Below the pieces are notes generated by a model. It saw nothing but the letters and a program-made list of their open reading frames with translations. It had not been told where the DNA came from and searched no databases. The translations under genes and the position numbers were made by a program. Below are positions 1 through 57,769 of a stretch of DNA of 57,769 bases, piece by piece. Where the stretch lies: contig NZ_ASSJ01000021.1 in NCBI RefSeq assembly GCF_000473895.1, positions 1 through 57,769 on the forward strand, read 5' to 3'. This DNA comes from Rubidibacter lacunae KORDI 51-2. GTDB taxonomy: Bacteria > Cyanobacteriota > Cyanobacteriia > Cyanobacteriales > Rubidibacteraceae. How positions within the stretch are numbered: position 1 is the stretch's first letter; each line of letters starts with the position of its first letter.

Positions 1-168
1 AGCATTAGCGTCGGGAGGATGTCACCTCTGACGAATGTGGACCGGGCGATCGCCGCGCGCGGGACTACCATAGAAGCTGTTTGTGGTGGTCCCCGGCACG
101 CTGTATTCGAGGAAAAAATCCTCTTCCTGGCTTGCGCGATCGCCAGCAGCCATTCCAGCAAATTCGAT

Positions 169-1200
169 ATGAAAGCACGTAGCGGACAAGACTTCTGGGT
201 ATGGCATCTCTGGCTGTTTGCCAGCGCGCTGATCTTGGTATTCTTCGTGCGCTACTTGTTCTGGGCGCCCGAAGGCGGCTTTAGCGCTCGCGCCGACGCC
301 ACTGGCGTTGCCCGCGCGATTGTGGTGCTGTTCGTCGTTGCCGTCATCGTCAATGCGATCAATACCTACTCGGTCTTCTTTGAGTTCGATGCCATCAAAC
401 AATCGCGCGGCATCTTTGGCAAACACGTCGCAACTCTGCGCGAAATCTCCGCTAACAAGATCGCAATCGACCAACAGTTCTCGTTAGAGATCGTTGAGAA
501 TAAACTGCTCCGGCGCGAAGGTTGGGTCCAGCTTTCCTCAAACCTGCTGATCACGCTCGGGATGATTGGAACGGTTCTGGGATTGACAATCGCAATGGGT
601 CAGCTATCCGGCACCATTGCTGCCATCCGCGATAACATCGCTGCGAGCGCGGACGGCTCCCTTCCCGACCTCGACGCCCCAATCGCGGGCCTCAGCGGCG
701 CGCTTGCCGGGATGTCAACGGCATTTTTGACAACCTTACTGGGAGCCGTGCTCGGGGGCCTGACCTTAAAACTGCTCAGCCATTCGACGGTCAACTTGAT
801 CGAAGACCTGGTCGATAACATCCGCCATAAAACCGAAGCAGAAGTGATTCCCGCCTTGCAACGCGAAGTCTGGGAAAGGGAAATGCTCGAGCTGGCCCGC
901 GCCCATGAAAGCGTCAAGACCTTCGTCGATGGTGCGAGCGACGTGGAGCAATCGTTGAGAAACTATACCCAGAGTATGGCAACGGCATCCTCGCAAATGA
1001 GCGCGATCGCCGACGACATCACGACCAAACTCAACGATTACGCCGAAGAGTCTCGCCAGGGTTATCTCCAGTCAAAAGCAGATGCGCTTTTAAATCGGTT
1101 CCGACAGCTTACCAATGCCTGGTTCGGCATTGCCGTTTTCCTCGGCGTCGTTCTGCTCCTACAAACCGGCGCGATTGTTGTCTTCTTTGCCAGTCGCTAG
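169..1200 (+). CDS. MotA/TolQ/ExbB-like proton-channel membrane protein
   Basis: The product (343 aa) has two N-terminal membrane segments (about residues 10-33 and 50-75). A conserved MotA/ExbB-type helix pair follows: GMIGTVLGLTIAM near residue 140 and GMSTAFLTTLLGAVLG near residue 190. In the known family these two helices line the ion channel that drives a 5:2 rotary complex. After them comes an acidic helical region of about 100 residues and then, unusually, a fifth hydrophobic segment at the extreme C-terminus (GIAVFLGVVLLLQTG). MotA, TolQ and ExbB end in the cytoplasm. The frame is open from an ATG at 19, but residues encoded by 19-168 look non-coding and span a HIP1-like site, so I chose the ATG at 169. 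No good ribosome site supports either start. The next gene encodes the likely MotB-type partner 73 bp downstream. Family membership is fairly secure; the energised process is unknown. Confidence 0.7.
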   Translation: MKARSGQDFWVWHLWLFASALILVFFVRYLFWAPEGGFSARADATGVARAIVVLFVVAVIVNAINTYSVFFEFDAIKQSRGIFGKHVATLREISANKIAIDQQFSLEIVENKLLRREGWVQLSSNLLITLGMIGTVLGLTIAMGQLSGTIAAIRDNIAASADGSLPDLDAPIAGLSGALAGMSTAFLTTLLGAVLGGLTLKLLSHSTVNLIEDLVDNIRHKTEAEVIPALQREVWEREMLELARAHESVKTFVDGASDVEQSLRNYTQSMATASSQMSAIADDITTKLNDYAEESRQGYLQSKADALLNRFRQLTNAWFGIAVFLGVVLLLQTGAIVVFFASR

Positions 1201-1273
1201 CCGGATCGAGTGCGGGCTGGCTAACAACTGAAACGACCGGCATTCAACCTACTCGAAACGCAAGGACCTTGAC

Positions 1274-1939
1274 ATGAGACGCCGACGCCGAGCTCCCCGT
1301 GGAGAATCGATCTTCGAATTGCTCTCCGACATTAGCTTGTCGGCGCTGGGGCTGTTTCTGATCGTCTTTGTGATCTATGCGGTGTTGTTCGATTCGTCCG
1401 GCGCGTCCCCACAGGAAAACGAACGACTCAGGTCGAGGAACGAAGAACTCGATCGCGAAAACGAACGCCTTGCCGACGAGAATACCAGCCTCGAGGAACA
1501 GCTGGCCGATGCGGGCGATCGCGCGGAGGCAGCTGAACAAGAACTCCTCCAAATCGAGGAGCGCACGGAACTCACTGGCTACTATTCGGGTGACATCGAA
1601 AGCAAACTATATGCGCGAGCGAACGGTTGTACCGGAGCCTTCACAACCGTTTACGGCGAGCAGAACTTACTTTACATCGGCACGACCAATACGATTGTTT
1701 ACTCGACGGTCTATCCGGGGCACGGCGAGCTAACCTACCGCTTTCAAGGCGAGTTAACTGGCAACGTGTTTGAGAGCGACGACACGCAATACTCGCGCAC
1801 GCAGGCACTCGAAGCATGTGGCAATCCCACGCAAAATCGCATTCGCGTGGAGTTCTACGACGACAACGCTAAGGTCTATTTCCTAGACGGCACGATTGAG
1901 TCGGAGTCCAAACCCGAAATCCTCCGCCGCGTGACCTAG
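1274..1939 (+). CDS. MotB/ExbD-like single-TM protein with coiled coil, no OmpA domain
   Basis: This 221-aa protein starts with an arginine-rich cytoplasmic tail. One membrane segment follows (about residues 16-40, SDISLSALGLFLIVFVIYAV) with an aspartate, Asp19, at its cytoplasmic side. That is the arrangement around the proton-carrying Asp in MotB, ZorB and ExbD. Next is a charged heptad region (residues about 50-100, rich in Glu, Arg, Asn, Leu) that should form a coiled coil. The last 120 residues look like a beta-rich domain with two cysteines and match nothing I recognise. The peptidoglycan-binding OmpA domain of MotB and ZorB is absent. The ATG follows a weak AAGGA about 8 bases upstream. 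The gene is probably co-transcribed with the MotA-like gene. The role as stator partner is inferred from the pairing and the Asp position. Confidence 0.6.
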   Translation: MRRRRRAPRGESIFELLSDISLSALGLFLIVFVIYAVLFDSSGASPQENERLRSRNEELDRENERLADENTSLEEQLADAGDRAEAAEQELLQIEERTELTGYYSGDIESKLYARANGCTGAFTTVYGEQNLLYIGTTNTIVYSTVYPGHGELTYRFQGELTGNVFESDDTQYSRTQALEACGNPTQNRIRVEFYDDNAKVYFLDGTIESESKPEILRRVT

Positions 1940-2116
1940 GGTGAGGCGATTGCTCGAACGATCGCGTTGCCGCACAAGTGCATCCATCTATGACCTTGAA
2001 GATTTCTGGCATGAATGGTGCGGCTAGCGCGCGCGCGACTAGAATTCTGGGAGACTTTATTGTCGCCAAGATAGTCACCAAGATTGTCGCCAAGGGTTAC
2101 TGCCGAGGAACTGCCC

Positions 2117-2920
2117 GTGGACCGTGCATCGATTGGGGGAACGCTTGTCGCCGTTCTAGAAGATTTAACCTACATGCGCCGTCAGCTGCGTTCTGCTCAG
2201 CCCGCCCTGCGCGCGGCACTCGGTAAATTCGGACGTTCGCTGTCAATGTGGTTGGCCTGTGGGGCCGGCACGATCGCGTTGCTGCTCTGGAACTGGCAGC
2301 TCGTGTGCGCGACGGCCGCAGGCATTGCCACACTGGTGCTGGCTTACCTGATACCGACTCGCTACTGGCAACAGGTGCAAACGCGGGTGCTTCAGGTGTG
2401 GCAGGGTATTCCCCGGCACATGACACTGGCAGTGGTGAGTAGCGGCATCGTTGCCACGTTCGTCTACGCCGCACTTGCTATTTGGACGGCGGCGACCGAT
2501 CGCTGGTTGGCTGCTGGCGCGATCGCCCAGAGTGTGGCAACGTTTCTGACGCTCGGGTTGTTAGGCTGGCATGTCTTCGAGCGCCAACCGCAACGGTCTT
2601 TTGCTCGCGATCGCTACCTGCGCGAGCTAACCCACGCCGACGCGCTCAAGCGGCTGATTGCCGTCCGCTTATTGAGCGAGCGGGCACTAACCGGCGCGCA
2701 AGCCGAGCGCAAACATCTGGGCGAATATTTCTGCCTGTTGCACTCGCGCGAGTCCGAACCGTTAGTCCGTGCGGCAATTCTCGACAGTTTGCACCGGCTC
2801 GAACTAGCTCCCCCGCCACCGCGCCCCCAACCGCTGCTTGCCCTAGAGAAACGCGAACAACCCGTTGCGATCGCGGTTCCCAAACAGCTCGTCGTTCCCG
2901 TGGAAGAAACCGCTGGCTAA
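2117..2920 (+). CDS. Membrane protein with HEAT-like C-terminal helices, unknown function
   Basis: The 267-aa product has two hydrophobic hairpins, about four membrane segments between residues 35 and 160. A cytoplasmic helical part follows (ADALKRLIAVRLLSERA, then EPLVRAAILDSLHRLEL) resembling paired HEAT/armadillo helices. The end is a proline-rich tail. I chose the GTG at 2117. The frame is also open from a TTG at 2084, and neither has a strong ribosome site. It lies 177 bp after the MotB-like gene on the same strand and may share its transcript. I do not recognise a characterised family. A link to the motor-like pair is a guess from position only. Confidence 0.5.
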   Translation: MDRASIGGTLVAVLEDLTYMRRQLRSAQPALRAALGKFGRSLSMWLACGAGTIALLLWNWQLVCATAAGIATLVLAYLIPTRYWQQVQTRVLQVWQGIPRHMTLAVVSSGIVATFVYAALAIWTAATDRWLAAGAIAQSVATFLTLGLLGWHVFERQPQRSFARDRYLRELTHADALKRLIAVRLLSERALTGAQAERKHLGEYFCLLHSRESEPLVRAAILDSLHRLELAPPPPRPQPLLALEKREQPVAIAVPKQLVVPVEETAG

Positions 2921-3081
2921 GGGGGCTTTGGCACGAGCCACTCACCACATTTTTCAACCACACCTCAACTCCGAGTGAGAGCCTTACCAAAGCGATTGTC
3001 GATAGGATGTAAGTCTGCCAGCGAACGATGAAGTAATTGCTTTGCTAAGTTGGACTGGACATTCGCACGGACGTAAAAGAT

Positions 3082-4239
3082 TTGACTTCCGAGCAGCTAG
3101 CGCAGGTCGTTCGCGATCGCCTCGGTCGAGCGGGGGGGTGCCTGACGTTTGCCGAATTTATGGAGTTGGTGCTCTACCATCCCGAATGCGGTTATTACAG
3201 TTCGGGTACGGTTCGCATCGGTGCTGACGGCGATTTCTTTACCTCACCATCTTTGGGTCCGGACTTTGGCGAACTGCTCGCCGTGCAACTTGCCGAACTG
3301 TGGGAGTTTCTCGATCGCCCATCTCCATTTGCACTGGTCGAAATAGGTGCCGGTCAGGGGGTCTTGGCGGGCGATATTCTGTCCTGGCTGAAGGAGTCCC
3401 GCAAAGCTTGTTTTGCCGCGCTCGACTACCGCATCGTCGAATACGCACCGGCATTGATTGCAAGACAGCAACAGGAACTGACCGCATGGGGCGATCGCGT
3501 TCGCTGGCAAGCGTGGGACGAAATTCCAGACGGCTCCTTGATCGGATGTTGCTTCTCGAACGAACTCGTTGATGCGTTACCCGTCCATCGGGTCGCGATC
3601 GCGGATGGGAAAATACAGGAGGTCTACGTCACGCTGGATGCTGGCGATCGCCTGACGGAAAAAGTTGCCGAGCTATCAACCCCGAAGCTAAGGGAGTACT
3701 TCGACGAAGTCGGCATCAACCTCAGCGATCCGGCCTACCCCGACGGCTATCGAACGGAAGTGAATCTGTCAGCGATCGCGTGGCTGGAAACAGTCGCTTG
3801 CAAACTCGATCGCGGGTACGCGATCACGGTGGATTATGGTTATTCCGCGCAGAAACTTTATCGACCGCAGCGCAGCGACGGCACGCTGCAATGCTATTTC
3901 CAGCACCGCCGCCACAGCAATCCCTACGTCAACCTCGGCCGACAAGATATCACCGCACACGTCGACTTCACAGCACTCGATTGCTTCGGGCGATCGTTCG
4001 GACTGATAACAGTTGGCGCTACTCAACAAGGCTTATTTCTGATGGCACTGGGGTTAGGCGATCGGCTGATGGAATTATCGAGTGGGAAATTCGATGTCGC
4101 GCACGTACTGCAACGCCGCGATGCCCTCCACCAACTCATTAACCCGAGCGGACTGGGGGGATTCCAAGTGCTCGTGCAGGGGAAAAAGGTCGATCCCGCG
4201 CGCTCGTTACGCGGACTGACAGTGCCGCCATTAATGTAG
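3082..4239 (+). CDS. SAM-dependent methyltransferase, NDUFAF7/MidA family (COG1565)
   Basis: The protein (385 aa) is full length for the COG1565 family. After the FAEFMELVLYHPECGYYSSG segment comes the DFFTSPSLGPDFGELLA motif, then the SAM-binding strand LVEIGAGQGVLAGDIL (about residues 85-100). A later SNELVDALPVHRV motif is also typical of the family. The mitochondrial homologue NDUFAF7 methylates an arginine of a complex I subunit. The cyanobacterial substrate is not known, though an NDH-1 subunit is an obvious candidate. The start is a TTG at 3082; no better in-frame ATG precedes the conserved N-terminus. It is followed by a convergent kinase gene. Confidence 0.85.
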   Translation: MTSEQLAQVVRDRLGRAGGCLTFAEFMELVLYHPECGYYSSGTVRIGADGDFFTSPSLGPDFGELLAVQLAELWEFLDRPSPFALVEIGAGQGVLAGDILSWLKESRKACFAALDYRIVEYAPALIARQQQELTAWGDRVRWQAWDEIPDGSLIGCCFSNELVDALPVHRVAIADGKIQEVYVTLDAGDRLTEKVAELSTPKLREYFDEVGINLSDPAYPDGYRTEVNLSAIAWLETVACKLDRGYAITVDYGYSAQKLYRPQRSDGTLQCYFQHRRHSNPYVNLGRQDITAHVDFTALDCFGRSFGLITVGATQQGLFLMALGLGDRLMELSSGKFDVAHVLQRRDALHQLINPSGLGGFQVLVQGKKVDPARSLRGLTVPPLM

Positions 4240-4351
4240 GCGAGCGTTGCCGAAATGGCGGGTTCGCAAGGAAGCTCAGGGCTAGCCAGCTATCAATTCA
4301 GCTTGAAGCCGACGAACTCGCGTTCGGTCGGGCAAAGGTTGCGGGCAGTCT

Positions 4352-6085
4352 TTACCACGCGTTCAGTTTTTCCTGTCGCTCGTAGAGGGGAGCGAGCGAC
4401 TGCACGATCGCTGTTGCCGCTTGGGAGCCCTCGCAACGCTCGCCGATGCTCTGTGCTGCTTCGTGCAGGCGCATTCTCAACGCGTCCAGCGACGCAAAAC
4501 TCCGAAATAGCTGGCAGAGCAAGCTGTCGAGTTCATAGGTTTTAATCGTCGACCAATCCTGACCGCTGAGGCCTAACTGGTAGTGCAACACCGAGAAAAT
4601 AAGAATCTTCGCGCGTAGCGGAGTTGTGTACTTCATGACGTCGAAGCGCAGATCGAACGGATCGTACCCGAGTGCCTGGACCGTCGACCGGTCGGTCTTG
4701 AGCTCCAATGGGTTTGAAGGCTCTGACGTTTCGGCCGTGCCGCCGGTTGTTGAAGACGTATCTGAGGAGTTGTCGCCCGAGTGAGTCGCTTCGCTCCCTG
4801 CCGGGGGCGCGGAATCCGCCGTTGCATCCCGATCGGCGGCATCGCTTAGGGCGTCAGGATTGAAGGGGTTTTCGCCGCCAGTATCTTTATCGCCCTTGAT
4901 GGCGGTGTCGGGATCCCCCTCCTCTGAGGCTGGATCGGCATAGAGCTGCCCAAACTGGGAGGCGATCGCTTCGCCTACACGCGCGTACTTTTCGGGCTTG
5001 TTAAGCGTTTGTACGATTCCATTCAACAAACTGCTGAAGCGCTGTAGCGTTGGATGCAGCTGATAGAGTTCGCGCACCAAATCACGAGTGCGATAGGCAA
5101 GCAGGCGATTTTGGTCGTTTTCCCATTCGTTGTGGCGGGCGTAATAAAGCAGCTTTTTGACGCGAGAGAAGTCCGAATATTGCTTGAGTTCGTTAACAAC
5201 AGTATCGAGTAACTCTTCTTCCGCAGCCGTCAGCTCGGGCTGCTCGATCTCGATTTGCAACAAATGCTGGCACGCCTGCAAGGCTTCAATTGTGTCGGCA
5301 ACTGAGTCGAAGCGCTTGCGATAGTCCCAAGCCACCATGCGATCGAGAATATCTGCGAGCCGAGCATCCGCATGCGGAGCCCGCTCTCGCCAAACCTTAT
5401 TCCCTTCGGAGTCTTCCAGCAGGCGCTTGGGTGAGACGCCGGTCAGTGCTTGAATGGCAATTCGACCGACGGCAAAGATGTCGCTACTAAAACGCGGCTT
5501 GCCGTTTTGTTGCTCGGCTGGCATATACGACGGCGTCCCCACAGCCACAGTCAACAGCGTCGGTTCGCCCCCTTCATACTTCACTGCTGTGACACGCTTG
5601 ACCGACCCGAAGTCGATTAGTACCAAACGCCCGTCAGCCGTGCGACGGATTAAGTTGGCTGGCTTGATATCTCGATGGATAACGCTGTTCTCGTGGACGA
5701 AATAAAGCAGTCCGAGCACGTCATTCAGGAACAATAACACCTGTGCGTTTGTCCAGCGTCGCCTTTTCTTAAGCTCCGAGCTCAGCGACGTTCCATCGAT
5801 AAATTCTTGAACCAAGAAAAACTTCTCGTTTTCTTCAAAATGAGCCTTGAGTTCGGGAATCTGGTCGTGTACGCCTACTTGCGACAGCACTTCGGCTTCT
5901 TCCTGAAACAGGCGTCGCGCGGTCTTCAGCACCCACTCCTTGCTAAACTGCGGCTTGAGCTGCTTGACAACGCACGGCGGGGCACCCGGAAAATCCAGAT
6001 CCCGTGCTAAAAACGTATCGCTGAAGCCGCCGCTACCAAGCTGCTCGACAATTTCGTAGCGCCCTCTCAAGGTCGTTCCCAGCAT
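4352..6085 (-). CDS. Serine/threonine protein kinase with long C-terminal extension
   Basis: Residues about 10-275 form a Hanks-type kinase domain. It has the glycine loop LGSGGFSDTFLARD, the VVKQLK lysine, the catalytic loop HRDIKPANLI, DFGSVKRV in place of the usual DFG-led activation segment, and GTPSYMPAEQ. This subtype, with DFGSVK, is common in cyanobacterial kinases. The rest (577 aa in total) has helical stretches around residues 290-380, a low-complexity acidic Ser/Thr/Gly linker around residues 400-470, and a final helical block of unknown type. No membrane segment or repeat sensor domain is visible, so it is probably soluble. I chose the ATG at 6085 because it directly precedes the conserved LRGRYEI entry to the kinase fold. 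The frame extends to a TTG at 6133. Confidence 0.85.
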   Translation of the reverse strand: MLGTTLRGRYEIVEQLGSGGFSDTFLARDLDFPGAPPCVVKQLKPQFSKEWVLKTARRLFQEEAEVLSQVGVHDQIPELKAHFEENEKFFLVQEFIDGTSLSSELKKRRRWTNAQVLLFLNDVLGLLYFVHENSVIHRDIKPANLIRRTADGRLVLIDFGSVKRVTAVKYEGGEPTLLTVAVGTPSYMPAEQQNGKPRFSSDIFAVGRIAIQALTGVSPKRLLEDSEGNKVWRERAPHADARLADILDRMVAWDYRKRFDSVADTIEALQACQHLLQIEIEQPELTAAEEELLDTVVNELKQYSDFSRVKKLLYYARHNEWENDQNRLLAYRTRDLVRELYQLHPTLQRFSSLLNGIVQTLNKPEKYARVGEAIASQFGQLYADPASEEGDPDTAIKGDKDTGGENPFNPDALSDAADRDATADSAPPAGSEATHSGDNSSDTSSTTGGTAETSEPSNPLELKTDRSTVQALGYDPFDLRFDVMKYTTPLRAKILIFSVLHYQLGLSGQDWSTIKTYELDSLLCQLFRSFASLDALRMRLHEAAQSIGERCEGSQAATAIVQSLAPLYERQEKLNAW

Positions 6086-6133
6086 CTGTATCGGTTTGCG
6101 TTCGGCAAATTCAGTGGAAGAACTTTTTACCAA

Positions 6134-6753
6134 CTAATCGGGCAGATGAGACGCGTGCCAACTGACATGCCTGTTTACACCGTTACGCGATCGCTTTCGG
6201 TCCGTGATGGAGATCGGTGACTGCTTCCAATCTGAGCAGCTGCATGACCAGACACAAGACAACATTCTGGCGTGACACATATCACTTACGCAATGATGTT
6301 AACATCCTGCCCCTCAGTCGACAACGCCAACGTGCTTGCCTAATCTTTGTCTGTGCGCGTTGTGCTATGGGCAGTTAGGCAGTTGCGCTGCTCCTCAGCG
6401 ATCGCATGCTGGTTAAAGTCTACTCAATCACTTCTATGCCGAGCATGGAGCGCGATCGCATCGCGACCCTGATATCAATCGGTCCGCTCGACTGCTTGAC
6501 TGAGAAGGCACTCATTTGACTGCGAGTTTGCTCGAGAGGTTGACTGCCAGCGCGGTCCGCCTGCTTGTACCAACGGGAGCACCGCCGCCTGTTGTTCCAC
6601 CAGTAGTAGCCGAACGACTGCCGAGGAGGAAGCAGTCTGGTGGTGGGCACCCGCAGCCGCTCTGGACTGCCCTAGAATAGAGCAATATTTCACCTGCACG
6701 CGAATGGCGCGATTAGCAGGTGTCACAGCGCTCCCTGCTATTTCAGCCTTCTG
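6134..6753. other. Intergenic region, no gene recognised
   Basis: These 620 bases separate the divergent kinase and aminotransferase genes and should hold both promoters. Several HIP1-like GCGATCGC sites occur. The short reading frames here have no recognisable protein features. No clear hairpin with a T-tract is visible. Confidence 0.5.
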
Positions 6754-7671
6754 ATGCCGTACACGTATCTGCCCGTTGCCTTCTTTCAAAATCGCTTTAT
6801 CCCCTTTACCGACGCCAAGATCTCGATTGCCACGCACGCATTGCACTATGGAACGGCAGCCTTCGGCGGTTTGCGCGGCATCATCGATCCTCAAAATTCG
6901 CAGCAGGTGCTACTATTTCGCCTCGACCGACATGCCGCACGCCTGTCGCAAAGCGCTCGTTTTTTGCACTATGACCTGCCAGCTGAAAAGATTCAGGCAT
7001 CGATCGTCGAGTTCGTCCGCCATAACCGACCGACAAAATCTTTCTACATTCGCCCATTGGTCTACACCTCCGACTTGGGCATTGCACCACGCCTGCATGA
7101 GGTCGAGAAAGATTGTTTGATTTATGGAATCGAACTGGGCGACTATTTACCGGCTGATGGGGTTCGCTGCCGAATCAGTTCTTGGTGCCGCCAAGAGGAT
7201 CGCAGCCTGCCTCTGCGCGGCAAGATCAGTGGCGCGTACATTACCTCATCTCTTGCCAAAACCGAAGCGGTAGCATCGGGTTTCGATGAGGCGATCTTGT
7301 TAACCGCACAGGGCAAGGTGAGCGAAGCCACGGGCATGAACATCTTTATCGTGCGGAACGGGCAGCTAATCGCCCCCGATGTCTGTCAAGACGTACTTGA
7401 AGGGATTACTCGCGATAGCGTTCTGACGATCGCTCGCGACTTGGGCATCCCCGTTGCCGAGCGTCCGGTGGATAAGTCCGAACTGTATGCAGCAGAGGAA
7501 GTTTTCTTAAGCGGCACGGCGGCTAAAATCACACCAGTCAAGCAAATTGAAAGTTACGAACTTCCTAGCGAGCGCCCGATCGCCAATCGCTTGCGGTCGA
7601 TGCTGGCTGCGATCGTTGAGGATCGCGAACCTGCTTACCGAAACTGGGTCGATCGCGTACCGCTGACTTGA
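6754..7671 (+). CDS. ilvE: Branched-chain amino acid aminotransferase (fold-type IV PLP)
   Basis: This 305-aa enzyme interconverts valine, leucine and isoleucine with their 2-oxo acids using glutamate/2-oxoglutarate. The N-terminus has the typical HALHYGTAAFGGLRG motif. The PLP lysine is expected in RGKISGAYITSSLAKTEA (around residue 157). The cofactor-site motifs EATGMNIFIVRNG and ITRDSVLTIA follow, and a FLSGTAAKITPV block lies near the C-terminus. All the main class IV landmarks are present at normal length. The enzyme is cytosolic. It stands alone between unrelated genes. A D-amino acid transaminase is less likely because the GTAAFGGLRG entry is of the BCAT type. Confidence 0.93.
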   Translation: MPYTYLPVAFFQNRFIPFTDAKISIATHALHYGTAAFGGLRGIIDPQNSQQVLLFRLDRHAARLSQSARFLHYDLPAEKIQASIVEFVRHNRPTKSFYIRPLVYTSDLGIAPRLHEVEKDCLIYGIELGDYLPADGVRCRISSWCRQEDRSLPLRGKISGAYITSSLAKTEAVASGFDEAILLTAQGKVSEATGMNIFIVRNGQLIAPDVCQDVLEGITRDSVLTIARDLGIPVAERPVDKSELYAAEEVFLSGTAAKITPVKQIESYELPSERPIANRLRSMLAAIVEDREPAYRNWVDRVPLT

Positions 7672-7925
7672 GGTTCCTCGAGTAATATGGGGTTCGTCTG
7701 AGAAACTACGAGTTGGGCACCTCGAATCATTCGCTCAAGACCGAAGGTCGGCACAGCAGCATGGGCATTTAAGGCGCAAGCATGCCACAATCTAGCAATT
7801 TTTCCAAGGTGCACAATTTTAAGACTAGCCAGCAGTTGATACGCACTTCGATTGTTTTCGACTGATTGGACGCACGTTCCCAGACCCTTTGACTCCAAAC
7901 AATTCTTCAGCTTCGCCGGTTGAGG

Positions 7926-8306
7926 CTAGACTTCATTGGTGTCCGAAACTTGTTCTGGCTCGGCCAGATTGAGGTAACGTTTAACTGTTTGTTGCAGCAT
8001 TTCGCCCACAAGCTGTTCCGAAACCCCATGCTCGGTAGCTAACGCTTCAACAAGGTATCGTGCTTGATAGTTTCTTGCCGAGGTTGGAGACTTTGGCTCC
8101 ACACTCGTGCGTTCTTCGATGTTGAGTGCATGCTCCTGCCAGTTGTAGTCTTCGTCGGGGTAGTCGTGCACCACTTCCACCACAAAAGTTAGCAAAATCC
8201 CCTCTAATCGAGAGAACCGCAAGGTCATTTCAGGATATGCAGGGTCTCCTAGATATGGATTCTCTATGACGGAGACAAGTTTTTTGTAGTTGAATTCCTC
8301 AGACAT
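7926..8306 (-). CDS. Hypothetical acidic protein (126 aa)
   Basis: I do not recognise this protein. It is acidic and soluble, with no signal peptide or membrane segment. The N-terminal half looks like alternating strands (SRLEGILLTFVVEVVHDYP), and the second half is probably helical (EQLVGEMLQQTVKRYLNL). Codon use fits its neighbours, and the ATG start has a purine-rich stretch just upstream. It lies 151 bp downstream of the interrupted small gene at 8458-8733 on the same strand, and the two may once have been one transcript. It is probably a real gene of unknown function. Confidence 0.55.
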   Translation of the reverse strand: MSEEFNYKKLVSVIENPYLGDPAYPEMTLRFSRLEGILLTFVVEVVHDYPDEDYNWQEHALNIEERTSVEPKSPTSARNYQARYLVEALATEHGVSEQLVGEMLQQTVKRYLNLAEPEQVSDTNEV

Positions 8307-8457
8307 GTTGATTTTCCCGTTGGTAGGGGTGTGGAAGTTTGTTCGTTGAAGTTAAATACTGTACCCGAGAAACGAAGGCTTACAAAAAGCCCCCTCCGAG
8401 CACTCGAGGGACAGCGTATAGAAGCTCCAAGCAGCACGTGAGAACCATCGATAGGTC

Positions 8458-8733
8458 TTAGAACTTGACCCCGCGATAGGCATGGCGACCGGCAGCATGA
8501 GGCACGACAGCCGCTAGATCGACATACTTGGCTTCAGCCCTCCGATATTTGCCAACTCCGACTGCTCGGACGACCTTGAAGTTGAGAGCCGGCTTAGTGT
8601 ATTGTTGTCCGCGATCTTTAACGATCTTCGTTTCAAACGAGGCAGATAGGAGGCGCGTTTCTTCAAGGCAAAGCCCCTACTCCCGTCCCCTCAGAGGAAC
8701 CATGGAGATGAACGACTTATTTTCTGTAGCCAT
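8458..8733 (-). pseudogene. Small basic protein gene interrupted by an in-frame amber codon
   Basis: Read from the ATG at 8733, this 92-codon frame is open except for one TAG at 8677-8679 (minus strand). It begins MATENKSFISMVPLRGRE. After the TAG it continues with a convincing basic sequence (ALNFKVVRAVGVGKYRRAEA, then a C-terminal AYRGVKF) to a TAA. The continuity of the frame on both sides of the stop suggests one small gene broken by a point mutation, a sequencing error, or recoding. The family is not recognised. The gene at 7926-8306 follows on the same strand. Confidence 0.4.
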
Positions 8734-9094
8734 TGTTACCGTTTGTGCGAGCCCTGTCAACCGAGTCAGTGGAAGTCCCATTTCATGAAGGGGTTCCTTG
8801 AAGAATGGTTATGAGAGGGGACTTCATGTCGGGGGAGTTGCCGGTGTTTGGCCAGCTTTTTAGGGGTGAATTCGCAAGCTGACGCGCTAAAGGGTAAACG
8901 TGCGGTATGCTGCACCCACCCCTGACTTCTTCAAGGTTGTTTGCGATCGCAGTATCGCAATAAGTAGCTCTGTCCGAAGCTCGTGCGCGATCGCACTCGT
9001 TGCCAAAGTGATACAACCCTAACGTGCACCTAACGCGGCACCTGCTATGATATGGAACTGCTGTAGGTAAGTACAAATCACTAGCTAACGCCCG
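8734..9094. other. Intergenic region, no gene recognised
   Basis: About 360 bases lie between the divergent small genes. They contain HIP1 sites near 8943 and 8990 and a TATGAT near 9046 that could be a -10 element for the downstream gene. No matching -35 is clear. Nothing else is recognised. Confidence 0.4.
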
Positions 9095-9298
9095 ATGACG
9101 ACGACTATTAGCGTGCCGAGTTCTGTGGTTCACTCTGCCCCACTGACCGAGTTGCCCTCTAACTTGGAAACTTTGGACGCGCGCGAGCCGGTCTGCCTGC
9201 AACTCAAGACCTCGATTTACCAAGCCGACCAACAAGCAAAGCTCCTCCAGTTGCAGGCGGAAGTTGAGTTGCTTTGGCAACAATTACAGCAAACCTGA
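9095..9298 (+). CDS. Small conserved-looking hypothetical protein (67 aa)
   Basis: This short protein has a variable N-terminal half. Its C-terminal helix is rich in Gln and Leu (YQADQQAKLLQLQAEVELLW) and should form an amphipathic helix or coiled coil. Small proteins with this kind of LKTS-YxADQQAK-LQAEVE ending are familiar in cyanobacteria, but no function is known to me. It starts at an ATG after an A-rich stretch and ends with TGA. No signal peptide or membrane segment is visible. It precedes the histidine kinase by about 130-200 bp on the same strand. Confidence 0.6.
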   Translation: MTTTISVPSSVVHSAPLTELPSNLETLDAREPVCLQLKTSIYQADQQAKLLQLQAEVELLWQQLQQT

Positions 9299-9431
9299 TG
9301 CGAGTCGTCCCATCCTAAAGTGACTGGCTAAGCTGAAGGCGCAGGAGAGTGCCGATCGGGAATCGCACACGCCAGTTCTAGGTTGCGAGCATTGCGATCC
9401 CGTACGTTAGCAGAATGCTTGCATTTAGCTA

Positions 9432-10835
9432 ATGCGCGGGATTATCGATTTAGAACTAAATTTTTCATCTCGGCTGGAGTTCCCCAGCCTAGTTCCAGCC
9501 GTGTTTCAAGCGACGCGCCGCCGACTGACACTCTGGTACGCTGCCGCCACGGCTTTATTGCTGCTGCTGTTTGCTTCTGGCGTCTATTTTTACGTTCGCG
9601 GCACGCTGATCGAGCGCGTGGACGATACGCTCAAGCACGTGGTTGAGGTGGTCGAACGATCGTTAGCAGTCGAGACTGGTGCAGCTGGTGAGCTGCGGGT
9701 CAACGTTGAGGCAAGTTTTCGCAACAGTGCTCCGACGGTAGCCGCCGATCGCATTGACTTAGAGTGGTTCGACCCAATGGAACGGCGCCTGTGGACGACC
9801 CTTGACGCTGGCGACCCAGTCCCATTGCACCCACAAAACCACGTCGAAACTATTCGGCTCGACAGCGGACAACTGCTAAGGCAGGTTACAGCAGCAGTGC
9901 AGCGCGATCGCCATATACTGGGATATTTACGTGTCAGCCATCCGTGGTTCGAAGTCACCAAACCCATCCAGCAGTTGCTCGTTGACTTGACCGTCGGGAC
10001 GGGTACACTGGCGATCGCCGTCGCTGCAATCGGATGGTTTTTGTCTGGCAAAGCGATCGCACCCGTCCGTGAGTCATATCAAAGCCTCAAGCAATTCACC
10101 GCTGACGCTTCGCACGAACTGCGCAATCCGATTGCCACGCTCCAGACGAACGTCCAGATGGCACTGGATTATCCTGACGCCCAACTCCAACAACAACAAT
10201 TGCAGGCAATCGAACGGCTGACCAAACGTCTAGGGCGTTTGGTCAACGACTTATTGTTCCTTGCTCGCTCCGACAGCGGCACGGTAACAACGAATGAAGA
10301 AATCGTCCCGCTCGACGCATTGCTGATCGAAATCGTCGAAGAGCAGCAAGTCGTTGCCGAGAAACAGGGGACATACCTATCTTTTCATATCGTCGAGCCG
10401 CCCGATCGACCCGCGGATGCCGACAATACATTCGCCATGCTGGGCGACTGGGACCAGCTCGCGCGACTGTTCACGAACCTAATTAGCAATGGCCTTCAGC
10501 ATGCCGAACCAGTCTCAGACGGAGGCGAATTGGCGGTTGCGGTGGAACTGCAAACCCTTCGGCGGTCGGGCATGTCGCACTTGGAAGTCAAAATCAGCGA
10601 TAACGGGCGCGGGATTCCGATCGAAATCGTACCGCACCTGTTCGATCGCTTTTACCGTGCCGAACCCTATGGCGATCGGCTCGGCGCTAACGGTGCGGGA
10701 TTGGGATTGGCGATCGCGCGGGCGATCGTCGAGAACCATCGCGGGCAGATTGAAGTGTCGAGCTCGCTCGACACCGGCACGACATTTGCAGTCATCCTGC
10801 CAGTGCGCCACAAGGACAATCGCCCCGAACGCTGA
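9432..10835 (+). CDS. Sensor histidine kinase (RppB/NrsS-like)
   Basis: The protein (467 aa from the ATG at 9432) has a membrane segment near residues 36-57 (LWYAAATALLLLLFASGVYF) and a periplasmic loop of about 130 residues. A second membrane segment follows (GTGTLAIAVAAIGWFLSG), then an H-box with the phospho-acceptor histidine in SHELRNPIATLQ. The ATP-binding domain has N-box NLISNGLQH, G1 DNGRGIP, F-box FDRFYRAEP and G2 GAGLGLAIA. It is a complete class I kinase. Related cyanobacterial kinases start at the equivalent of the GTG at 9501 (VFQATRRRL), so the true start may be there. No response regulator gene lies beside it, so its partner is elsewhere. The signal is unknown. Confidence 0.88.
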   Translation: MRGIIDLELNFSSRLEFPSLVPAVFQATRRRLTLWYAAATALLLLLFASGVYFYVRGTLIERVDDTLKHVVEVVERSLAVETGAAGELRVNVEASFRNSAPTVAADRIDLEWFDPMERRLWTTLDAGDPVPLHPQNHVETIRLDSGQLLRQVTAAVQRDRHILGYLRVSHPWFEVTKPIQQLLVDLTVGTGTLAIAVAAIGWFLSGKAIAPVRESYQSLKQFTADASHELRNPIATLQTNVQMALDYPDAQLQQQQLQAIERLTKRLGRLVNDLLFLARSDSGTVTTNEEIVPLDALLIEIVEEQQVVAEKQGTYLSFHIVEPPDRPADADNTFAMLGDWDQLARLFTNLISNGLQHAEPVSDGGELAVAVELQTLRRSGMSHLEVKISDNGRGIPIEIVPHLFDRFYRAEPYGDRLGANGAGLGLAIARAIVENHRGQIEVSSSLDTGTTFAVILPVRHKDNRPER

Positions 10836-10904
10836 GCGGTCGCGGGAGGGACCCCCCGAACTTGCAGATCGGATGCGGGTATCAGGTCCACCTAAAAGTC
10901 TCGA

Positions 10905-10937
10905 GAAAAAATGCCCGGAGGCGATTTGCCGCCGGGC
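10905..10937 (-). terminator. Rho-independent terminator of the pnt operon
   Basis: On the minus strand, a GC-rich stem (GCCCGG with CCGGGC, plus an inner GGC/GCC, positions 913-922 and 928-937) is followed at once by an ATTTTTTC tract. It lies about 100 bases after the pntB stop, which fits termination of the transhydrogenase transcript. Confidence 0.8.
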
Positions 10938-11033
10938 CCTGTCACTCAAATCAAATTGTGCAGTTCGCCGATTACAATTAGCATGCTCGAGCGAGCTGCA
11001 ATCGAGTCTTTGCTAACGGGTACTCTCGCCAGT

Positions 11034-12464
11034 TCAGAGTTGCTTCACTTCGGAAGCAAGCTGAGACACTGCTTCCTTGGCACTGCCAAACAACATCATT
11101 GTCTTGTCCTCAAAGAACAACTCGTTCTGGATACCTGAGAACCCCGTGCCCAAACTGCGCTTGATCACGATGGTGTTGCGCGCCTTATCGACTTCGAGAA
11201 TCGGCATTCCGTAAATCGGGCTGCCAGAATCGTGCCGAGCTGCTGGGTTAACAACGTCGTTTGCTCCGACGACTAATGCCACGTCCGTTTGCTCGAACTG
11301 CGAGTTGATGTCTTCCATGTCGTAGAGCTGCGTGTAAGGCACGTTTGCTTCCGCCAGCAATACGTTCATGTGTCCGGGCATCCGCCCAGCAACCGGGTGG
11401 ATAGCATACTTCACTTCTACACCACTGACCTCGAGCATCTTCGTCAGCTCGTGAATGGCATGTTGCGCCTGTGCGACTGCCATGCCGTAACCGGGCACGA
11501 CCACAACCGATCGTGCGTAGCGCAACATCATTGCTGCTTCCTCGGCACCTACAGTCTTAACGGTTTTGTCAGCGAAGTCGCCGGCCGCACTACCAGCACC
11601 AGCTCCCGCACCCCCGCCGAATGCACCAAAAAGTACGCTAGTTAGCGTCCGGTTCATGCCCTTACACATGATTTCCGTCAAAATCAAACCCGACGCACCG
11701 ACCAGGGCACCTGCAACGATCAGCATGTTATTGTCGACCACAAAGCCAGCAGCACTTGCCGCAACACCCGACAGCGAGTTCAAGAGCGAAATCACGACGG
11801 GCATATCGCCACCACCAATCGGTAGAGCGAACAGCGCGCCCAAGACTGCTGCGATCGCGATCGCGCCCAGAAAGACCGCCCGCACTTGCACGTCTGCAAT
11901 AAGGAAGCCGCTGCAGATTAAGAATCCGACAACCAGGAGTACGTTAAACGGCTGCTGCAGCGGAAAGCGGACTGGTTTGCCCGTGATAAAGCCCTGCAGC
12001 TTGCCCATGGCGATGAAGCTGCCGGTTAGGGTTACCGTACCGATAAAGGTGCCAAACAACACCACCACGGACGTGCCAATCGCGATCGGCTCCCCATTCC
12101 CGAGCAAGCGCCAGAACTCCCCGACCGCCACTAACGCCGAGGCCGCACCCCCCAAACCATTGAGGAACGCCACCATTTGTGGCATGGCCGTCATCGCTAC
12201 CGTTCGGGCAATAACGACGCCGATGGCCGAGCCGATGGCGATCCCCGCCAGTACGAATTGATAGTCGATTACGCGCAGATCCAGCAGCGTTGCCACCACA
12301 GCGATCAGCATGCCCACTGCAGCCAGCGTATTGCCGCCGCGAGCCGTGGCCGGGGACCCGAGCTTTTTTAGTCCCAAAATGAACAGGGCGACCGCCAGCA
12401 GATAGCTGAGCTGAATGCCCGTGGGCAGAAATTCTTGCAATTCCTGCAACCCTTGCAATTCCAT
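11034..12464 (-). CDS. pntB: NAD(P) transhydrogenase subunit beta
   Basis: This membrane protein (476 aa) carries the beta part of the proton-translocating transhydrogenase, which drives hydride transfer from NADH to NADP using the proton gradient. Residues about 15-270 hold a series of hydrophobic helices (for example VAFLNGLGGAASALVAVGEF and PVVISLLNSLSGVAASAAG). The C-terminal third is the NADP-binding domain III, with VVVPGYGMAVAQAQHA and HPVAGRMPGHMNVLLAEA. The ending KRSLGTGFSGIQNELFF is typical. It is the last gene of the operon, 13 bp after pntAb, and is followed by a terminator at 10905-10937. In cyanobacteria the complex lies in the thylakoid membrane. Confidence 0.96.
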   Translation of the reverse strand: MELQGLQELQEFLPTGIQLSYLLAVALFILGLKKLGSPATARGGNTLAAVGMLIAVVATLLDLRVIDYQFVLAGIAIGSAIGVVIARTVAMTAMPQMVAFLNGLGGAASALVAVGEFWRLLGNGEPIAIGTSVVVLFGTFIGTVTLTGSFIAMGKLQGFITGKPVRFPLQQPFNVLLVVGFLICSGFLIADVQVRAVFLGAIAIAAVLGALFALPIGGGDMPVVISLLNSLSGVAASAAGFVVDNNMLIVAGALVGASGLILTEIMCKGMNRTLTSVLFGAFGGGAGAGAGSAAGDFADKTVKTVGAEEAAMMLRYARSVVVVPGYGMAVAQAQHAIHELTKMLEVSGVEVKYAIHPVAGRMPGHMNVLLAEANVPYTQLYDMEDINSQFEQTDVALVVGANDVVNPAARHDSGSPIYGMPILEVDKARNTIVIKRSLGTGFSGIQNELFFEDKTMMLFGSAKEAVSQLASEVKQL

Positions 12465-12477
12465 GCGGTTTGCCCTC

Positions 12478-12756
12478 TTACTTCTTAAACATTTGCAGCA
12501 TGCGATCGGTCACCAGGAAGCCCCCAACCACGTTGACCGTCGCCAGCGCCACGGCAATCGTCCCAAGGACGATCGTGGTGGTTTCATTTCCAGCCCCAGC
12601 GATCAACACAGCACCGATCACGGTGATGCCCGAAATCGCATTTGCGCCGGACATCAGTGGCGTGTGCAAGGTCGGCGGCACCTTATTGATGACCTCAAAA
12701 CCGACAAATGTCGCCAATAACAGGACGAACAAGCTAGCAATCAATGCTGTATCCAT
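12478..12756 (-). CDS. pntAb: NAD(P) transhydrogenase subunit alpha part 2
   Basis: This 92-aa protein is almost entirely membrane helices (ALIASLFVLLLATFVGFEVI, then a glycine-rich central segment and IVLGTIAVALATVNVVGGF). It is the small membrane piece of the alpha subunit, which cyanobacteria encode separately from the NAD-binding piece. The sequence VPPTLHTPLMSGANAISGI is characteristic of the family. It sits between pntAa and pntB in one operon. Length and motifs are normal. Confidence 0.95.
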   Translation of the reverse strand: MDTALIASLFVLLLATFVGFEVINKVPPTLHTPLMSGANAISGITVIGAVLIAGAGNETTTIVLGTIAVALATVNVVGGFLVTDRMLQMFKK

Positions 12757-12829
12757 CGCTTCCTCTTGTGTAATCCAGGTTACTTCTGCGTAATGTCTGC
12801 GTAATCTTCAGCAATCTGGAGGCGATAGC

Positions 12830-13981
12830 CTAGACGGGCGACCCAGCAGTTAGGGCGGAAATCGCGTCTTTGACTGGCTGGTTCCGAACCTCGCCCGCCC
12901 GGGCGAGCACGACCCCATCGGTGATGTCGTCGTCGAAATCTAACCGCAGTTGTCCATCCGCGACTAAATGCTTCAACAGCGTTGCGACGTTTCTGGCGAA
13001 CATCTGGCTGGCATGCACCGGCACCGATGACGGCAAGTTAATCGGACCGATAATCGTAACTCCGTGCCGTTGGATATCCTTGCCGGCCTCTGACAGCTCG
13101 CAGTTACCGCCTTGCATGCTTGCCAGATCGACAATGACAGCTCCCGGCTGCATTGCCTGCACCATCTCTGCTGTTACCAGGATGGGCGCGCGCCGTCCAG
13201 GTACCTGTGCGGTAGTGATTACCACATCGGCAGTCGCCACATGCTCTGCAATCAAACGCTGGGATCGCTGTTTGGAATTTTCCGATACCTCGCGTGCGTA
13301 CCCGCCAGTCGTCGCCGTTTCTTCTTCGAGTTTCACTTCTACAAAGGTTGCACCCAGGCTTTGCACTTCTTCTTTCACCGCGGGGCGAATATCGAAGGCC
13401 TCAACCACCGCACCTAAACGGCGCGCCGTCGCGATCGCTTGTAAACCTGCAACTCCAGCACCGATCACGAACACCTTAGCCGGTCGGATCGTGCCTGCCG
13501 CCGTTGTCAGCATGGGGAAAAACTTCGGCAATGCAGCTGCAGCCAGCAACACGGCTTGGTAACCGGCGACCCCAGCTTGCGACGAAAGTGCATCCATGCT
13601 CTGAGCGCGGCTAATGCGCGGAATCATTTCCAAGGCACAGAGCGTCACACCCCGCTCGGTCAGCGCTTGCATCAGTTCTGGCTTGCCGAGGGGATCGAGC
13701 AGCCCGACAAGCGTTTGCCCCTCGGACAGCAGATACACTTCATCATTTTCGGGAGGCGCAACCTTGAGAACGATGTTCGACTCCCCCCACACGGCAGCCT
13801 TGTCGGCACTGACATTTGCACCTGCTGCTTCATAAGCACTGTCGGCAAACATTGCTGCCGTTCCTGCACCGGACTCGACCGCTACCTCGAAACCCTGTTG
13901 AATCAACCGGGCAACGACATCAGGCGTTAAAGCCACGCGGCGCTCTCCGAATGCCACTTCCTTGGCAACAGCTAATTTCAT
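12830..13981 (-). CDS. pntAa: NAD(P) transhydrogenase subunit alpha part 1
   Basis: This 383-aa soluble subunit binds NAD(H) on the cytosolic side of the transhydrogenase. The N-terminal half has the alanine dehydrogenase/PNT fold, beginning MKLAVAKEVAFGERRVALTP. The Rossmann fold follows with VFVIGAGVAGLQAIATARRLG near residues 170-190 and a mobile-loop region around VKEEVQSLGATFVEV. It is the first gene of the operon, 73 bp upstream of pntAb. The ATG at 13981 is preceded by AGGAGCGTTC, a good ribosome site. It lacks the C-terminal membrane part, as expected for a split alpha subunit. Confidence 0.96.
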   Translation of the reverse strand: MKLAVAKEVAFGERRVALTPDVVARLIQQGFEVAVESGAGTAAMFADSAYEAAGANVSADKAAVWGESNIVLKVAPPENDEVYLLSEGQTLVGLLDPLGKPELMQALTERGVTLCALEMIPRISRAQSMDALSSQAGVAGYQAVLLAAAALPKFFPMLTTAAGTIRPAKVFVIGAGVAGLQAIATARRLGAVVEAFDIRPAVKEEVQSLGATFVEVKLEEETATTGGYAREVSENSKQRSQRLIAEHVATADVVITTAQVPGRRAPILVTAEMVQAMQPGAVIVDLASMQGGNCELSEAGKDIQRHGVTIIGPINLPSSVPVHASQMFARNVATLLKHLVADGQLRLDFDDDITDGVVLARAGEVRNQPVKDAISALTAGSPV

Positions 13982-14385
13982 GAACGCTCCTTAAACTGCC
14001 TACCGACACGTAAAAAACTCGATCTCGTCAAAACCTCGCCTGCCGGCTAGCACTTCAATCCAGCTAGAACGAGACGACGGACAACATAAACCTGCTTCAC
14101 AGCGAGCATTCAGTCCCCGCCATGGAGTTCAGCTACGCCTCTGCACAAAGTATTTGCATCCTAGGGCGATCCCCACGGGCGACCGGTATCTTTTAGGTTC
14201 TCTTTACAAGCTAGAGAGTCCCCTAACAGCAGCTATAATTCGCAGCCGCCAGCTGTCCGCCGCCGGGCGGGGCTATGGCGGCGGACAGTCGCCAAACTGG
14301 CGTCCTTACAGCAGCCATGAAAATGTCTCTGGTAATGTAGAAAAATATGAACTTTTGCACCACCGGAGACTTCAGGATACTGATT
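13982..14385. other. Divergent intergenic region between pnt operon and DUF2808 gene
   Basis: These 400 bases must hold the pnt promoter on the minus strand and the DUF2808 promoter on the plus strand. A TATAAT occurs at 14234-14239 on the plus strand without a clear -35 at the right distance. A strong hairpin (14253-14288) follows and then a smaller one (CGCCA/TGGCG, 14290-14302). Confidence 0.5.
14253..14288 (+). promoter_or_regulatory. 12-bp perfect hairpin in the probable 5' leader of the DUF2808 gene
   Basis: CTGTCCGCCGCC at 14253-14264 pairs fully with GGCGGCGGACAG at 14277-14288 around a 12-base loop. It lies just after a TATAAT and about 100 bases before the gene start. It would therefore be in the untranslated leader if that promoter is used. 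No T-tract follows, so it is not a typical terminator. Confidence 0.5.
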
Positions 14386-14985
14386 ATGCCTGCAACTGCC
14401 ACTCTCAAGCGACGATTCGTAACGGCGATCGCAGCGGCAAGTTGTCTGTTTGCTGGATTGCCTGCCCACGTAAGTTGGGCTCAAGCTACTCCAGGGCTGA
14501 CTATATTTAGCGGCATTCCCCGCGAGGATCTGCTCAATGACTACCACCTCGACTTCGAAGGACGTAGCGGGTTTAATCGCGAGCGCTTTAAGCTGCGGAT
14601 TCCAGGTAATCGCGTCTACGCTGGTGTAGCGGACATCTATATCACCTACCCCAAGTACTTCAAGGAGAATCAGGGCAAGTTCGATCTTGAAAAAGTAGAG
14701 GTCCGCCTCAAGAACGATCGCGATCGCACGTTCCCGATTCGTAGCGTGTCCGAAATTGACTGGAGCGAACAGAACTACCAAATCGCAATCTCCTTGGAGC
14801 AACCGATCCCCGCTGCTGAACTTGAAGGCGGGCAAAAAATTGAAGTTGTTTTCAGTGGCGTCCGCAATCCAGATCGACCCGGCTTCTTCTACTTCAGCTG
14901 CGAAGTACAAGCACCCACCGAAGTTGTACGCCGCTATATCGGGACCTGGGTGATTGGAATCGATGACTCCAGCGGCGGCGAGTAG
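14386..14985 (+). CDS. DUF2808 domain protein, exported
   Basis: The product (199 aa from the ATG at 14386) has a signal peptide: a basic start (TLKRRF), a hydrophobic core (VTAIAAASCLFAGLPA) and a likely cleavage after VSWAQA. The mature part has the features of the cyanobacterial DUF2808 family: a LTIFSGIPRED start, a YYIPKY-like segment (here DIYITYPKYFKEN) and the end motif GFFYFSCEVQAPTE. The function is unknown. The location should be periplasm or lumen. The frame is open from an ATG at 14347, but the signal peptide fits the start at 14386. A conspicuous hairpin precedes the gene. Confidence 0.85.
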   Translation: MPATATLKRRFVTAIAAASCLFAGLPAHVSWAQATPGLTIFSGIPREDLLNDYHLDFEGRSGFNRERFKLRIPGNRVYAGVADIYITYPKYFKENQGKFDLEKVEVRLKNDRDRTFPIRSVSEIDWSEQNYQIAISLEQPIPAAELEGGQKIEVVFSGVRNPDRPGFFYFSCEVQAPTEVVRRYIGTWVIGIDDSSGGE

Positions 14986-15289
14986 GCACGGGGATCGAGC
15001 CGACTGTGCGCCTGTTGTGGCTCAAGCGCGATCGACCGGGGCAAATGCGTACTCATTCCGACTTTATGACGGGACAGGAGTTTCAGCGAGCTGCTCTACC
15101 AGAACTCAGCTTTCTGTTCGCAAAAAACCGAATTGCGCCGAGTTTAATTGTTTATACCGAGCCGAGACTCCGAGTACGCCTATGTCCTGAGCATTTAGTC
15201 ACGGTGTTTCGTGGTGCTCACAGTCGTGAGTTACAATAGTAATCCTTGCTTTTTGTAGTTTCTAGCGCGATTAGGCACGAGGACAGGAG
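14986..15289. other. Intergenic region upstream of rpmH
   Basis: About 300 bases hold no convincing gene. A possible -10 (TACAAT) lies near 15232, upstream of rpmH, without a clear -35. Confidence 0.4.
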
Positions 15290-15427
15290 ATGGCTCAGCA
15301 AACTCTACGTGGCACCAGGCTCAAACAGAAGCGCAAGCTCGGATTCCGCGCGCGCATGCGAACGAAGACCGGTCGCCGGGTCATCAATGCCCGCCGGAGT
15401 AAAGGACGCGCGCGCTTGAGTGTATAA
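15290..15427 (+). CDS. rpmH: 50S ribosomal protein L34
   Basis: This 45-aa, very basic protein reads as a complete L34: an N-terminal [19 protein letters not shown], the conserved [19 protein letters not shown] and a short LSV end. L34 is a late-assembling protein of the large ribosomal subunit. The ATG has a well-placed GGACAGGAG ribosome site immediately upstream. It is followed, after about 450 bases, by rnpA, which is the usual bacterial order. The dnaA gene, often on the other side of rpmH in other bacteria, is not here. Confidence 0.97.
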
Positions 15428-15878
15428 GCTGCCAGCGTTACGTAGTTAAAGTTCCTTTCCCTCAGAAAAACTGATGTCGCCGAGCTTCGGACGCGCAGCG
15501 ATCGCAGTCGTCCACTAGCGAATTGGGATTTTGGATTTTGGCGCACTCTGCGTTGCTTTTGAGCTTATCGCCTCAAAGCTGCAGCTACATGACCAAGACC
15601 ACCCCTGGCTAAAACCTCTCAATCTTGTCGCTCCTATAAACGCATTTGAGCTCGCTCGGCACCGGTTTTGAATTAGGGTTGGACCTAGGGTATTAGCCTA
15701 CGCAAAGCCCCTCCCCACTGCAGGCAGGTTTCTTGAAGCAGAGTGAGCCGCTTTCTCGGTTCGCGAGTTACTGCTGGTGGGGGTCTCGGTCGGACTGTAT
15801 TTTACTGGCCTATATATTTTTTGTACAATCATCGGATCCGCACTCATCTAGTTGGATTTAAAGCTTCGTGGTCTTAGC
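15428..15878. other. Long rpmH-rnpA intergenic region
   Basis: This gap is longer than the usual rpmH-rnpA spacing. It contains no recognisable gene. A good promoter for rnpA lies at its end (15801-15829), so rnpA appears to be transcribed separately from rpmH. Confidence 0.5.
15801..15829 (+). promoter_or_regulatory. Sigma70-type promoter for rnpA operon
   Basis: TTTACT (15801-15806) and TACAAT (15824-15829) are spaced by exactly 17 bases of AT-rich DNA. The expected start of transcription lies about 40 bases before the rnpA start codon. Confidence 0.6.
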
Positions 15879-16256
15879 GTGGGATTACCGAAAGCTTACC
15901 GCCTCAAACATCGTCAGGATTTCCAGTCTGTCTACCGCCGCGGGCGCAGCGAGCGCGGGTGCTTTATATTGCTGCGTGTCTTACCGGCCCCGGAGGATCG
16001 TTCGCTACCATCCCGCGTCGGCATCGTCGTCAGCAAGAAAGTCAGCAAGCATGCTGTTACGCGCAATCGCATCAAGCGTCGCCTGCGATCGGTATGGAAG
16101 CATCTAAGCCCTAGAATCGCAACGGGTTGGCGGGTGGTTGTTTCAGCGCGTTCGGGTGCAGTCGAATGCGAATATGAAGATCTTTTGCGAGAATTAGAAG
16201 AACTGTTGAAGCGTGTCGAGGTTTTATATGGGCATTCGCGAAACCACTTTCTTTGA
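15879..16256 (+). CDS. rnpA: Ribonuclease P protein component
   Basis: RnpA (125 aa from the GTG at 15879) is the protein cofactor of RNase P, which cuts the 5' leader from pre-tRNAs. The N-terminus GLPKAYRLKHRQDFQSVYRRG is typical. The RNA-binding RNR signature is present as VSKKVSKHAVTRNRIKRRLR. The frame also opens at a TTG at 15852, but the GTG gives the normal N-terminus. Its last 29 bases overlap the start of the PH-domain gene, so the two are translationally linked. It belongs to a run of co-directional genes with yidC, jag and DUF177. Confidence 0.95.
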   Translation: MGLPKAYRLKHRQDFQSVYRRGRSERGCFILLRVLPAPEDRSLPSRVGIVVSKKVSKHAVTRNRIKRRLRSVWKHLSPRIATGWRVVVSARSGAVECEYEDLLRELEELLKRVEVLYGHSRNHFL

Positions 16257-16626
16257 GGGCGGTCCCCATATTGGGGATCTCATAATCAATATATTGTTGG
16301 GCTTTACGGTCATCTGCTTACCCCTGACCGTTGGCGCGATCGTCCGCGCGATCTGGCTGCGCTATCGCATCACGGATCGTCGTATTTCCGTTACGGGCGG
16401 CTGGGGGGGGCGCGATCGCTCCGACATCGTTTACTCAGAAGTTGCCCGGGTCGTGCGCGTCTCGCGCGGAATCGGATTGTGGGGCGATATCGTCGTAACC
16501 TTGCGCGACAAGACTCGTTTGGAAATGCGCGCGCTGCCCCGCTACCGGGAAATCCACGAGTACATCACCGAGCGCGCGTCGGAGAAGACGGGCAAGCCCG
16601 TCGAGGAGATTTCGGCACGCGTGTAA
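16228..16626 (+). CDS. PH domain-like membrane-associated protein between rnpA and yidC
   Basis: The protein (132 aa) has an N-terminal hydrophobic stretch (DLIINILLGFTVICLPLTVG), a second short hydrophobic segment and then a bacterial PH-type domain (YRITDRRISVTGGWGGRDR, then DIVYSEVARVVRV). The domain is the YdbS/bPH type found next to yidC in cyanobacteria. The ATG at 16228 lies inside the rnpA gene; a GTG at 16213 is an alternative start. The role is unknown. Position suggests a link with membrane protein insertion, but this is inference. Confidence 0.85.
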   Translation: MGIRETTFFEGGPHIGDLIINILLGFTVICLPLTVGAIVRAIWLRYRITDRRISVTGGWGGRDRSDIVYSEVARVVRVSRGIGLWGDIVVTLRDKTRLEMRALPRYREIHEYITERASEKTGKPVEEISARV

Positions 16627-16773
16627 TATCTCTTCTGGCAAGGTAGGGAAAACCGCACTGCAAGCGAGCAATCGTTCGTCACAGCTCGAACCGCTAGCGG
16701 TGCAAATGCCGAGAAGTTTCGATAAAGTAGGACTGACACGGACGTTGCGGCGCAAGCGCCCGCAGGCTAACGC

Positions 16774-17943
16774 ATGGATTTCGGTATCGGATTTCTGTCC
16801 AACAACGTTATGCTGCCGATCCTGGATTTCTTCTACGGGATCGTGCCGAGCTATGGCTTTGCAATCGTCGCCTTAACGCTGGTGATTCGCTTCGCACTCT
16901 ATCCACTCAGCGTGGGGCAAATTCGCAACATGCGCCGCATGCGAGTTGCCCAACCGTTGATGCAGAAACAGGTCAAAGAGGTTCAGGAGCGTTATAAGGA
17001 GGACCCGGTAAAGCAGCGCGAAGCTATGAGCGAGATATATAAAGAATTTGGCAATCCGCTAGCGGGGTGCTTCCCGTTGCTGTTGCAGATGCCGATTCTG
17101 TTTGCTCTATTTGCAACGCTGCGGGGCTCGCCATTTTCTGGAGCTGACTATACATTTGACGTCCAAGTTCTGCCGCGCGAGCAGGTCGAGTACGTGCAGA
17201 CGCAGCCGATGTTTGCGGACACCAAAAACGTTTACATCAAGAAGGGCGTTCACTATTCCCTGCAAGCTCTTTTGCCTGCTGGTAACAAGCTTTTTGTTGG
17301 CGAAGCAGCTCGCGTCGATTTTCAAACCCAAGATGGGCGATCGCTCCAGTCGCTCCTTGAGGAATATTCCGACAGCTCCCTCAAGCCTCAGTTTCAGGTA
17401 ACTAAAGGCAGCGATCGCCTTCGACTGACCGAGGACGGTCAAATCATTGCCCTGGAACCGGGCGATGCGACTATTCAAGCCAGTTTGCCCGGCGTTGCTC
17501 GAGATGAAGGGTTCTTGTTTATCGAGGCTCTCGGTCGCATTGGCGTTAAGGGTGACGGCGGAACCATTCACTGGGACATCCTTGGTATGGTTCTGTTCTT
17601 TGGCGTCAACTTGTACCTCAATCAACAGTTATCAGGCGGTCAATCCCCCACTGGCAGCGACGACACGCAGCAGCAGCAGCAGGCTATTAGCAAGATAACC
17701 CCCGTTCTATTCACCGGGATGTTCCTGTTTTTTCCTCTGCCGGCTGGGGTGCTGATGTATATGACGATCGCCAACGCTTTCCAAACTGCCCAGACTTTTA
17801 TCTTGTCGCGCGAGCCGCTCCCGGACAACCTCCAGAAAATCGTCGACCAGCAGGAGAAAGAAAAAGCTCAGCAGGGGCGCGAGAAATTGCCGTTTGAGAA
17901 GCGTGCGGGCAAGAAAAAAGAGAAAGCACCAGGTAAAGGATGA
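16774..17943 (+). CDS. yidC: Membrane protein insertase YidC/Alb3
   Basis: YidC (389 aa) inserts membrane proteins, including photosynthetic ones, into the plasma and thylakoid membranes. It has the early membrane helix [20 protein letters not shown] and a cytoplasmic helical hairpin ([20 protein letters not shown]) carrying the conserved region before [20 protein letters not shown] large non-membrane domain follows (about residues 125-255), then the late helices [14 protein letters not shown] and [21 protein letters not shown] lysine-rich tail ([14 protein letters not shown]) is suited to ribosome contact. The stop overlaps the jag start (ATGA), so the two are coupled. The inserted soluble domain is a cyanobacterial and chloroplast-relative feature. 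Confidence 0.96.
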
Positions 17944-18464
17944 TGACAACTCCAAAGCAAGCGCAGCGCGGGCAAGAATGGCTGGAGTCGGTTATTGCAC
18001 TTATGGGAATTCCGGCCGGCGTCAGCACGACCTTCCCCGATGCGGAAGACGAGACAGCCAGTTGCTGGCTGACAGTCGATTCAGCAGCGCTAAGCGAGGG
18101 CCAGCTCGCCGTACTGTTGGGCAGCCAAGAGGGTTGCGGCCGCAGCGAACCCTTAGACGCACTGCAATACTTGGCAAACACGCTATTAAATTTAGGCGTG
18201 CCTGACGAGGAGCAGCAAGCGTTCACGACCGAGTTAAACGGCTATCGCCTCCGGCGCCAGCAAGAGCTACAAACACTCGCCGACGCCGTAGCGCAGCAAG
18301 TCCGCGATACCGGTGAGGAGGCAGAGATGAAGGAACTGTCCTCAGCCGAGCGCCGTCAGGTGCATAGCTTCCTCAAGCGCTACGACGATCTCGAAACCTA
18401 CAGTCGCGGTCAGGAACCCGATCGACGCTTGGCGGTCAAGCTGCGATCGCCGGATCGAGCTTAG
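17940..18464 (+). CDS. jag: Jag/EloR-type RNA-binding protein (KH + R3H)
   Basis: This 174-aa protein starts inside the yidC stop codon. The first 100 residues form a KH-like fold ([16 protein letters not shown], then [13 protein letters not shown]). The C-terminal R3H domain is clear: [20 protein letters not shown], then [14 protein letters not shown]. In other bacteria the yidC-linked Jag/EloR/KhpB protein binds RNA and affects cell elongation. The N-terminal Jag-N domain of Bacillus-type proteins is absent here, as is usual in cyanobacteria. Two adjacent ATG codons (17940, 17943) could both serve as start. Confidence 0.9.
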
Positions 18465-18521
18465 CAACAGGCACGCAGGGTTGCCCAGTCCGACTGAACC
18501 CTTTACCAGCGTGGACGCGAG

Positions 18522-19028
18522 ATGAAACCAATCTATATACCGCACTTGCTGACCGCCCCCGAGCGGCGGCGGACGCTACAGATTGAAGATCGCATCTCCG
18601 GTTTGGAGACTCTGACACCCGTTCGCGGCAAGCTTGTCGTCACTCATTGCGGAACTTATTTGGAGGTTGCAGCCAGTGCCGAGGCGATCGTGACGTTGAC
18701 CTGCGATCGCACGCTTCAGCAATACAACCACAAGTTAAGTCTCGATACGAGCGAGATCATCTGGCTCGACGACCGCGACAATTTGGCGGATGTGGGACCG
18801 GGCGAGCGAGAAGTTTCGGCAGAGGAACTCACCGAAAGCCTATCCTCGCAGGGGCATTTCGAGCCAGAAGCGTGGCTATACGAGCAAATGTGTTTGGCTA
18901 TGCCAATGCGGCGGCTCAATGACGACTCCAGTCCCGTTGGGACCTACGACTATCGCGATGCACCCTATGCAGACAATCGTTTTGCCGCGTTGGCAGTTCT
19001 GAAGGAGCAGCTGTCTTCTCAGAATTAG
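18522..19028 (+). CDS. DUF177 (YceD-like) protein
   Basis: The product (168 aa) is a DUF177 protein, related to bacterial YceD and plant DCL, which are linked to 23S rRNA accumulation. The signature VTLTCDRTLQQYNHKL is visible; the cysteine pattern is partial, with a single Cys in this motif. The acidic end region with EPEAWLYEQMCLAMP is typical. It lies 57 bp after jag in the same direction, and this order (yidC-jag-DUF177-ycf46) is common in cyanobacteria. It is soluble with no membrane segment. The gene ends just before a strong hairpin at 19054-19086. Confidence 0.87.
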   Translation: MKPIYIPHLLTAPERRRTLQIEDRISGLETLTPVRGKLVVTHCGTYLEVAASAEAIVTLTCDRTLQQYNHKLSLDTSEIIWLDDRDNLADVGPGEREVSAEELTESLSSQGHFEPEAWLYEQMCLAMPMRRLNDDSSPVGTYDYRDAPYADNRFAALAVLKEQLSSQN

Positions 19029-19053
19029 CCCCGTCGACGCCCTACGCGAGGTC

Positions 19054-19086
19054 TGTGGGAACGGCGCCGGGGGGGGCGTTCCCACA
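19054..19086 (+). terminator. GC-rich hairpin between DUF177 gene and ycf46
   Basis: TGTGGGAACG (19054-19063) pairs with CGTTCCCACA (19077-19086) around a G-rich 13-base loop. There is no T-tract, so it may be an attenuator, an RNA-stability element or a processing site rather than a full terminator. It ends 29 bases before the ycf46 start. Confidence 0.5.
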
Positions 19087-19115
19087 CCTAACGATGGAGC
19101 ACGAGATCCTGAGCT

Positions 19116-20633
19116 ATGAGCTTCAGCGAAGAGTTCGAACTGCTTTTGCGCGCACGCTACCCGCTACTGTACATTCCAACCCCAGAAGAAGAGCGCCTCG
19201 AAGCAGAGATAGTAGCTTGCGCGCGCCGCATGGGCGATCGCGCTGTATACGCGTGGGATTTTGTCGACGGCTATCGGGATAATCCTAACAACGCAGGGGT
19301 AGCGCAGCGCAATCCATTGCAGGCGCTGGAATTTGCCGAGAAACTGCCAGCCAATGCGGGCGGGATCGTCGTCCTCCGAGATTTCCATCGCTTCCTCGAA
19401 GACGTTGCCGTTGCGCGCAAGCTTCGTAACCTGGCACGCCAGCTCAAAGCGCGGCCGGTCAACGTGGCGATTGTATCGCCGCAGTTGGTTGTGCCACCCG
19501 ACCTCAGTGAGGTGCTGACGGTGGTAGATTTTCCGCTACCGACGGCAGATAACATTGCTCGCGAGCTGGAGCGCTTGTTGGCTCCGCTGGCACAGGGGCT
19601 GCCGGAGTCGACGCGCGACGAGTTGGTCCGGGCGGCACGCGGGCTATCTCTGGAGCGCATTCGCCGGGTACTGTCGCGGGCGATCGCCTTGCACGGGGAG
19701 GTGCGGGCGGACGATGTGGAGCTGATGTTGGAGGAGAAGCGACAGTCGGTCCGCCAAACGCAAATTTTAGATTTCTATCCGGCCACCGAGCAGATGTCAG
19801 ATATCGGCGGCTTAGACAATCTGAAGGATTGGCTGTTGCGCCGGGGGTGCGCCTTTGCCGATCGCGCGCGGGCATATGGTTTGCCGCACCCGCGCGGGCT
19901 ACTTTTGGTAGGCATTCAGGGGACGGGCAAGTCGCTAACGGCTAAGGCGATCGCTCATACCTGGCATTTACCGCTGTTGAGGCTGGACGTGGGGCGGCTG
20001 TTTGGCGGATTGGTTGGCGAATCCGAGTCGCGGACGCGTCAGGGGTTGGCGCTAGCCGAAGCGCTGGCACCGTGTGTTTTGTGGATCGACGAAATAGACA
20101 AGGCATTTGCCGGTGCCGAGGGGCGAGGCGATGCGGGAACGAGCAGCCGCGTATTCGGAACGTTTATTACTTGGATGGCCGAGAAGCGATCGCCCGTGTT
20201 CGTGGTGGCAACAGCGAATAACATCCGCGCGCTGCCGCCGGAGCTGCTGCGCAAGGGGCGCTTTGACGAGATCTTCTTTGTCGGGCTGCCAGAAACCGAA
20301 GAACGACGGGAGATTTTTGCCGTACACTTAGGGCGATTGCGCCCGCACAATCTCAAGGAGTTCGACCTAGAGCGACTGGGATACGAAACACCGGAGTTTT
20401 CTGGGGCAGAGATCGAGCAGGCGATCGTGGAAGCGATGCACACCGGCTTCAGCCAAAACCGGGATTTCACGACGGAGGATATCCTGGAAGCGTGCAGCCA
20501 GATCGTGCCGCTAGCGCGGACAGCACGCGAGGAGATTCAGTATCTCCAGGATTGGGTGGCGGCAGGGAAGGCGCGCTTGGCGTCGCGCACTAGCGATCTC
20601 ACCCGTCGGATCCAGCAACAATTGCGGGATTAA
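19116..20633 (+). CDS. ycf46: Ycf46-type AAA+ ATPase
   Basis: This 505-aa protein matches the cyanobacterial/plastid Ycf46 family. The N-terminal 200 residues are the family-specific part (LLLRARYPLLYIPTPEEERL). The AAA module follows, with Walker A GIQGTGKSLTAKAIA near residue 270, Walker B CVLWIDEIDKAF, an arginine-finger region ELLRKGRFDEIFFVGLP, and sensor 2 in FSGAEIEQAIVEA. It is soluble. A role in regulating carbon uptake or photosynthesis has been suggested for the family in cyanobacteria, but the substrate is not known. All nucleotide-binding motifs are intact. Confidence 0.93.
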   Translation: MSFSEEFELLLRARYPLLYIPTPEEERLEAEIVACARRMGDRAVYAWDFVDGYRDNPNNAGVAQRNPLQALEFAEKLPANAGGIVVLRDFHRFLEDVAVARKLRNLARQLKARPVNVAIVSPQLVVPPDLSEVLTVVDFPLPTADNIARELERLLAPLAQGLPESTRDELVRAARGLSLERIRRVLSRAIALHGEVRADDVELMLEEKRQSVRQTQILDFYPATEQMSDIGGLDNLKDWLLRRGCAFADRARAYGLPHPRGLLLVGIQGTGKSLTAKAIAHTWHLPLLRLDVGRLFGGLVGESESRTRQGLALAEALAPCVLWIDEIDKAFAGAEGRGDAGTSSRVFGTFITWMAEKRSPVFVVATANNIRALPPELLRKGRFDEIFFVGLPETEERREIFAVHLGRLRPHNLKEFDLERLGYETPEFSGAEIEQAIVEAMHTGFSQNRDFTTEDILEACSQIVPLARTAREEIQYLQDWVAAGKARLASRTSDLTRRIQQQLRD

Positions 20634-20669
20634 AAGGTTGGTCGAGTTTATCGTTCGAGCGCGCTACTT

Positions 20670-21167
20670 ATGAACTGGGTCGGACTGATTCAATTAATTC
20701 TGGGCTTCATCTTTGGCATTGCCCTGTTCGTCGGTGCTGGTGTTGGCGCGGGCTATTATTTTCTGTCCCGTTTGGCTGATGCACCGCCACCCCCCACGTT
20801 CCCCCCTCCAGAAGAACAGCCAGCCGTTAGCGAACCGACCGAGCCCGAGGAGCCCACGACCGAGTTTGCTGAAACAACAGGAGCTGCCGAGCCGGAGCTT
20901 GAGCCAAAAACACCGACCTTTGAGGAGCGCTTCGGACCTTCCGCCTATCGCGCTTTCGTAACTTGGCCCGAAGGATTGCGATTGCGATCGGAACCGGGTG
21001 ATGGAGGTGAAGCGATCGGGGGAGTTGCGTTCGATCAAGAACTCGTGATTCTCGGCACGAGCGACGACGGCGTCTGGCAGCGGGTTCACGTGCAGGCAAC
21101 CGGTGAAGAAGCTTGGGTAAAGGCCGGCAACGTCCGTCGGGCAGACGAACCCGCAACCACTCCATAA
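20670..21167 (+). CDS. SH3-domain protein, membrane-anchored
   Basis: The protein (165 aa) has an N-terminal membrane anchor (LIQLILGFIFGIALFVGAGV). A long Pro/Glu-rich linker (residues about 36-90, rich in PPP, EEPTTE) follows, then a C-terminal bacterial SH3 fold (WPEGLRLRSEPGDGGEAIGG, then LGTSDDGVWQRVHV and EAWVKAGNV). SH3 domains of this type bind peptidoglycan or protein partners outside the membrane. It follows ycf46 by 36 bp and may be in the same transcript. Function is unknown. Its stop converges on pepP. Confidence 0.8.
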   Translation: MNWVGLIQLILGFIFGIALFVGAGVGAGYYFLSRLADAPPPPTFPPPEEQPAVSEPTEPEEPTTEFAETTGAAEPELEPKTPTFEERFGPSAYRAFVTWPEGLRLRSEPGDGGEAIGGVAFDQELVILGTSDDGVWQRVHVQATGEEAWVKAGNVRRADEPATTP

Positions 21168-21287
21168 CCGCGATCGCCCTCCGTCAAGAACAGCTGCTCC
21201 CGAGGCAGCACGCAAATCAAACAAATTAGTAGACGTTTCGGCAGTCTCCTCAGCTGCAATTGCTGGCCACCCGCCGATTGGGCAAAG

Positions 21288-22628
21288 CTATTGGACCCAG
21301 GCAACGTTGCGACGCTCCATGTCTTCAACGGATTTCGGTAGGGCTGCGGTCAGGACTTCCTGCCCGGCCGCCGTGACTAACACATCGTCCTCGATTCGAA
21401 TGCCGATGCCCCGCCAGCGATCGTCGACTTCAGGTTGGTCTTCTGCCGGTTTGACATCGGGCGCGATGTAAATTCCTGGCTCGACGGTCAAGACGTGACC
21501 GGGCTGGAGGGGTTGCCAGCGATCGTCGCCGAGCTTGTACGCACCCACATCATGGACGTCAACCCCCAGCCAGTGACCGGTTCGGTGCATGTAATAGGGC
21601 TTATACTTTTCTTCCTCGATCAGCTGGTCAACGTTGCCCTTGAGGATACCGAGTTCGACGAAACCTTCAACGAGAACGCGAACGGCTTTATCGTGAAACG
21701 CATTGTACGGATTCCCCGGTTTGACTTCTGCGATCGCCTGTTGTTGAGCTTCTAGTACGAGTTCGTAAAGCAACTTTTGCTCCGTCGTAAACCGCCCGCC
21801 AACCGGGAACGTGCGCGTGATGTCGGAGTTGTAATAGTCATAGGAGCATCCGGCATCGATGAGGAGTAAGTCGCTATCTTGCATCTGGCGCGAGTTCTCA
21901 ATGTAATGCAAGATGCAAGCATTGACTCCGGAGGCGACGATCGACGGATATGCAGGTCCGAGCGCGCCGCGTTTGCGGAAAACGTATTCCAGTTCGGCTT
22001 GGATTTCATACTCGTAGCAACCGGGACGCGTGACTTCAAATGCCCGAGCGTGGGCGTCGACGGCAATCTCCGCAGCGCGGCGCATGAGGGCCAGTTCGGC
22101 AGGGCTTTTCACCATGCGCAGTGGGTGAAAGATCGCGCGCGGGTCCTCTAGGGCAATCGGACCGCGACCTTCTTTTTGATACTTGGCAAGCTGCCGCTGC
22201 CAGTGGGCGATGACCTTGGTGTCGAAGGCGCGATCGCGCCCCATGCGGTGATAAATGCGATCGGCTTTTTCGATATACTGTGGTAGCTTTTCGTCGAGTT
22301 CGTCAATTGAATAGGCAATGTCGGCACCATATCGTTCCTTAGCCGCATCGACGCCCGCACGCAACCCGACCCAGGTCTCCTTCTCGGGATCTTTCGGTTG
22401 GACGAACAACACGAACTGGTGTTCTTCGTGATGCGGGGTAAACACCGCCACAGCCGACGGTTCGTCGAAACCGGTCAGGTAATAAAAATCGCTGTCTTGG
22501 CGGAACGAATATTCCACATCGTTGTGCATCACGGCCATCGGCGCGCTGCGGAATAGGGCAGTGCCCCCGCCGATTTTTTCCAGTAGCGCCTCGCGACGCT
22601 GGCGATATTCTGCAGGCGCGATCGTCAT
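21288..22628 (-). CDS. pepP: Xaa-Pro aminopeptidase (aminopeptidase P, M24)
   Basis: This 446-aa metallopeptidase removes an N-terminal residue before proline. The N-terminal creatinase-like domain (ALFRSAPMAVMHNDVEYSFR) is followed by the pita-bread catalytic domain. Metal ligands are visible: Asp in LLIDAGCSYDYY and in YNSDITRTFP, His in MHRTGHWLGVDVHDVGAY, and two Glu in TVEPGIYI and GIRIEDDVLV. The five-ligand dimetal site is thus complete. Length is normal. It is cytosolic and transcribed alone toward the SH3 gene. The ATG at 22628 lies after a clear non-coding gap. Confidence 0.94.
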   Translation of the reverse strand: MTIAPAEYRQRREALLEKIGGGTALFRSAPMAVMHNDVEYSFRQDSDFYYLTGFDEPSAVAVFTPHHEEHQFVLFVQPKDPEKETWVGLRAGVDAAKERYGADIAYSIDELDEKLPQYIEKADRIYHRMGRDRAFDTKVIAHWQRQLAKYQKEGRGPIALEDPRAIFHPLRMVKSPAELALMRRAAEIAVDAHARAFEVTRPGCYEYEIQAELEYVFRKRGALGPAYPSIVASGVNACILHYIENSRQMQDSDLLLIDAGCSYDYYNSDITRTFPVGGRFTTEQKLLYELVLEAQQQAIAEVKPGNPYNAFHDKAVRVLVEGFVELGILKGNVDQLIEEEKYKPYYMHRTGHWLGVDVHDVGAYKLGDDRWQPLQPGHVLTVEPGIYIAPDVKPAEDQPEVDDRWRGIGIRIEDDVLVTAAGQEVLTAALPKSVEDMERRNVAWVQ

Positions 22629-22756
22629 GAAACCTACTGGTGCGATTGTTGCTAAAGTCCCAGGTTCATTCTGGAGGACTGCAAATGTAACTCAATGTTA
22701 ACTCACTCGGCTAGCCGGTTCTTAAAATAGCGCGATCGCTGGCAATTGCGACCGAC

Positions 22757-25700
22757 TTAGTTGCGATCTCCGCTCGGGTCGGAGGAAGCTGTTTGCGAAA
22801 GTGCCAGTCTCGGGCGGCCACGTCGAGTGAGGCGCCGCGGTCCCCGCGGGCGGGGCGGATCGTGCAGTAACACGTAGAAGCACGGGACCAAAAATAGCGT
22901 CAGCACCGTTGCCAGCGATAGTCCCGAGAACACCACCACGCCAAGCGGTTGCAGGAACTCCGAGCCCTCGCCTGCTCCGACTGCTAAGGGAAATAGTCCG
23001 AGTACAGTCGTCAGCGTCGTCATCAAAATCGGACGCAGGCGCTGCGGTGCCGCTTGCAAAATCGCTACCTGGTGGGAGATGCGATCGCGATCGCGAATTT
23101 GGTTGGCCAGCTCCACCATCACAATGGCGTTGTTGACGACAATACCGACTAGCAACACCGCACCGACTATTGCCGTTGCCCCCACAGCCGTATCAGTCAC
23201 AAACAAACCAAAAATCCCGCCGCTCAGCGCAAACGGTACTGCTAGCCCGATCGCCAGCGGATCGAGCAGCGAATTATATTGAATCGCCATGACGGCAAAG
23301 ACTAAGAAGGACGCCAGTCCGGCCAGCAGCACCAGCGATCCTTGCAGGGACTCATTGGCGCGGGCGGCGAAGCTGGGCAGCCGCGTCACACCGGGCGGCA
23401 GTTTCACGTCCGCCAGCAGTGCATCGACTTCCGCCAGAGCGTTGCTGAGGGTGGCGCCGTCGGTCAGAGTCCCGGAGATCGCGAACACTTCGCGCTGGTC
23501 GATGCGCTCGATTTCGCCCGGCGCGCTCCCGCGCTCGATCGCGGCGATGTCGCCGAGGCGCACGAAGCGCCCGTCGCCGGCGAATAACGGAATGGCGCGT
23601 AGTTGCTGGGCTTGCTGGACGGAACCGGGTGGGAGCTTTACGCGCACGTCCACCAATCGATCCGCACGTTGCAGCTGCGTGGGAACGGAGCCACCAAGAG
23701 CGGTTTGAATTGTTTCACCAATTTCTTCGGCCGTCAGTCCGAGGTCTGCGGAGCGTTCCCAGTCCGGTCGAATTTGTATTTCTTGTTGCGGATCTGCGAC
23801 ATCGGGGCGGAAGCGAGCGAGTTTTGCTTGGCGGAGGGCAGCCAGCACTTGCTTGCCCGCTTGCTGGAGTGCTGCCGAGTCGCCACCTTGCAGTAGGACA
23901 TCGATTTCCGCACGCACGGGTGAGTTGCTTGTAATCAGGCCGCGCACGGATTCTGGGAACCCGCGCAACTCAATATCGAGCGGGGAGAGGGCGTCGAACT
24001 CTTGCTGGATGCGATCGATAACCGCTGCAACGTTGCTGCCCGGCTGCAAGGTAATCGTGCTCGAGCTACGCAGGGCATTCTCGCTCGTGGAGGTACCGAA
24101 CAGAAAGCCACCGACTGTCGTGAAGGCGTAGTTGACTTCTGGTTGTGCCAGGACGATGCGATCGACGTCCTGCATGACCGCGCGGTTAGTTTCAATGGTC
24201 GTCCCCGGCAGAAACTGCACGATTATACGGGCCTGTCCCGTGCTGATGCGCGGCAAGATTTCCTGCGAAAGCCGACCTGCCATCCACAGGCTGCCGCACC
24301 CTAGGACGATCGCCGCGATCGCCAACACCACCAAGCGCCACCGCACGACCCCGTCCAGCAGGCGACCGTACTGCTGGGTCAATCCTGCAAAGTGGGCGTC
24401 GAAGGAGCGAATGGGCGCAAATTGCTTCAAGCCGCTGGACCGCGGAATCGCCAGCAGGCGCGATGACAGAGCGGGCACGACCGTCAAAGCGACTGCCAGC
24501 GATGCAGCCACTGCAAAGGAGATCGTCAACACCAGCTCGTTAAACAGGAGTGAGATGAACCCGCCCGCGAGCAAAAACGGCAAGACGGCAACGAGGTTGG
24601 TCGCCGTGGACGCAAATAGAGCCGACTCCAGTTCTCGACTGCTGGCTTCAGCTCGGGCAATCACGGACGCGGGGTCTAGCGGTCCGGCGGCGGCGCGATC
24701 GCGCTCCACCCCGGCGACAATGCTTTCGAGCATGACGATCGCGTTATCCACGACGATGCCGACGCCGAGTGCCAAACCGCCCAGGCTGAAGATATTGAGC
24801 GATAGACCGAATAAGGCCATTGCCACCAGCGACGCCACGATCGTCAAAGGAATGGCAAGCACAATCACAAGTGTCTGTCGCAGCGAGCCCAGGAACAACA
24901 GAACCACGAGTGCGGCAAGTGTCGCGCCGACGAGTCCGGCAACAGCCACATTCCGCAACGAACTGCGGATAAAGCGCGACTCGTCGAGGGTAGGAGTCAG
25001 TGCCAGGTCGGCGGGGATCGAGCCATTTGCGGACAAAGACTCCAAGCGCGCCTTGACCCTATCGACAACCTGCACGGTGTTGGCATCGGGCTGCTTCTGG
25101 ATGCTGACTTTTACGGCGGGCGTGCCATTGAGCGTCACAAAGAGCCGCTGTTCCTCGGTCCCGTCGGTGACGGTGGCAATGTCGCGCAAATACACTTGCT
25201 GGGGTGGATCGGAGTTGGCGATCGCGATCGCCAGGTTGCGGATGTCGTCGGCGCTGTCAAAGCGTCCGTTCAGGCGCGTCAGGGCTTCTTCGCTGCCGCC
25301 GCGCAGCTGCCCGCCGGAAATATCTTGGTTGCGCTCGCGCAGTGCAGCAAGCACGTCGGCGAGGTCGATGCCGGTTGCTTGCAGGCGCTGGAGGTCCACG
25401 GCAACGCGCACTTCCTCGCGGACGCCGCCGGAAACATCGGTGTTGGCTACACCGGGCACGCGGTTCAGCTCGCGGGCGAGTTCTTCATCGGCAAATACCC
25501 GTAGCTCCATATCCGAACGCGATGCCGAGGCTAGGGCGAATTCATAGACCGGCAACTGAGAGGGGTCGAACGGAAACAGGCGCGGCTGATCGATCGTGTC
25601 GGGCAGGCTGTCGCGTGCGCGGTTGAGGGAGGCAGTCGCGTCGTTGAGGGCGCGATCTAGGTTGCCGCCGGGTTCGAAGAACAAGTCAAGGCTGATGCGT

Positions 25701-25981
25701 CCTTCGCGGGTGCGCGAGAAAATCTGCACCGCTCCTTCAGTCTGAGCTAGGGCGGATTCCAGCGGTCTCGTTACTGAGTCGACAGCAACATCAGGAGCAA
25801 CCCCAGGGGCGTCTGCACGCACGCCGATGCGCGGATAGACAATCGACGGCAGCAAGTCTACGGGCAAGCGCGAGGTGGCAAAAAGCCCCAGCACCACAAC
25901 CGTTAGCGTCAGCATCAGCGTGCCAATGTATCGCCGTATGGCAAGACCGGCTAGACTCGGGCGGGGCGGTGGAGCGGTCAT
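22757..25981 (-). CDS. RND-family efflux permease (AcrB/HAE1-like)
   Basis: The product (1074 aa) is a full-length RND pump. It has the N-terminal helix and the start of the periplasmic porter domain (VDLLPSIVYPRIGVRADAPG). The first set of helices carries NIFSLGGLALGVGIVVDNAIVML, whose Asp belongs to the proton relay, and the second has the matching FVTDTAVGATAIVGAVLLVGIVVNNAIV. Such pumps export lipophilic compounds or metals with a periplasmic adaptor and an outer-membrane channel. No adaptor gene is adjacent on either side, which is unusual. I chose the ATG at 25981; the frame opens at a TTG at 26002. The relay signature suits a hydrophobe (HAE) rather than heavy-metal pump. Confidence 0.93.
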   Translation of the reverse strand: MTAPPPRPSLAGLAIRRYIGTLMLTLTVVVLGLFATSRLPVDLLPSIVYPRIGVRADAPGVAPDVAVDSVTRPLESALAQTEGAVQIFSRTREGRISLDLFFEPGGNLDRALNDATASLNRARDSLPDTIDQPRLFPFDPSQLPVYEFALASASRSDMELRVFADEELARELNRVPGVANTDVSGGVREEVRVAVDLQRLQATGIDLADVLAALRERNQDISGGQLRGGSEEALTRLNGRFDSADDIRNLAIAIANSDPPQQVYLRDIATVTDGTEEQRLFVTLNGTPAVKVSIQKQPDANTVQVVDRVKARLESLSANGSIPADLALTPTLDESRFIRSSLRNVAVAGLVGATLAALVVLLFLGSLRQTLVIVLAIPLTIVASLVAMALFGLSLNIFSLGGLALGVGIVVDNAIVMLESIVAGVERDRAAAGPLDPASVIARAEASSRELESALFASTATNLVAVLPFLLAGGFISLLFNELVLTISFAVAASLAVALTVVPALSSRLLAIPRSSGLKQFAPIRSFDAHFAGLTQQYGRLLDGVVRWRLVVLAIAAIVLGCGSLWMAGRLSQEILPRISTGQARIIVQFLPGTTIETNRAVMQDVDRIVLAQPEVNYAFTTVGGFLFGTSTSENALRSSSTITLQPGSNVAAVIDRIQQEFDALSPLDIELRGFPESVRGLITSNSPVRAEIDVLLQGGDSAALQQAGKQVLAALRQAKLARFRPDVADPQQEIQIRPDWERSADLGLTAEEIGETIQTALGGSVPTQLQRADRLVDVRVKLPPGSVQQAQQLRAIPLFAGDGRFVRLGDIAAIERGSAPGEIERIDQREVFAISGTLTDGATLSNALAEVDALLADVKLPPGVTRLPSFAARANESLQGSLVLLAGLASFLVFAVMAIQYNSLLDPLAIGLAVPFALSGGIFGLFVTDTAVGATAIVGAVLLVGIVVNNAIVMVELANQIRDRDRISHQVAILQAAPQRLRPILMTTLTTVLGLFPLAVGAGEGSEFLQPLGVVVFSGLSLATVLTLFLVPCFYVLLHDPPRPRGPRRLTRRGRPRLALSQTASSDPSGDRN

Positions 25982-26181
25982 GAACCTCGCAGAGGCTGGC
26001 AAAGATCGATCGCCAGCTGTTTCGACTCACTCAAGATAGTGACACGTTCGCGATCGCCCGCTCAGCCCCTCGGGCGATCGGCTCAAGCCGAACGCGATTC
26101 GTCCGCGATCGTGCTGGGTGCGGATGCGTAGCACGGAGTAACTGCGGAGCTGCCGGTCTGTCCGCGGCGGGTCGGTAAATG

Positions 26182-27087
26182 CTACCAATCCAAGAGGTTT
26201 TTGAGGGTGGCCCCAACGGCGATGTAAAAGTTTCCTTCCTCTTGAGACCGAAACAATTGGAAAGGGCTGTCGGGAGCCCCTACGAACGGCCGCAAGCGCC
26301 AGCCGAGTTGCATCCCGACAACGCTGTAGAGAAGGATCCAGATTTTTAGCAAGAGATTGTTGAGTCGTTGCTCCATGCGGTAGGCAAGATAGCGGCAGCC
26401 GCGATAGAGATACCTCACCCCGTAAATCCCACACAGTGCCATGAGTCCCACGTGCATTAACAGTACGAATGAATAGCTGCCAGTGGTAGTGGTGAAGAAA
26501 AAAGCGACTGGTGCCAGACTAGCCAAAAGCACGGCTGTCGTGCCCAGAGTCGTGACCATGAGAGCCACGGTTTGGACAAAGCGAAAGCGTTGTCCCAGCA
26601 AGACGTTAAATGTATATAGCGAAGGAATACAAATCAGCGCAGTTAGCATGAACAATAGCGGGAGCTTTAAGCCAGAAGAGATTGCCTGGAGCGGGCCGCT
26701 ACTCAGTCCCATCACAAAACCGTAAACCCCCGAAAGAAGCGCACACAACACTGCCATAGAGACAATAATTCGTGGCAGCTGTCGTTGCGTATGAATTTGT
26801 TCGAAGATTGCCGTTTGCGCTCTGAGAATGTAGTCGAGGAACTGGATGATGAGATGTAGCGTACTGCTCTCGGCGATCGCTTTCCGCAACGACCGGGCTT
26901 CCTCTTCGTCGAGGGCATTAGTGCAGAATTTGTCTTCCCATCCCTCTTCCACATGGGATTTCTTTGTTTTTCGGGGCTTGCGTCGAGACGTTGGTTCGGC
27001 ATCGAGCGGGGGCGGCATGCTTACTTCGGGCTCGACGTATTCCGCATCAACTTCTGAGGTCGCCCGATCGGGTTTATGAGGTTGCAT
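26182..27087 (-). CDS. Yip1-like polytopic membrane protein
   Basis: The 301-aa product has a charged N-terminal region of about 95 residues (rich in Pro, Arg, Lys and Glu). About five or six membrane helices follow (IIVSMAVLCALLSGVYGF, LPLLFMLTALICIPSLYTF, FVLLMHVGLMALCGIYGV and others). The pattern NVLLGQRFRFVQTVALMV matches a cyanobacterial Yip1-like group that databases sometimes label as actin-binding WH2 proteins; I see no convincing WH2 motif. The function is unknown. It lies 180 bp upstream of the RND pump on the same strand and could be co-transcribed. The ATG follows an AGAGGAG. Confidence 0.7.
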   Translation of the reverse strand: MQPHKPDRATSEVDAEYVEPEVSMPPPLDAEPTSRRKPRKTKKSHVEEGWEDKFCTNALDEEEARSLRKAIAESSTLHLIIQFLDYILRAQTAIFEQIHTQRQLPRIIVSMAVLCALLSGVYGFVMGLSSGPLQAISSGLKLPLLFMLTALICIPSLYTFNVLLGQRFRFVQTVALMVTTLGTTAVLLASLAPVAFFFTTTTGSYSFVLLMHVGLMALCGIYGVRYLYRGCRYLAYRMEQRLNNLLLKIWILLYSVVGMQLGWRLRPFVGAPDSPFQLFRSQEEGNFYIAVGATLKNLLDW

Positions 27088-27570
27088 CGCTCCTCTTTAA
27101 ATCTTTCGTCTTGGTCTTCCCTGAATAGTAATCTCCCATTCGATCTGCTCGAGTCGGATACAGTCGGCTAAAACGTCGGATCGAGTCGGATCGAAAGTCG
27201 GGAACTTAAGTAGGGTTTGCTGAAAAAGTCCACATAACGAATTTAGGAGGCAGAGAGCTTATGGAATCTGGCTTTTACCATCTAGCCCCAGCTTTTTGCC
27301 TCGGATTCACGGCCCAAGTGCAAGGGTTTTGAGGCTCTGGTGCCTATAAACTTGCACTTTTCTGGCATAGAAAACGCTGAGAACGTTTCATTGCGGAGAC
27401 TCCAGCCTTTTTCAGCAAGCCCTAAGTACAAGAGCATTTGGATCCGCGGCCAGCTCCAATAAGACGCTTTGCAGTTTGGGGAGCAGGCGTAAAAAATCCC
27501 CGTTCGGGAAAACGAGGAGGTGTTAGAAATAGAATCGGGCTTCGATCGGTTCGGTTACTGCTAGATTCGG
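27088..27570. other. Intergenic region carrying a MITE-like element
   Basis: This gap contains the 212-bp inverted-repeat element described separately. The remaining flanks hold no gene. A GGGAAAACGAGGAGG stretch near 27506 on the plus strand resembles a ribosome site but has no frame after it. Confidence 0.5.
27212..27423. mobile_element. MITE-like element, 212 bp, with 4-bp target duplication
   Basis: The element begins AGGGTTTGCTGAAAAAG and ends CTTTTTCAGCAAGCCCT, 17-bp terminal inverted repeats with one mismatch. The four bases AAGT occur directly outside both ends (27208-27211 and 27424-27427), as expected for a target-site duplication. Inside, AAGTGCAAG (27316-27324) is repeated inverted as CTTGCACTT (27351-27359). 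There is no transposase frame, so it would need a full-length insertion sequence elsewhere in the genome. Ends of this kind are seen in several cyanobacterial IS; I cannot name the family. Confidence 0.75.
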
Positions 27571-28557
27571 TTAGGACTTGGTCTTGAACGGAGAGCGCTT
27601 CTTCTTCTTTTTCTCGCGCGCTTTTTCTTTCTCGTAGCCAATTTCCTTCAGCTTTTTGAGGATGCGTCCGAAGTAGTCTTGGAGGTATTCCTCTAGCGTT
27701 GACATCTCTTGCGGATCGAGCCCCAGGATTGCGTAGGTTTCGTCCATCGGCGCGTTCATGGGCTTGTCACTGGCCAGCACTTCCGCGAAGATCAGGCGAT
27801 CGCTCGCGTTACGGGTCCAGGCAAAAAAACGAGTCAGCCGATACATGAACCGCAATAGCCCCAGCGGCAATCGCGAAATCCGTGCGGTTTTATCCGACAA
27901 CCGCTCGCATAAGGCGATCGTCTCGCTAGCAGTCCATGCGCGCGGACCCACGACTGGAAAACTACGATTGGTTGCCTCCGGCACTTCAACTGCCCGGACG
28001 ACAAACTTCGCCACATCCTGAGTATTCATGTAGGCAACCGGCGTACCATCCCCCGATACCCAGACAGCCTGACCGTCCAGAATCGGAATGGCATATTGAC
28101 CGATTAACCCTTGCATAAAACCAGCCGGACGCAAAATAGTGTATTTCAACCCGGATTCTGCCAAAAACGTCTCCGTGCAGTGCTTGATTTCCATCAACGG
28201 CACGTTAGGGAATGCTTCGGCATTCAGAATCGATAGAAATACGTAACGCCCCACCTGCGCCCGCGCTGCCGCCTGAATGAGGTTGACCTTACCATCCCAA
28301 TCCACCGCCCGAATGCTGACGGATTCGGTTGGGCGGGCCGTCGCTGCGTCAATCACAGCATCCGCACCTTCTAGTGCTGGAGGTAAGGTTTCGGGTTTGC
28401 AGATATCGCCTTTGACGATCTCGGCGCCCCACTCCTTGAGAAACGCGGCTTTGCGGGGATTCCGGACCAAACAGCGCACGACATGTCCTTCATCGATCGC
28501 CCGCCGCGCGATCTGTCTGCCCAAGGTGCCTGACGCACCAACGATCGTAAGTTTCAT
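27571..28557 (-). CDS. ycf39: Ycf39/HCF244-type NAD(P)-binding assembly factor
   Basis: This 328-aa atypical short-chain dehydrogenase starts with the nucleotide-binding motif TIVGASGTLGRQIARRA. It keeps the Ycf39 pattern throughout: GDICKPETLPPALEGADAVI, LMEIKHCTETFLAESGLKYT, ILRPAGFMQGLIGQYA. Ycf39 works with high-light-inducible proteins in early photosystem II assembly, at chlorophyll delivery to D1. The C-terminal tail is very lysine-rich (KEKAREKKKKKRS), longer and more basic than in many relatives. It is transcribed alone; an ATG start is clear. It may act without turnover of a substrate, as SDR catalytic residues are not conserved in this family. Confidence 0.92.
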   Translation of the reverse strand: MKLTIVGASGTLGRQIARRAIDEGHVVRCLVRNPRKAAFLKEWGAEIVKGDICKPETLPPALEGADAVIDAATARPTESVSIRAVDWDGKVNLIQAAARAQVGRYVFLSILNAEAFPNVPLMEIKHCTETFLAESGLKYTILRPAGFMQGLIGQYAIPILDGQAVWVSGDGTPVAYMNTQDVAKFVVRAVEVPEATNRSFPVVGPRAWTASETIALCERLSDKTARISRLPLGLLRFMYRLTRFFAWTRNASDRLIFAEVLASDKPMNAPMDETYAILGLDPQEMSTLEEYLQDYFGRILKKLKEIGYEKEKAREKKKKKRSPFKTKS

Positions 28558-28835
28558 TCAGGAATGAGGAGATCTTAAAGTTTCAATAAGATTCTATCAG
28601 ATTCCCCCCACCGTCCCCCGGAAACGCGCTATGTGGCGCCGATCGCATTGTTGGGCATCCTTCCTTAGCTCGAACTGTTGACAGCATTGGCTTCAATTCC
28701 CCATCCTCAAAACAGTAGCAAGTTGCCATTCGTTTCAGTAGAGCTTGTCCAGCCGCTCGCAGTTTCGAGAGTCGAGTTGGCGCAGTTGCATCTTTAGCAG
28801 CCGTATTCAAGGAATTGGCAGCGAGGTGAGTAAGT

Positions 28836-29477
28836 ATGTCGATTGTCAGCGCCCTGTCCTTAGAAGATTGTCAGCGCCCTGTCGTTAGAAAGAGTTGATG
28901 TCGTTACGGCGGCCAAAATCCCAGATGCTCAGAAATACCTGCAGCTGGCGATCGCGTCCGGGCAGCACCTCACTCTCAAGCTAACCAAGGAAATTCAGCC
29001 GCAATCAGTGATTTTGCAACTCGGCGATCGCATCGGGATCGACGGGGTGCAGAAACACAAACTCGGCAGCATTAAACTCAACGCGTGGGCGTTGCAGGCG
29101 AGGTGGCGGATGAGATAATCGCCCGCAGGCGCGCAGTCTGTCAAGTTTGACGCAATTGTTACCCCTGCGGCCAAACCGAAGGCAAAGGCGAAGAAATTAG
29201 AGCGCAGCCTCGTTTGCCAGAAATCTTCTTGTTGCAAGCGCGGTGCGAAACCGGTCTATCGCGCGCTCGAGACGGAAGAAGACGAGCGCGTGGTGGCGAT
29301 CGTGTCGCGGTCAAAGCAACGGGTTGCATGAAGCAATGCAAGCGCGGACCCTGCGTTTCCCTCGCTGGCAGCAAAGCGCGGTATCTTCGCGTTGCGGCAG
29401 ATAGCGTTCCCAGCCTGCTGGACGAGGACTTTCGAACTGAGGAGCTCGTCGCACAGGTTGTCAGTTTATCTCTCTGA
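28836..29477 (+). pseudogene. Decayed (2Fe-2S) ferredoxin-domain protein gene
   Basis: The remnant begins at an ATG at 28836 (SIVSALSLE). A 25-bp tandem duplication at 28842-28891 shifts the frame. In the shifted frame the sequence reads KYLQLAIASGQHLTLKLTKE and KHKLGSIKLNAWAL, as in cyanobacterial ferredoxin-domain proteins, until a TAA at 29116. Later the ferredoxin part appears: SLVCQKSSCCKRGA in one frame, then VKATGCMKQCKRGPCV in another, after a further frameshift near 29320. The four cluster-binding cysteines can thus still be seen, but no single frame encodes them. The gene is inactive as it stands. Confidence 0.75.
28842..28891 (+). repeat. 25-bp tandem duplication
   Basis: ATTGTCAGCGCCCTGTC begins both copies, at 28842 and at 28867. 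The unit is 25 bases with one mismatch. It lies six bases after the start codon of the decayed ferredoxin-domain gene and breaks its frame, because 25 is not a multiple of three. Deleting one copy joins MSIVSALSLE in frame to the family-like part. Confidence 0.85.
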
Positions 29478-29682
29478 GCCGAGTTGCAGCCAAGCTGCGA
29501 TCGGGTGGGTCGGCACGTCAGGTGCGCGTTGGGTGCAGACAGGATAAGAACTCCTGGGCTGCTGCCAGGCCCGAATCCAGGGACGACTCGACAAGGTTGC
29601 CACTGCACCAGTTGCCGGTGCAGGTCAGCGGTAATGGTAGGGCGATCGCGACAAAAGACTGCAACCTGTCTGGAAGCGCTCG

Positions 29683-29949
29683 TTACTCTACCACGACGCA
29701 CCACTCGTGCAACTCGTATTCAACGCAGTGGTTTCGAACGAGCGGGTCTCGCGCGACGATCGCTTCAGCAGCTGCCAACGACTCGGCTTCGAATAAGAGC
29801 ATCCCGCCACCGTAGCTCGCCCAATAACCGGTGCGCGCTTTGTAACCAGCAGCGATCAGCTCTTTGACATAGGCAATGTGGGCGGGAACGTAGCGATCGA
29901 AAGTCGTTTTATCGACGATGCCGCGTTCGACTTTGACGAAGAGGGGCAT
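29683..29949 (-). CDS. YciI family protein
   Basis: This 88-aa protein is a stand-alone YCII domain of the ferredoxin-like fold. The pattern DRYVPAHIAYVKELIAAG (with the conserved His of the family), then YGGGMLLFEAESLAAAEAIV and the ARDPLVRNHCVEYELHEW end, is typical. YciI-type domains resemble dioxygenase-like enzymes, but most members have no known reaction. It is soluble. The ATG at 29949 gives the normal N-terminus. Neighbours give no functional clue. Confidence 0.85.
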   Translation of the reverse strand: MPLFVKVERGIVDKTTFDRYVPAHIAYVKELIAAGYKARTGYWASYGGGMLLFEAESLAAAEAIVARDPLVRNHCVEYELHEWCVVVE

Positions 29950-30637
29950 GGGTTGCGGTATCCGGTAGTCGAGTTGCAGGAAACATGTGCTTTGTCAGCG
30001 AGTGAGGAGAGGAAGCAGTCATTCAGGATTTTAGAGCAAACGGTCGTCGGACAAGCGATCGCGAGCGACGTCGAGCCGCTTTGTGGTGCGAACGAACCGA
30101 ACCTCATAAACTGCTATTGATTCAGGGCGATCGTTATGAACGGGGAAGGGACGGAAGCGCGGTCGGTTGGAATGGCAATGCTTGAAAGCTTTCAAAGCAG
30201 ACAGCTGTATCGAGTTGATGCTGCACTGAGGAGCTCGTTGATTTTGTGTTTCCCCCACCATGCCGAAGTTGTCGGGGACGGTGCACCACCGACCGCCGCG
30301 ATGCGACCTTCTTAGCCACCGGGCGATCGCCATGGGCATGCCGTCAGGGCAAAACCCCAACACTGATGAGAACACTTGCGAGCCTACCGTTTTGGCAAAA
30401 CAGGATTTGCCTGACCGAAGAGGTTAGGCACCGCCGTATCGTTGGAGCATGGGGTTGGCATTCTACTGGCGCACGATCGCGATGGCATGCTGCTCCAAAC
30501 GCACGGACGAACCGATTCCGGAGACCGCCCTGCACGCCGATCGAGAAGTTGCGAGTGCGTGTTTAGAAAAGCGTTAAATGCGCACCGGCACCTGCTCGCC
30601 GGCGCGCGGCTCGTATCCGTCCGTAATGCCGGGAAGT
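29950..30637. other. Intergenic region, no convincing gene
   Basis: These 690 bases carry several overlapping short frames without convincing features. The stretch near 30380-30440 reads RICLTEEVRHRRIV in one frame, faintly like the start of an RsmE-type methyltransferase, but no frame continues it. It could be a remnant; I do not annotate it. Confidence 0.4.
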
Positions 30638-30730
30638 TTAGATAATCTTGGCGGCACGCAAGCCGTAGTACAAGCCGAACGCGAATGCTGTGAAGCCGAC
30701 GAGAATGCCCAGGTAAACAACGGCTGCCAT
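30638..30730 (-). CDS. petL: Cytochrome b6f complex subunit PetL
   Basis: This 30-aa frame encodes one membrane helix. It starts MAAVVYLGILVG and ends with GLYYGLRAAKII. The end GLYxGLRxxKxI is the hallmark of PetL, a small subunit at the edge of the cytochrome b6f complex in the thylakoid membrane. An AGAGGAG lies about 9 bases upstream of the ATG, well placed. It stands alone between non-photosynthetic genes, which is normal for petL. Confidence 0.85.
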   Translation of the reverse strand: MAAVVYLGILVGFTAFAFGLYYGLRAAKII

Positions 30731-30972
30731 TGGTGAATCTCCTCTAGAAGCAGTAAGCAACAATACTTTAGCGCTTAACGCGGTAGACTCAACCGAACGT
30801 GGAGTGCCAACTCAGTATTTACACTGATATGGGCCGTTCGGAAGCACCGCGGTCGCGAGAGCAGTCATAATAGCAAGCAACCGAACGCCGACGTGCGCAC
30901 CGGCTAACGCTACGCGGACGGTGATGCGCTGCTAGCACGCTCGGCTTAAGCTTTTTCAGGGGTTTACACTGC

Positions 30973-32718
30973 ATGAGAACTCAGTTGCGAGAGTCGCAAG
31001 GATCGGAAAACTGGCTGAGTCAGTTTCTCATAGCAGCAGGACGCTTCTGGTCGGTTGCCAAGCTTTACTGGTTTGGTCCGGAGCGCTGGCGGGCGTTAGG
31101 CTTGCTGACCGTGGCGATCCTAATGCTGGGAGTGTCAACCGCACTGGGAGTGTTCCTCAACGGAAAGCGCGGCGAGATCGTCACAGCGCTTGCAGAACGA
31201 AATGAATCGAGCTTCGGTCAAGCTGTACTGTTTTACCTGCTGACCTTAATTTTTTTCGTCCCGTTGTTTGCTAGCTTGAATTACCTGTTTCAGCTGCTCG
31301 GATTGTTCTGGCGGCGCTGGTTGACGGACTTCTTTCTCGGGGGATACTTCCGCGATCGGTCCTACTACAAGCTGGCAAGTGAGGAAAATATCGACAACCC
31401 AGACCAACGAATCTCGCAGGACGTGCGAAGCTTCACTCAGCTATCGCTTTTCTATTTTTTGATCTTTGCGAGTGCTCTCTTCGATATTGTCGGCTACGGA
31501 ACTCAACTTTGGTCGATTTCGCCATGGCTGGTTGGGTTTTTGGCGATCTACTCTGCGATCGGCATCTTTGTCGTGACAGGTATCTTTGGGAAAGTGCTGG
31601 TTCGGCTGAACTTCGAACAGCTAAAACGCGAGGCGAACTTCCGCTTCGGCCTGGTCCGCCTCCGCGAGAACGCCGAGCCGATTGCCTTCTATCGCGGCGA
31701 ACAACAGGAAAAAGACCATCTCGACGATCGCTTTACCGACATATTCAACAATTTCAGGCGTCTGATTTTGTGGCGGGAGCTGGGTCTCGGCTCGTTTACA
31801 AATGCATATCGAAACATCACCTTTGTGTTACCGTATCTTATTCTGGCGCCCCGAGTACTCAATGAAGGTTTGGAACTCGGGCAGGTCGATGCCGCCCGCG
31901 GAGCATTTCTACAAGTATTTTTAAGCCTGAACCTCATCGTCGATCGCTTCGAAGGATTGACGGAATTCGGTGCGGGTATCGATCGCGTTTGCAGCTTCGA
32001 ACGAGTGCTGCGCCGCCGCAGCAGCGAGGAGGACGACACTCAGCAACCCCATATCGATATCCTGCCGAGCCAAGAGATTGCCCTCACCAACGTAACGCTG
32101 CAAACACCAAATTATCAGCGCACGCTCGTGCGCAATTTGGACCTAACGGTGCCGGGGCATGGATTGCTGATCGTTGGGGCCAGCGGCTGCGGCAAAAGCT
32201 CGCTACTGCGGGCAATCGCCGGGCTGTGGGATTCGGGTTCGGGTAAAGTCCAGCGGCCGGACCTCAACGAGATCCTATTTTTACCGCAGCGGCCCTACAT
32301 GGTGCTCGGCACGCTGCGCGATCAGCTGCTTTACCCGAGCAAGCAACTGGACTTGAGCGATGACGATCTCCAGCAGGTGCTCGAGCAGGTCAACCTGCCT
32401 GACACGGCAGCGCGATCGGGCGGGCTGGACGCGCAACACAACTGGTCGGAAGAGCTTTCCTTGGGCGAGCAACAGCGACTGGCATTTGCGCGCATTCTCA
32501 CGAACAAGCCGCGCTACGTCATCCTCGACGAGTCCACGAGCGCGCTCGATACCGATAACGAAGAGCACCTCTACAGCCTGCTTCAGGAATCGGGCGTGAC
32601 CTACGTGAGCGTCGGGCACCGTCCCACCCTTCGAAAGTTCCACCAGCTCGTACTGGAGCTGTCTGGCGACCAACAGTGGCATTTGCAGCCAGCCGGCACG
32701 TCCGAACCGAGTGCTTGA
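30973..32718 (+). CDS. ABC transporter, fused permease/ATPase (SbmA/YddA-like)
   Basis: This 581-aa protein fuses a membrane domain and an ATPase. The N-terminal 320 residues have about six helices (LLTVAILMLGVSTALGVFLN, VLFYLLTLIFFVPLFASLNY, and others) with the family sequence NPDQRISQDVRSFTQ. The ATPase has Walker A GASGCGKSSLLRAIAGLW, the signature LSLGEQQRLAFARI, Walker B RYVILDESTSALD and the H-loop histidine in VSVGHRPTL. It resembles bacterial SbmA/BacA/YddA and peroxisomal ABCD proteins. In this group substrates are peptides or fatty-acid derivatives and B12-like compounds. The cyanobacterial substrate is unknown. It works as a homodimer. Confidence 0.9.
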   Translation: MRTQLRESQGSENWLSQFLIAAGRFWSVAKLYWFGPERWRALGLLTVAILMLGVSTALGVFLNGKRGEIVTALAERNESSFGQAVLFYLLTLIFFVPLFASLNYLFQLLGLFWRRWLTDFFLGGYFRDRSYYKLASEENIDNPDQRISQDVRSFTQLSLFYFLIFASALFDIVGYGTQLWSISPWLVGFLAIYSAIGIFVVTGIFGKVLVRLNFEQLKREANFRFGLVRLRENAEPIAFYRGEQQEKDHLDDRFTDIFNNFRRLILWRELGLGSFTNAYRNITFVLPYLILAPRVLNEGLELGQVDAARGAFLQVFLSLNLIVDRFEGLTEFGAGIDRVCSFERVLRRRSSEEDDTQQPHIDILPSQEIALTNVTLQTPNYQRTLVRNLDLTVPGHGLLIVGASGCGKSSLLRAIAGLWDSGSGKVQRPDLNEILFLPQRPYMVLGTLRDQLLYPSKQLDLSDDDLQQVLEQVNLPDTAARSGGLDAQHNWSEELSLGEQQRLAFARILTNKPRYVILDESTSALDTDNEEHLYSLLQESGVTYVSVGHRPTLRKFHQLVLELSGDQQWHLQPAGTSEPSA

Positions 32719-33085
32719 AGACCTGGAACTGTCCTCCCCTCGCTAAGCAAACGCGTGGGGAGATTCTGGCTAGGGGTTCTTTTGTGCGAAAAGCATCTTA
32801 TATGTTTAGGTCGATTTGGTAATGATAGTTTTGATGAATCTTGGGAAGCGGCATGAAGCGATTCCTTGTCCTGGTCGAGCCAGCACTGCGACTGAAAATA
32901 AGCGGCCATCTACCTGCTTACCAGATCGCACTGAAAGCCGGCAGTTCTCGATGTAAAAATTCCGTGTAAACGAAATCTCCAAATGCCACGAGCGGCTCGC
33001 CCCTGGCATTTGGAGATAAAAAAGTTCTGCCGCTTAAAAAGTTCTGCCGCGGTCGTGCTAGCGGCGTTCGCTCGGCAACCAGCAA
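32719..33085. other. Intergenic region with a long hairpin
   Basis: No gene is recognised. A 14-bp perfect stem at 32975-33017 lies at its right side. The 15-mer AAAAAGTTCTGCCGC also occurs twice in tandem near 33020-33050. Confidence 0.5.
32975..33017 (-). terminator. 14-bp hairpin after the 33086-33409 gene
   Basis: ATCTCCAAATGCCA (32975-32988) pairs perfectly with TGGCATTTGGAGAT (33004-33017). The loop contains a second small hairpin (CGAG/CTCG). On the minus strand the stem is followed by TTTCGTTT, so it may end the transcript of the gene at 33086-33409. Confidence 0.55.
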
Positions 33086-33409
33086 TTACGACATCGGTGC
33101 TGCTTCCGGTGCTTCCGGCGCTTGTTCGTTCGGGCGGACGTAGACCGGCGGCTCGGTAATCACGCCAACGAGATCGTCGCTGGAGAAGCAGAGACTTGCC
33201 CGACCGGCTTCGACGGGGATTTGGAACAGCGAGCGACGGCCGGTATTTTGCGCGCGTTCGAGCACGGCACCGAGCAGGCTCCTCAGCAACGGAGTATCGC
33301 TTTTAAGGGCTAGCGTTTCCTTATAACCGCCGCGCAGGATAACCTTAACGACGATATCTTGCCCTTCAGTAGCTTGAGCGGCGTCTTGCGTGGGTATGCT
33401 CGCGGTCAT
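33086..33409 (-). CDS. Hypothetical cyanobacterial protein (107 aa)
   Basis: I do not recognise a characterised family. The protein has a strand-rich core: VVKVILRGGYKETLALKSD, then a helix with LLRSLLGAVLERAQNTG, SLFQIPVEAGRASLCFSSDD and VGVITEPPVYVRP. The ends are flexible and rich in Ala, Glu and Pro. The ATG at 33409 follows GGAGACATTTGC, a good ribosome site; the frame is open upstream but repetitive there. Three copies of AGACATTT precede the start on the coding strand. It is soluble with no signal peptide. It is probably a small beta-sheet protein of unknown role. Confidence 0.7.
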   Translation of the reverse strand: MTASIPTQDAAQATEGQDIVVKVILRGGYKETLALKSDTPLLRSLLGAVLERAQNTGRRSLFQIPVEAGRASLCFSSDDLVGVITEPPVYVRPNEQAPEAPEAAPMS

Positions 33410-33818
33410 GCAAATGTCTCCTGATAAATGTCTGTTGTTACCTAAATGTCTGTGTCGTCTGTAATGCTTGCGTCGTCTGTGACGCCGGCTCTGCCTCTGT
33501 GCGGTCTCGGACAAATATAACAAAACGTTTTGAGATCTGTAGTTAAGGAGACATTAAACTCGCATTTGCGTGCGGGCAGAAAACTGAAACCTTCTAGTTC
33601 GAGCGACTTGGCGAGATAGCAACCAACTGAGGGGTTGCGCCGCCGCAGGACTCTCGCACGACAAGAAGGGCAAGGACGCCGGCGAGTAAGGAGGCAGATG
33701 ACTTGCCCCAATCATGCTTTGCAAGAGATCGCCCGACTCGCTGGCCGTGTGGCTCCTACGGTAGGCTGGAGCGGACGTGCTCGGTTTCCCCAAACGGCTG
33801 TGAATCTCTAGGAATTGC
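33410..33818. other. Intergenic region with phased direct repeats
   Basis: The first 75 bases carry direct repeats: AAATGTCT at 33412, 33426 and 33444, and TGYGTCGTCTGT at 33451 and 33469. Several are 18 bases apart. The rest holds no gene. Confidence 0.5.
33412..33480 (-). repeat. 18-bp phased direct repeats upstream of the 33086-33409 gene
   Basis: On the minus strand AGACATTT occurs three times directly upstream of the start codon, 14 and 18 bases apart. Next comes ACAGACGACRCA twice, 18 bases apart. The nearest AGACATTT includes part of the ribosome site. They could be operator or leader repeats, or a small tandem expansion. Confidence 0.6.
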
Positions 33819-34700
33819 ATGGATCTACTGCGATCGCTGCCCCTCGGTTTGTACCTCGAGCATCCGGTGACGTGGATGCATCGGCTCGACGCGCGCGTCA
33901 AATTTATCTGGTTGATGGGCTTCCTACTGACACCGATCCTGGCGAACGCCGCCTGGCGAATCGGATTAGTGGGATTGCTGATGTTGCTGGCCCTCGCAGC
34001 TGGGATTCCACTGCGGGTGTGGAAACAGCAGCTCGGATGGTTGCTCGTCCTTTGCAGCTTGGTGTTTGTGCTAACCTGCATTTTTAATGATGGATTGGCG
34101 GCAAGTACAACCGCCCGTCTACCCGCCTTGGACCTCGACCTACCTCAGCCCGGCCGCTACGACTACATCGTTGTCTCGACGGGCAAAATCCGCGTTACGC
34201 AACGATCGCTGGAATTGGGGATTTTGGTGAGTACGCTAATTTTTACCGTGCTCTACAGTTCGAGTCTGTATTTACTGACAACCGCTCCCGAGGAAATCGC
34301 AGCCGGCCTCGAAGCACTGATGCGGCCGCTACGTTACCTGAAAGTTCCCGTGACGGAAGTTGCTTTGACGCTGACGCTATCGCTGCGCTTCATTCCCCTC
34401 GTACTCGAGGAAATTCAGAACTTAGCTCGTTCGATCGGCACCCGCGCGATTGACTGGAAGCAGTTGGGCTTGCGCCGCAGTATCCAACTATGGTTGCTGG
34501 TTGCCGAACGCCTTCTTGCCAACTTACTATTGCGTGCCGAACAGATTGCGATCGCAATGGACGTGCGCGGTTTTACGAGTCCCGATACCCATCGCGTTCG
34601 CTGGCACGACCTGCGCCTGCGGAGCGGAGACTGGTTGGCAGCCCTCGCGTTGGTAGTGTTCCTTGTGGGACGAGCGATCTGGGGGAACAAATCCGCATAG
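33819..34700 (+). CDS. ecfT: Energy-coupling factor transporter transmembrane protein EcfT
   Basis: EcfT (293 aa) is the transmembrane coupling protein of ECF vitamin or metal uptake systems. It links the substrate-binding S protein to two ATPases. The N-terminus LEHPVTWMHRLDARVKFIWL is typical, with about four to five membrane helices after it (LLMLLALAAGIP, LLVLCSLVFVLTCIF, LGILVSTLIFTVLYSS). The long cytoplasmic helices carry the ATPase-contacting motif AMDVRGF. The matching S and A genes are not adjacent, which is common in cyanobacteria for shared (group II) modules. The substrate cannot be told from this gene. Confidence 0.88.
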   Translation: MDLLRSLPLGLYLEHPVTWMHRLDARVKFIWLMGFLLTPILANAAWRIGLVGLLMLLALAAGIPLRVWKQQLGWLLVLCSLVFVLTCIFNDGLAASTTARLPALDLDLPQPGRYDYIVVSTGKIRVTQRSLELGILVSTLIFTVLYSSSLYLLTTAPEEIAAGLEALMRPLRYLKVPVTEVALTLTLSLRFIPLVLEEIQNLARSIGTRAIDWKQLGLRRSIQLWLLVAERLLANLLLRAEQIAIAMDVRGFTSPDTHRVRWHDLRLRSGDWLAALALVVFLVGRAIWGNKSA

Positions 34701-34796
34701 GTTCCTACAAACGCGCCGGCGTTCAGAATCTCATGCCATCCCCCATTGCTCTTTTTTAGAACAACGGCTTGCCAAGCTGTTGTTGAGTTCCCCGCT

Positions 34797-35174
34797 CTAC
34801 TTCAACGACAGCTGCCGGCACTCGTCTCCCAAAGGTAAGGGTTGCACTAAACGCTCGTCCCCCTTACTGCGGGCAACAATCAGGCGTCGCTCGAGGTTCC
34901 CCTGGACGCTAGTACGCACAAATGATGACGTAGTTTCGTGTAGGGGTTGCTGCTCGTCTAGCGGCGTTGCCGGATGCGCCGCCTGTAGGGTCGTGCTGGG
35001 ATTGCAGGTTGCACCGCGATAGGTTCGTTGCGATCGCGATCGCTGTTCGGGAACGTGACGCAGGTAGCGATAGTGCCAGTTTTGCGCGCGATACTTGCCA
35101 CCCGTGTCGCCGAGTTGAATATCGATCTCTAACGGCTGCCAATCCGTCTCAATGCCGCGGTAGGTGAGTTTCAT
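34797..35174 (-). CDS. DUF4278 protein
   Basis: The product (125 aa) starts MKLTYRGI, then has GKYRAQNWHYRYL, then YRGATCNP. This is the typical DUF4278 pattern of short YRG-containing repeats found mainly in cyanobacteria. The C-terminal half is variable and charged. Function is unknown; members are small and often stress-related by expression, but this is not shown here. It lies 324 bp from a second DUF4278 gene in the same direction, and a strong hairpin sits between them. Confidence 0.82.
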   Translation of the reverse strand: MKLTYRGIETDWQPLEIDIQLGDTGGKYRAQNWHYRYLRHVPEQRSRSQRTYRGATCNPSTTLQAAHPATPLDEQQPLHETTSSFVRTSVQGNLERRLIVARSKGDERLVQPLPLGDECRQLSLK

Positions 35175-35340
35175 CACGATTTTTAAACGATTATTTAAGC
35201 GTGTTGATGGAGATCTGAATCGATCCATCGGGCTACTCGCCTGCAGCTAGTTCTGCCCTAAAAAAAGCCAGGGGTGGATGCGGAAAGTTTGAAAGATCGT
35301 TAGCAATAAAGCGTCTTGTAAGCTTGCTTTTGCCCTCAGG

Positions 35341-35370
35341 TATTCTCTCGGAACCACTTCCGAGAGAATA
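35341..35370. terminator. 13-bp perfect hairpin between the two DUF4278 genes
   Basis: TATTCTCTCGGAA (35341-35353) pairs with TTCCGAGAGAATA (35358-35370) around a 4-base loop CCAC. There is no T-tract on either strand. It may be a terminator for the upstream gene on the minus strand (35499-35678) or a protein-binding palindrome. Confidence 0.5.
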
Positions 35371-35498
35371 GGCGTTGGAGACTTAGCGAGCGATCGCCGA
35401 GCTCCTGAAGAACGCAGGCTGCCGTGGAAATTTTCAGCAGATACCTACTCAACTTGAAATTAGATGCTGATGGGGACCTAAGTATCCGCAAACGCGCT

Positions 35499-35678
35499 TT
35501 AGACCTGATAGTCGACGCCACGGTAGGTCATTTGTTTGTGGCTGACACGCCGAACGCTTTGCTTGGGATGGTGTAAACGCCAAGGCGAGCCGCGGTAGGT
35601 GCCGCCAACCTCTCCTTCTTCAACTTCAAGCGCGGACGGCTGGTAATGGTAATGGACGCCACGAAACAGGAACTCCAT
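35499..35678 (-). CDS. Short DUF4278 protein (59 aa)
   Basis: This 59-aa protein begins MEFLFRGVHYHYQPSALEVE. It then has VGGTYRGSPWRLHHP and ends with QMTYRGVDYQV. Three YRG/FRG elements fit the DUF4278 pattern. The C-terminal YRGVDYQV is very typical. The ATG at 35678 has an AGGAAAACATT ribosome site. It is a minimal, complete member with no extra domain. The function is unknown. Confidence 0.82.
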   Translation of the reverse strand: MEFLFRGVHYHYQPSALEVEEGEVGGTYRGSPWRLHHPKQSVRRVSHKQMTYRGVDYQV

Positions 35679-36174
35679 AATGTTTTCCTCTAGGCTGTAG
35701 ACAAATCGCGCTTGGCAGCGGTCTTCTCCCATAGCAGGTCGCCTGCGAGGGGCATTTGTCATGGGATCTTTACCTGCTCGCTAGCATTTTAGTCCAGAAA
35801 TTCTGTATCGTGTTTAACGGTTTGTGTTCCATGTCACCATGTTCGGATAAGTTTTTTTAAGCAAATCCTGACATTGGAGTGCATAATTACAGCCTTACCC
35901 CGCCTCCCCGATGCAAGCGGCGCTCCAACGGTGTTGGTCCCAGAAGCTCGAGCAGAGAGCTGGAGTATTTGCACATGCAGGCATTGAGTCGCGCAGCTCC
36001 GACCGACCGCTCAGCTGTGCCCGTCTTCCAAGGGACTGGTGTCAAATCGCAAGTACGATCAGGCAGCATCCCGACTGACGGGGAGTTGCAATGGGGAGTA
36101 ATGCCTCTGGACGAGGTGACAGCATTGGGGAAAGTGCGCTAAGTTGCCGATTCGTACTCCCCAAAAAAATCTCC
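35679..36174. other. Divergent intergenic region
   Basis: This gap separates the short DUF4278 gene and the Tab2 gene and should contain both promoters. A short plus-strand frame (35879-36142) lacks recognisable features and is not annotated. No hairpin stands out. Confidence 0.4.
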
Positions 36175-36990
36175 ATGCCCTGGCAGGTCGATCTCTTCCG
36201 CCGCCCGTTAAGTGACGATCGCGGTGAGACGTTATGGGAACTACTAGTCTGCGATCCGTCCGACGGTAAGGTGCAGGACGCACGAGCTCCGCAGTCTCAG
36301 GTTGGAACGGCTTGGCTTGCCGCTCGGCTGCAGGCAATGGGACCGCTTCCCGAGCGCCTGCAAGTTTTTCGTCCGCAAGCGCTCGGACCGATCCGCGCGG
36401 CCGCGCAACAGCTCGGGCTGTCCGTCGAGCCGACGCGGCGCACGCACTTGCTCAAGCAAGCACTCCGCGATCGCTGTGCCAGCTATGCAAACGTCGAATT
36501 CGATCCGTTGGCGCTCGACCGACCGCCCCCACAACCTGTCCCCGAGACGCTGTGGGGCGATCGCTGGCAATTTGCCGCGCTGCCAGCTGGCGAGTTAAGT
36601 GCCACCCTGGCTACGCTGCCGATTCCCATCCGCAACCTCCCCGCAGATTTGCTGCCGCGGACTCTCGGCATTGCCGCCGCCGCCCGCATTCCCGGCATCG
36701 CGATCGCGGGCGGGCGACGGTCGCGCCAACTTGCCCGTTGGTTGGAGGAGGCGAAACCATTTGCTGTAGAGTACCTGCCGGCTGAGACCGCTGGCTCGGG
36801 TGGACTGATTCTCGAAGCCGGTTTGCACGATCGCTGGATCCTCTCCACATTTGAGGACGCTGAGGTGACGGCAGCGGCGCAAACTTACTGCGATCGCCGA
36901 GACGTCGTCCGGGGGCTGCATTTTCTGCTCGTTCAACCCGACGACACCGGGAAGACCTACAGCGGACTTTGGTTGCTGCAGGCACTCTAA
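36175..36990 (+). CDS. Tab2/Atab2-like RNA-binding protein
   Basis: This 271-aa protein matches the Tab2 family. It begins PWQVDLFRRPLSDDRGETLW, then WELLVCDPSDGKV, later ALPAGELSATLATLPIPIRNLPADLLPRTLG, and ends GLHFLLVQPDDTGKTYSGLW. In plants and algae the homologue binds psaB mRNA and is needed for photosystem I and II core protein synthesis. In cyanobacteria the role is less clear. The protein is soluble. I chose the ATG at 36175 because it gives the family N-terminus; the frame is open further upstream without ribosome site. It is transcribed toward fusA but is probably separate. Confidence 0.9.
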   Translation: MPWQVDLFRRPLSDDRGETLWELLVCDPSDGKVQDARAPQSQVGTAWLAARLQAMGPLPERLQVFRPQALGPIRAAAQQLGLSVEPTRRTHLLKQALRDRCASYANVEFDPLALDRPPPQPVPETLWGDRWQFAALPAGELSATLATLPIPIRNLPADLLPRTLGIAAAARIPGIAIAGGRRSRQLARWLEEAKPFAVEYLPAETAGSGGLILEAGLHDRWILSTFEDAEVTAAAQTYCDRRDVVRGLHFLLVQPDDTGKTYSGLWLLQAL

Positions 36991-37301
36991 ACCTAGGGTG
37001 GGGAGCGGCTGTAGGCGATCGCGCGACCGCCTTGTGTAATCGAACTGGCGAGTGGAGCGTCGAGAGCTTGCAACGTTATGTCAAGATACTTTACATAGGG
37101 TTGTGTCGCGCTATCGGCGCGAACGGATGGCCGGTCGTGTCAAGGGCAGTTGCAGTTTGCATCGGGACGTAGCGTCATCAAGCGCTCGAATGCCATCAAA
37201 TACTTGCTGCCTCGCTCGACGCGGCGGCAGTCCCTGCGCGATCGGCGCCGATCGCAGCGGCGAATCGCCGACCATTCGTAGCACTCAGTAAGAGAGCCAT
37301 C
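36991..37301. other. Intergenic region before the EF-G gene
   Basis: About 310 bases hold no recognisable gene and should carry the EF-G promoter. I see no clear -10/-35 pair. Confidence 0.4.
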
Positions 37302-39389
37302 ATGAAGAAAGACATCACTCGCTATCGCAATATCGGCATCTTCGCCCACGTAGACGCGGGCAAGACGACCACTACCGAGCGGATCCTCAAGCTCACCGGC
37401 AAAATTCACAAGATCGGCGAGGTGCACGAAGGCGCGGCGACGACCGACTTTATGGAGCAGGAACAAGAGCGCGGAATTACGATTCAGTCCGCTGCTACGA
37501 GCTGCTTTTGGAGCGACCACCAGCTCAACATTATCGATACGCCCGGTCACGTTGATTTCACCATCGAGGTGTATCGGTCCTTGAAGGTTCTCGACGGCGG
37601 TATTGGGGTTTTCTGCGGCTCAGGCGGAGTCGAACCGCAGTCTGAAACCAACTGGCGCTACGCGAATGATTCCAAGGTTGCGCGGATTATTTACGTCAAC
37701 AAACTCGACCGCATCGGTGCGGACTTTTTTAACGTTGTCAAGCAAGTTGAAAACGTGCTGGCAGCCAGACCCTTGGTGATGGTATTGCCCATCGGTCACG
37801 AAAGCGACTTCACAGGCGTTGTCGATCTGCTATCGCGCGAGGCGTGGGTGTGGGACGACTCCGGCGACCCGCTGAAATACGAGATCCAAGACGTGCCTGC
37901 CGACATGGCTGATGACGTAGAGACGTACCGGGAGCAACTAATTGAAACTGCGTTAGAGCAAGACGACGACCTGCTCGAGCAGTACCTTGAGGGCGAGGAG
38001 CCGAGTGTCGAGGATATCAAGCGCTGCATTCGCAAAGGCACCATCGAATTGGCCTTCTTCCCGACTTACTGCGGCTCTTCATTCAAGAACAAGGGCGTCC
38101 AGTTAGTGCTCAATGCAGTGGTCGATTACCTGCCCAACCCGACCGAGGTTCCGCCGCAACCGATCGTCGACCTGGAAGGGCACGAAACCGGCGATTACGC
38201 TTACATCGATCCCGAGAAACCGCTGCGGGCGCTGGCGTTCAAGATCATGGACGATCGCTACGGCGCGCTGACCTTTACGCGCTTGTACTCGGGAAGTTTG
38301 AGCAAAGGCGACACGATTCTCGATACGGCAACGGGCAAAAGCGAGCGCGTCAGCCGCTTGGTGGAGATGCACGCCAACTCCCGCGAGGAAGTCGAGAGCG
38401 TTCAAGCCGGCGACATCGTGGCGATTGTGGGTATGAAGGGCGTTCAAACCGGTCACACGCTCTGCGACCCGAAAAACCCAGCCACCTTGGAGCCCATGGT
38501 CTTCCCGGACCCAGTCATTTCAATCGCCGTGAAGCCCAAGGACAAGGGCTCGACGGAAAAGATGAGCTTGGCACTCAGCAAGATGGTTCAAGAAGACCCG
38601 TCCTTCCAGGTTGAAACTGACCAGGAAAGCAACGAAACCATCATCAAGGGCATGGGTGAGCTGCACTTGGACATCAAAGTCGATATCCTCAAGCGCACCT
38701 ATGGTGTGGAAGTGGAAGTCGGCAAGCCGCAAGTTGCCTACCGCGAGTCCATTGCCAAGCGCATCGAAGACAGCTACACCCACAAGAAGCAATCCGGTGG
38801 TTCCGGTCAATACGGCAAGATCGACTACGTGATCGAACCCGGCGAAACTGGCAGTGGCTTCTCCTTTGAGTCCAAGGTTACGGGCGGCAACGTGCCGCGC
38901 GAGTACTGGCCGGCAGTGCAAAAGGGCTTCGAGTCCTGCGTGGACAAGGGCGTCCTGGCAGGGTTCCCGGTCGTGGATCTAAAGGTGACGCTGACCGACG
39001 GTGGCTTCCACGCGGTGGACTCATCGGCGATCGCCTTCGAGATCGCGGCGAAGGCAGCTTACCGTCAGACGCTGCCCAAAGCAGCTCCGCTGCTACTCGA
39101 GCCGATTATGAAGGTGGACGTGTTCGCACCCGACGACTATATCGGCGACGTGATCGGCGACCTCAACCGCCGCCGCGGCATCATCAACTCCCAGGAGTCC
39201 GGTGCGATGGGCGTGCGGATTAAGTCCGAGGTCCCGCTGGCGGAAATGTTCGGGTACATCGGCGATTTACGGACGATGACTTCCGGACGCGGTCAATTCT
39301 CCATGGAGTTCTCGCACTACGCCCCCTGCCCGAGCAACGTGCAGCAAGAGGTAATTGCTGAAGTGAAGGAACGTCAAGCTGCTGCCTAA
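37302..39389 (+). CDS. Elongation factor G paralogue
   Basis: This 695-aa translational GTPase has G1 [13 protein letters not shown], the switch 1 region [15 protein letters not shown]3 DTPGHVDFT and G4 NKLDR. It then carries EF-G domains II to V, including [20 protein letters not shown] and the late [21 protein letters not shown] segment. It differs from canonical EF-G after G3, with [19 protein letters not shown] instead of the usual AVAGVQPQSETVWRQA. It also stands alone, away from rpsL, rpsG and tuf. Cyanobacteria usually carry several EF-G genes, and this looks like one of the secondary ones. All motifs for GTP hydrolysis are kept, so it should be active; its specialised job is not clear. 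Confidence 0.92.
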
Positions 39390-39400
39390 AGTGCACGAGT

Positions 39401-39429
39401 TAAGAGATCGCGTCCGGTGCGATCTCTTA
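39401..39429 (+). terminator. Hairpin after the EF-G gene
   Basis: TAAGAGATCGC (39401-39411) pairs with GCGATCTCTTA (39419-39429) around a 7-base loop. It starts 11 bases after the EF-G stop. There is no T-tract, so termination would be weak or the stem protects the 3' end. Confidence 0.6.
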
Positions 39430-39944
39430 GCAGCAAGATCGGTTCGGCAACCCAGGGGCGATCTCAGATCGCCACTGGTTTATCACCACACACTCGAAGG
39501 CTTCTAACCTTCAGATCTAGTTCTGGCAGACGATTCCTCCCTCATACGCCCGCCCGCCTTCGTTGCCAGAAACTTCAAGGTGTTGAGTTTCGCTTTACCA
39601 CGTTGCGTGCCGCTCGTCCCGAGCGCGTCTTGGGCTGAGTCCGCCTCCTTCCCGACGGGTGCGTCGAAGCCTTATTCGAGGGCGATCGCGCTGCTGTTTA
39701 GGCGATGGTGACATGGTGTCAAAGTTGGCCGTCTAGCTGCTGTTGAGCGGGATATCCAAACCCATCCCGAACCTCCCGAACGGCTAACTGACTTCATTAT
39801 CTGCAGTTAGCTTCTGCACTTCACGAGCTCGCTTCAAATGCAGCTTCGGCATGGTCTTAAGAGCAACTCAAAAAGCTTTCTGATTGTGGCGTACCTGTAG
39901 GTGAAATGCTCGTGCTGCATTACCGACCTTCAGTCTTGAGAGAA
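39430..39944. other. Intergenic region, no gene recognised
   Basis: No frame here is convincing. I looked for transposase remnants and saw none that could be named. Confidence 0.4.
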
Positions 39945-40235
39945 TTAATCGAGGTGCCTTAGATATTTATTGCGCTCGCTTTCCAAGCTGAGGAGCTTGT
40001 TGCTCTTCAGGTGCGTAACCGAGCTGAAGCATCCTCCGAGTTCCCGGGCGATCTCGCGACTGGGCTGATACTGCGAAATTCCACGTGCGCGCAACAGAGC
40101 TAGCGTCGAGGGCATATATGCTTGTACGGTAAGCTCGCCTGCGGCTCCGACCAGATAAACTTTTGTAACGCTAAGTTGTAACGCTAAGATCGTCAGCGAA
40201 CCCAAACTGACACCCAGATAGCTGCATGAAAGCAC
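39945..40235 (-). CDS. Possible hypothetical protein (96 aa)
   Basis: This frame has a weakly hydrophobic N-terminal part and a basic helical end (SREIARELGGCFSSVTHLKS, then SERNKYLRHLD). Its first 10 bases overlap the divergent start of the DCC gene, which argues against the full-length version. An internal start is possible. I do not recognise it, and it may be spurious. Confidence 0.25.
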   Translation of the reverse strand: MLSCSYLGVSLGSLTILALQLSVTKVYLVGAAGELTVQAYMPSTLALLRARGISQYQPSREIARELGGCFSSVTHLKSNKLLSLESERNKYLRHLD

Positions 40236-40693
40236 CTACAACATCTGATGTTGCAGCCACGAGTGACGCGATCGCCCCACATTGGCAGCTCGAGCTGCTG
40301 TACGATGGCGAGTGTCCCTTTTGCCTGCGCGAGGTGAACTTTTTGCAGCAACGCGACTCGGGGCGCGGACTAGTGAACTTTGTTGATATTGCATCGGACG
40401 GCTACGCTGTTGAAGCACACGGCGGCGTCAATTATGCCACGGCAATGGGACGCATCCACGCCGTGCTGCCGGCCGGGAGCACCATCGCCGGCGTTGAGGT
40501 GTTTCGACGAGTTTATGAAATTTTGGGGCTGGGTTGGGTATATGCCCCCACGCGCTGGCCGGTCGTCGGTGCGTTCGTCGACCGAGTCTATGAGTTTTGG
40601 GCGGACCGGCGACTGAAGTGGACCGGGCGACCGGATTTGGAGACCTTAGTTGCACGAAGGACCTGCGGCGATCGCTGTCAGCTCTCCGATTAG
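40226..40693 (+). CDS. DCC family (DUF393) thiol-disulfide oxidoreductase-like protein
   Basis: The protein (155 aa) has the family's defining motif near its start: LLYDGECPFCLREVNFLQQRD, with the CxxC-type pair in a thioredoxin-like setting. VNFVDIASDGY follows, then AMGRIHAVLPAGSTIAGVEV and a C-terminal helix with GLGWVYAPTRWPVVG. DCC proteins are predicted oxidoreductases; most have no known partner. About 25 variable residues precede the domain. The ATG at 40226 is used; a later start within the variable part is possible. It is transcribed alone. Confidence 0.88.
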   Translation: MKAPTTSDVAATSDAIAPHWQLELLYDGECPFCLREVNFLQQRDSGRGLVNFVDIASDGYAVEAHGGVNYATAMGRIHAVLPAGSTIAGVEVFRRVYEILGLGWVYAPTRWPVVGAFVDRVYEFWADRRLKWTGRPDLETLVARRTCGDRCQLSD

Positions 40694-41329
40694 CGTCGCT
40701 GTCCTATAACATCTTGGGATGCAATTGCCTCAACGCAAATGTGTTGTACGCCAATCAATGTGTAGTATGCCAATCTGGTTCGCGGGTTTCATTGCGAAAG
40801 CCTGCCTCCAGTAATTATTAATCCTGACACGAGCGCCACCGTAATCCCGCTGTCCAGATGATGTCGATTTCTGCAACCCGCGCGTATTAAATTTCCTTCA
40901 GAACCTGCTACTCGGGCATTACGCTCTTTCCCAGACCGTCCGCCACCAGCGGAAGCGTACTTTCCTACTAGTCTTGCGTTATATGCAACCTGTGGGTAGA
41001 CGCTAACGCGGCGAAATGGTAAATGGGATCGTGCATCCAAAACTCAAAGCGAAAACGCCCAATATGGGTTTGACCATCTAGTTCGGCAACCGCAACTGCC
41101 TCGCGCGTGGCGCACGAACGCCGACATTGTCGTCCTACTCGGGGTTCTTAAGCTTGCGAGCGTGGATCGCGTTTTCGGAGTTGTCGAGTAAGGGTGAAAC
41201 GGCCTTTCCCGCTGCCGATACGCTCTTGGAGCGAGGCGACTTTCAACGCTAGCTTTTTTGAGGGATTAATGCCGTCCTACGATTAATCGTGTGCTTAATA
41301 ATCGCGTGCATAACATCCATTCCTTAAAG
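40694..41329. other. Intergenic region, possible coding remnant on the minus strand
   Basis: These 636 bases hold no complete gene. On the minus strand near 41115-40985 about 40 codons read in a protein-like way (AVAVAELDGQTHIGRFRFEF) to a stop, but without a start codon or continuation. Near 40735-40780 two imperfect 19-base copies of TGTGTTGTACGCCAATC are in tandem. Confidence 0.4.
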
Positions 41330-41411
41330 TGGGCAAGGAGAGACTCGAACTCTCAAGGCCGAAGCCGCCGCATTTTGAGTGCGGTGCGTCTACCAATTCC
41401 GCCACTTGCCC
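41330..41411 (-). tRNA. tRNA-Leu(CAA)
   Basis: The 82-base sequence folds as a class II tRNA. The acceptor GGGCAAG pairs with CTTGCCC and the discriminator is A. The D-arm contains AATTGGTAGACGC. The anticodon stem CCGCA/TGCGG encloses the loop CTCAAAA, giving anticodon CAA. A short variable arm with GGCTTCGGCC follows, and the T-arm is GAGAG-TTCGAGT-CTCTC. CCA is not encoded. The first 22 bases overlap the 3' end of the M48 peptidase gene on the same strand. Confidence 0.95.
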
Positions 41412-42262
41412 GCAGCTTCATTATTATAGTTCGCGCGATAAGGAGCCAACAAGGCGTCGTATTCTCGCGATCGAGCCCAGCGCTCGATCTCGCGAGCCCG
41501 CAGCACCGGCACGGGATGGGTCAGTTGTTGGGTGTGGGCAATCTTCAACGCGTCGCCGAGTTCCGTGCTACCAAACGCTTCGTAGGCGCGTGCTTGTTCG
41601 ATGAACGCATCCAGGTTCAAGCGCTGAGCCAATGTCGGCGAGCCGCCCGCCAGCTTCATCAGCACCGACATCACCACGCGTGGTTCCTGGATAGCCAGTA
41701 ACGCTGCTCGATCGCAGGTGAACTCGGCACACCGCATCCACTCCAGTAACTGAGACTTCAGCGGCTGCGAAAGCAGCTCGCCCCAAGCGGGAATCAGATT
41801 GGCAGCCTGCACGAACAAATTTACCAACGTCAAATAAACCCCGTGCTCGCACTTGAGGTGACCCAATTCATGGGCGATGACGGCTTGAACTTCCTCGGGT
41901 GTCAGCAGCTCTAGCAATGACGTATGGATGACAACGAACGGCTGTTTGCCACGCATGGCGAAGGTGTAAGCGTTGGGCACCGGATGCTGCTGTACGTATA
42001 GTTGCGGCAGATCCAGATCCAGTCGCCGGCAGGCTTCGACCAGCAACTTGTGAATGTCTGGCAGTTGGCGCTCGCTCACGCGGACGCTGGCGGCAATATT
42101 GGTTACGTAAAAAAACTGCTCTGCCACCGACCCCAGAATGTTGCGGATAGCAAAGTCCAGACCGGGGAGTTCCCTGAGCGCTCGCGTCGCATTGCGATCG
42201 AGCGGATGTTGAAAGGAGTCTGCTCTGAGACCGACGAGAGCGTACTTGTTGGCTGCAGTCAT
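41390..42262 (-). CDS. M48 family zinc metallopeptidase
   Basis: This 290-aa protein has the zinc-binding HELGH in VQAVIAHELGHLKCEH, followed about 55 residues on by the third-ligand region CAEFTCDRAALLA. The N-terminal part (LRADSFQHPLDRNATRALRE) and the VPNAYTFAMRGKQPFVVIHT segment are typical of the cyanobacterial M48 group. Hydrophobic stretches are short (LVNLFVQAANLIPAWG), so it may be peripheral. I chose the ATG at 42262; the frame opens at a TTG at 42298, immediately after the TPR gene's stop. Oddly, the last codons and the TAG stop lie inside the downstream tRNA-Leu gene. Confidence 0.87.
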   Translation of the reverse strand: MTAANKYALVGLRADSFQHPLDRNATRALRELPGLDFAIRNILGSVAEQFFYVTNIAASVRVSERQLPDIHKLLVEACRRLDLDLPQLYVQQHPVPNAYTFAMRGKQPFVVIHTSLLELLTPEEVQAVIAHELGHLKCEHGVYLTLVNLFVQAANLIPAWGELLSQPLKSQLLEWMRCAEFTCDRAALLAIQEPRVVMSVLMKLAGGSPTLAQRLNLDAFIEQARAYEAFGSTELGDALKIAHTQQLTHPVPVLRAREIERWARSREYDALLAPYRANYNNEAAGKWRNW

Positions 42263-42298
42263 AGCGGCTATTGCGGCTGAGGTAGATACGAATTGCAA

Positions 42299-42721
42299 TT
42301 AGCTCACGCCCAACCACTCGCAAATGCGCTTCAAGCTTTTCCAGTCTGGACGGCGCTTCAGTCCATCGCGCAGATTGGCGATAACGTCGGCACGGACTTC
42401 ATCGCTGACATCAAGCAGATGCTGGGCCGCTTCAATATGTTCGCGGACGCCGGTTTTTTTTGTATCCAGCATTGCGATTGCTAGGTTCACCCGCGCTTGC
42501 GGTGCGGCTTTATCGAGTTTGACGCTTTTCTGCGCTGCTTTGAGAGCGCGGTCGGGCTTTTCAGTTAGCAAGTACAACCACGCCAAGCTACTCCACCCGG
42601 CCGAATTACGCGGAGCGCGATCGCAGATGTCTTTGAAAAGGGGAATCAGCTCTGCGGGAGATGCGCCGTCCTCGTAGCGCTTCAGTCCTTGTTCGTACAG
42701 GGTCTCAATGGAGTCGGTCAT
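42299..42721 (-). CDS. TPR-repeat protein
   Basis: This 140-aa soluble protein has about two to three tetratricopeptide-like helix pairs. LYEQGLKRYEDGASPAELIP is followed by SAGWSSLAWLYLLTEKPDRA, which has the A-x-Y/W-L pattern of a TPR, and LKAAQKSVKLDKAAPQARVN. It lies 95 bp downstream of iscA on the same strand, a pairing seen in other cyanobacteria. A role as a scaffold or helper for the Fe-S protein is possible but not shown. The M48 gene follows at once. Confidence 0.83.
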   Translation of the reverse strand: MTDSIETLYEQGLKRYEDGASPAELIPLFKDICDRAPRNSAGWSSLAWLYLLTEKPDRALKAAQKSVKLDKAAPQARVNLAIAMLDTKKTGVREHIEAAQHLLDVSDEVRADVIANLRDGLKRRPDWKSLKRICEWLGVS

Positions 42722-42816
42722 GCTGGCTTAATTTATCGTATCGTTGGTCTCCGCACCACACGCCGCCGCTGCCGACGCGCCTGCGATCGCTCGAATTCTC
42801 AGCAGGCAGGTGTACC

Positions 42817-43173
42817 TCAGACACCAAAGGACTTGCCGCAGCCACACGTTTGGCTGGCATTCGGATTTGAGAACTGAAAGCCACCACCGATCAACGCAGT
42901 ACTGTAATCGAGCTGCATGCCGTAGATGTAAAGTAAACTTTTTGGATCGACAATGATGCGGAAGCCGTCTTCGTAAGCGAAGACTTCATCATCGTCGCGA
43001 ATGTTGTCAGCGCTGTCGAAGTCCATCGTGTAGGACATGCCAGAACAACCACCGCCGCGGACGCCGACGCGCAAGCACAAGTCGGCGCTCTGCTGAGCGC
43101 GCAACTGTCGTAAGTGCTGCATGGCCGTGTCGGTTACGAGGATGCCCTTTTTCGGTTGGGTTGCTTGTGTCAT
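42817..43173 (-). CDS. IscA/SufA-type iron-sulfur cluster assembly protein
   Basis: This A-type carrier (118 aa) has the three cluster-binding cysteines: one in LRVGVRGGGCSGMSYTMDF and two in QTCGCGKSFGV. The central VDPKSLLYIYGMQLDY segment is conserved. A-type proteins carry iron or Fe-S clusters to target enzymes, and photosystem I needs many. The protein is soluble and complete. The frame starts at an ATG at 43173. Whether it is the IscA or SufA/ErpA type cannot be decided from this sequence alone. Confidence 0.94.
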   Translation of the reverse strand: MTQATQPKKGILVTDTAMQHLRQLRAQQSADLCLRVGVRGGGCSGMSYTMDFDSADNIRDDDEVFAYEDGFRIIVDPKSLLYIYGMQLDYSTALIGGGFQFSNPNASQTCGCGKSFGV

Positions 43174-43395
43174 ATCGGGTACGCTCGACTAGTCGTTGCA
43201 AGAACGCAAAGAACTCTTTTGATTATCTTAATTCACGTTCCATTTGCCCCGCCGGCCTGTCCGAGTGGGAGGAAGGGCTCTGGTGCTTGGGGCTACTGCA
43301 AGCTGCGATGATGGAACGGCAGCGAGGCCGCAGCAGAGACTCGCTAGTAACAACCCACGGTGAGGTCTGGGGATCGAACCTTTCAGTAGCAAGCG

Positions 43396-43884
43396 CTACG
43401 AGTCTGCAGGGGCGAGCATTTTAAAAAAGGCATCGTCGAGGTCGTAACCGAGCATCTGTGCAAAAGACTGCAAACGCGACCGGCTCGGTAGTTGCTGCTG
43501 ACCCAGCCAGTTTGCGATCGCGAAGATTTTGCTCATAACGAAGAGCTCTAGGGCCTCGGGGTTGTACTGAATGCCTTCCGTACGATGGAACTCGTGTGGG
43601 ACGAGCATTGCCGCATAGCGCCCCAACTCGCCCGCTCGCCAGTCGAGGGCGAAGGGCAGCCACGGATAGCGTGCATCTGCGCGCACGAACCACAACCTGA
43701 CCTCGGGAATCTCCGATAACTCGCGCGGGTCATTTGGATCGCGCGGAATGTCAATTACGAATACCAGCTGCTGCTCGCACTTTGCGATGCTGCCCCCTGT
43801 CAGTAGCGGCTCCACGACAGCTTCCAAGGGCGACAAATCCAAGCGCGCGATGTGGCTTACTTGCAGTGCGATCGTCGTCGCCAT
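43396..43884 (-). CDS. CRR6 family NdhI maturation factor
   Basis: This 162-aa protein (DUF1817/CRR6) has the family pattern: IDIPRDPNDPRELSEIPEVR, then LWFVRADARYPWLPFALDW, EGIQYNPEALELFVMSKIF and AQMLGYDLDDAFFKML. CRR6 helps mature the NdhI subunit of photosynthetic NDH-1 in plants and cyanobacteria. It is soluble. The ATG at 43884 is preceded in frame by a GTG. The protein is complete. It is transcribed in the same direction as iscA, 220 bp upstream of it. Confidence 0.88.
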   Translation of the reverse strand: MATTIALQVSHIARLDLSPLEAVVEPLLTGGSIAKCEQQLVFVIDIPRDPNDPRELSEIPEVRLWFVRADARYPWLPFALDWRAGELGRYAAMLVPHEFHRTEGIQYNPEALELFVMSKIFAIANWLGQQQLPSRSRLQSFAQMLGYDLDDAFFKMLAPADS

Positions 43885-44224
43885 CACGGCTCGTCCTCTG
43901 CGAATTCTCCGTCACGATTCTAGTGAACTCTCTGAAACTCGGGGGCTTGCGCAGAGCGGGATCTCGCTAAAGACTGGGTCGTTTGCAGCGGTTTTATCGC
44001 CCAATAGGGTGCAATCACATACATCAAGGTTTCTAACAGAAGACTACATAAGACAAAGTTTTGTTTTAGAAGTCGTACTAAACGTGTCTGAGTTCGTAAA
44101 AATGCAGATATGCAATTAAAGTACGGCCGCTTCTGAGTCCAGATTTTTAGATCTCTTTTTTTATAGGCTCTAACATGTTCGCGTCAAAAACGTATTTATT
44201 TTGATGTCCGCCGAGGTTAGGTTC
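43885..44224. other. Intergenic region, no gene recognised
   Basis: This AT-richer gap separates the divergent CRR6 and zinc-ribbon genes. No clear promoter pair or hairpin is visible. Confidence 0.4.
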
Positions 44225-44359
44225 ATGTCTGAATGCCCGTATTGCTCGGATCGTTTGCTCCGCCATGTCCGCCAGGGCGAGATTTATTACTTTTGCCAGA
44301 GTTGTCGTCAGTCGTTGCCCGACGTGGCACTGCTGCGGCGCGATCGTGCCCGTCCTTGA
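44225..44359 (+). CDS. Small zinc-ribbon protein (44 aa)
   Basis: This short frame encodes two CxxC knuckles: ECPYCSDRLLRHVRQGE followed by YYFCQSCRQSLPD. The spacing of about 20 residues between the knuckles fits a zinc ribbon. Small proteins of this type (CPYC-LLRH-R-GE-YWFC-C) are known in cyanobacteria but have no function I know of. The start is an ATG after AGGTTC, and the end is a TGA. It may bind RNA, DNA or a protein partner. Confidence 0.7.
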   Translation: MSECPYCSDRLLRHVRQGEIYYFCQSCRQSLPDVALLRRDRARP

Positions 44360-44536
44360 CAACTTCCATACATCCGCGCCCCGAATACAAGCTCACTCGC
44401 TTGAGCTCCTAGCTCCCTTGTGCCTAGTCGAGGAGATCGTGCTCGAGCGATCGCCTCGGCAAAATTAGTTCGCGCTCGCGCAAAAACCCTAGGAAAAGTT
44501 ATTGGGGTAGAGTAATTCCGAGAACAAACACAATAC

Positions 44537-44582
44537 AAAACAGGAGTCTTCAAGCGGATTGACCGATGAAGACTCCTGTTTT
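44537..44582 (-). terminator. Bidirectional-type terminator after tRNA-fMet
   Basis: AAAACAGGAGTCTTCA (44537-44552) pairs perfectly with TGAAGACTCCTGTTTT (44567-44582). On the minus strand it follows the tRNA and ends with TTTTGTATTG, a T-rich tail. On the plus strand a shorter TTTTA follows, so it may also stop the opposite transcript. Confidence 0.8.
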
Positions 44583-44600
44583 ATGGGAATAAATAAATTA

Positions 44601-44674
<74 letters not shown>

Positions 44675-44790
44675 TCGCGCTTTTGGATTATAGCGAACCG
44701 ATATGGGATTCAACAACTTGGCTTCTCGGCAATGCCCAAAGTTCAGCAAATCGGTGGCTCGGTCGTGCGCCTGCGCTGGTCCTGCCCCTG

Positions 44791-45744
44791 TTACAGCATT
44801 TCCAGTTCGCCGACGACTTCCAAGCGCTTGTGCGGTCCAAAGACGATGAAGCGATCGGCCAGCGACTCTGATGCTGCAGGCGTGATCCAGCCCAGCTGTC
44901 GCAGCAAATGAATTGCAGCAGCATACTTCGCACGCTTGGCTCCGTCTACCACTTTGATTGCAAGACCCATCCCTTCCCCAGCGCGTCCGATACATTGAAT
45001 ACCCTCTGAACCAGCTTTGCTGATGAGGTTGCCACCCGTCGCGCGCATCACTTCCGTGTCGAACGTACTATCGCCGCCGATGAGCTCGGGGTAGTGCGTC
45101 ATCGCTCGTGCAATCCGCTCGAGGTAGAGGTTGTCACCTGCGGCCAAGCGCGCATAGAGCGTCGCCAGCTGAGCGAGTTGCATGCAATAGGTCGGCGCAC
45201 CGCAATCGTCCCGAGCACTAATGAACTCCTCGCCTGGCATCTGCAACTGTTCGGCAATCTGGGACAAGATCAGTTGCTGGATCGGGTGTGTCGGACGCAA
45301 ATACGTTCCTAACGGCCAGCCGCGTTGCTGACAGACTGTCAGCATGCCGGCATGTTTTCCAGAACAATTATGTTTGAGTGCGTTTCGCGCCCCGGGCGGA
45401 ATCGGGCACTGTAACGCGCTGGGGTCGATATCCGCCCGCCAAAGAATGTTGAATGCTTGGCGGGCTTGCTCGATGCTGCCTTGATGCGAACTGCAAACGA
45501 TCGCCAAATCGCGATCGCCAAGACCGTAGCGTTCGAGCGCGCCGGTGATGGTGACGGGCATAGCTTGAAAAGGCTTGAGTGCCGAACGGGCGAAGGCAAA
45601 GGCTTCGGACTGTCCGGCGAGAGATAAGACGCGCCCGCGGTTGTCGCAGACCAGCGCGCAGACGCGATGGATGGATTCAACAATACCGTCGCGCAACAGG
45701 CGAACTTCTATTTCGGGCGTGTGGGTCCGTTTGCCTCGGCTCAT
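44791..45744 (-). CDS. L-asparaginase II-type (COG4448) asparaginase
   Basis: This 317-aa protein belongs to the asparaginase family with HKCSGKHAGM-type motif, here KHNCSGKHAGMLTVC. Other landmarks are VCSSHQGSIEQARQAF, ISARDDCGAPTYCMQLAQLA and GGNLISKAGSEGIQCIG. This family hydrolyses asparagine to aspartate and ammonia and is unrelated to E. coli AnsA/AnsB. It is cytosolic. It is the last gene of a same-strand group with yqeK, rsfS and the CGLD27 gene, an order common in cyanobacteria. The direct assay evidence is for distant relatives only. Confidence 0.9.
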   Translation of the reverse strand: MSRGKRTHTPEIEVRLLRDGIVESIHRVCALVCDNRGRVLSLAGQSEAFAFARSALKPFQAMPVTITGALERYGLGDRDLAIVCSSHQGSIEQARQAFNILWRADIDPSALQCPIPPGARNALKHNCSGKHAGMLTVCQQRGWPLGTYLRPTHPIQQLILSQIAEQLQMPGEEFISARDDCGAPTYCMQLAQLATLYARLAAGDNLYLERIARAMTHYPELIGGDSTFDTEVMRATGGNLISKAGSEGIQCIGRAGEGMGLAIKVVDGAKRAKYAAAIHLLRQLGWITPAASESLADRFIVFGPHKRLEVVGELEML

Positions 45745-45875
45745 GCGTTACGTGCTCGCTCGTATCGATCCTCTTGAGTGTAAATCTGCTCGGTTTTTAC
45801 CTGCGGTGCATCCTAAGGCTCCCCTTGCATTTGTCTCGGCTGACTAGTCCTCACGTTCGGTAAATTTGCGCTTGC

Positions 45876-46385
45876 TTAAGGTAGCGGCACTAGTACCCAC
45901 GCAGCTCCCGCGATTGCGGCGATGCTTAGTAAAACCGCCAGCGTCGCGCGCAGCCGCTTCAATAGCGGCCGCACCTGGTAGTCGGCCACGAGACGATCGC
46001 GGACTAGCACCTCAGGTGGTTTTTCCCAGGTTTGACCGTCGTACCAGCCCGATTCTTCGTAAGACACGGACTGACAGCTAAGGCGATTGTCTATGTAGGA
46101 CCAACCCGTATACAGGCGCAACAACAAGAGCAACACGAACGCAGCTGCTCCCCCACTCGCGCACAGGGTAAAGTGCAGCGGATTCGAGTTCGGCGCAAAG
46201 CTAGTTGCCGCGATCGGTCCGGCCGCTACCCAACCCCACGCCCATACCCATCCGAGCTTGCGCCAGTAAGCGCTGCCCTCAAGGGTTGCCCAGCAGAAAA
46301 GCCATGCACCTCGCATTTGCTCGTATTCCTGCAGCGGTTGTTGCTCGCAGGGAACAGGGCAGTTAGTAGTGGGTAACGGTTCCAT
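45876..46385 (-). CDS. CGLD27 family (Ycf36) protein
   Basis: The product (169 aa) has an N-terminal CPVPCEQQPLQEYEQMRGAW motif and two pairs of membrane helices (LGWVWAWGWVAAGPIAATSF, then ASGGAAAFVLLLLLRLYTGW). A loop with LSCQSVSYEESGWYDGQTWEKPPEVLVRDRLV-like residues separates them from a final helix near the C-terminus. The SYEESGWYDGQ motif is diagnostic of the CGLD27/Ycf36 family, present in cyanobacteria, algae and plants. The family is associated with chloroplast iron-limited function, but the biochemical role is not known. It follows rsfS by 13 bases. Confidence 0.9.
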   Translation of the reverse strand: MEPLPTTNCPVPCEQQPLQEYEQMRGAWLFCWATLEGSAYWRKLGWVWAWGWVAAGPIAATSFAPNSNPLHFTLCASGGAAAFVLLLLLRLYTGWSYIDNRLSCQSVSYEESGWYDGQTWEKPPEVLVRDRLVADYQVRPLLKRLRATLAVLLSIAAIAGAAWVLVPLP

Positions 46386-46398
46386 CAGAGTTCCCGTC

Positions 46399-46833
46399 CT
46401 AAGCTCCCGTCCGGACGCAATCGGGAAGAGCTGCAAATTCAATGCGATCGGCGTGTCCCCAAAAAGCCTCGATATTATAAAATTCTCGCTCTTCCTCGAG
46501 CATGACGTGGGCAATTGCGTCGCCATAGTCTAGAAGGATCCAGCTGCGATCGGATTGTCCTTCCACGCGCAACGGCTGTTGGTGTAGATCTTCAGCAACG
46601 CGCTCCTGAATGCTGTCGGCGATCGCTTTGACTTGCGCGCGCGAGTAACCGGTGGCAACTGTGAAGAAATCGGCAAGATAGGATACATCCCGCAGGTACA
46701 ACAAGATGATGTCGCCTGCCTTACGGTCGTCGGCCGCGCGCGCGATGGTTAGGGCCAAGCGCTCGGAATCAGTTTGCTCGTGAACGTTAGGAAACAAAGC
46801 AGTCGCGTTGTCGAATCGATCGGTTTCTCTCAT
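46399..46833 (-). CDS. rsfS: Ribosomal silencing factor RsfS
   Basis: RsfS (144 aa) binds ribosomal protein L14 and blocks joining of the subunits when nutrients are short. The family landmarks are there: DDRKAGDIILLYLRDVSYLAD, TGYSRAQVKAIADSIQERV, PLRVEGQSDRSWILLDYGD and AHVMLEEEREFYNIEAFWG. The C-terminal part includes the usual Trp. The ATG at 46833 is preferred; the frame opens at a TTG at 46851. It is a complete, cytosolic protein. The genes on both sides form the conserved cyanobacterial yqeK-rsfS-CGLD27 group. Confidence 0.95.
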   Translation of the reverse strand: MRETDRFDNATALFPNVHEQTDSERLALTIARAADDRKAGDIILLYLRDVSYLADFFTVATGYSRAQVKAIADSIQERVAEDLHQQPLRVEGQSDRSWILLDYGDAIAHVMLEEEREFYNIEAFWGHADRIEFAALPDCVRTGA

Positions 46834-47051
46834 CAAATACGCGCTCTCCAAAGGTATTTACAACAGTCTTTACGTCTCTACAACAATCTTTGCAAGATTG
46901 CGAGTCTCTAAAGTAGCGGCTCGACCAAACCCAATTGAACGGAATTGATACGCCCGAAGCGCCACTACTCGACCGACTAGTTGTTCGTGCGGCGGACTGG
47001 TCGGTTGCGTTGCTTGCGAACTCCGAGACCCGAGCAGGGTTTTCAATATGT

Positions 47052-47627
47052 CTACGCCCGCTCTCGCTTCAGAGCCCAATTGCGCGTTGCAACAGAACGG
47101 GGATGAATCGGGCGGGAGGTTTTAACTAGGTATTTTAGAGAATAGTCGCAGACATAACGTACGCCCCGGTAAAGATTCGCGAAGCAGGTACGACGCATAT
47201 TATCGAGCTCGGGGGTGTCGCCGCGATGGGGCTCGAGCTTGTCAGCCGCGAATACGATGCAGCAGATGGGCCCCATCTCCGGGCGGCCGAATGTGTGGTT
47301 GGCGATCGCATCAAGGACTTGCGGTTCGGTAATTCCAAACTCATCTCGGGCCACTAACGCACTGACATCGGCATGGAGTAAGTGCGGTCGTTCGGCGCAA
47401 ATTGCGTCGACCTCAAGCCCGGCTGCAGTTGCCCTTACCAGAAGATCGCGGGGGTCGAAAAACTTCGCGAGGTCGTGGGTTAAACCGGCAAGCCGGGCAG
47501 TTTCAACGGAGTAACCGTGATGGCGTGCTAGGTCCGCGCACATTGCTTCTACACCGAGAATGTGCTGGACGCGCTCGCGCGGCACGCTGTTCTCTAACCA
47601 GGTCAGAACGCGATCGCGAAGTTGCAA
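47052..47627 (-). CDS. yqeK: YqeK-type HD hydrolase
   Basis: This 191-aa HD-domain protein has the pattern RVQHILGVEAMCADLARHHG (first His), GLTHDLAKFFD (HD pair) and HADVSALVARDEFG with IANHTFGRPEMG (further metal-binding His). YqeK hydrolases split diadenosine tetraphosphate symmetrically to ADP. The start is a TTG at 47627, which gives the usual N-terminus MQLRDRVLTWLE; no ATG is nearby. It is 218 bp upstream of rsfS. The protein is soluble and complete. Confidence 0.9.
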   Translation of the reverse strand: MQLRDRVLTWLENSVPRERVQHILGVEAMCADLARHHGYSVETARLAGLTHDLAKFFDPRDLLVRATAAGLEVDAICAERPHLLHADVSALVARDEFGITEPQVLDAIANHTFGRPEMGPICCIVFAADKLEPHRGDTPELDNMRRTCFANLYRGVRYVCDYSLKYLVKTSRPIHPRSVATRNWALKRERA

Positions 47628-47894
47628 ATTGACCGATTTCCTTAAACATCTTCACTCTTCATCGTAGCGTTTGCTAGCCTGCAGCGCCGGCATGAGTTCG
47701 CAGGTAAAAGCGCTAGTGCAACTGCTTGCTATTGGATGTCGGGAAACGGACTGGTGTCTCTGGATCTACAAGTAGGGCAAACACCACTGGGGAACTCGAG
47801 TTGTCTAACAGGGTATCGATTCGGTTGAGAGCGTTTGGGAGGAATTCGCAAACCTAACGAATCACTGAACTAATATTTCTCAACGGTACTCGCG

Positions 47895-49625
47895 TCAAGC
47901 TGTTAGCAACGACGGCTGCAAGTGCCACAATTGATCGAGTTTCGCGGCCGGTAGCGTGATGTAGAGCACGTGTCCCGGTGCGAGCTGGGTGTAGAGAAGT
48001 TGCCAGCCGTGAACCGTGCCTTCAGGAGTTTTGAGATAGAGCGGAACGCCACCAACGTCGAGCGCAGCTGCTTGCACCTCGCGATCGCAAAATGGATGGT
48101 CTGGGGCGATCTCGGTGGCGATGGCGACCCACAACAAATCGTCGATCAAGCCGTTGCCGATCGCGCGTCCGCCCAGAGCTGCAGCTGCAAAGGAGGGTGC
48201 GGCGATATCGCTCGGGCAAAGCACCGTCTCGAAGGAGAATACTTCCTGGACCGAGCGCGCAAAGTCGGAGTCTTGGTGGCGGACGATCGCGTGCAATTGC
48301 GAGTGTATGGCTTTAGCCGTCAGTGAGATTTCGACGTTGACCATGTCGTTGCTGGTGACGGCGAGAAGCGCGGCGGCATGGCGAACGTTCGCTGCTTCCA
48401 GGGTTGAGGTGAGGCTAGCATCGGCGACGATGACGGGAACGCCCAGAGCCCGCGCGGCGTGGAGAAAGCGTCCGTCCAGATCGCGTTCGATTGCGACTAC
48501 TTCGCAGCCTTGCTCGTGAAGTTGGCGCACGATCTGGATGCCGATACCGCCCAAGCCGCAGACGATGTAATGGTGACGGGCAGGAACGCGGGCTGCATCC
48601 CAAAATTGCTTGAGGCGATTCCCGAGGATGAAGTCGTTGATCAGCGCATAGCAGACGCCGATGACACCGGCACCTACGAGCATCATCACTACCGTGAAGA
48701 CCTTGATGGCGGAGGTGGAGGTTTCGGCTACCTGCTCCCGACCGCCTGCACCCGTAATCATACCGACGGTGAAATACAGTGCGTCCACGAACGGAAGCCG
48801 ATCGGTTGCAACCACGTAGGTCACTGCCGATAGAAAGATCGTCAGCAGCAGCATCGCCATGACGCTGACAACCGGACCGGCATGGTGGTGGAATCGCCGC
48901 AAATGCGAGATCGCCTTCAGTAACTTGCGCCAGCGAGCCTGTCGGCTGTCCGGTACGACCGGTTGGGTGCCGACGAGCAGGCGATCGCCTTGCCGCAGTC
49001 GGCGTTTGCGAGTGATGCCTTCGATCGGACCTTGGGTGTCGCCGACTGGGAAGAAACCGATCAGCATCCGCGAGCGGTTGTCCCATAACTCGCTGAGCGG
49101 TCTCCCCAGCCAAGGATGGTCGGCATTGATTGTTTCCTCGCGGACGGGCCAGCAGCGCCCGAACAATTGGAGCTGGCCGATTGCGCGGTGACCGATCGCG
49201 GCGAAAGCAAAAATTGGGGCCGAGAGGGCGGCGACGCTGGTACTGACGTGACCGGGCAGCGTCTTATCAAGGCGATCGCCCAGAGCCTGATTGAACAGGC
49301 GATTGACGATACGGACGTCGGGGTTGAGCACCCGAGCCTGCGTGAGAACGCCCAGGTTGAGGGCATCGTCGCTGAGGGCCAGCAGTAGAGTCGTTGCGTC
49401 GCGAATGCCGGCGGCAGTCAGCGTGGCGGGGCAGCGGGGGTCACCGACGACGATCCGCGCGCCGTCTTCTTCTGGCATGGGGTGTTCGCTAATGCCCACA
49501 ACATCTGCTCCCTGTCGACGGAGCAAATGGAAGATTTTCGACCCCGTCCGGCCCATACCGCAGACAATGATGAGCGGTCGGGTGCGAGGTTGCAACTGAG
49601 AGTAGCCCAATGTGCTGGTAACCAT
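47895..49625 (-). CDS. Channel-like protein with two TrkA-N/RCK modules
   Basis: The protein (576 aa from the ATG at 49625) has an N-terminal Rossmann TrkA-N domain (LIIVCGMGRTGSKIFHLL), then an RCK-C-like part (KRRLRQGDRLLVG). A two-helix membrane unit follows (MAMLLLTIFLSAVTYVVAT and KVFTVVMMLVGAGVIGVCYA), then a second TrkA-N domain (IVCGLGGIGIQIVRQLHEQG) and another RCK-C. The pore loop between the helices reads TVGMITGAGG. The TVGYGD filter of potassium channels is therefore not there. The RCK pairs suggest NAD-gated transport; the ion is uncertain. The frame opens at a TTG at 49658, but the ATG gives the better start. Confidence 0.82.
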   Translation of the reverse strand: MVTSTLGYSQLQPRTRPLIIVCGMGRTGSKIFHLLRRQGADVVGISEHPMPEEDGARIVVGDPRCPATLTAAGIRDATTLLLALSDDALNLGVLTQARVLNPDVRIVNRLFNQALGDRLDKTLPGHVSTSVAALSAPIFAFAAIGHRAIGQLQLFGRCWPVREETINADHPWLGRPLSELWDNRSRMLIGFFPVGDTQGPIEGITRKRRLRQGDRLLVGTQPVVPDSRQARWRKLLKAISHLRRFHHHAGPVVSVMAMLLLTIFLSAVTYVVATDRLPFVDALYFTVGMITGAGGREQVAETSTSAIKVFTVVMMLVGAGVIGVCYALINDFILGNRLKQFWDAARVPARHHYIVCGLGGIGIQIVRQLHEQGCEVVAIERDLDGRFLHAARALGVPVIVADASLTSTLEAANVRHAAALLAVTSNDMVNVEISLTAKAIHSQLHAIVRHQDSDFARSVQEVFSFETVLCPSDIAAPSFAAAALGGRAIGNGLIDDLLWVAIATEIAPDHPFCDREVQAAALDVGGVPLYLKTPEGTVHGWQLLYTQLAPGHVLYITLPAAKLDQLWHLQPSLLTA

Positions 49626-50326
49626 CCTGTAGGGAGAACCGCTGGTGTCACCGCACAATTGCGGCCCGGCCGAAAATCATTTTGACGCATGCTCGGACGA
49701 GCGACTGTATTCCTTAAAACCTACGCTGTCAGAAGTCCACAACCTCTGACAATTCTTCACAAGCACGACGACAATCGCAACCCGACTCGATCCATAAAGG
49801 CACCGCTGCTGCTGAGACGATGGCACCTCAGTAAAGGGTTTCTGTGAAGTATGGATAAAGCGTCGAGCCAGCACCAACGGCAACATCGCCTTGTCTCAAT
49901 CAGTCTCGTTCGGATCTGAGGTAAAAAGACGAAAAGCGCGATCGCCCGACCGATCGCATTGCCTGCGAGATGCTTTAGGCGATCGGCAAACTAAGCTGTA
50001 GGCTACCCGAGCGAGTGATGCGTGTAGCCACTCGGTCCGTCAATATGCTCTCAAGAAAGTTACGGCTGCTGGGCTTACCGCATTGTGAACGTCATGATAG
50101 CTACTAAATATCTCCTCGCTGGTTCGGAATGTGCGCCAAAATTAAGTTTTGAGTGTTGTAGTCCAACGCCACAGGCACTGACGCTAAGCTGATACCGAAA
50201 TCCGCGCTGCGCAGACGATCGGCTCGTTTTGATTTCGGCTGCATCCATAATGATGCACCTCAAGGTTTCGTCGCTCCTGAAAGACCGTTAGCGATACTGT
50301 CGTGCGCGCACTGTTTTGCTTTTGTC
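49626..50326. other. Divergent intergenic region
   Basis: These 700 bases lie between the channel-like gene and glgX. They contain HIP1-type sites near 49940 and 50337 and no gene I recognise. Both promoters should be here but are not obvious. Confidence 0.4.
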
Positions 50327-52693
50327 ATGCTGACTAGCGATCGCTTCGTCACTGTCGCGCCGGCCGAGCCAACTGCTTGGGCAACAGCAACCGATCCGCT
50401 CGGCACGCACTTCCTGGCTAACGGCACCGTCTCCTTTGCCATCTATTCCCGGAATGCCACCCGAGTCTTGTTGGAGCTGTACGCGCACCCCACCGGCATC
50501 GATGCCGAGTTTTCCTGCTGGTTGCAGTGCAACCTTCGCGACGACATCTGGCGTGCACGGCTGAGCGGCATCCCCCCCGGCACGTACTATGCCTATCGTT
50601 GCTGGGGACGGAACTGGCCCTACGACCCCGCTTGGCAGCGGGGCAACAGTCGCGCCGGATTCCGCCGCGACTTCAATGCTAATGGCGATCGCTTCAATCC
50701 CAACAAAGTCCTTTTCGACCCATACACGCGCGAGCTCTCCCACGACCCAGAAACCCCCGAACTATTGGCAGCGGGTGAAGACGGTCGCATTTACCAGACA
50801 GGCGAGGGCTTATATCGCGGCATTCCCCGGCGAGAAATCGATACCGGTCGTTGGGCCGCCAAAGGCATTGTGCTGGCACCCGACACCACATCTTTCGGCA
50901 CGAAACCGCATCTGCCACCCGAGCGCGCGATCGTTTACGAAGCTCACGTGCGCGGTTTGACCAAACACCCGTCCGCATCGCGCCTCAGTCAAATCCTCGC
51001 CCTCAGCAACATTACAGGTAGCGAGGCGATCGCAGACGTGCCGCCAGACTGTCGCGGCACCTACGCCGGGGCGGCTTACATGGCTCCCTATCTCAAGCTG
51101 CTGGGCTTCACGGCGATCGAATTGCTGCCCGTCCACGAGATCCCAAACGACTGCAACCCCAGCGATCGCCCCGGCGGCAACTATTGGGGTTACATGACAC
51201 TAGCGTACTTCGCCCCCGACCGCCGCTACGCGCGCGATCGCAGTCCTGGCGGTCCGACGCGCGAGTTCAAACAGATGGTCAAAGCCTTCCACGACCAGGG
51301 CATTGAGGTTTACTTGGACGTGGTATACAACCACTCGGGCGAGGGCGGTCACCCGGACGGCGACCCCAACACCACTGGCTTCGTTACGTTGGGTGGCTTC
51401 GATGCATCAGCGTACTACCAGCTCACGAACGCGGGCACGCTGGTTGACGGGGCGACTGGCTGCGGTAACCAACTCAATTTTTCCAGTCGTGCCGCCTGTC
51501 ACTTGGTGCTCGATTCTCTGCGCTACTGGCTTGCCGAGATGGGCATCGACGGGTTTCGATTCGACCTCGCACCCGTACTCGGACGGGCACCAACGGATTG
51601 CAGGGGCGAAGATTGGGATTGCCAGCGTCGATTTTTCCCACTCCACGACCTTCTGCAAGATATACGCAAGCTCGGCGAAGAGTTTGACGCCGAGGTTATT
51701 GCCGAAGCTTGGGATCTCTGGGGATACGAGGTCGGGCACTTCCCACCCGGCTGGGGTGAATGGAACGGACGCTATCGCGACGCCGTCCGCCGGTTTCTGC
51801 GCGGAGACGGCATCGCTACCCAATTTGCCAACATGGTCAACGGCGATTACGATGCCTTCGCGGATCAAGGCGGCCCGCACCGCTCGCTCGACTTCATCGT
51901 CGCCCACGATGGCTTCACGCTCCTCGACCTCGTCAGCTACAACAGCAAACACAACGATGCACCTTGGCCGTTCGGTCCGGCCGACGGTGGCAGCGACACC
52001 AACCTATCCTGGGATTCCGGGGGAGATAAGAGTTTACGCCGCCAGCAGTTGCGGAATTTTTGGACGGTTCTGTTTCTATCGCGCGGCGTCCCGATGTGCG
52101 TCATGGGCGATGAATTCGGGCGCACTCAAAACGGCAACAATAATCCTTACAACATCGACAGCGTCGCGACCTGGAACAACTACGACGCAATCGCCACCCA
52201 CGCACCAACGGCGATTCCTACCGGCGATTGCGGCACGTACCACGACAACTTCGGTACGGCAGCTACGCCTCCCGCGTGCAACCCGCTCTTTCATTTCGCG
52301 CGCTATCTCACCCACTTCCGCCAGCTACACCCAGCACTGCAGCAAGCCATCTACGCCGATTTCGTGCTCGATGCCGGTGAAGACGTAACGTATTTGTTCC
52401 GGGCCGCGGACGGGCGATCGCCACTACAGGAGCACGCTCGCTGCGTGTGGTTGCGAATCGACGGCAGCGAAGTGGGCGATCGCGACTTCCTCGTGGCGAT
52501 TAACATGCATTTCGAGCCCGTAGTCTTCCACGTACCGATCGAAAGCGAGACGCAAATTTGGGTGCGCCGCATCGATACTGCGGCCTGGGCCGAACCCGAG
52601 TGCAACTATTGGCAGGGCGCAACTGCCGTAATTCGCGGCAGCTACGGCGTGCATCCCCACGCGATAGCCGTTCTCGAAGAAGTCGCACCCTGA
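50327..52693 (+). CDS. glgX: Glycogen debranching enzyme (isoamylase type)
   Basis: This 788-aa GH13 enzyme cuts alpha-1,6 branches from phosphorylase-trimmed glycogen. The N-terminal CBM48 domain (residues about 20-150) holds FAIYSRNATRVLLELY and YYAYRCWGRNWPYDP. The catalytic barrel has VYLDVVYNHSGEG, the nucleophile Asp in DGFRFDLAPVLGR, the acid/base Glu in EVIAEAWDLWGY, and the third Asp region VAHDGFTLLDLVSYNSKHND. The C-terminal beta domain ends with YGVHPHAIAVLEE. The length is typical of the longer cyanobacterial isoforms. The ATG at 50327 is used. It acts in the dark breakdown of storage glycogen. Confidence 0.95.
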   Translation: MLTSDRFVTVAPAEPTAWATATDPLGTHFLANGTVSFAIYSRNATRVLLELYAHPTGIDAEFSCWLQCNLRDDIWRARLSGIPPGTYYAYRCWGRNWPYDPAWQRGNSRAGFRRDFNANGDRFNPNKVLFDPYTRELSHDPETPELLAAGEDGRIYQTGEGLYRGIPRREIDTGRWAAKGIVLAPDTTSFGTKPHLPPERAIVYEAHVRGLTKHPSASRLSQILALSNITGSEAIADVPPDCRGTYAGAAYMAPYLKLLGFTAIELLPVHEIPNDCNPSDRPGGNYWGYMTLAYFAPDRRYARDRSPGGPTREFKQMVKAFHDQGIEVYLDVVYNHSGEGGHPDGDPNTTGFVTLGGFDASAYYQLTNAGTLVDGATGCGNQLNFSSRAACHLVLDSLRYWLAEMGIDGFRFDLAPVLGRAPTDCRGEDWDCQRRFFPLHDLLQDIRKLGEEFDAEVIAEAWDLWGYEVGHFPPGWGEWNGRYRDAVRRFLRGDGIATQFANMVNGDYDAFADQGGPHRSLDFIVAHDGFTLLDLVSYNSKHNDAPWPFGPADGGSDTNLSWDSGGDKSLRRQQLRNFWTVLFLSRGVPMCVMGDEFGRTQNGNNNPYNIDSVATWNNYDAIATHAPTAIPTGDCGTYHDNFGTAATPPACNPLFHFARYLTHFRQLHPALQQAIYADFVLDAGEDVTYLFRAADGRSPLQEHARCVWLRIDGSEVGDRDFLVAINMHFEPVVFHVPIESETQIWVRRIDTAAWAEPECNYWQGATAVIRGSYGVHPHAIAVLEEVAP

Positions 52694-52818
52694 GCGGTAA
52701 TGGTTGCGTTCCTGCATGAAGGGCTGACAAATAGCTGATGAATAATGAAGACTGCAGGGAACTGGTGAAGTTGCAGCTGTCGGGCTACACCAATTGCTTG
52801 CAACCTATCCAGGAGCCG

Positions 52819-54102
52819 CTATCGAGCGTAGTTCGCATCCAACACCTCAGTTAGGATGTCGGCGGCGCGATCTATATCTTCGGCGCTGACCGTCAGTGGC
52901 GGCACGAACCGTAAAACTTTAGGACCTGCCGGAGCGATTAGCAGTCCGCGTTCCATGGCTGCCTTCACGACCTCGATTGACGTCAGCTCCGCCTCTTCGG
53001 CAATTTCCATACCGTCGATCAAGCCCCAACCGCGCACGTCCACAAATACATCTGGACGTTGCTGCGCGATCGCCCTCAGGCGCGTCCGCAACTGCTCGCC
53101 CCGAGCGCGAGCATTCGTGAGCAAATCCTCGCGCTCGATCGTTTGACCCACTGCCAGCGCGACCGCGCAGGCAAAAGGGTTCCCCCCGAAGGTACTGGCA
53201 TGATTGCCCGGCTCGAATACATCGCAAGAGCGCTTGCAAGCCATCGCCCCGATGGGAATGCCACCCGCTAGTCCTTTCGCGCTTGTGAAAATATCCGGCT
53301 CAATGCCCAGGTTCTCATAGCCCCAGTATTTGCCGGTGCGTCCGACTCCTGTCTGCACCTCGTCGCAGATCAACAAAATGCCGGTTTCGTCGCAGATTTT
53401 CCGCAGGCGCAGGAAATAATCCAAATCGCCCGGGCGGACCCCGCCTTCCCCTTGCAGCGGCTCGATCAAAATCGCCCCGACGCGGCGATCGCCTTCGTCG
53501 ATATCCCCGATCGCGTCCTCTAAGGCCGTAATGTCGTTGTAGGGCACGTAGGCGAACCCCGGCACTAGCGGGTCGAAGTTTTCTTGATACTTCGGTTGGG
53601 CAGTTGCCGTGATTGTCGCCAGCGTCCGGCCGTGGAAGCTCTTTTGGGCCGTCAAGATCGTCGGATACTTGATGTCCAGTACGGTGTGGGCGTACTTGCG
53701 CGCGAGCTTGATTGCCGCTTCGTTGGCTTCCGCGCCGGAGCTACAAAAAAAGACGCGATCGGCACAGGAGCGATCGACTATCCACTGTGCCAAGTCGCCT
53801 TGCTGTGGAATGTAATAAAAGTTCGAGACGTGGTGCAGCTTCTGAATCTGCCGCGTTGCGGCTGCAACCATCGCCGGATGTGCGTGACCGAGCGTACAGG
53901 TGGCAATACCCGCTACGAAATCCAAATACTCGCGACCCTCGGTATCCCAGAGGCGACAGCCCTCGCCACGCTCGATTGCAATGGGAAACCTCCCGTAGGT
54001 GGTCATCACGTAGTTGTCGAAGTGGGCGAAGTCGTCCGGCCGGGCTGCAGCTGGAGTATCAGCAACTGCTGAGTTGTTGAGAATCGCTTCGGTAGGACTC
54101 AT
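52819..54102 (-). CDS. argD: Acetylornithine aminotransferase
   Basis: ArgD (427 aa) transfers the amino group between N-acetylornithine and 2-oxoglutarate in arginine synthesis. It has GRFPIAIERGEGCRLWDTEG near the start, the cofactor loop FFCSSGAEANEAAIKLAR, the LICDEVQTGVGRTG motif and the PLP lysine in FTSAKGLAGGIPIGAM. HASTFGGNPFACAVAL follows. An N-terminal extension of about 20 residues (SVADTPAAARPDDFAHFDN) is usual in cyanobacteria. The ATG at 54102 is clear. The gene is transcribed alone. A closely related ornithine or GABA transaminase is less likely given the overall pattern. Confidence 0.94.
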   Translation of the reverse strand: MSPTEAILNNSAVADTPAAARPDDFAHFDNYVMTTYGRFPIAIERGEGCRLWDTEGREYLDFVAGIATCTLGHAHPAMVAAATRQIQKLHHVSNFYYIPQQGDLAQWIVDRSCADRVFFCSSGAEANEAAIKLARKYAHTVLDIKYPTILTAQKSFHGRTLATITATAQPKYQENFDPLVPGFAYVPYNDITALEDAIGDIDEGDRRVGAILIEPLQGEGGVRPGDLDYFLRLRKICDETGILLICDEVQTGVGRTGKYWGYENLGIEPDIFTSAKGLAGGIPIGAMACKRSCDVFEPGNHASTFGGNPFACAVALAVGQTIEREDLLTNARARGEQLRTRLRAIAQQRPDVFVDVRGWGLIDGMEIAEEAELTSIEVVKAAMERGLLIAPAGPKVLRFVPPLTVSAEDIDRAADILTEVLDANYAR

Positions 54103-54274
54103 AAATGCAAAAACCTGTTCTTCTTAAACGGCTTATTCCTTAAAACTCCCATGAGCGGGCGCGTCATGAACCAGGTTTATCGCCTGTCACGCGATCGCTT
54201 CAGCCTTTCAATCAAAATAACAATTTCTCGTCGGAGTCTCGAGAACGAGTCCGTGCGCCGTCATGGTCCGCCAA

Positions 54275-54300
54275 CAAAAACGGCAGGCAAATGCCTGCCG
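54275..54300 (-). terminator. Rho-independent terminator of the desaturase gene
   Basis: On the minus strand CGGCAGGCA and TGCCTGCCG (54281-54300) form a 9-bp stem with almost no loop, so a few bases will open. It is followed by TTTTTGTTG. It lies 65 bases after the desaturase stop. Confidence 0.85.
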
Positions 54301-54365
54301 CAATCGTCGTGCGACCCTTCCCGGTACTTCCATCGACCGGAGCACAGGGCTGCAGGCAGTGGATG

Positions 54366-55184
54366 CTATTCCTTAGCGTCCATTAATTTGACGTTCTTGG
54401 CTAGCCCGAGAAATTGCAGCGTCTGAATTGCCATCCAGGTCACGTCAATCTCCCACCACTTCAGACCGTGCCGGGCTGAATACTGGCAGGCGTGGTGGTT
54501 GTTGTGCCACCCTTCACCGAAGGTCAGCAAGGCGACCCACCAGCAGTTGCGGGAACAGTCGGTCGAGTCCAGCGAGCGATAGCCGAACTTATGGGTGGCG
54601 CTGTTCACAAACCAGGTGCAATGGAACACCACGACTAGGCGGACGAAAATACCCCAAATCACCCACGACCAGCCGCCGAGCGCGAAGAGTAGCAGACCCA
54701 GCGCTACCTGGATGAGGATGAAATAATTCTGCAGGAATCGGTATACCGGGTCGGTGTTAATGTCCTGGGTATAACGCCAGTAATCTACGTGCTCGGGCAG
54801 CTCGTGGAGCATCCAGCCCATGTGACTCCACCAGAATCCCTTGTTGGAGTCATGGGGATCGAGGTCGAGGTCTGAGTACTTGTGGTGAATGCGGTGAATG
54901 CCAATCCACTCGATCGGTCCGCCTTGAGCCGCAAGTGTGCCGCAGAAGACTAGGATGTACTCCAGCCACTTCGGTGTCTGGAAGGAGCGATGGCTCACCA
55001 GTCGGTGGTAACCTAGCGTCACGCCGATGCCGCCCGTGATCCAGTACAGCACAAACGCCACGCCTAGCGCCGACCAGGAAAAGTTACTTGGCAACAGAGC
55101 CAAGAGGGCGACCCCGTGGATCAGCGCCATGTAGATGATGGTTGCCCAATCGACAGGCGGGCGGGTTTCGGTAGCAACAGTCAT
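54366..55184 (-). CDS. desC: Delta-9 acyl-lipid fatty acid desaturase
   Basis: This 272-aa membrane enzyme introduces the first double bond at position 9 of fatty acids esterified to lipids. It has the three histidine boxes of the DesC group: HRLVSHRSF, HRIHHKYSD (in a GIHRIHHKYSD context) and GEGWHNNHHACQYSARHG. Membrane helices come in two pairs (ALIHGVALLALLPSNF, ALGVAFVLYWITGGIGVTLG; later LIQVALGLLLFALGGWSWV). I chose the ATG at 55184; the frame opens 54 bases further upstream. Electrons come from ferredoxin in cyanobacteria. A strong terminator follows. Confidence 0.93.
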   Translation of the reverse strand: MTVATETRPPVDWATIIYMALIHGVALLALLPSNFSWSALGVAFVLYWITGGIGVTLGYHRLVSHRSFQTPKWLEYILVFCGTLAAQGGPIEWIGIHRIHHKYSDLDLDPHDSNKGFWWSHMGWMLHELPEHVDYWRYTQDINTDPVYRFLQNYFILIQVALGLLLFALGGWSWVIWGIFVRLVVVFHCTWFVNSATHKFGYRSLDSTDCSRNCWWVALLTFGEGWHNNHHACQYSARHGLKWWEIDVTWMAIQTLQFLGLAKNVKLMDAKE

Positions 55185-55288
55185 GCAAGACCCCAAATGC
55201 GTTGTGTTATCAGTGATATTCTGCTCGGATTGATGCAAAGCACGCTTTTAGACGACGTATGGGGGAAAATCCGCCCTCTCCTTGGCGC

Positions 55289-56518
55289 ATGAACAGCACG
55301 GAGCTGCTGCAAGAAGCAGAAAAAGCACTATTCACGATTTTTTACGCAATTGACGCCCAGGTCAAGGCAAACATCCTAAAAATCTTGGATGCCTACCGTA
55401 CCCAGCGCCTTGGTGCGCACCACTTTGCCAGTGTTAGCGGCTACGGTCATGACGATCTCGGGCGGCAGGTGCTCGATGGCGCATTTGCTCGCATCGTCGG
55501 TGCGGAGTCAGCTGCAGTTCGGGTGCAGTTGGTCTCCGGGACGCACGCAATTGCGTGCGCGCTGTTTGGAGTATTGCGACCGGGAGACGAACTCCTATCA
55601 GTGGTGGGCTCGCCTTACGACACGCTGGAAGAAGTTATCGGCGTGCGGGGAAGTGTCGGTTCGCTGGCAGAATTCGGCATCGCCTATCGAGAAGTGCCGC
55701 TGACTCCCCAAGGGTCGCCGAGTTGGGACGCGATCGCCTCAGCCGTGGGACCAAAGACGCGAGTAGCGTTCGTTCAGCGATCGTGCGGCTATGACTGGCG
55801 AGAGAGTTTGGACATTACGGCAATCGAGCGGATCGTGAAACTAGTCAAGCAGCAAAATCCCGAGGTTGTTTGTCTCGTGGACAATTGCTACGGCGAGTTT
55901 GTGGAAACGCTCGAGCCGCCAGCCGTAGGCGCGGACTTGATTGCTGGTTCGCTGATTAAGAATCCAGGCGGAACGATCGCGACCGCAGGCGGGTATGTAG
56001 CCGGTCGGACGGACTTGGTAGAAGCAGCTTGTTGTCGGCTGACCGCACCGGGAATTGGCAGCAAAGGTGGTGCAACCTTCAACCAGCATCGGTTGCTGTT
56101 CCAGGGGTTGTTCCTTGCACCACAGATGGTGGGCGAGGCACTTAAGGGCAGCCATCTGATTGCTTGGGTAATGGACCGCTTGGGCTACCCGGTGAACCCG
56201 TTGCCGATGGTGCCGCGCCGCGATGTCATTCAGGCCGTGCGCTTGGGCTCGAGAGAAAAGTTAATTGCCTTCTGTCGCGCTCTCCAGCAGCACTCCCCGG
56301 TGGATTCTTTCGTCGACCCAACACCGGCACCCATGCCAGGTTATGCCAGCGATTTAGTCATGGCCGGCGGCACCTTCGTAGACGGTAGCACCTTAGAATT
56401 GTCGGCCGACGGACCGCTTCGCGAGCCCTACACCGTGTTTTGTCAGGGGGGGACGCACTGGACGCATGTGGCGATCGCCCTGGACGCCGCCCTTGAGGCG
56501 ATCGCGGCGGTCGAATAA
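55289..56518 (+). CDS. PLP-dependent gamma-lyase-like protein (aluminium resistance family)
   Basis: The product (409 aa) belongs to the methionine gamma-lyase/aluminium-resistance family. Landmarks: HHFASVSGYGHDDLGRQVLD near residue 45, QLVSGTHAIACALFGVLRPG (cofactor-binding), FVQRSCGYDWRESLDI, CLVDNCYGEFVETLEP with the cofactor Asp, and the PLP lysine in AGSLIKNPGGTIA. The reaction of this family is not settled; cleavage of a sulfur amino acid is likely. I chose the ATG at 55289, since residues before it are not conserved in character. It is divergent from desC. Confidence 0.9.
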   Translation: MNSTELLQEAEKALFTIFYAIDAQVKANILKILDAYRTQRLGAHHFASVSGYGHDDLGRQVLDGAFARIVGAESAAVRVQLVSGTHAIACALFGVLRPGDELLSVVGSPYDTLEEVIGVRGSVGSLAEFGIAYREVPLTPQGSPSWDAIASAVGPKTRVAFVQRSCGYDWRESLDITAIERIVKLVKQQNPEVVCLVDNCYGEFVETLEPPAVGADLIAGSLIKNPGGTIATAGGYVAGRTDLVEAACCRLTAPGIGSKGGATFNQHRLLFQGLFLAPQMVGEALKGSHLIAWVMDRLGYPVNPLPMVPRRDVIQAVRLGSREKLIAFCRALQQHSPVDSFVDPTPAPMPGYASDLVMAGGTFVDGSTLELSADGPLREPYTVFCQGGTHWTHVAIALDAALEAIAAVE

Positions 56519-56577
56519 GTGCAAACTTAGGGCAGACGGGAATCGACGCTCCAGATTGAAGCGTCCCCCAACAGTAT

Positions 56578-57573
56578 CTACCCCTGTCTCCGGCTGGTTT
56601 CGTATCCGTGCTGGTGCAGTTGCTCCAGAAAGAACTCCTCGAGCGACGCGCGCGCGCGCCGCAGTTCTAGAAGCTGTGCGTTCATGTCGTGCAGGCTGAC
56701 TAAGAACTCATCTGGGTTGCCGCGCAACTGTCCCCGCCAGCGGCCGTCGGGGGCAAAATGGAGATTTTGCACCCAAGGCTTTAGCGCTTCCGATTCGCCT
56801 CCCGTACCCGCAACCTGATAGTCGCTCGTGCTGCCCAGCAAGGTATCCAGCGACCCTTCGCAAAGTAACTTTCCCCGTGCCAAGATGGCAAAGCGATCGC
56901 AGATTTGCTCTACATCGGCCAGCACGTGAGAATTGAAAAATACTGTCTTGCCGCAGGCGCGCAGCGAGAGAATAATTTGCCGGATTTGATATCGTCCGAG
57001 CGGATCCAAACCCGACATTGGCTCGTCGAGAAATACAATATCCGGGTCGTTAATCAGCGCTTGAGCCATCCCAATCCGCTGCCGCATTCCCTTTGAATAC
57101 TGCCGCATTTTCTTTTTGCGTGCTGCAGACTCCGCAAGTCCGACCGTATCCAGCAGTTGCGGTATGCGTTGGCGCTGCACCGCGGGCGCGACCCCAAACA
57201 AATTAGCGGTGAATTCTAGGAACTCCCAACCGGTCAAGTAATCATACAAATATGCGTTCTCGGGAAGATAACCAACCTGCTTTTTCACCGCGCGATCGCC
57301 CGGTGGTTTGCCGAGCAGCCAAGCTTCGCCGGATGTCGGTCGCGTGATTCCGAGCATTATCTTCAAGAGTGTCGTTTTGCCTGCCCCATTCGGACCTAGC
57401 AAGCCAAAGGTCTGACCCCGCTGTACTCTCAACGTACAGTCGCGTAGCGTTTCAACTTTGCGGTTGAGCCAAAACCCCGTTCGGTACACCTTCCGCAGCG
57501 AGTGCGTGCGTACCACGTATTCGTTGCCGGTAGCAGTGTCCGGTTCTGATACCAAACGTTTGACCGTATCCAC
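56578..57573 (-). CDS. ABC transporter ATP-binding protein (ABC-2 type)
   Basis: This 331-aa ATPase has Walker A FGLLGPNGAGKTTLLKIML, Q-loop VGYLPENAYLY, signature KGMRQRIGMAQAL, Walker B DIVFLDEPMSGLDPLGRY and the H-loop in FFNSHVLADVEQ. The fold has a C-terminal extension of about 100 residues (SDYQVAGTGGESEALKPW) of the DrrA/CcmA type. It pairs with an ABC-2 membrane protein that is not in the window on this side; the gene upstream in the operon may be beyond the end. The frame starts at a GTG at 57573. Substrate is unknown. Confidence 0.88.
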   Translation of the reverse strand: MDTVKRLVSEPDTATGNEYVVRTHSLRKVYRTGFWLNRKVETLRDCTLRVQRGQTFGLLGPNGAGKTTLLKIMLGITRPTSGEAWLLGKPPGDRAVKKQVGYLPENAYLYDYLTGWEFLEFTANLFGVAPAVQRQRIPQLLDTVGLAESAARKKKMRQYSKGMRQRIGMAQALINDPDIVFLDEPMSGLDPLGRYQIRQIILSLRACGKTVFFNSHVLADVEQICDRFAILARGKLLCEGSLDTLLGSTSDYQVAGTGGESEALKPWVQNLHFAPDGRWRGQLRGNPDEFLVSLHDMNAQLLELRRARASLEEFFLEQLHQHGYETSRRQG

Positions 57574-57769
57574 AATTGCTACTTAATCTGCAGTTCACAC
57601 TGCCGCTATTCTACAACCCTGCACTCCAGTCGCATGTCGGTTGATGCGCCCGTATGATGCCGACCTAGGGACGATCGCCGATACCAATTTACTTAATGCC
57701 TACGACCAATGAGGCAAACAATCCCGAGGTTTAATGGATCCCGTCTGCCAACTTTCGCAGCACTCCTAA

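Follow-up and report, generated by a model that had tools for sequence, protein, structure and literature searches.

A divergent MotA/TolQ/ExbB-type gene pair of Rubidibacter lacunae with a fifth transmembrane helix and a predicted barrel on its partner

Two adjacent genes of the cyanobacterium Rubidibacter lacunae KORDI 51-2 encode a distant MotA/TolQ/ExbB-type channel subunit with an additional, fifth transmembrane (TM) helix (gene A) and a MotB/ExbD-like partner with an invariant aspartate and no detectable OmpA domain (gene B). Together, A and B probably constitute a non-flagellar ion motor of the MotA/TolQ/ExbB kind, likely of 5:2 stoichiometry, which would transmit force through a predicted barrel of B to a target in the cell envelope. 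The motor core belongs to a known type, and what is new is the output end.

Layout, distribution and neighbourhood of the gene pair

The window, i.e. the whole stretch of 57,769 nucleotides that was analysed, represents bases 1-57769 of contig 21 of a 4.15 Mb genome assembled in 99 contigs, and the contig starts 168 bases upstream of gene A, whose upstream side is readable only that far. Gene A (169-1200, + strand; 343 aa from the ATG at 169) and gene B (1274-1939, + strand; 221 aa) are both open across these coordinates and are separated by 73 bases. The two genes adjoin in all six cyanobacterial loci, and in four of these they overlap or lie at most five bases apart, which suggests that they form one operon, although this is less clear in the window itself owing to the 73-base gap. 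Since the third-position GC content of A and B (0.68 and 0.67, respectively) resembles that of three neighbours (0.63-0.67), nothing marks the pair as foreign.

A scan with the single sequence of A, covering 84,980 species at one genome per species, identified no relative among 34 pattern matches, while a scan whose query alignment also contained cyanobacterial ZorA-like proteins recovered the closer relatives of A at 80 loci, of which 64 were examined (L093-L156) and 16 were left out (L157-L172). Filtering retained 53 of the 64; the eleven dropped loci were three in which no frame matched (L096, L103 and L142), six of cyanobacterial origin (L136, L141, L147, L150, L151 and L153) and two (L098 and L109) encoding proteobacterial A-type proteins with three helices by hydropathy, the last from about residue 195, and no C-terminal helix either. 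The nearest relatives of A are found in Oscillatoria sp. PCC 10802 and an Okeania MAG (43% identity), and further relatives occur in many Gamma- and Zetaproteobacteria (24-45% identity over stretches of varying length).

The A/B pair is rare and scattered. Using a profile of three B proteins, full-length B was detected in six of the 388 genomes of the order Cyanobacteriales (those of the window, of what appear to be the same Oscillatoria and Okeania, and of L188, L189 and L190), and in 4 of the 61 genomes of the family that holds four of these six; partial matches, chiefly to the TM helix and coil, were left uncounted (10 of 16 matching genomes in the order and 5 of 9 in the family). A single-sequence search of 386 cyanobacterial genomes with B matched the window alone, a plasmid search gave no matches, and no relative was present among 81 pattern matches in viral contigs. 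The two-gene layout, the fifth helix of A and the C-terminal domain of B recur in five other cyanobacteria, and the arrangement first noticed in the window is therefore more than chance. The pair does not always appear intact, since at L190 the A gene (7621-8838) is split into two open pieces, while at L188 the B gene (3675-4340) carries an internal TAA stop, through either decay or assembly error. In a phylogenetic tree five cyanobacterial A proteins formed one group (95/99), which joined a ZorA-like group (96/97) with a long-branch warning on the join.

To survey the neighbourhood, frames of at least 80 aa from the first 16 kb of the window and from the five other loci were compared all-versus-all, and only A, B, one kinase and one 82-aa frame (common to L190 and L094, E 4.5e-8) were common to more than one genome. 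The Ser/Thr kinase genes of the window (4352-6133) and L189 (13513-15261) are alike at E 4e-64 and lie approximately 2.4 and 3.9 kb from the respective pairs, on different sides; WD40 repeats are present in the L189 kinase only, and the same threshold revealed no such kinase at the remaining four loci. This proximity in two of six loci was treated as coincidence and, as no other neighbour is shared, no gene points to a target. The third gene of the window (2117-2920), which the initial annotation had tentatively assigned to the system, was rejected as a motor component: its homologues (28-42% identity) are common, being present in 46 of 60 relatives as against 6 of 388 genomes for B, and none was found in the stretches examined around the other five A/B pairs. 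This gene, which matches no Pfam family at E up to 1, encodes a conserved cyanobacterial protein with hydrophobic segments.

The channel subunit and its fifth helix

Five helices were identified in A by Kyte-Doolittle hydropathy, at residues 9-27, 46-64, 126-144, 185-203 and 321-339, all encoded on the + strand. TM1 and TM2 (193-360) constitute an N-terminal hairpin which, by hydropathy and alignment A5, aligns with that of the proteobacterial relatives. TM3 (544-600) and TM4 (721-777) are the channel helices, with invariant residues G131, I133, G134, T135, G138 and T140 in the former and A185, F186, T188 and T189 in the latter, and the motifs GMIGTVLGL and GMSTAFLTT are positioned in and before these two helices. 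Alignment A5 contains 27 invariant columns, nine of which are located within TM3 and nine within TM4, while among the A-type proteins the GT motif of TM3 is present in 50 of 53 and the AFxTTL motif of TM4 in all 53. The Pfam model MotA_ExbB (PF01618) scored A alone at 18.5 bits, below its cut-off of 22.9; A together with neighbouring pieces of its frame, as encountered in the genome search, scored 25.7 bits, and both the orthologue L093 (31.5 bits) and the proteobacterial relative L095 (33.8 bits) exceeded the cut-off.

An AlphaFold2 model of A (mean pLDDT 81.6, 16 sequences) comprises predicted helices at residues 4-31, 47-77, 81-96, 102-162 and 169-342. When this model was compared to the PDB using Foldseek, rows 1-17 belonged to ExbB/ExbD or TolQ/R/A structures, the best at E 0.008, and ExbB, TolQ, ZorAB or MotAB/PomAB entries accounted for 46 of the 50 matches listed, every E value being above 0.001. 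VIA-align ranked TolQ highest (Z 12.3 over 184 residues), with ZorA at about 10 and MotA at 9.1; the highest Z is below the caution line of approximately 13 that the tool sets for helical models, and unrelated helical chains reached 9.9-11.5 in the same list, so that the assignment of the core rests on sequence and fold together. In profile comparisons with hhalign, made only against alignments built in the present analysis, A matched the cyanobacterial ZorA-like proteins (probability 98, E 1.5e-13, 196 columns) and the ExbB proteins of its own genome at a probability of only 60%. A sequence search of solved structures with A returned MotA at E 0.02, amid coiled-coil matches (best 60 of 72). 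A is thus a distant MotA/TolQ/ExbB-type subunit in which a core of four helices is joined by a fifth TM helix at the C-terminus, and the stator-like character that had been assigned to the pair at the outset is borne out by this core homology, the channel motifs and the aspartate-bearing helix of B.

TM5 (residues 321-339; 1129-1185, + strand), to which the initial annotation had drawn attention, is confined to the cyanobacterial clade. A C-terminal hydrophobic segment is present in six of six cyanobacterial A proteins, with a best 19-residue hydropathy of 2.6-3.6, and in none of 51 proteobacterial ones, in which the maximum is 0.94; the split A of L190 was counted as a C-terminal fragment, and the A of L189 has four helices at the threshold used, under which its TM1 falls. 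Between TM4 and TM5 lies a tail (about residues 204-320; 778-1128, + strand) which is modelled as helical, with low confidence at residues 291-301, and which is presumably cytoplasmic. A tryptophan pattern, usually accompanied by many basic residues, is present in the last 32 residues of 33 of the 51 proteobacterial A proteins, whose tail end may thereby touch the membrane surface. Charges flanking TM5 favour neither side for the C-terminus of A, which would lie outside the cytoplasm, as originally proposed, judging from helix count only.

The aspartate helix, coil and predicted barrel of the partner

B has one TM helix (residues 20-38 by Kyte-Doolittle), preceded by Asp19 (1328-1387, + strand, for the aspartate and helix together, residues 19-38), which is invariant in all six cyanobacterial B proteins, in agreement with the first description of this locus. 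An AlphaFold2 model of B (pLDDT 76.3), built from six sequences of which one is truncated, predicts a TM helix at residues 13-39, a coiled coil at 46-100 (1409-1573, + strand), where coiled-coil-type matches were also obtained, and eight strands at 102-220, with no helix beyond residue 100. The C-terminal domain (101-221; 1574-1936, + strand) is accordingly predicted to be an eight-stranded, calycin-like barrel, with block-mean pLDDT values of 67-92.

No match to OmpA, MotB_plug or ExbD/TolR (PF02472) was detected in B, and none to any Pfam family in its last 110-120 residues or so, in a Pfam search at E up to 1, in which few matches weaker than about 0.1 pass the HMMER filters; the OmpA model itself, run as a control with an E limit of 0.1, picked up seven of seven ZorB-like proteins from cyanobacteria. 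These results uphold the view that a coiled coil and some 120 further residues take the place of an OmpA domain in B. ExbD and TolR are likewise not known to carry an OmpA domain, and the absence of this domain is by itself not unusual. Sequence searches of solved structures with B returned mostly coiled-coil matches (best 60 of 63), with none convincing for the last domain, which was reached weakly by 6snr, at E 0.035, and by a domain of an antibody, at E 0.5. Structural comparison by VIA over residues 96-221 of B gave small barrels, namely erythrocruorin chain N (Z 8.7, the best), nitrophorins (8.1), GID4 (8.1) and designed barrels (8.0-8.1), while the top Foldseek matches were barrels of the TbpB type (E 0.04), and NHBA scored 0.07. 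As the VIA values include many ties and are near the level reached by unrelated folds, 'calycin-like' denotes an arrangement and not ancestry. OmpA and vWA domains are missing from the 50 structural rows listed for B, which is no proof by itself.

Each of the five complete B proteins contains exactly two cysteines, 62-64 residues apart and both within the barrel domain; in the window these are Cys119 (1628-1630, + strand) and Cys182 (1817-1819, + strand). From their conservation a disulfide, and hence an oxidising compartment for the domain, may reasonably be inferred. Profile comparison by hhalign aligned B with the vWA-type partners of the proteobacterial relatives (96%) and with OmpA-type ZorB-like partners (89%), in both cases across the TM helix and coil only.

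Relation to known motors and possible function

The proteobacterial relatives of A are accompanied by a different type of partner. A downstream partner was called for 42 of 51, and each of the 42 bears a D-x-T-G-S-M-type MIDAS-like motif; among the nine without a called partner, eight have such a motif downstream on the same strand, while at the ninth (L114) the contig ends. An aspartate at the start of the helix is present in 41 of the 42 partners, 40 by the 'SD' pattern and one (L106, 'AD') by reading, and the vWA-type partner of L145 (5901-6686), one of the 42, has an alanine in place of the ion-binding aspartate ('FSALSL'). Pfam detected vWA domains weakly in 2 of 11 partners scanned (VWA_CoxE at 8e-4 in one and VWA_4 at 0.09 in L095). 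B is not of this type, as its alignment with the vWA partners ends in the coil. Separately, a bactofilin gene (6867-7322; PF04519, E 5.6e-17) was observed directly after the A/vWA pair of L104.

One report (PMC12204202) describes, in Proteobacteria and Verrucomicrobia, TolQ-like motors with a vWA partner bearing an aspartate transpore helix, and the proteobacterial relatives (L095 and others) fit this type by description only. As in the window, these motors, as portrayed there, combine a MotA/TolQ-like subunit with an Asp-helix partner whose periplasmic domain is of a type other than OmpA or ExbD, and have no separate tolR or exbD gene; the pair of the window differs in its predicted barrel in place of vWA and in the TM5 of A, and a single partner per A was called here whereas the vWA pairs of that account are mostly heterologous (PMC12204202). 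Variation in the N- and C-terminal extensions of non-flagellar A subunits is likewise documented (PMC12505986). By the features tested, the layout of the pair is indeed unlike MotAB, ExbBD, TolQR and Zorya, as had been claimed; the designation 'new class', however, proved too strong, because the core is recognisably MotA/TolQ/ExbB and exceeds the Pfam cut-off, and because motors with a vWA output (PMC12204202) and extended A subunits (PMC12505986) are already described. In the literature searched, with most subscription journals outside its range, no report of the A/B pair or of a barrel-type partner was found.

ExbB and TolQ are three-TM A subunits. MotAB and PomAB share the four-TM core with A, and VIA aligns residues 6-230 of A with MotA (6ysf, Z 9.1), but B matches neither OmpA nor MotB_plug and TM5 is additional. 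The nearest non-orthologous type found in the phylum is that of the ZorA-like pairs at L042-L061, whose core matches that of A at a profile probability of 98 and which differ from the A/B pair in having three TM helices by hydropathy, a long tail without TM5 and an OmpA-type partner (18 of 20). These loci also contain, in 15 of 20 cases each, a Tubulin_2-like gene of approximately 1080 aa and a one-TM gene of approximately 380 aa, in the order 380-aa gene, tubulin-like gene, A and B (e.g. L056, 5113-11896, whose tubulin-like protein matches PF13809 at E 5e-107), an arrangement suggestive of a stator coupled to a tubulin homologue; a search of the genome that holds the window with the tubulin-like protein gave no match at E 0.001. 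On contig 1 of that genome, a MotA/ExbB-family protein of 484 aa and, after it, two proteins of 160 and 256 aa with one TM helix each (L089, 5271-8084) make up a possible three-gene motor with a very long tree branch.

In the reading favoured here, A and B would form an inner-membrane motor, most likely with five A subunits around two of B, in which ions may pass between Asp19 of B and the threonine-bearing TM3 and TM4 of A. Such ion flow would cause the A ring and the B dimer to turn or flex against each other, and the coiled coil of B would carry this motion into the periplasm (or the thylakoid lumen), where the barrel, probably disulfide-bonded, may grip an envelope partner in place of the peptidoglycan binding performed by OmpA; TM5 would bring the cytoplasmic tail of A back to the membrane. 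A cyanobacterium-specific 5:2 motor, in which five additional TM5 helices make up an outer ring tied to the tails and the disulfide-locked, calycin-like barrel on the B dimer is a ligand-operated grip, is a tentative and rather doubtful proposal; the output of such a motor would depend on whether the barrel, in the periplasm or the lumen of the thylakoid, binds its ligand (a lipoprotein, a peptide or a small molecule), and no report of an output domain of this sort was found in the literature searched. That the pair is an ExbBD/TolQR-like energiser of an outer-membrane transport or tethering protein, its barrel binding the partner or its cargo, differs from the motor reading only by naming the target and is unlikely in this specific form: ExbB and TolQ entries top the fold search with A, the partner has no OmpA domain, calycin-type barrel folds often bind ligands or peptides, and the two separate ExbB/ExbD-like pairs of the same genome imply that specialised motors coexist, yet no partner of this sort is conserved beside the pairs, A has five helices, and B is not recognised by the ExbD/TolR model.

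A divergent or decayed Zorya system, in which A and B would act as a ZorAB-like sensor of phage attack with effector genes off the contig, is improbable. The pair shares with ZorAB the stator core, the aspartate helix and a long cytoplasmic tail on A; the PADLOC models for ZorA (best E 6e-5) and ZorB (1e-4) notice A and B, that for ZorB notices the B of L093 (5.8e-6), and NCBIfam ZorA_4 notices A at 1.8e-4, but all scores are far under family level (20.6 bits against an NCBIfam cut-off of 500). The patchy spread, with four carriers among 61 genomes of one family, is defence-like, and the nearest cyanobacterial non-orthologues are ZorA-like and are joined to the A group in the tree, subject to the long-branch warning; nevertheless, the ZorA-like proteins aligned here have no TM5, and B carries no counterpart of the peptidoglycan-binding domain of ZorB, which is needed for Zorya I and II defence (PMC11890865). 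PADLOC was applied to A, B, the third gene and ten proteins of other loci, and among the seven of these that are neighbours, from four other loci, the sole match was that of a gene of L190 (6454-7080) to the PD_DExK model (E 1e-47); this gene lies upstream of the split A, at a distance of about 0.5 kb, and has no counterpart among the frames compared at the other loci. No linked Zorya effector was found among the proteins scanned. Still more remote, and hardly to be expected, is a tether between plasma and thylakoid membranes, in which the tail of A would stay a single extended helix of some 117 residues and about 17 nm, with TM5 in the other membrane. The single helix at 169-342 of the monomer model and the restriction of TM5 to the cyanobacterial clade agree with a tether, while the low confidence and variable length at 291-301 argue against it, a monomer model built on 16 sequences does not suffice to settle how the tail folds, and the Trp-bearing tail ends of 33 of 51 proteobacterial A proteins could rest on the membrane in which A itself sits.

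Ion-driven 5:2 motors supply the energy for motility, nutrient uptake, maintenance of the outer membrane and defence against phages, and the task of such a motor is largely set by the output domain of its B subunit. The occurrence of related A subunits with either a vWA domain or a predicted barrel on B suggests that output modules have been exchanged, and the pair described here provides a two-gene system in which such exchange may be tested. Furthermore, as TM5 is missing from 51 proteobacterial relatives, the role of the A tail becomes directly testable.
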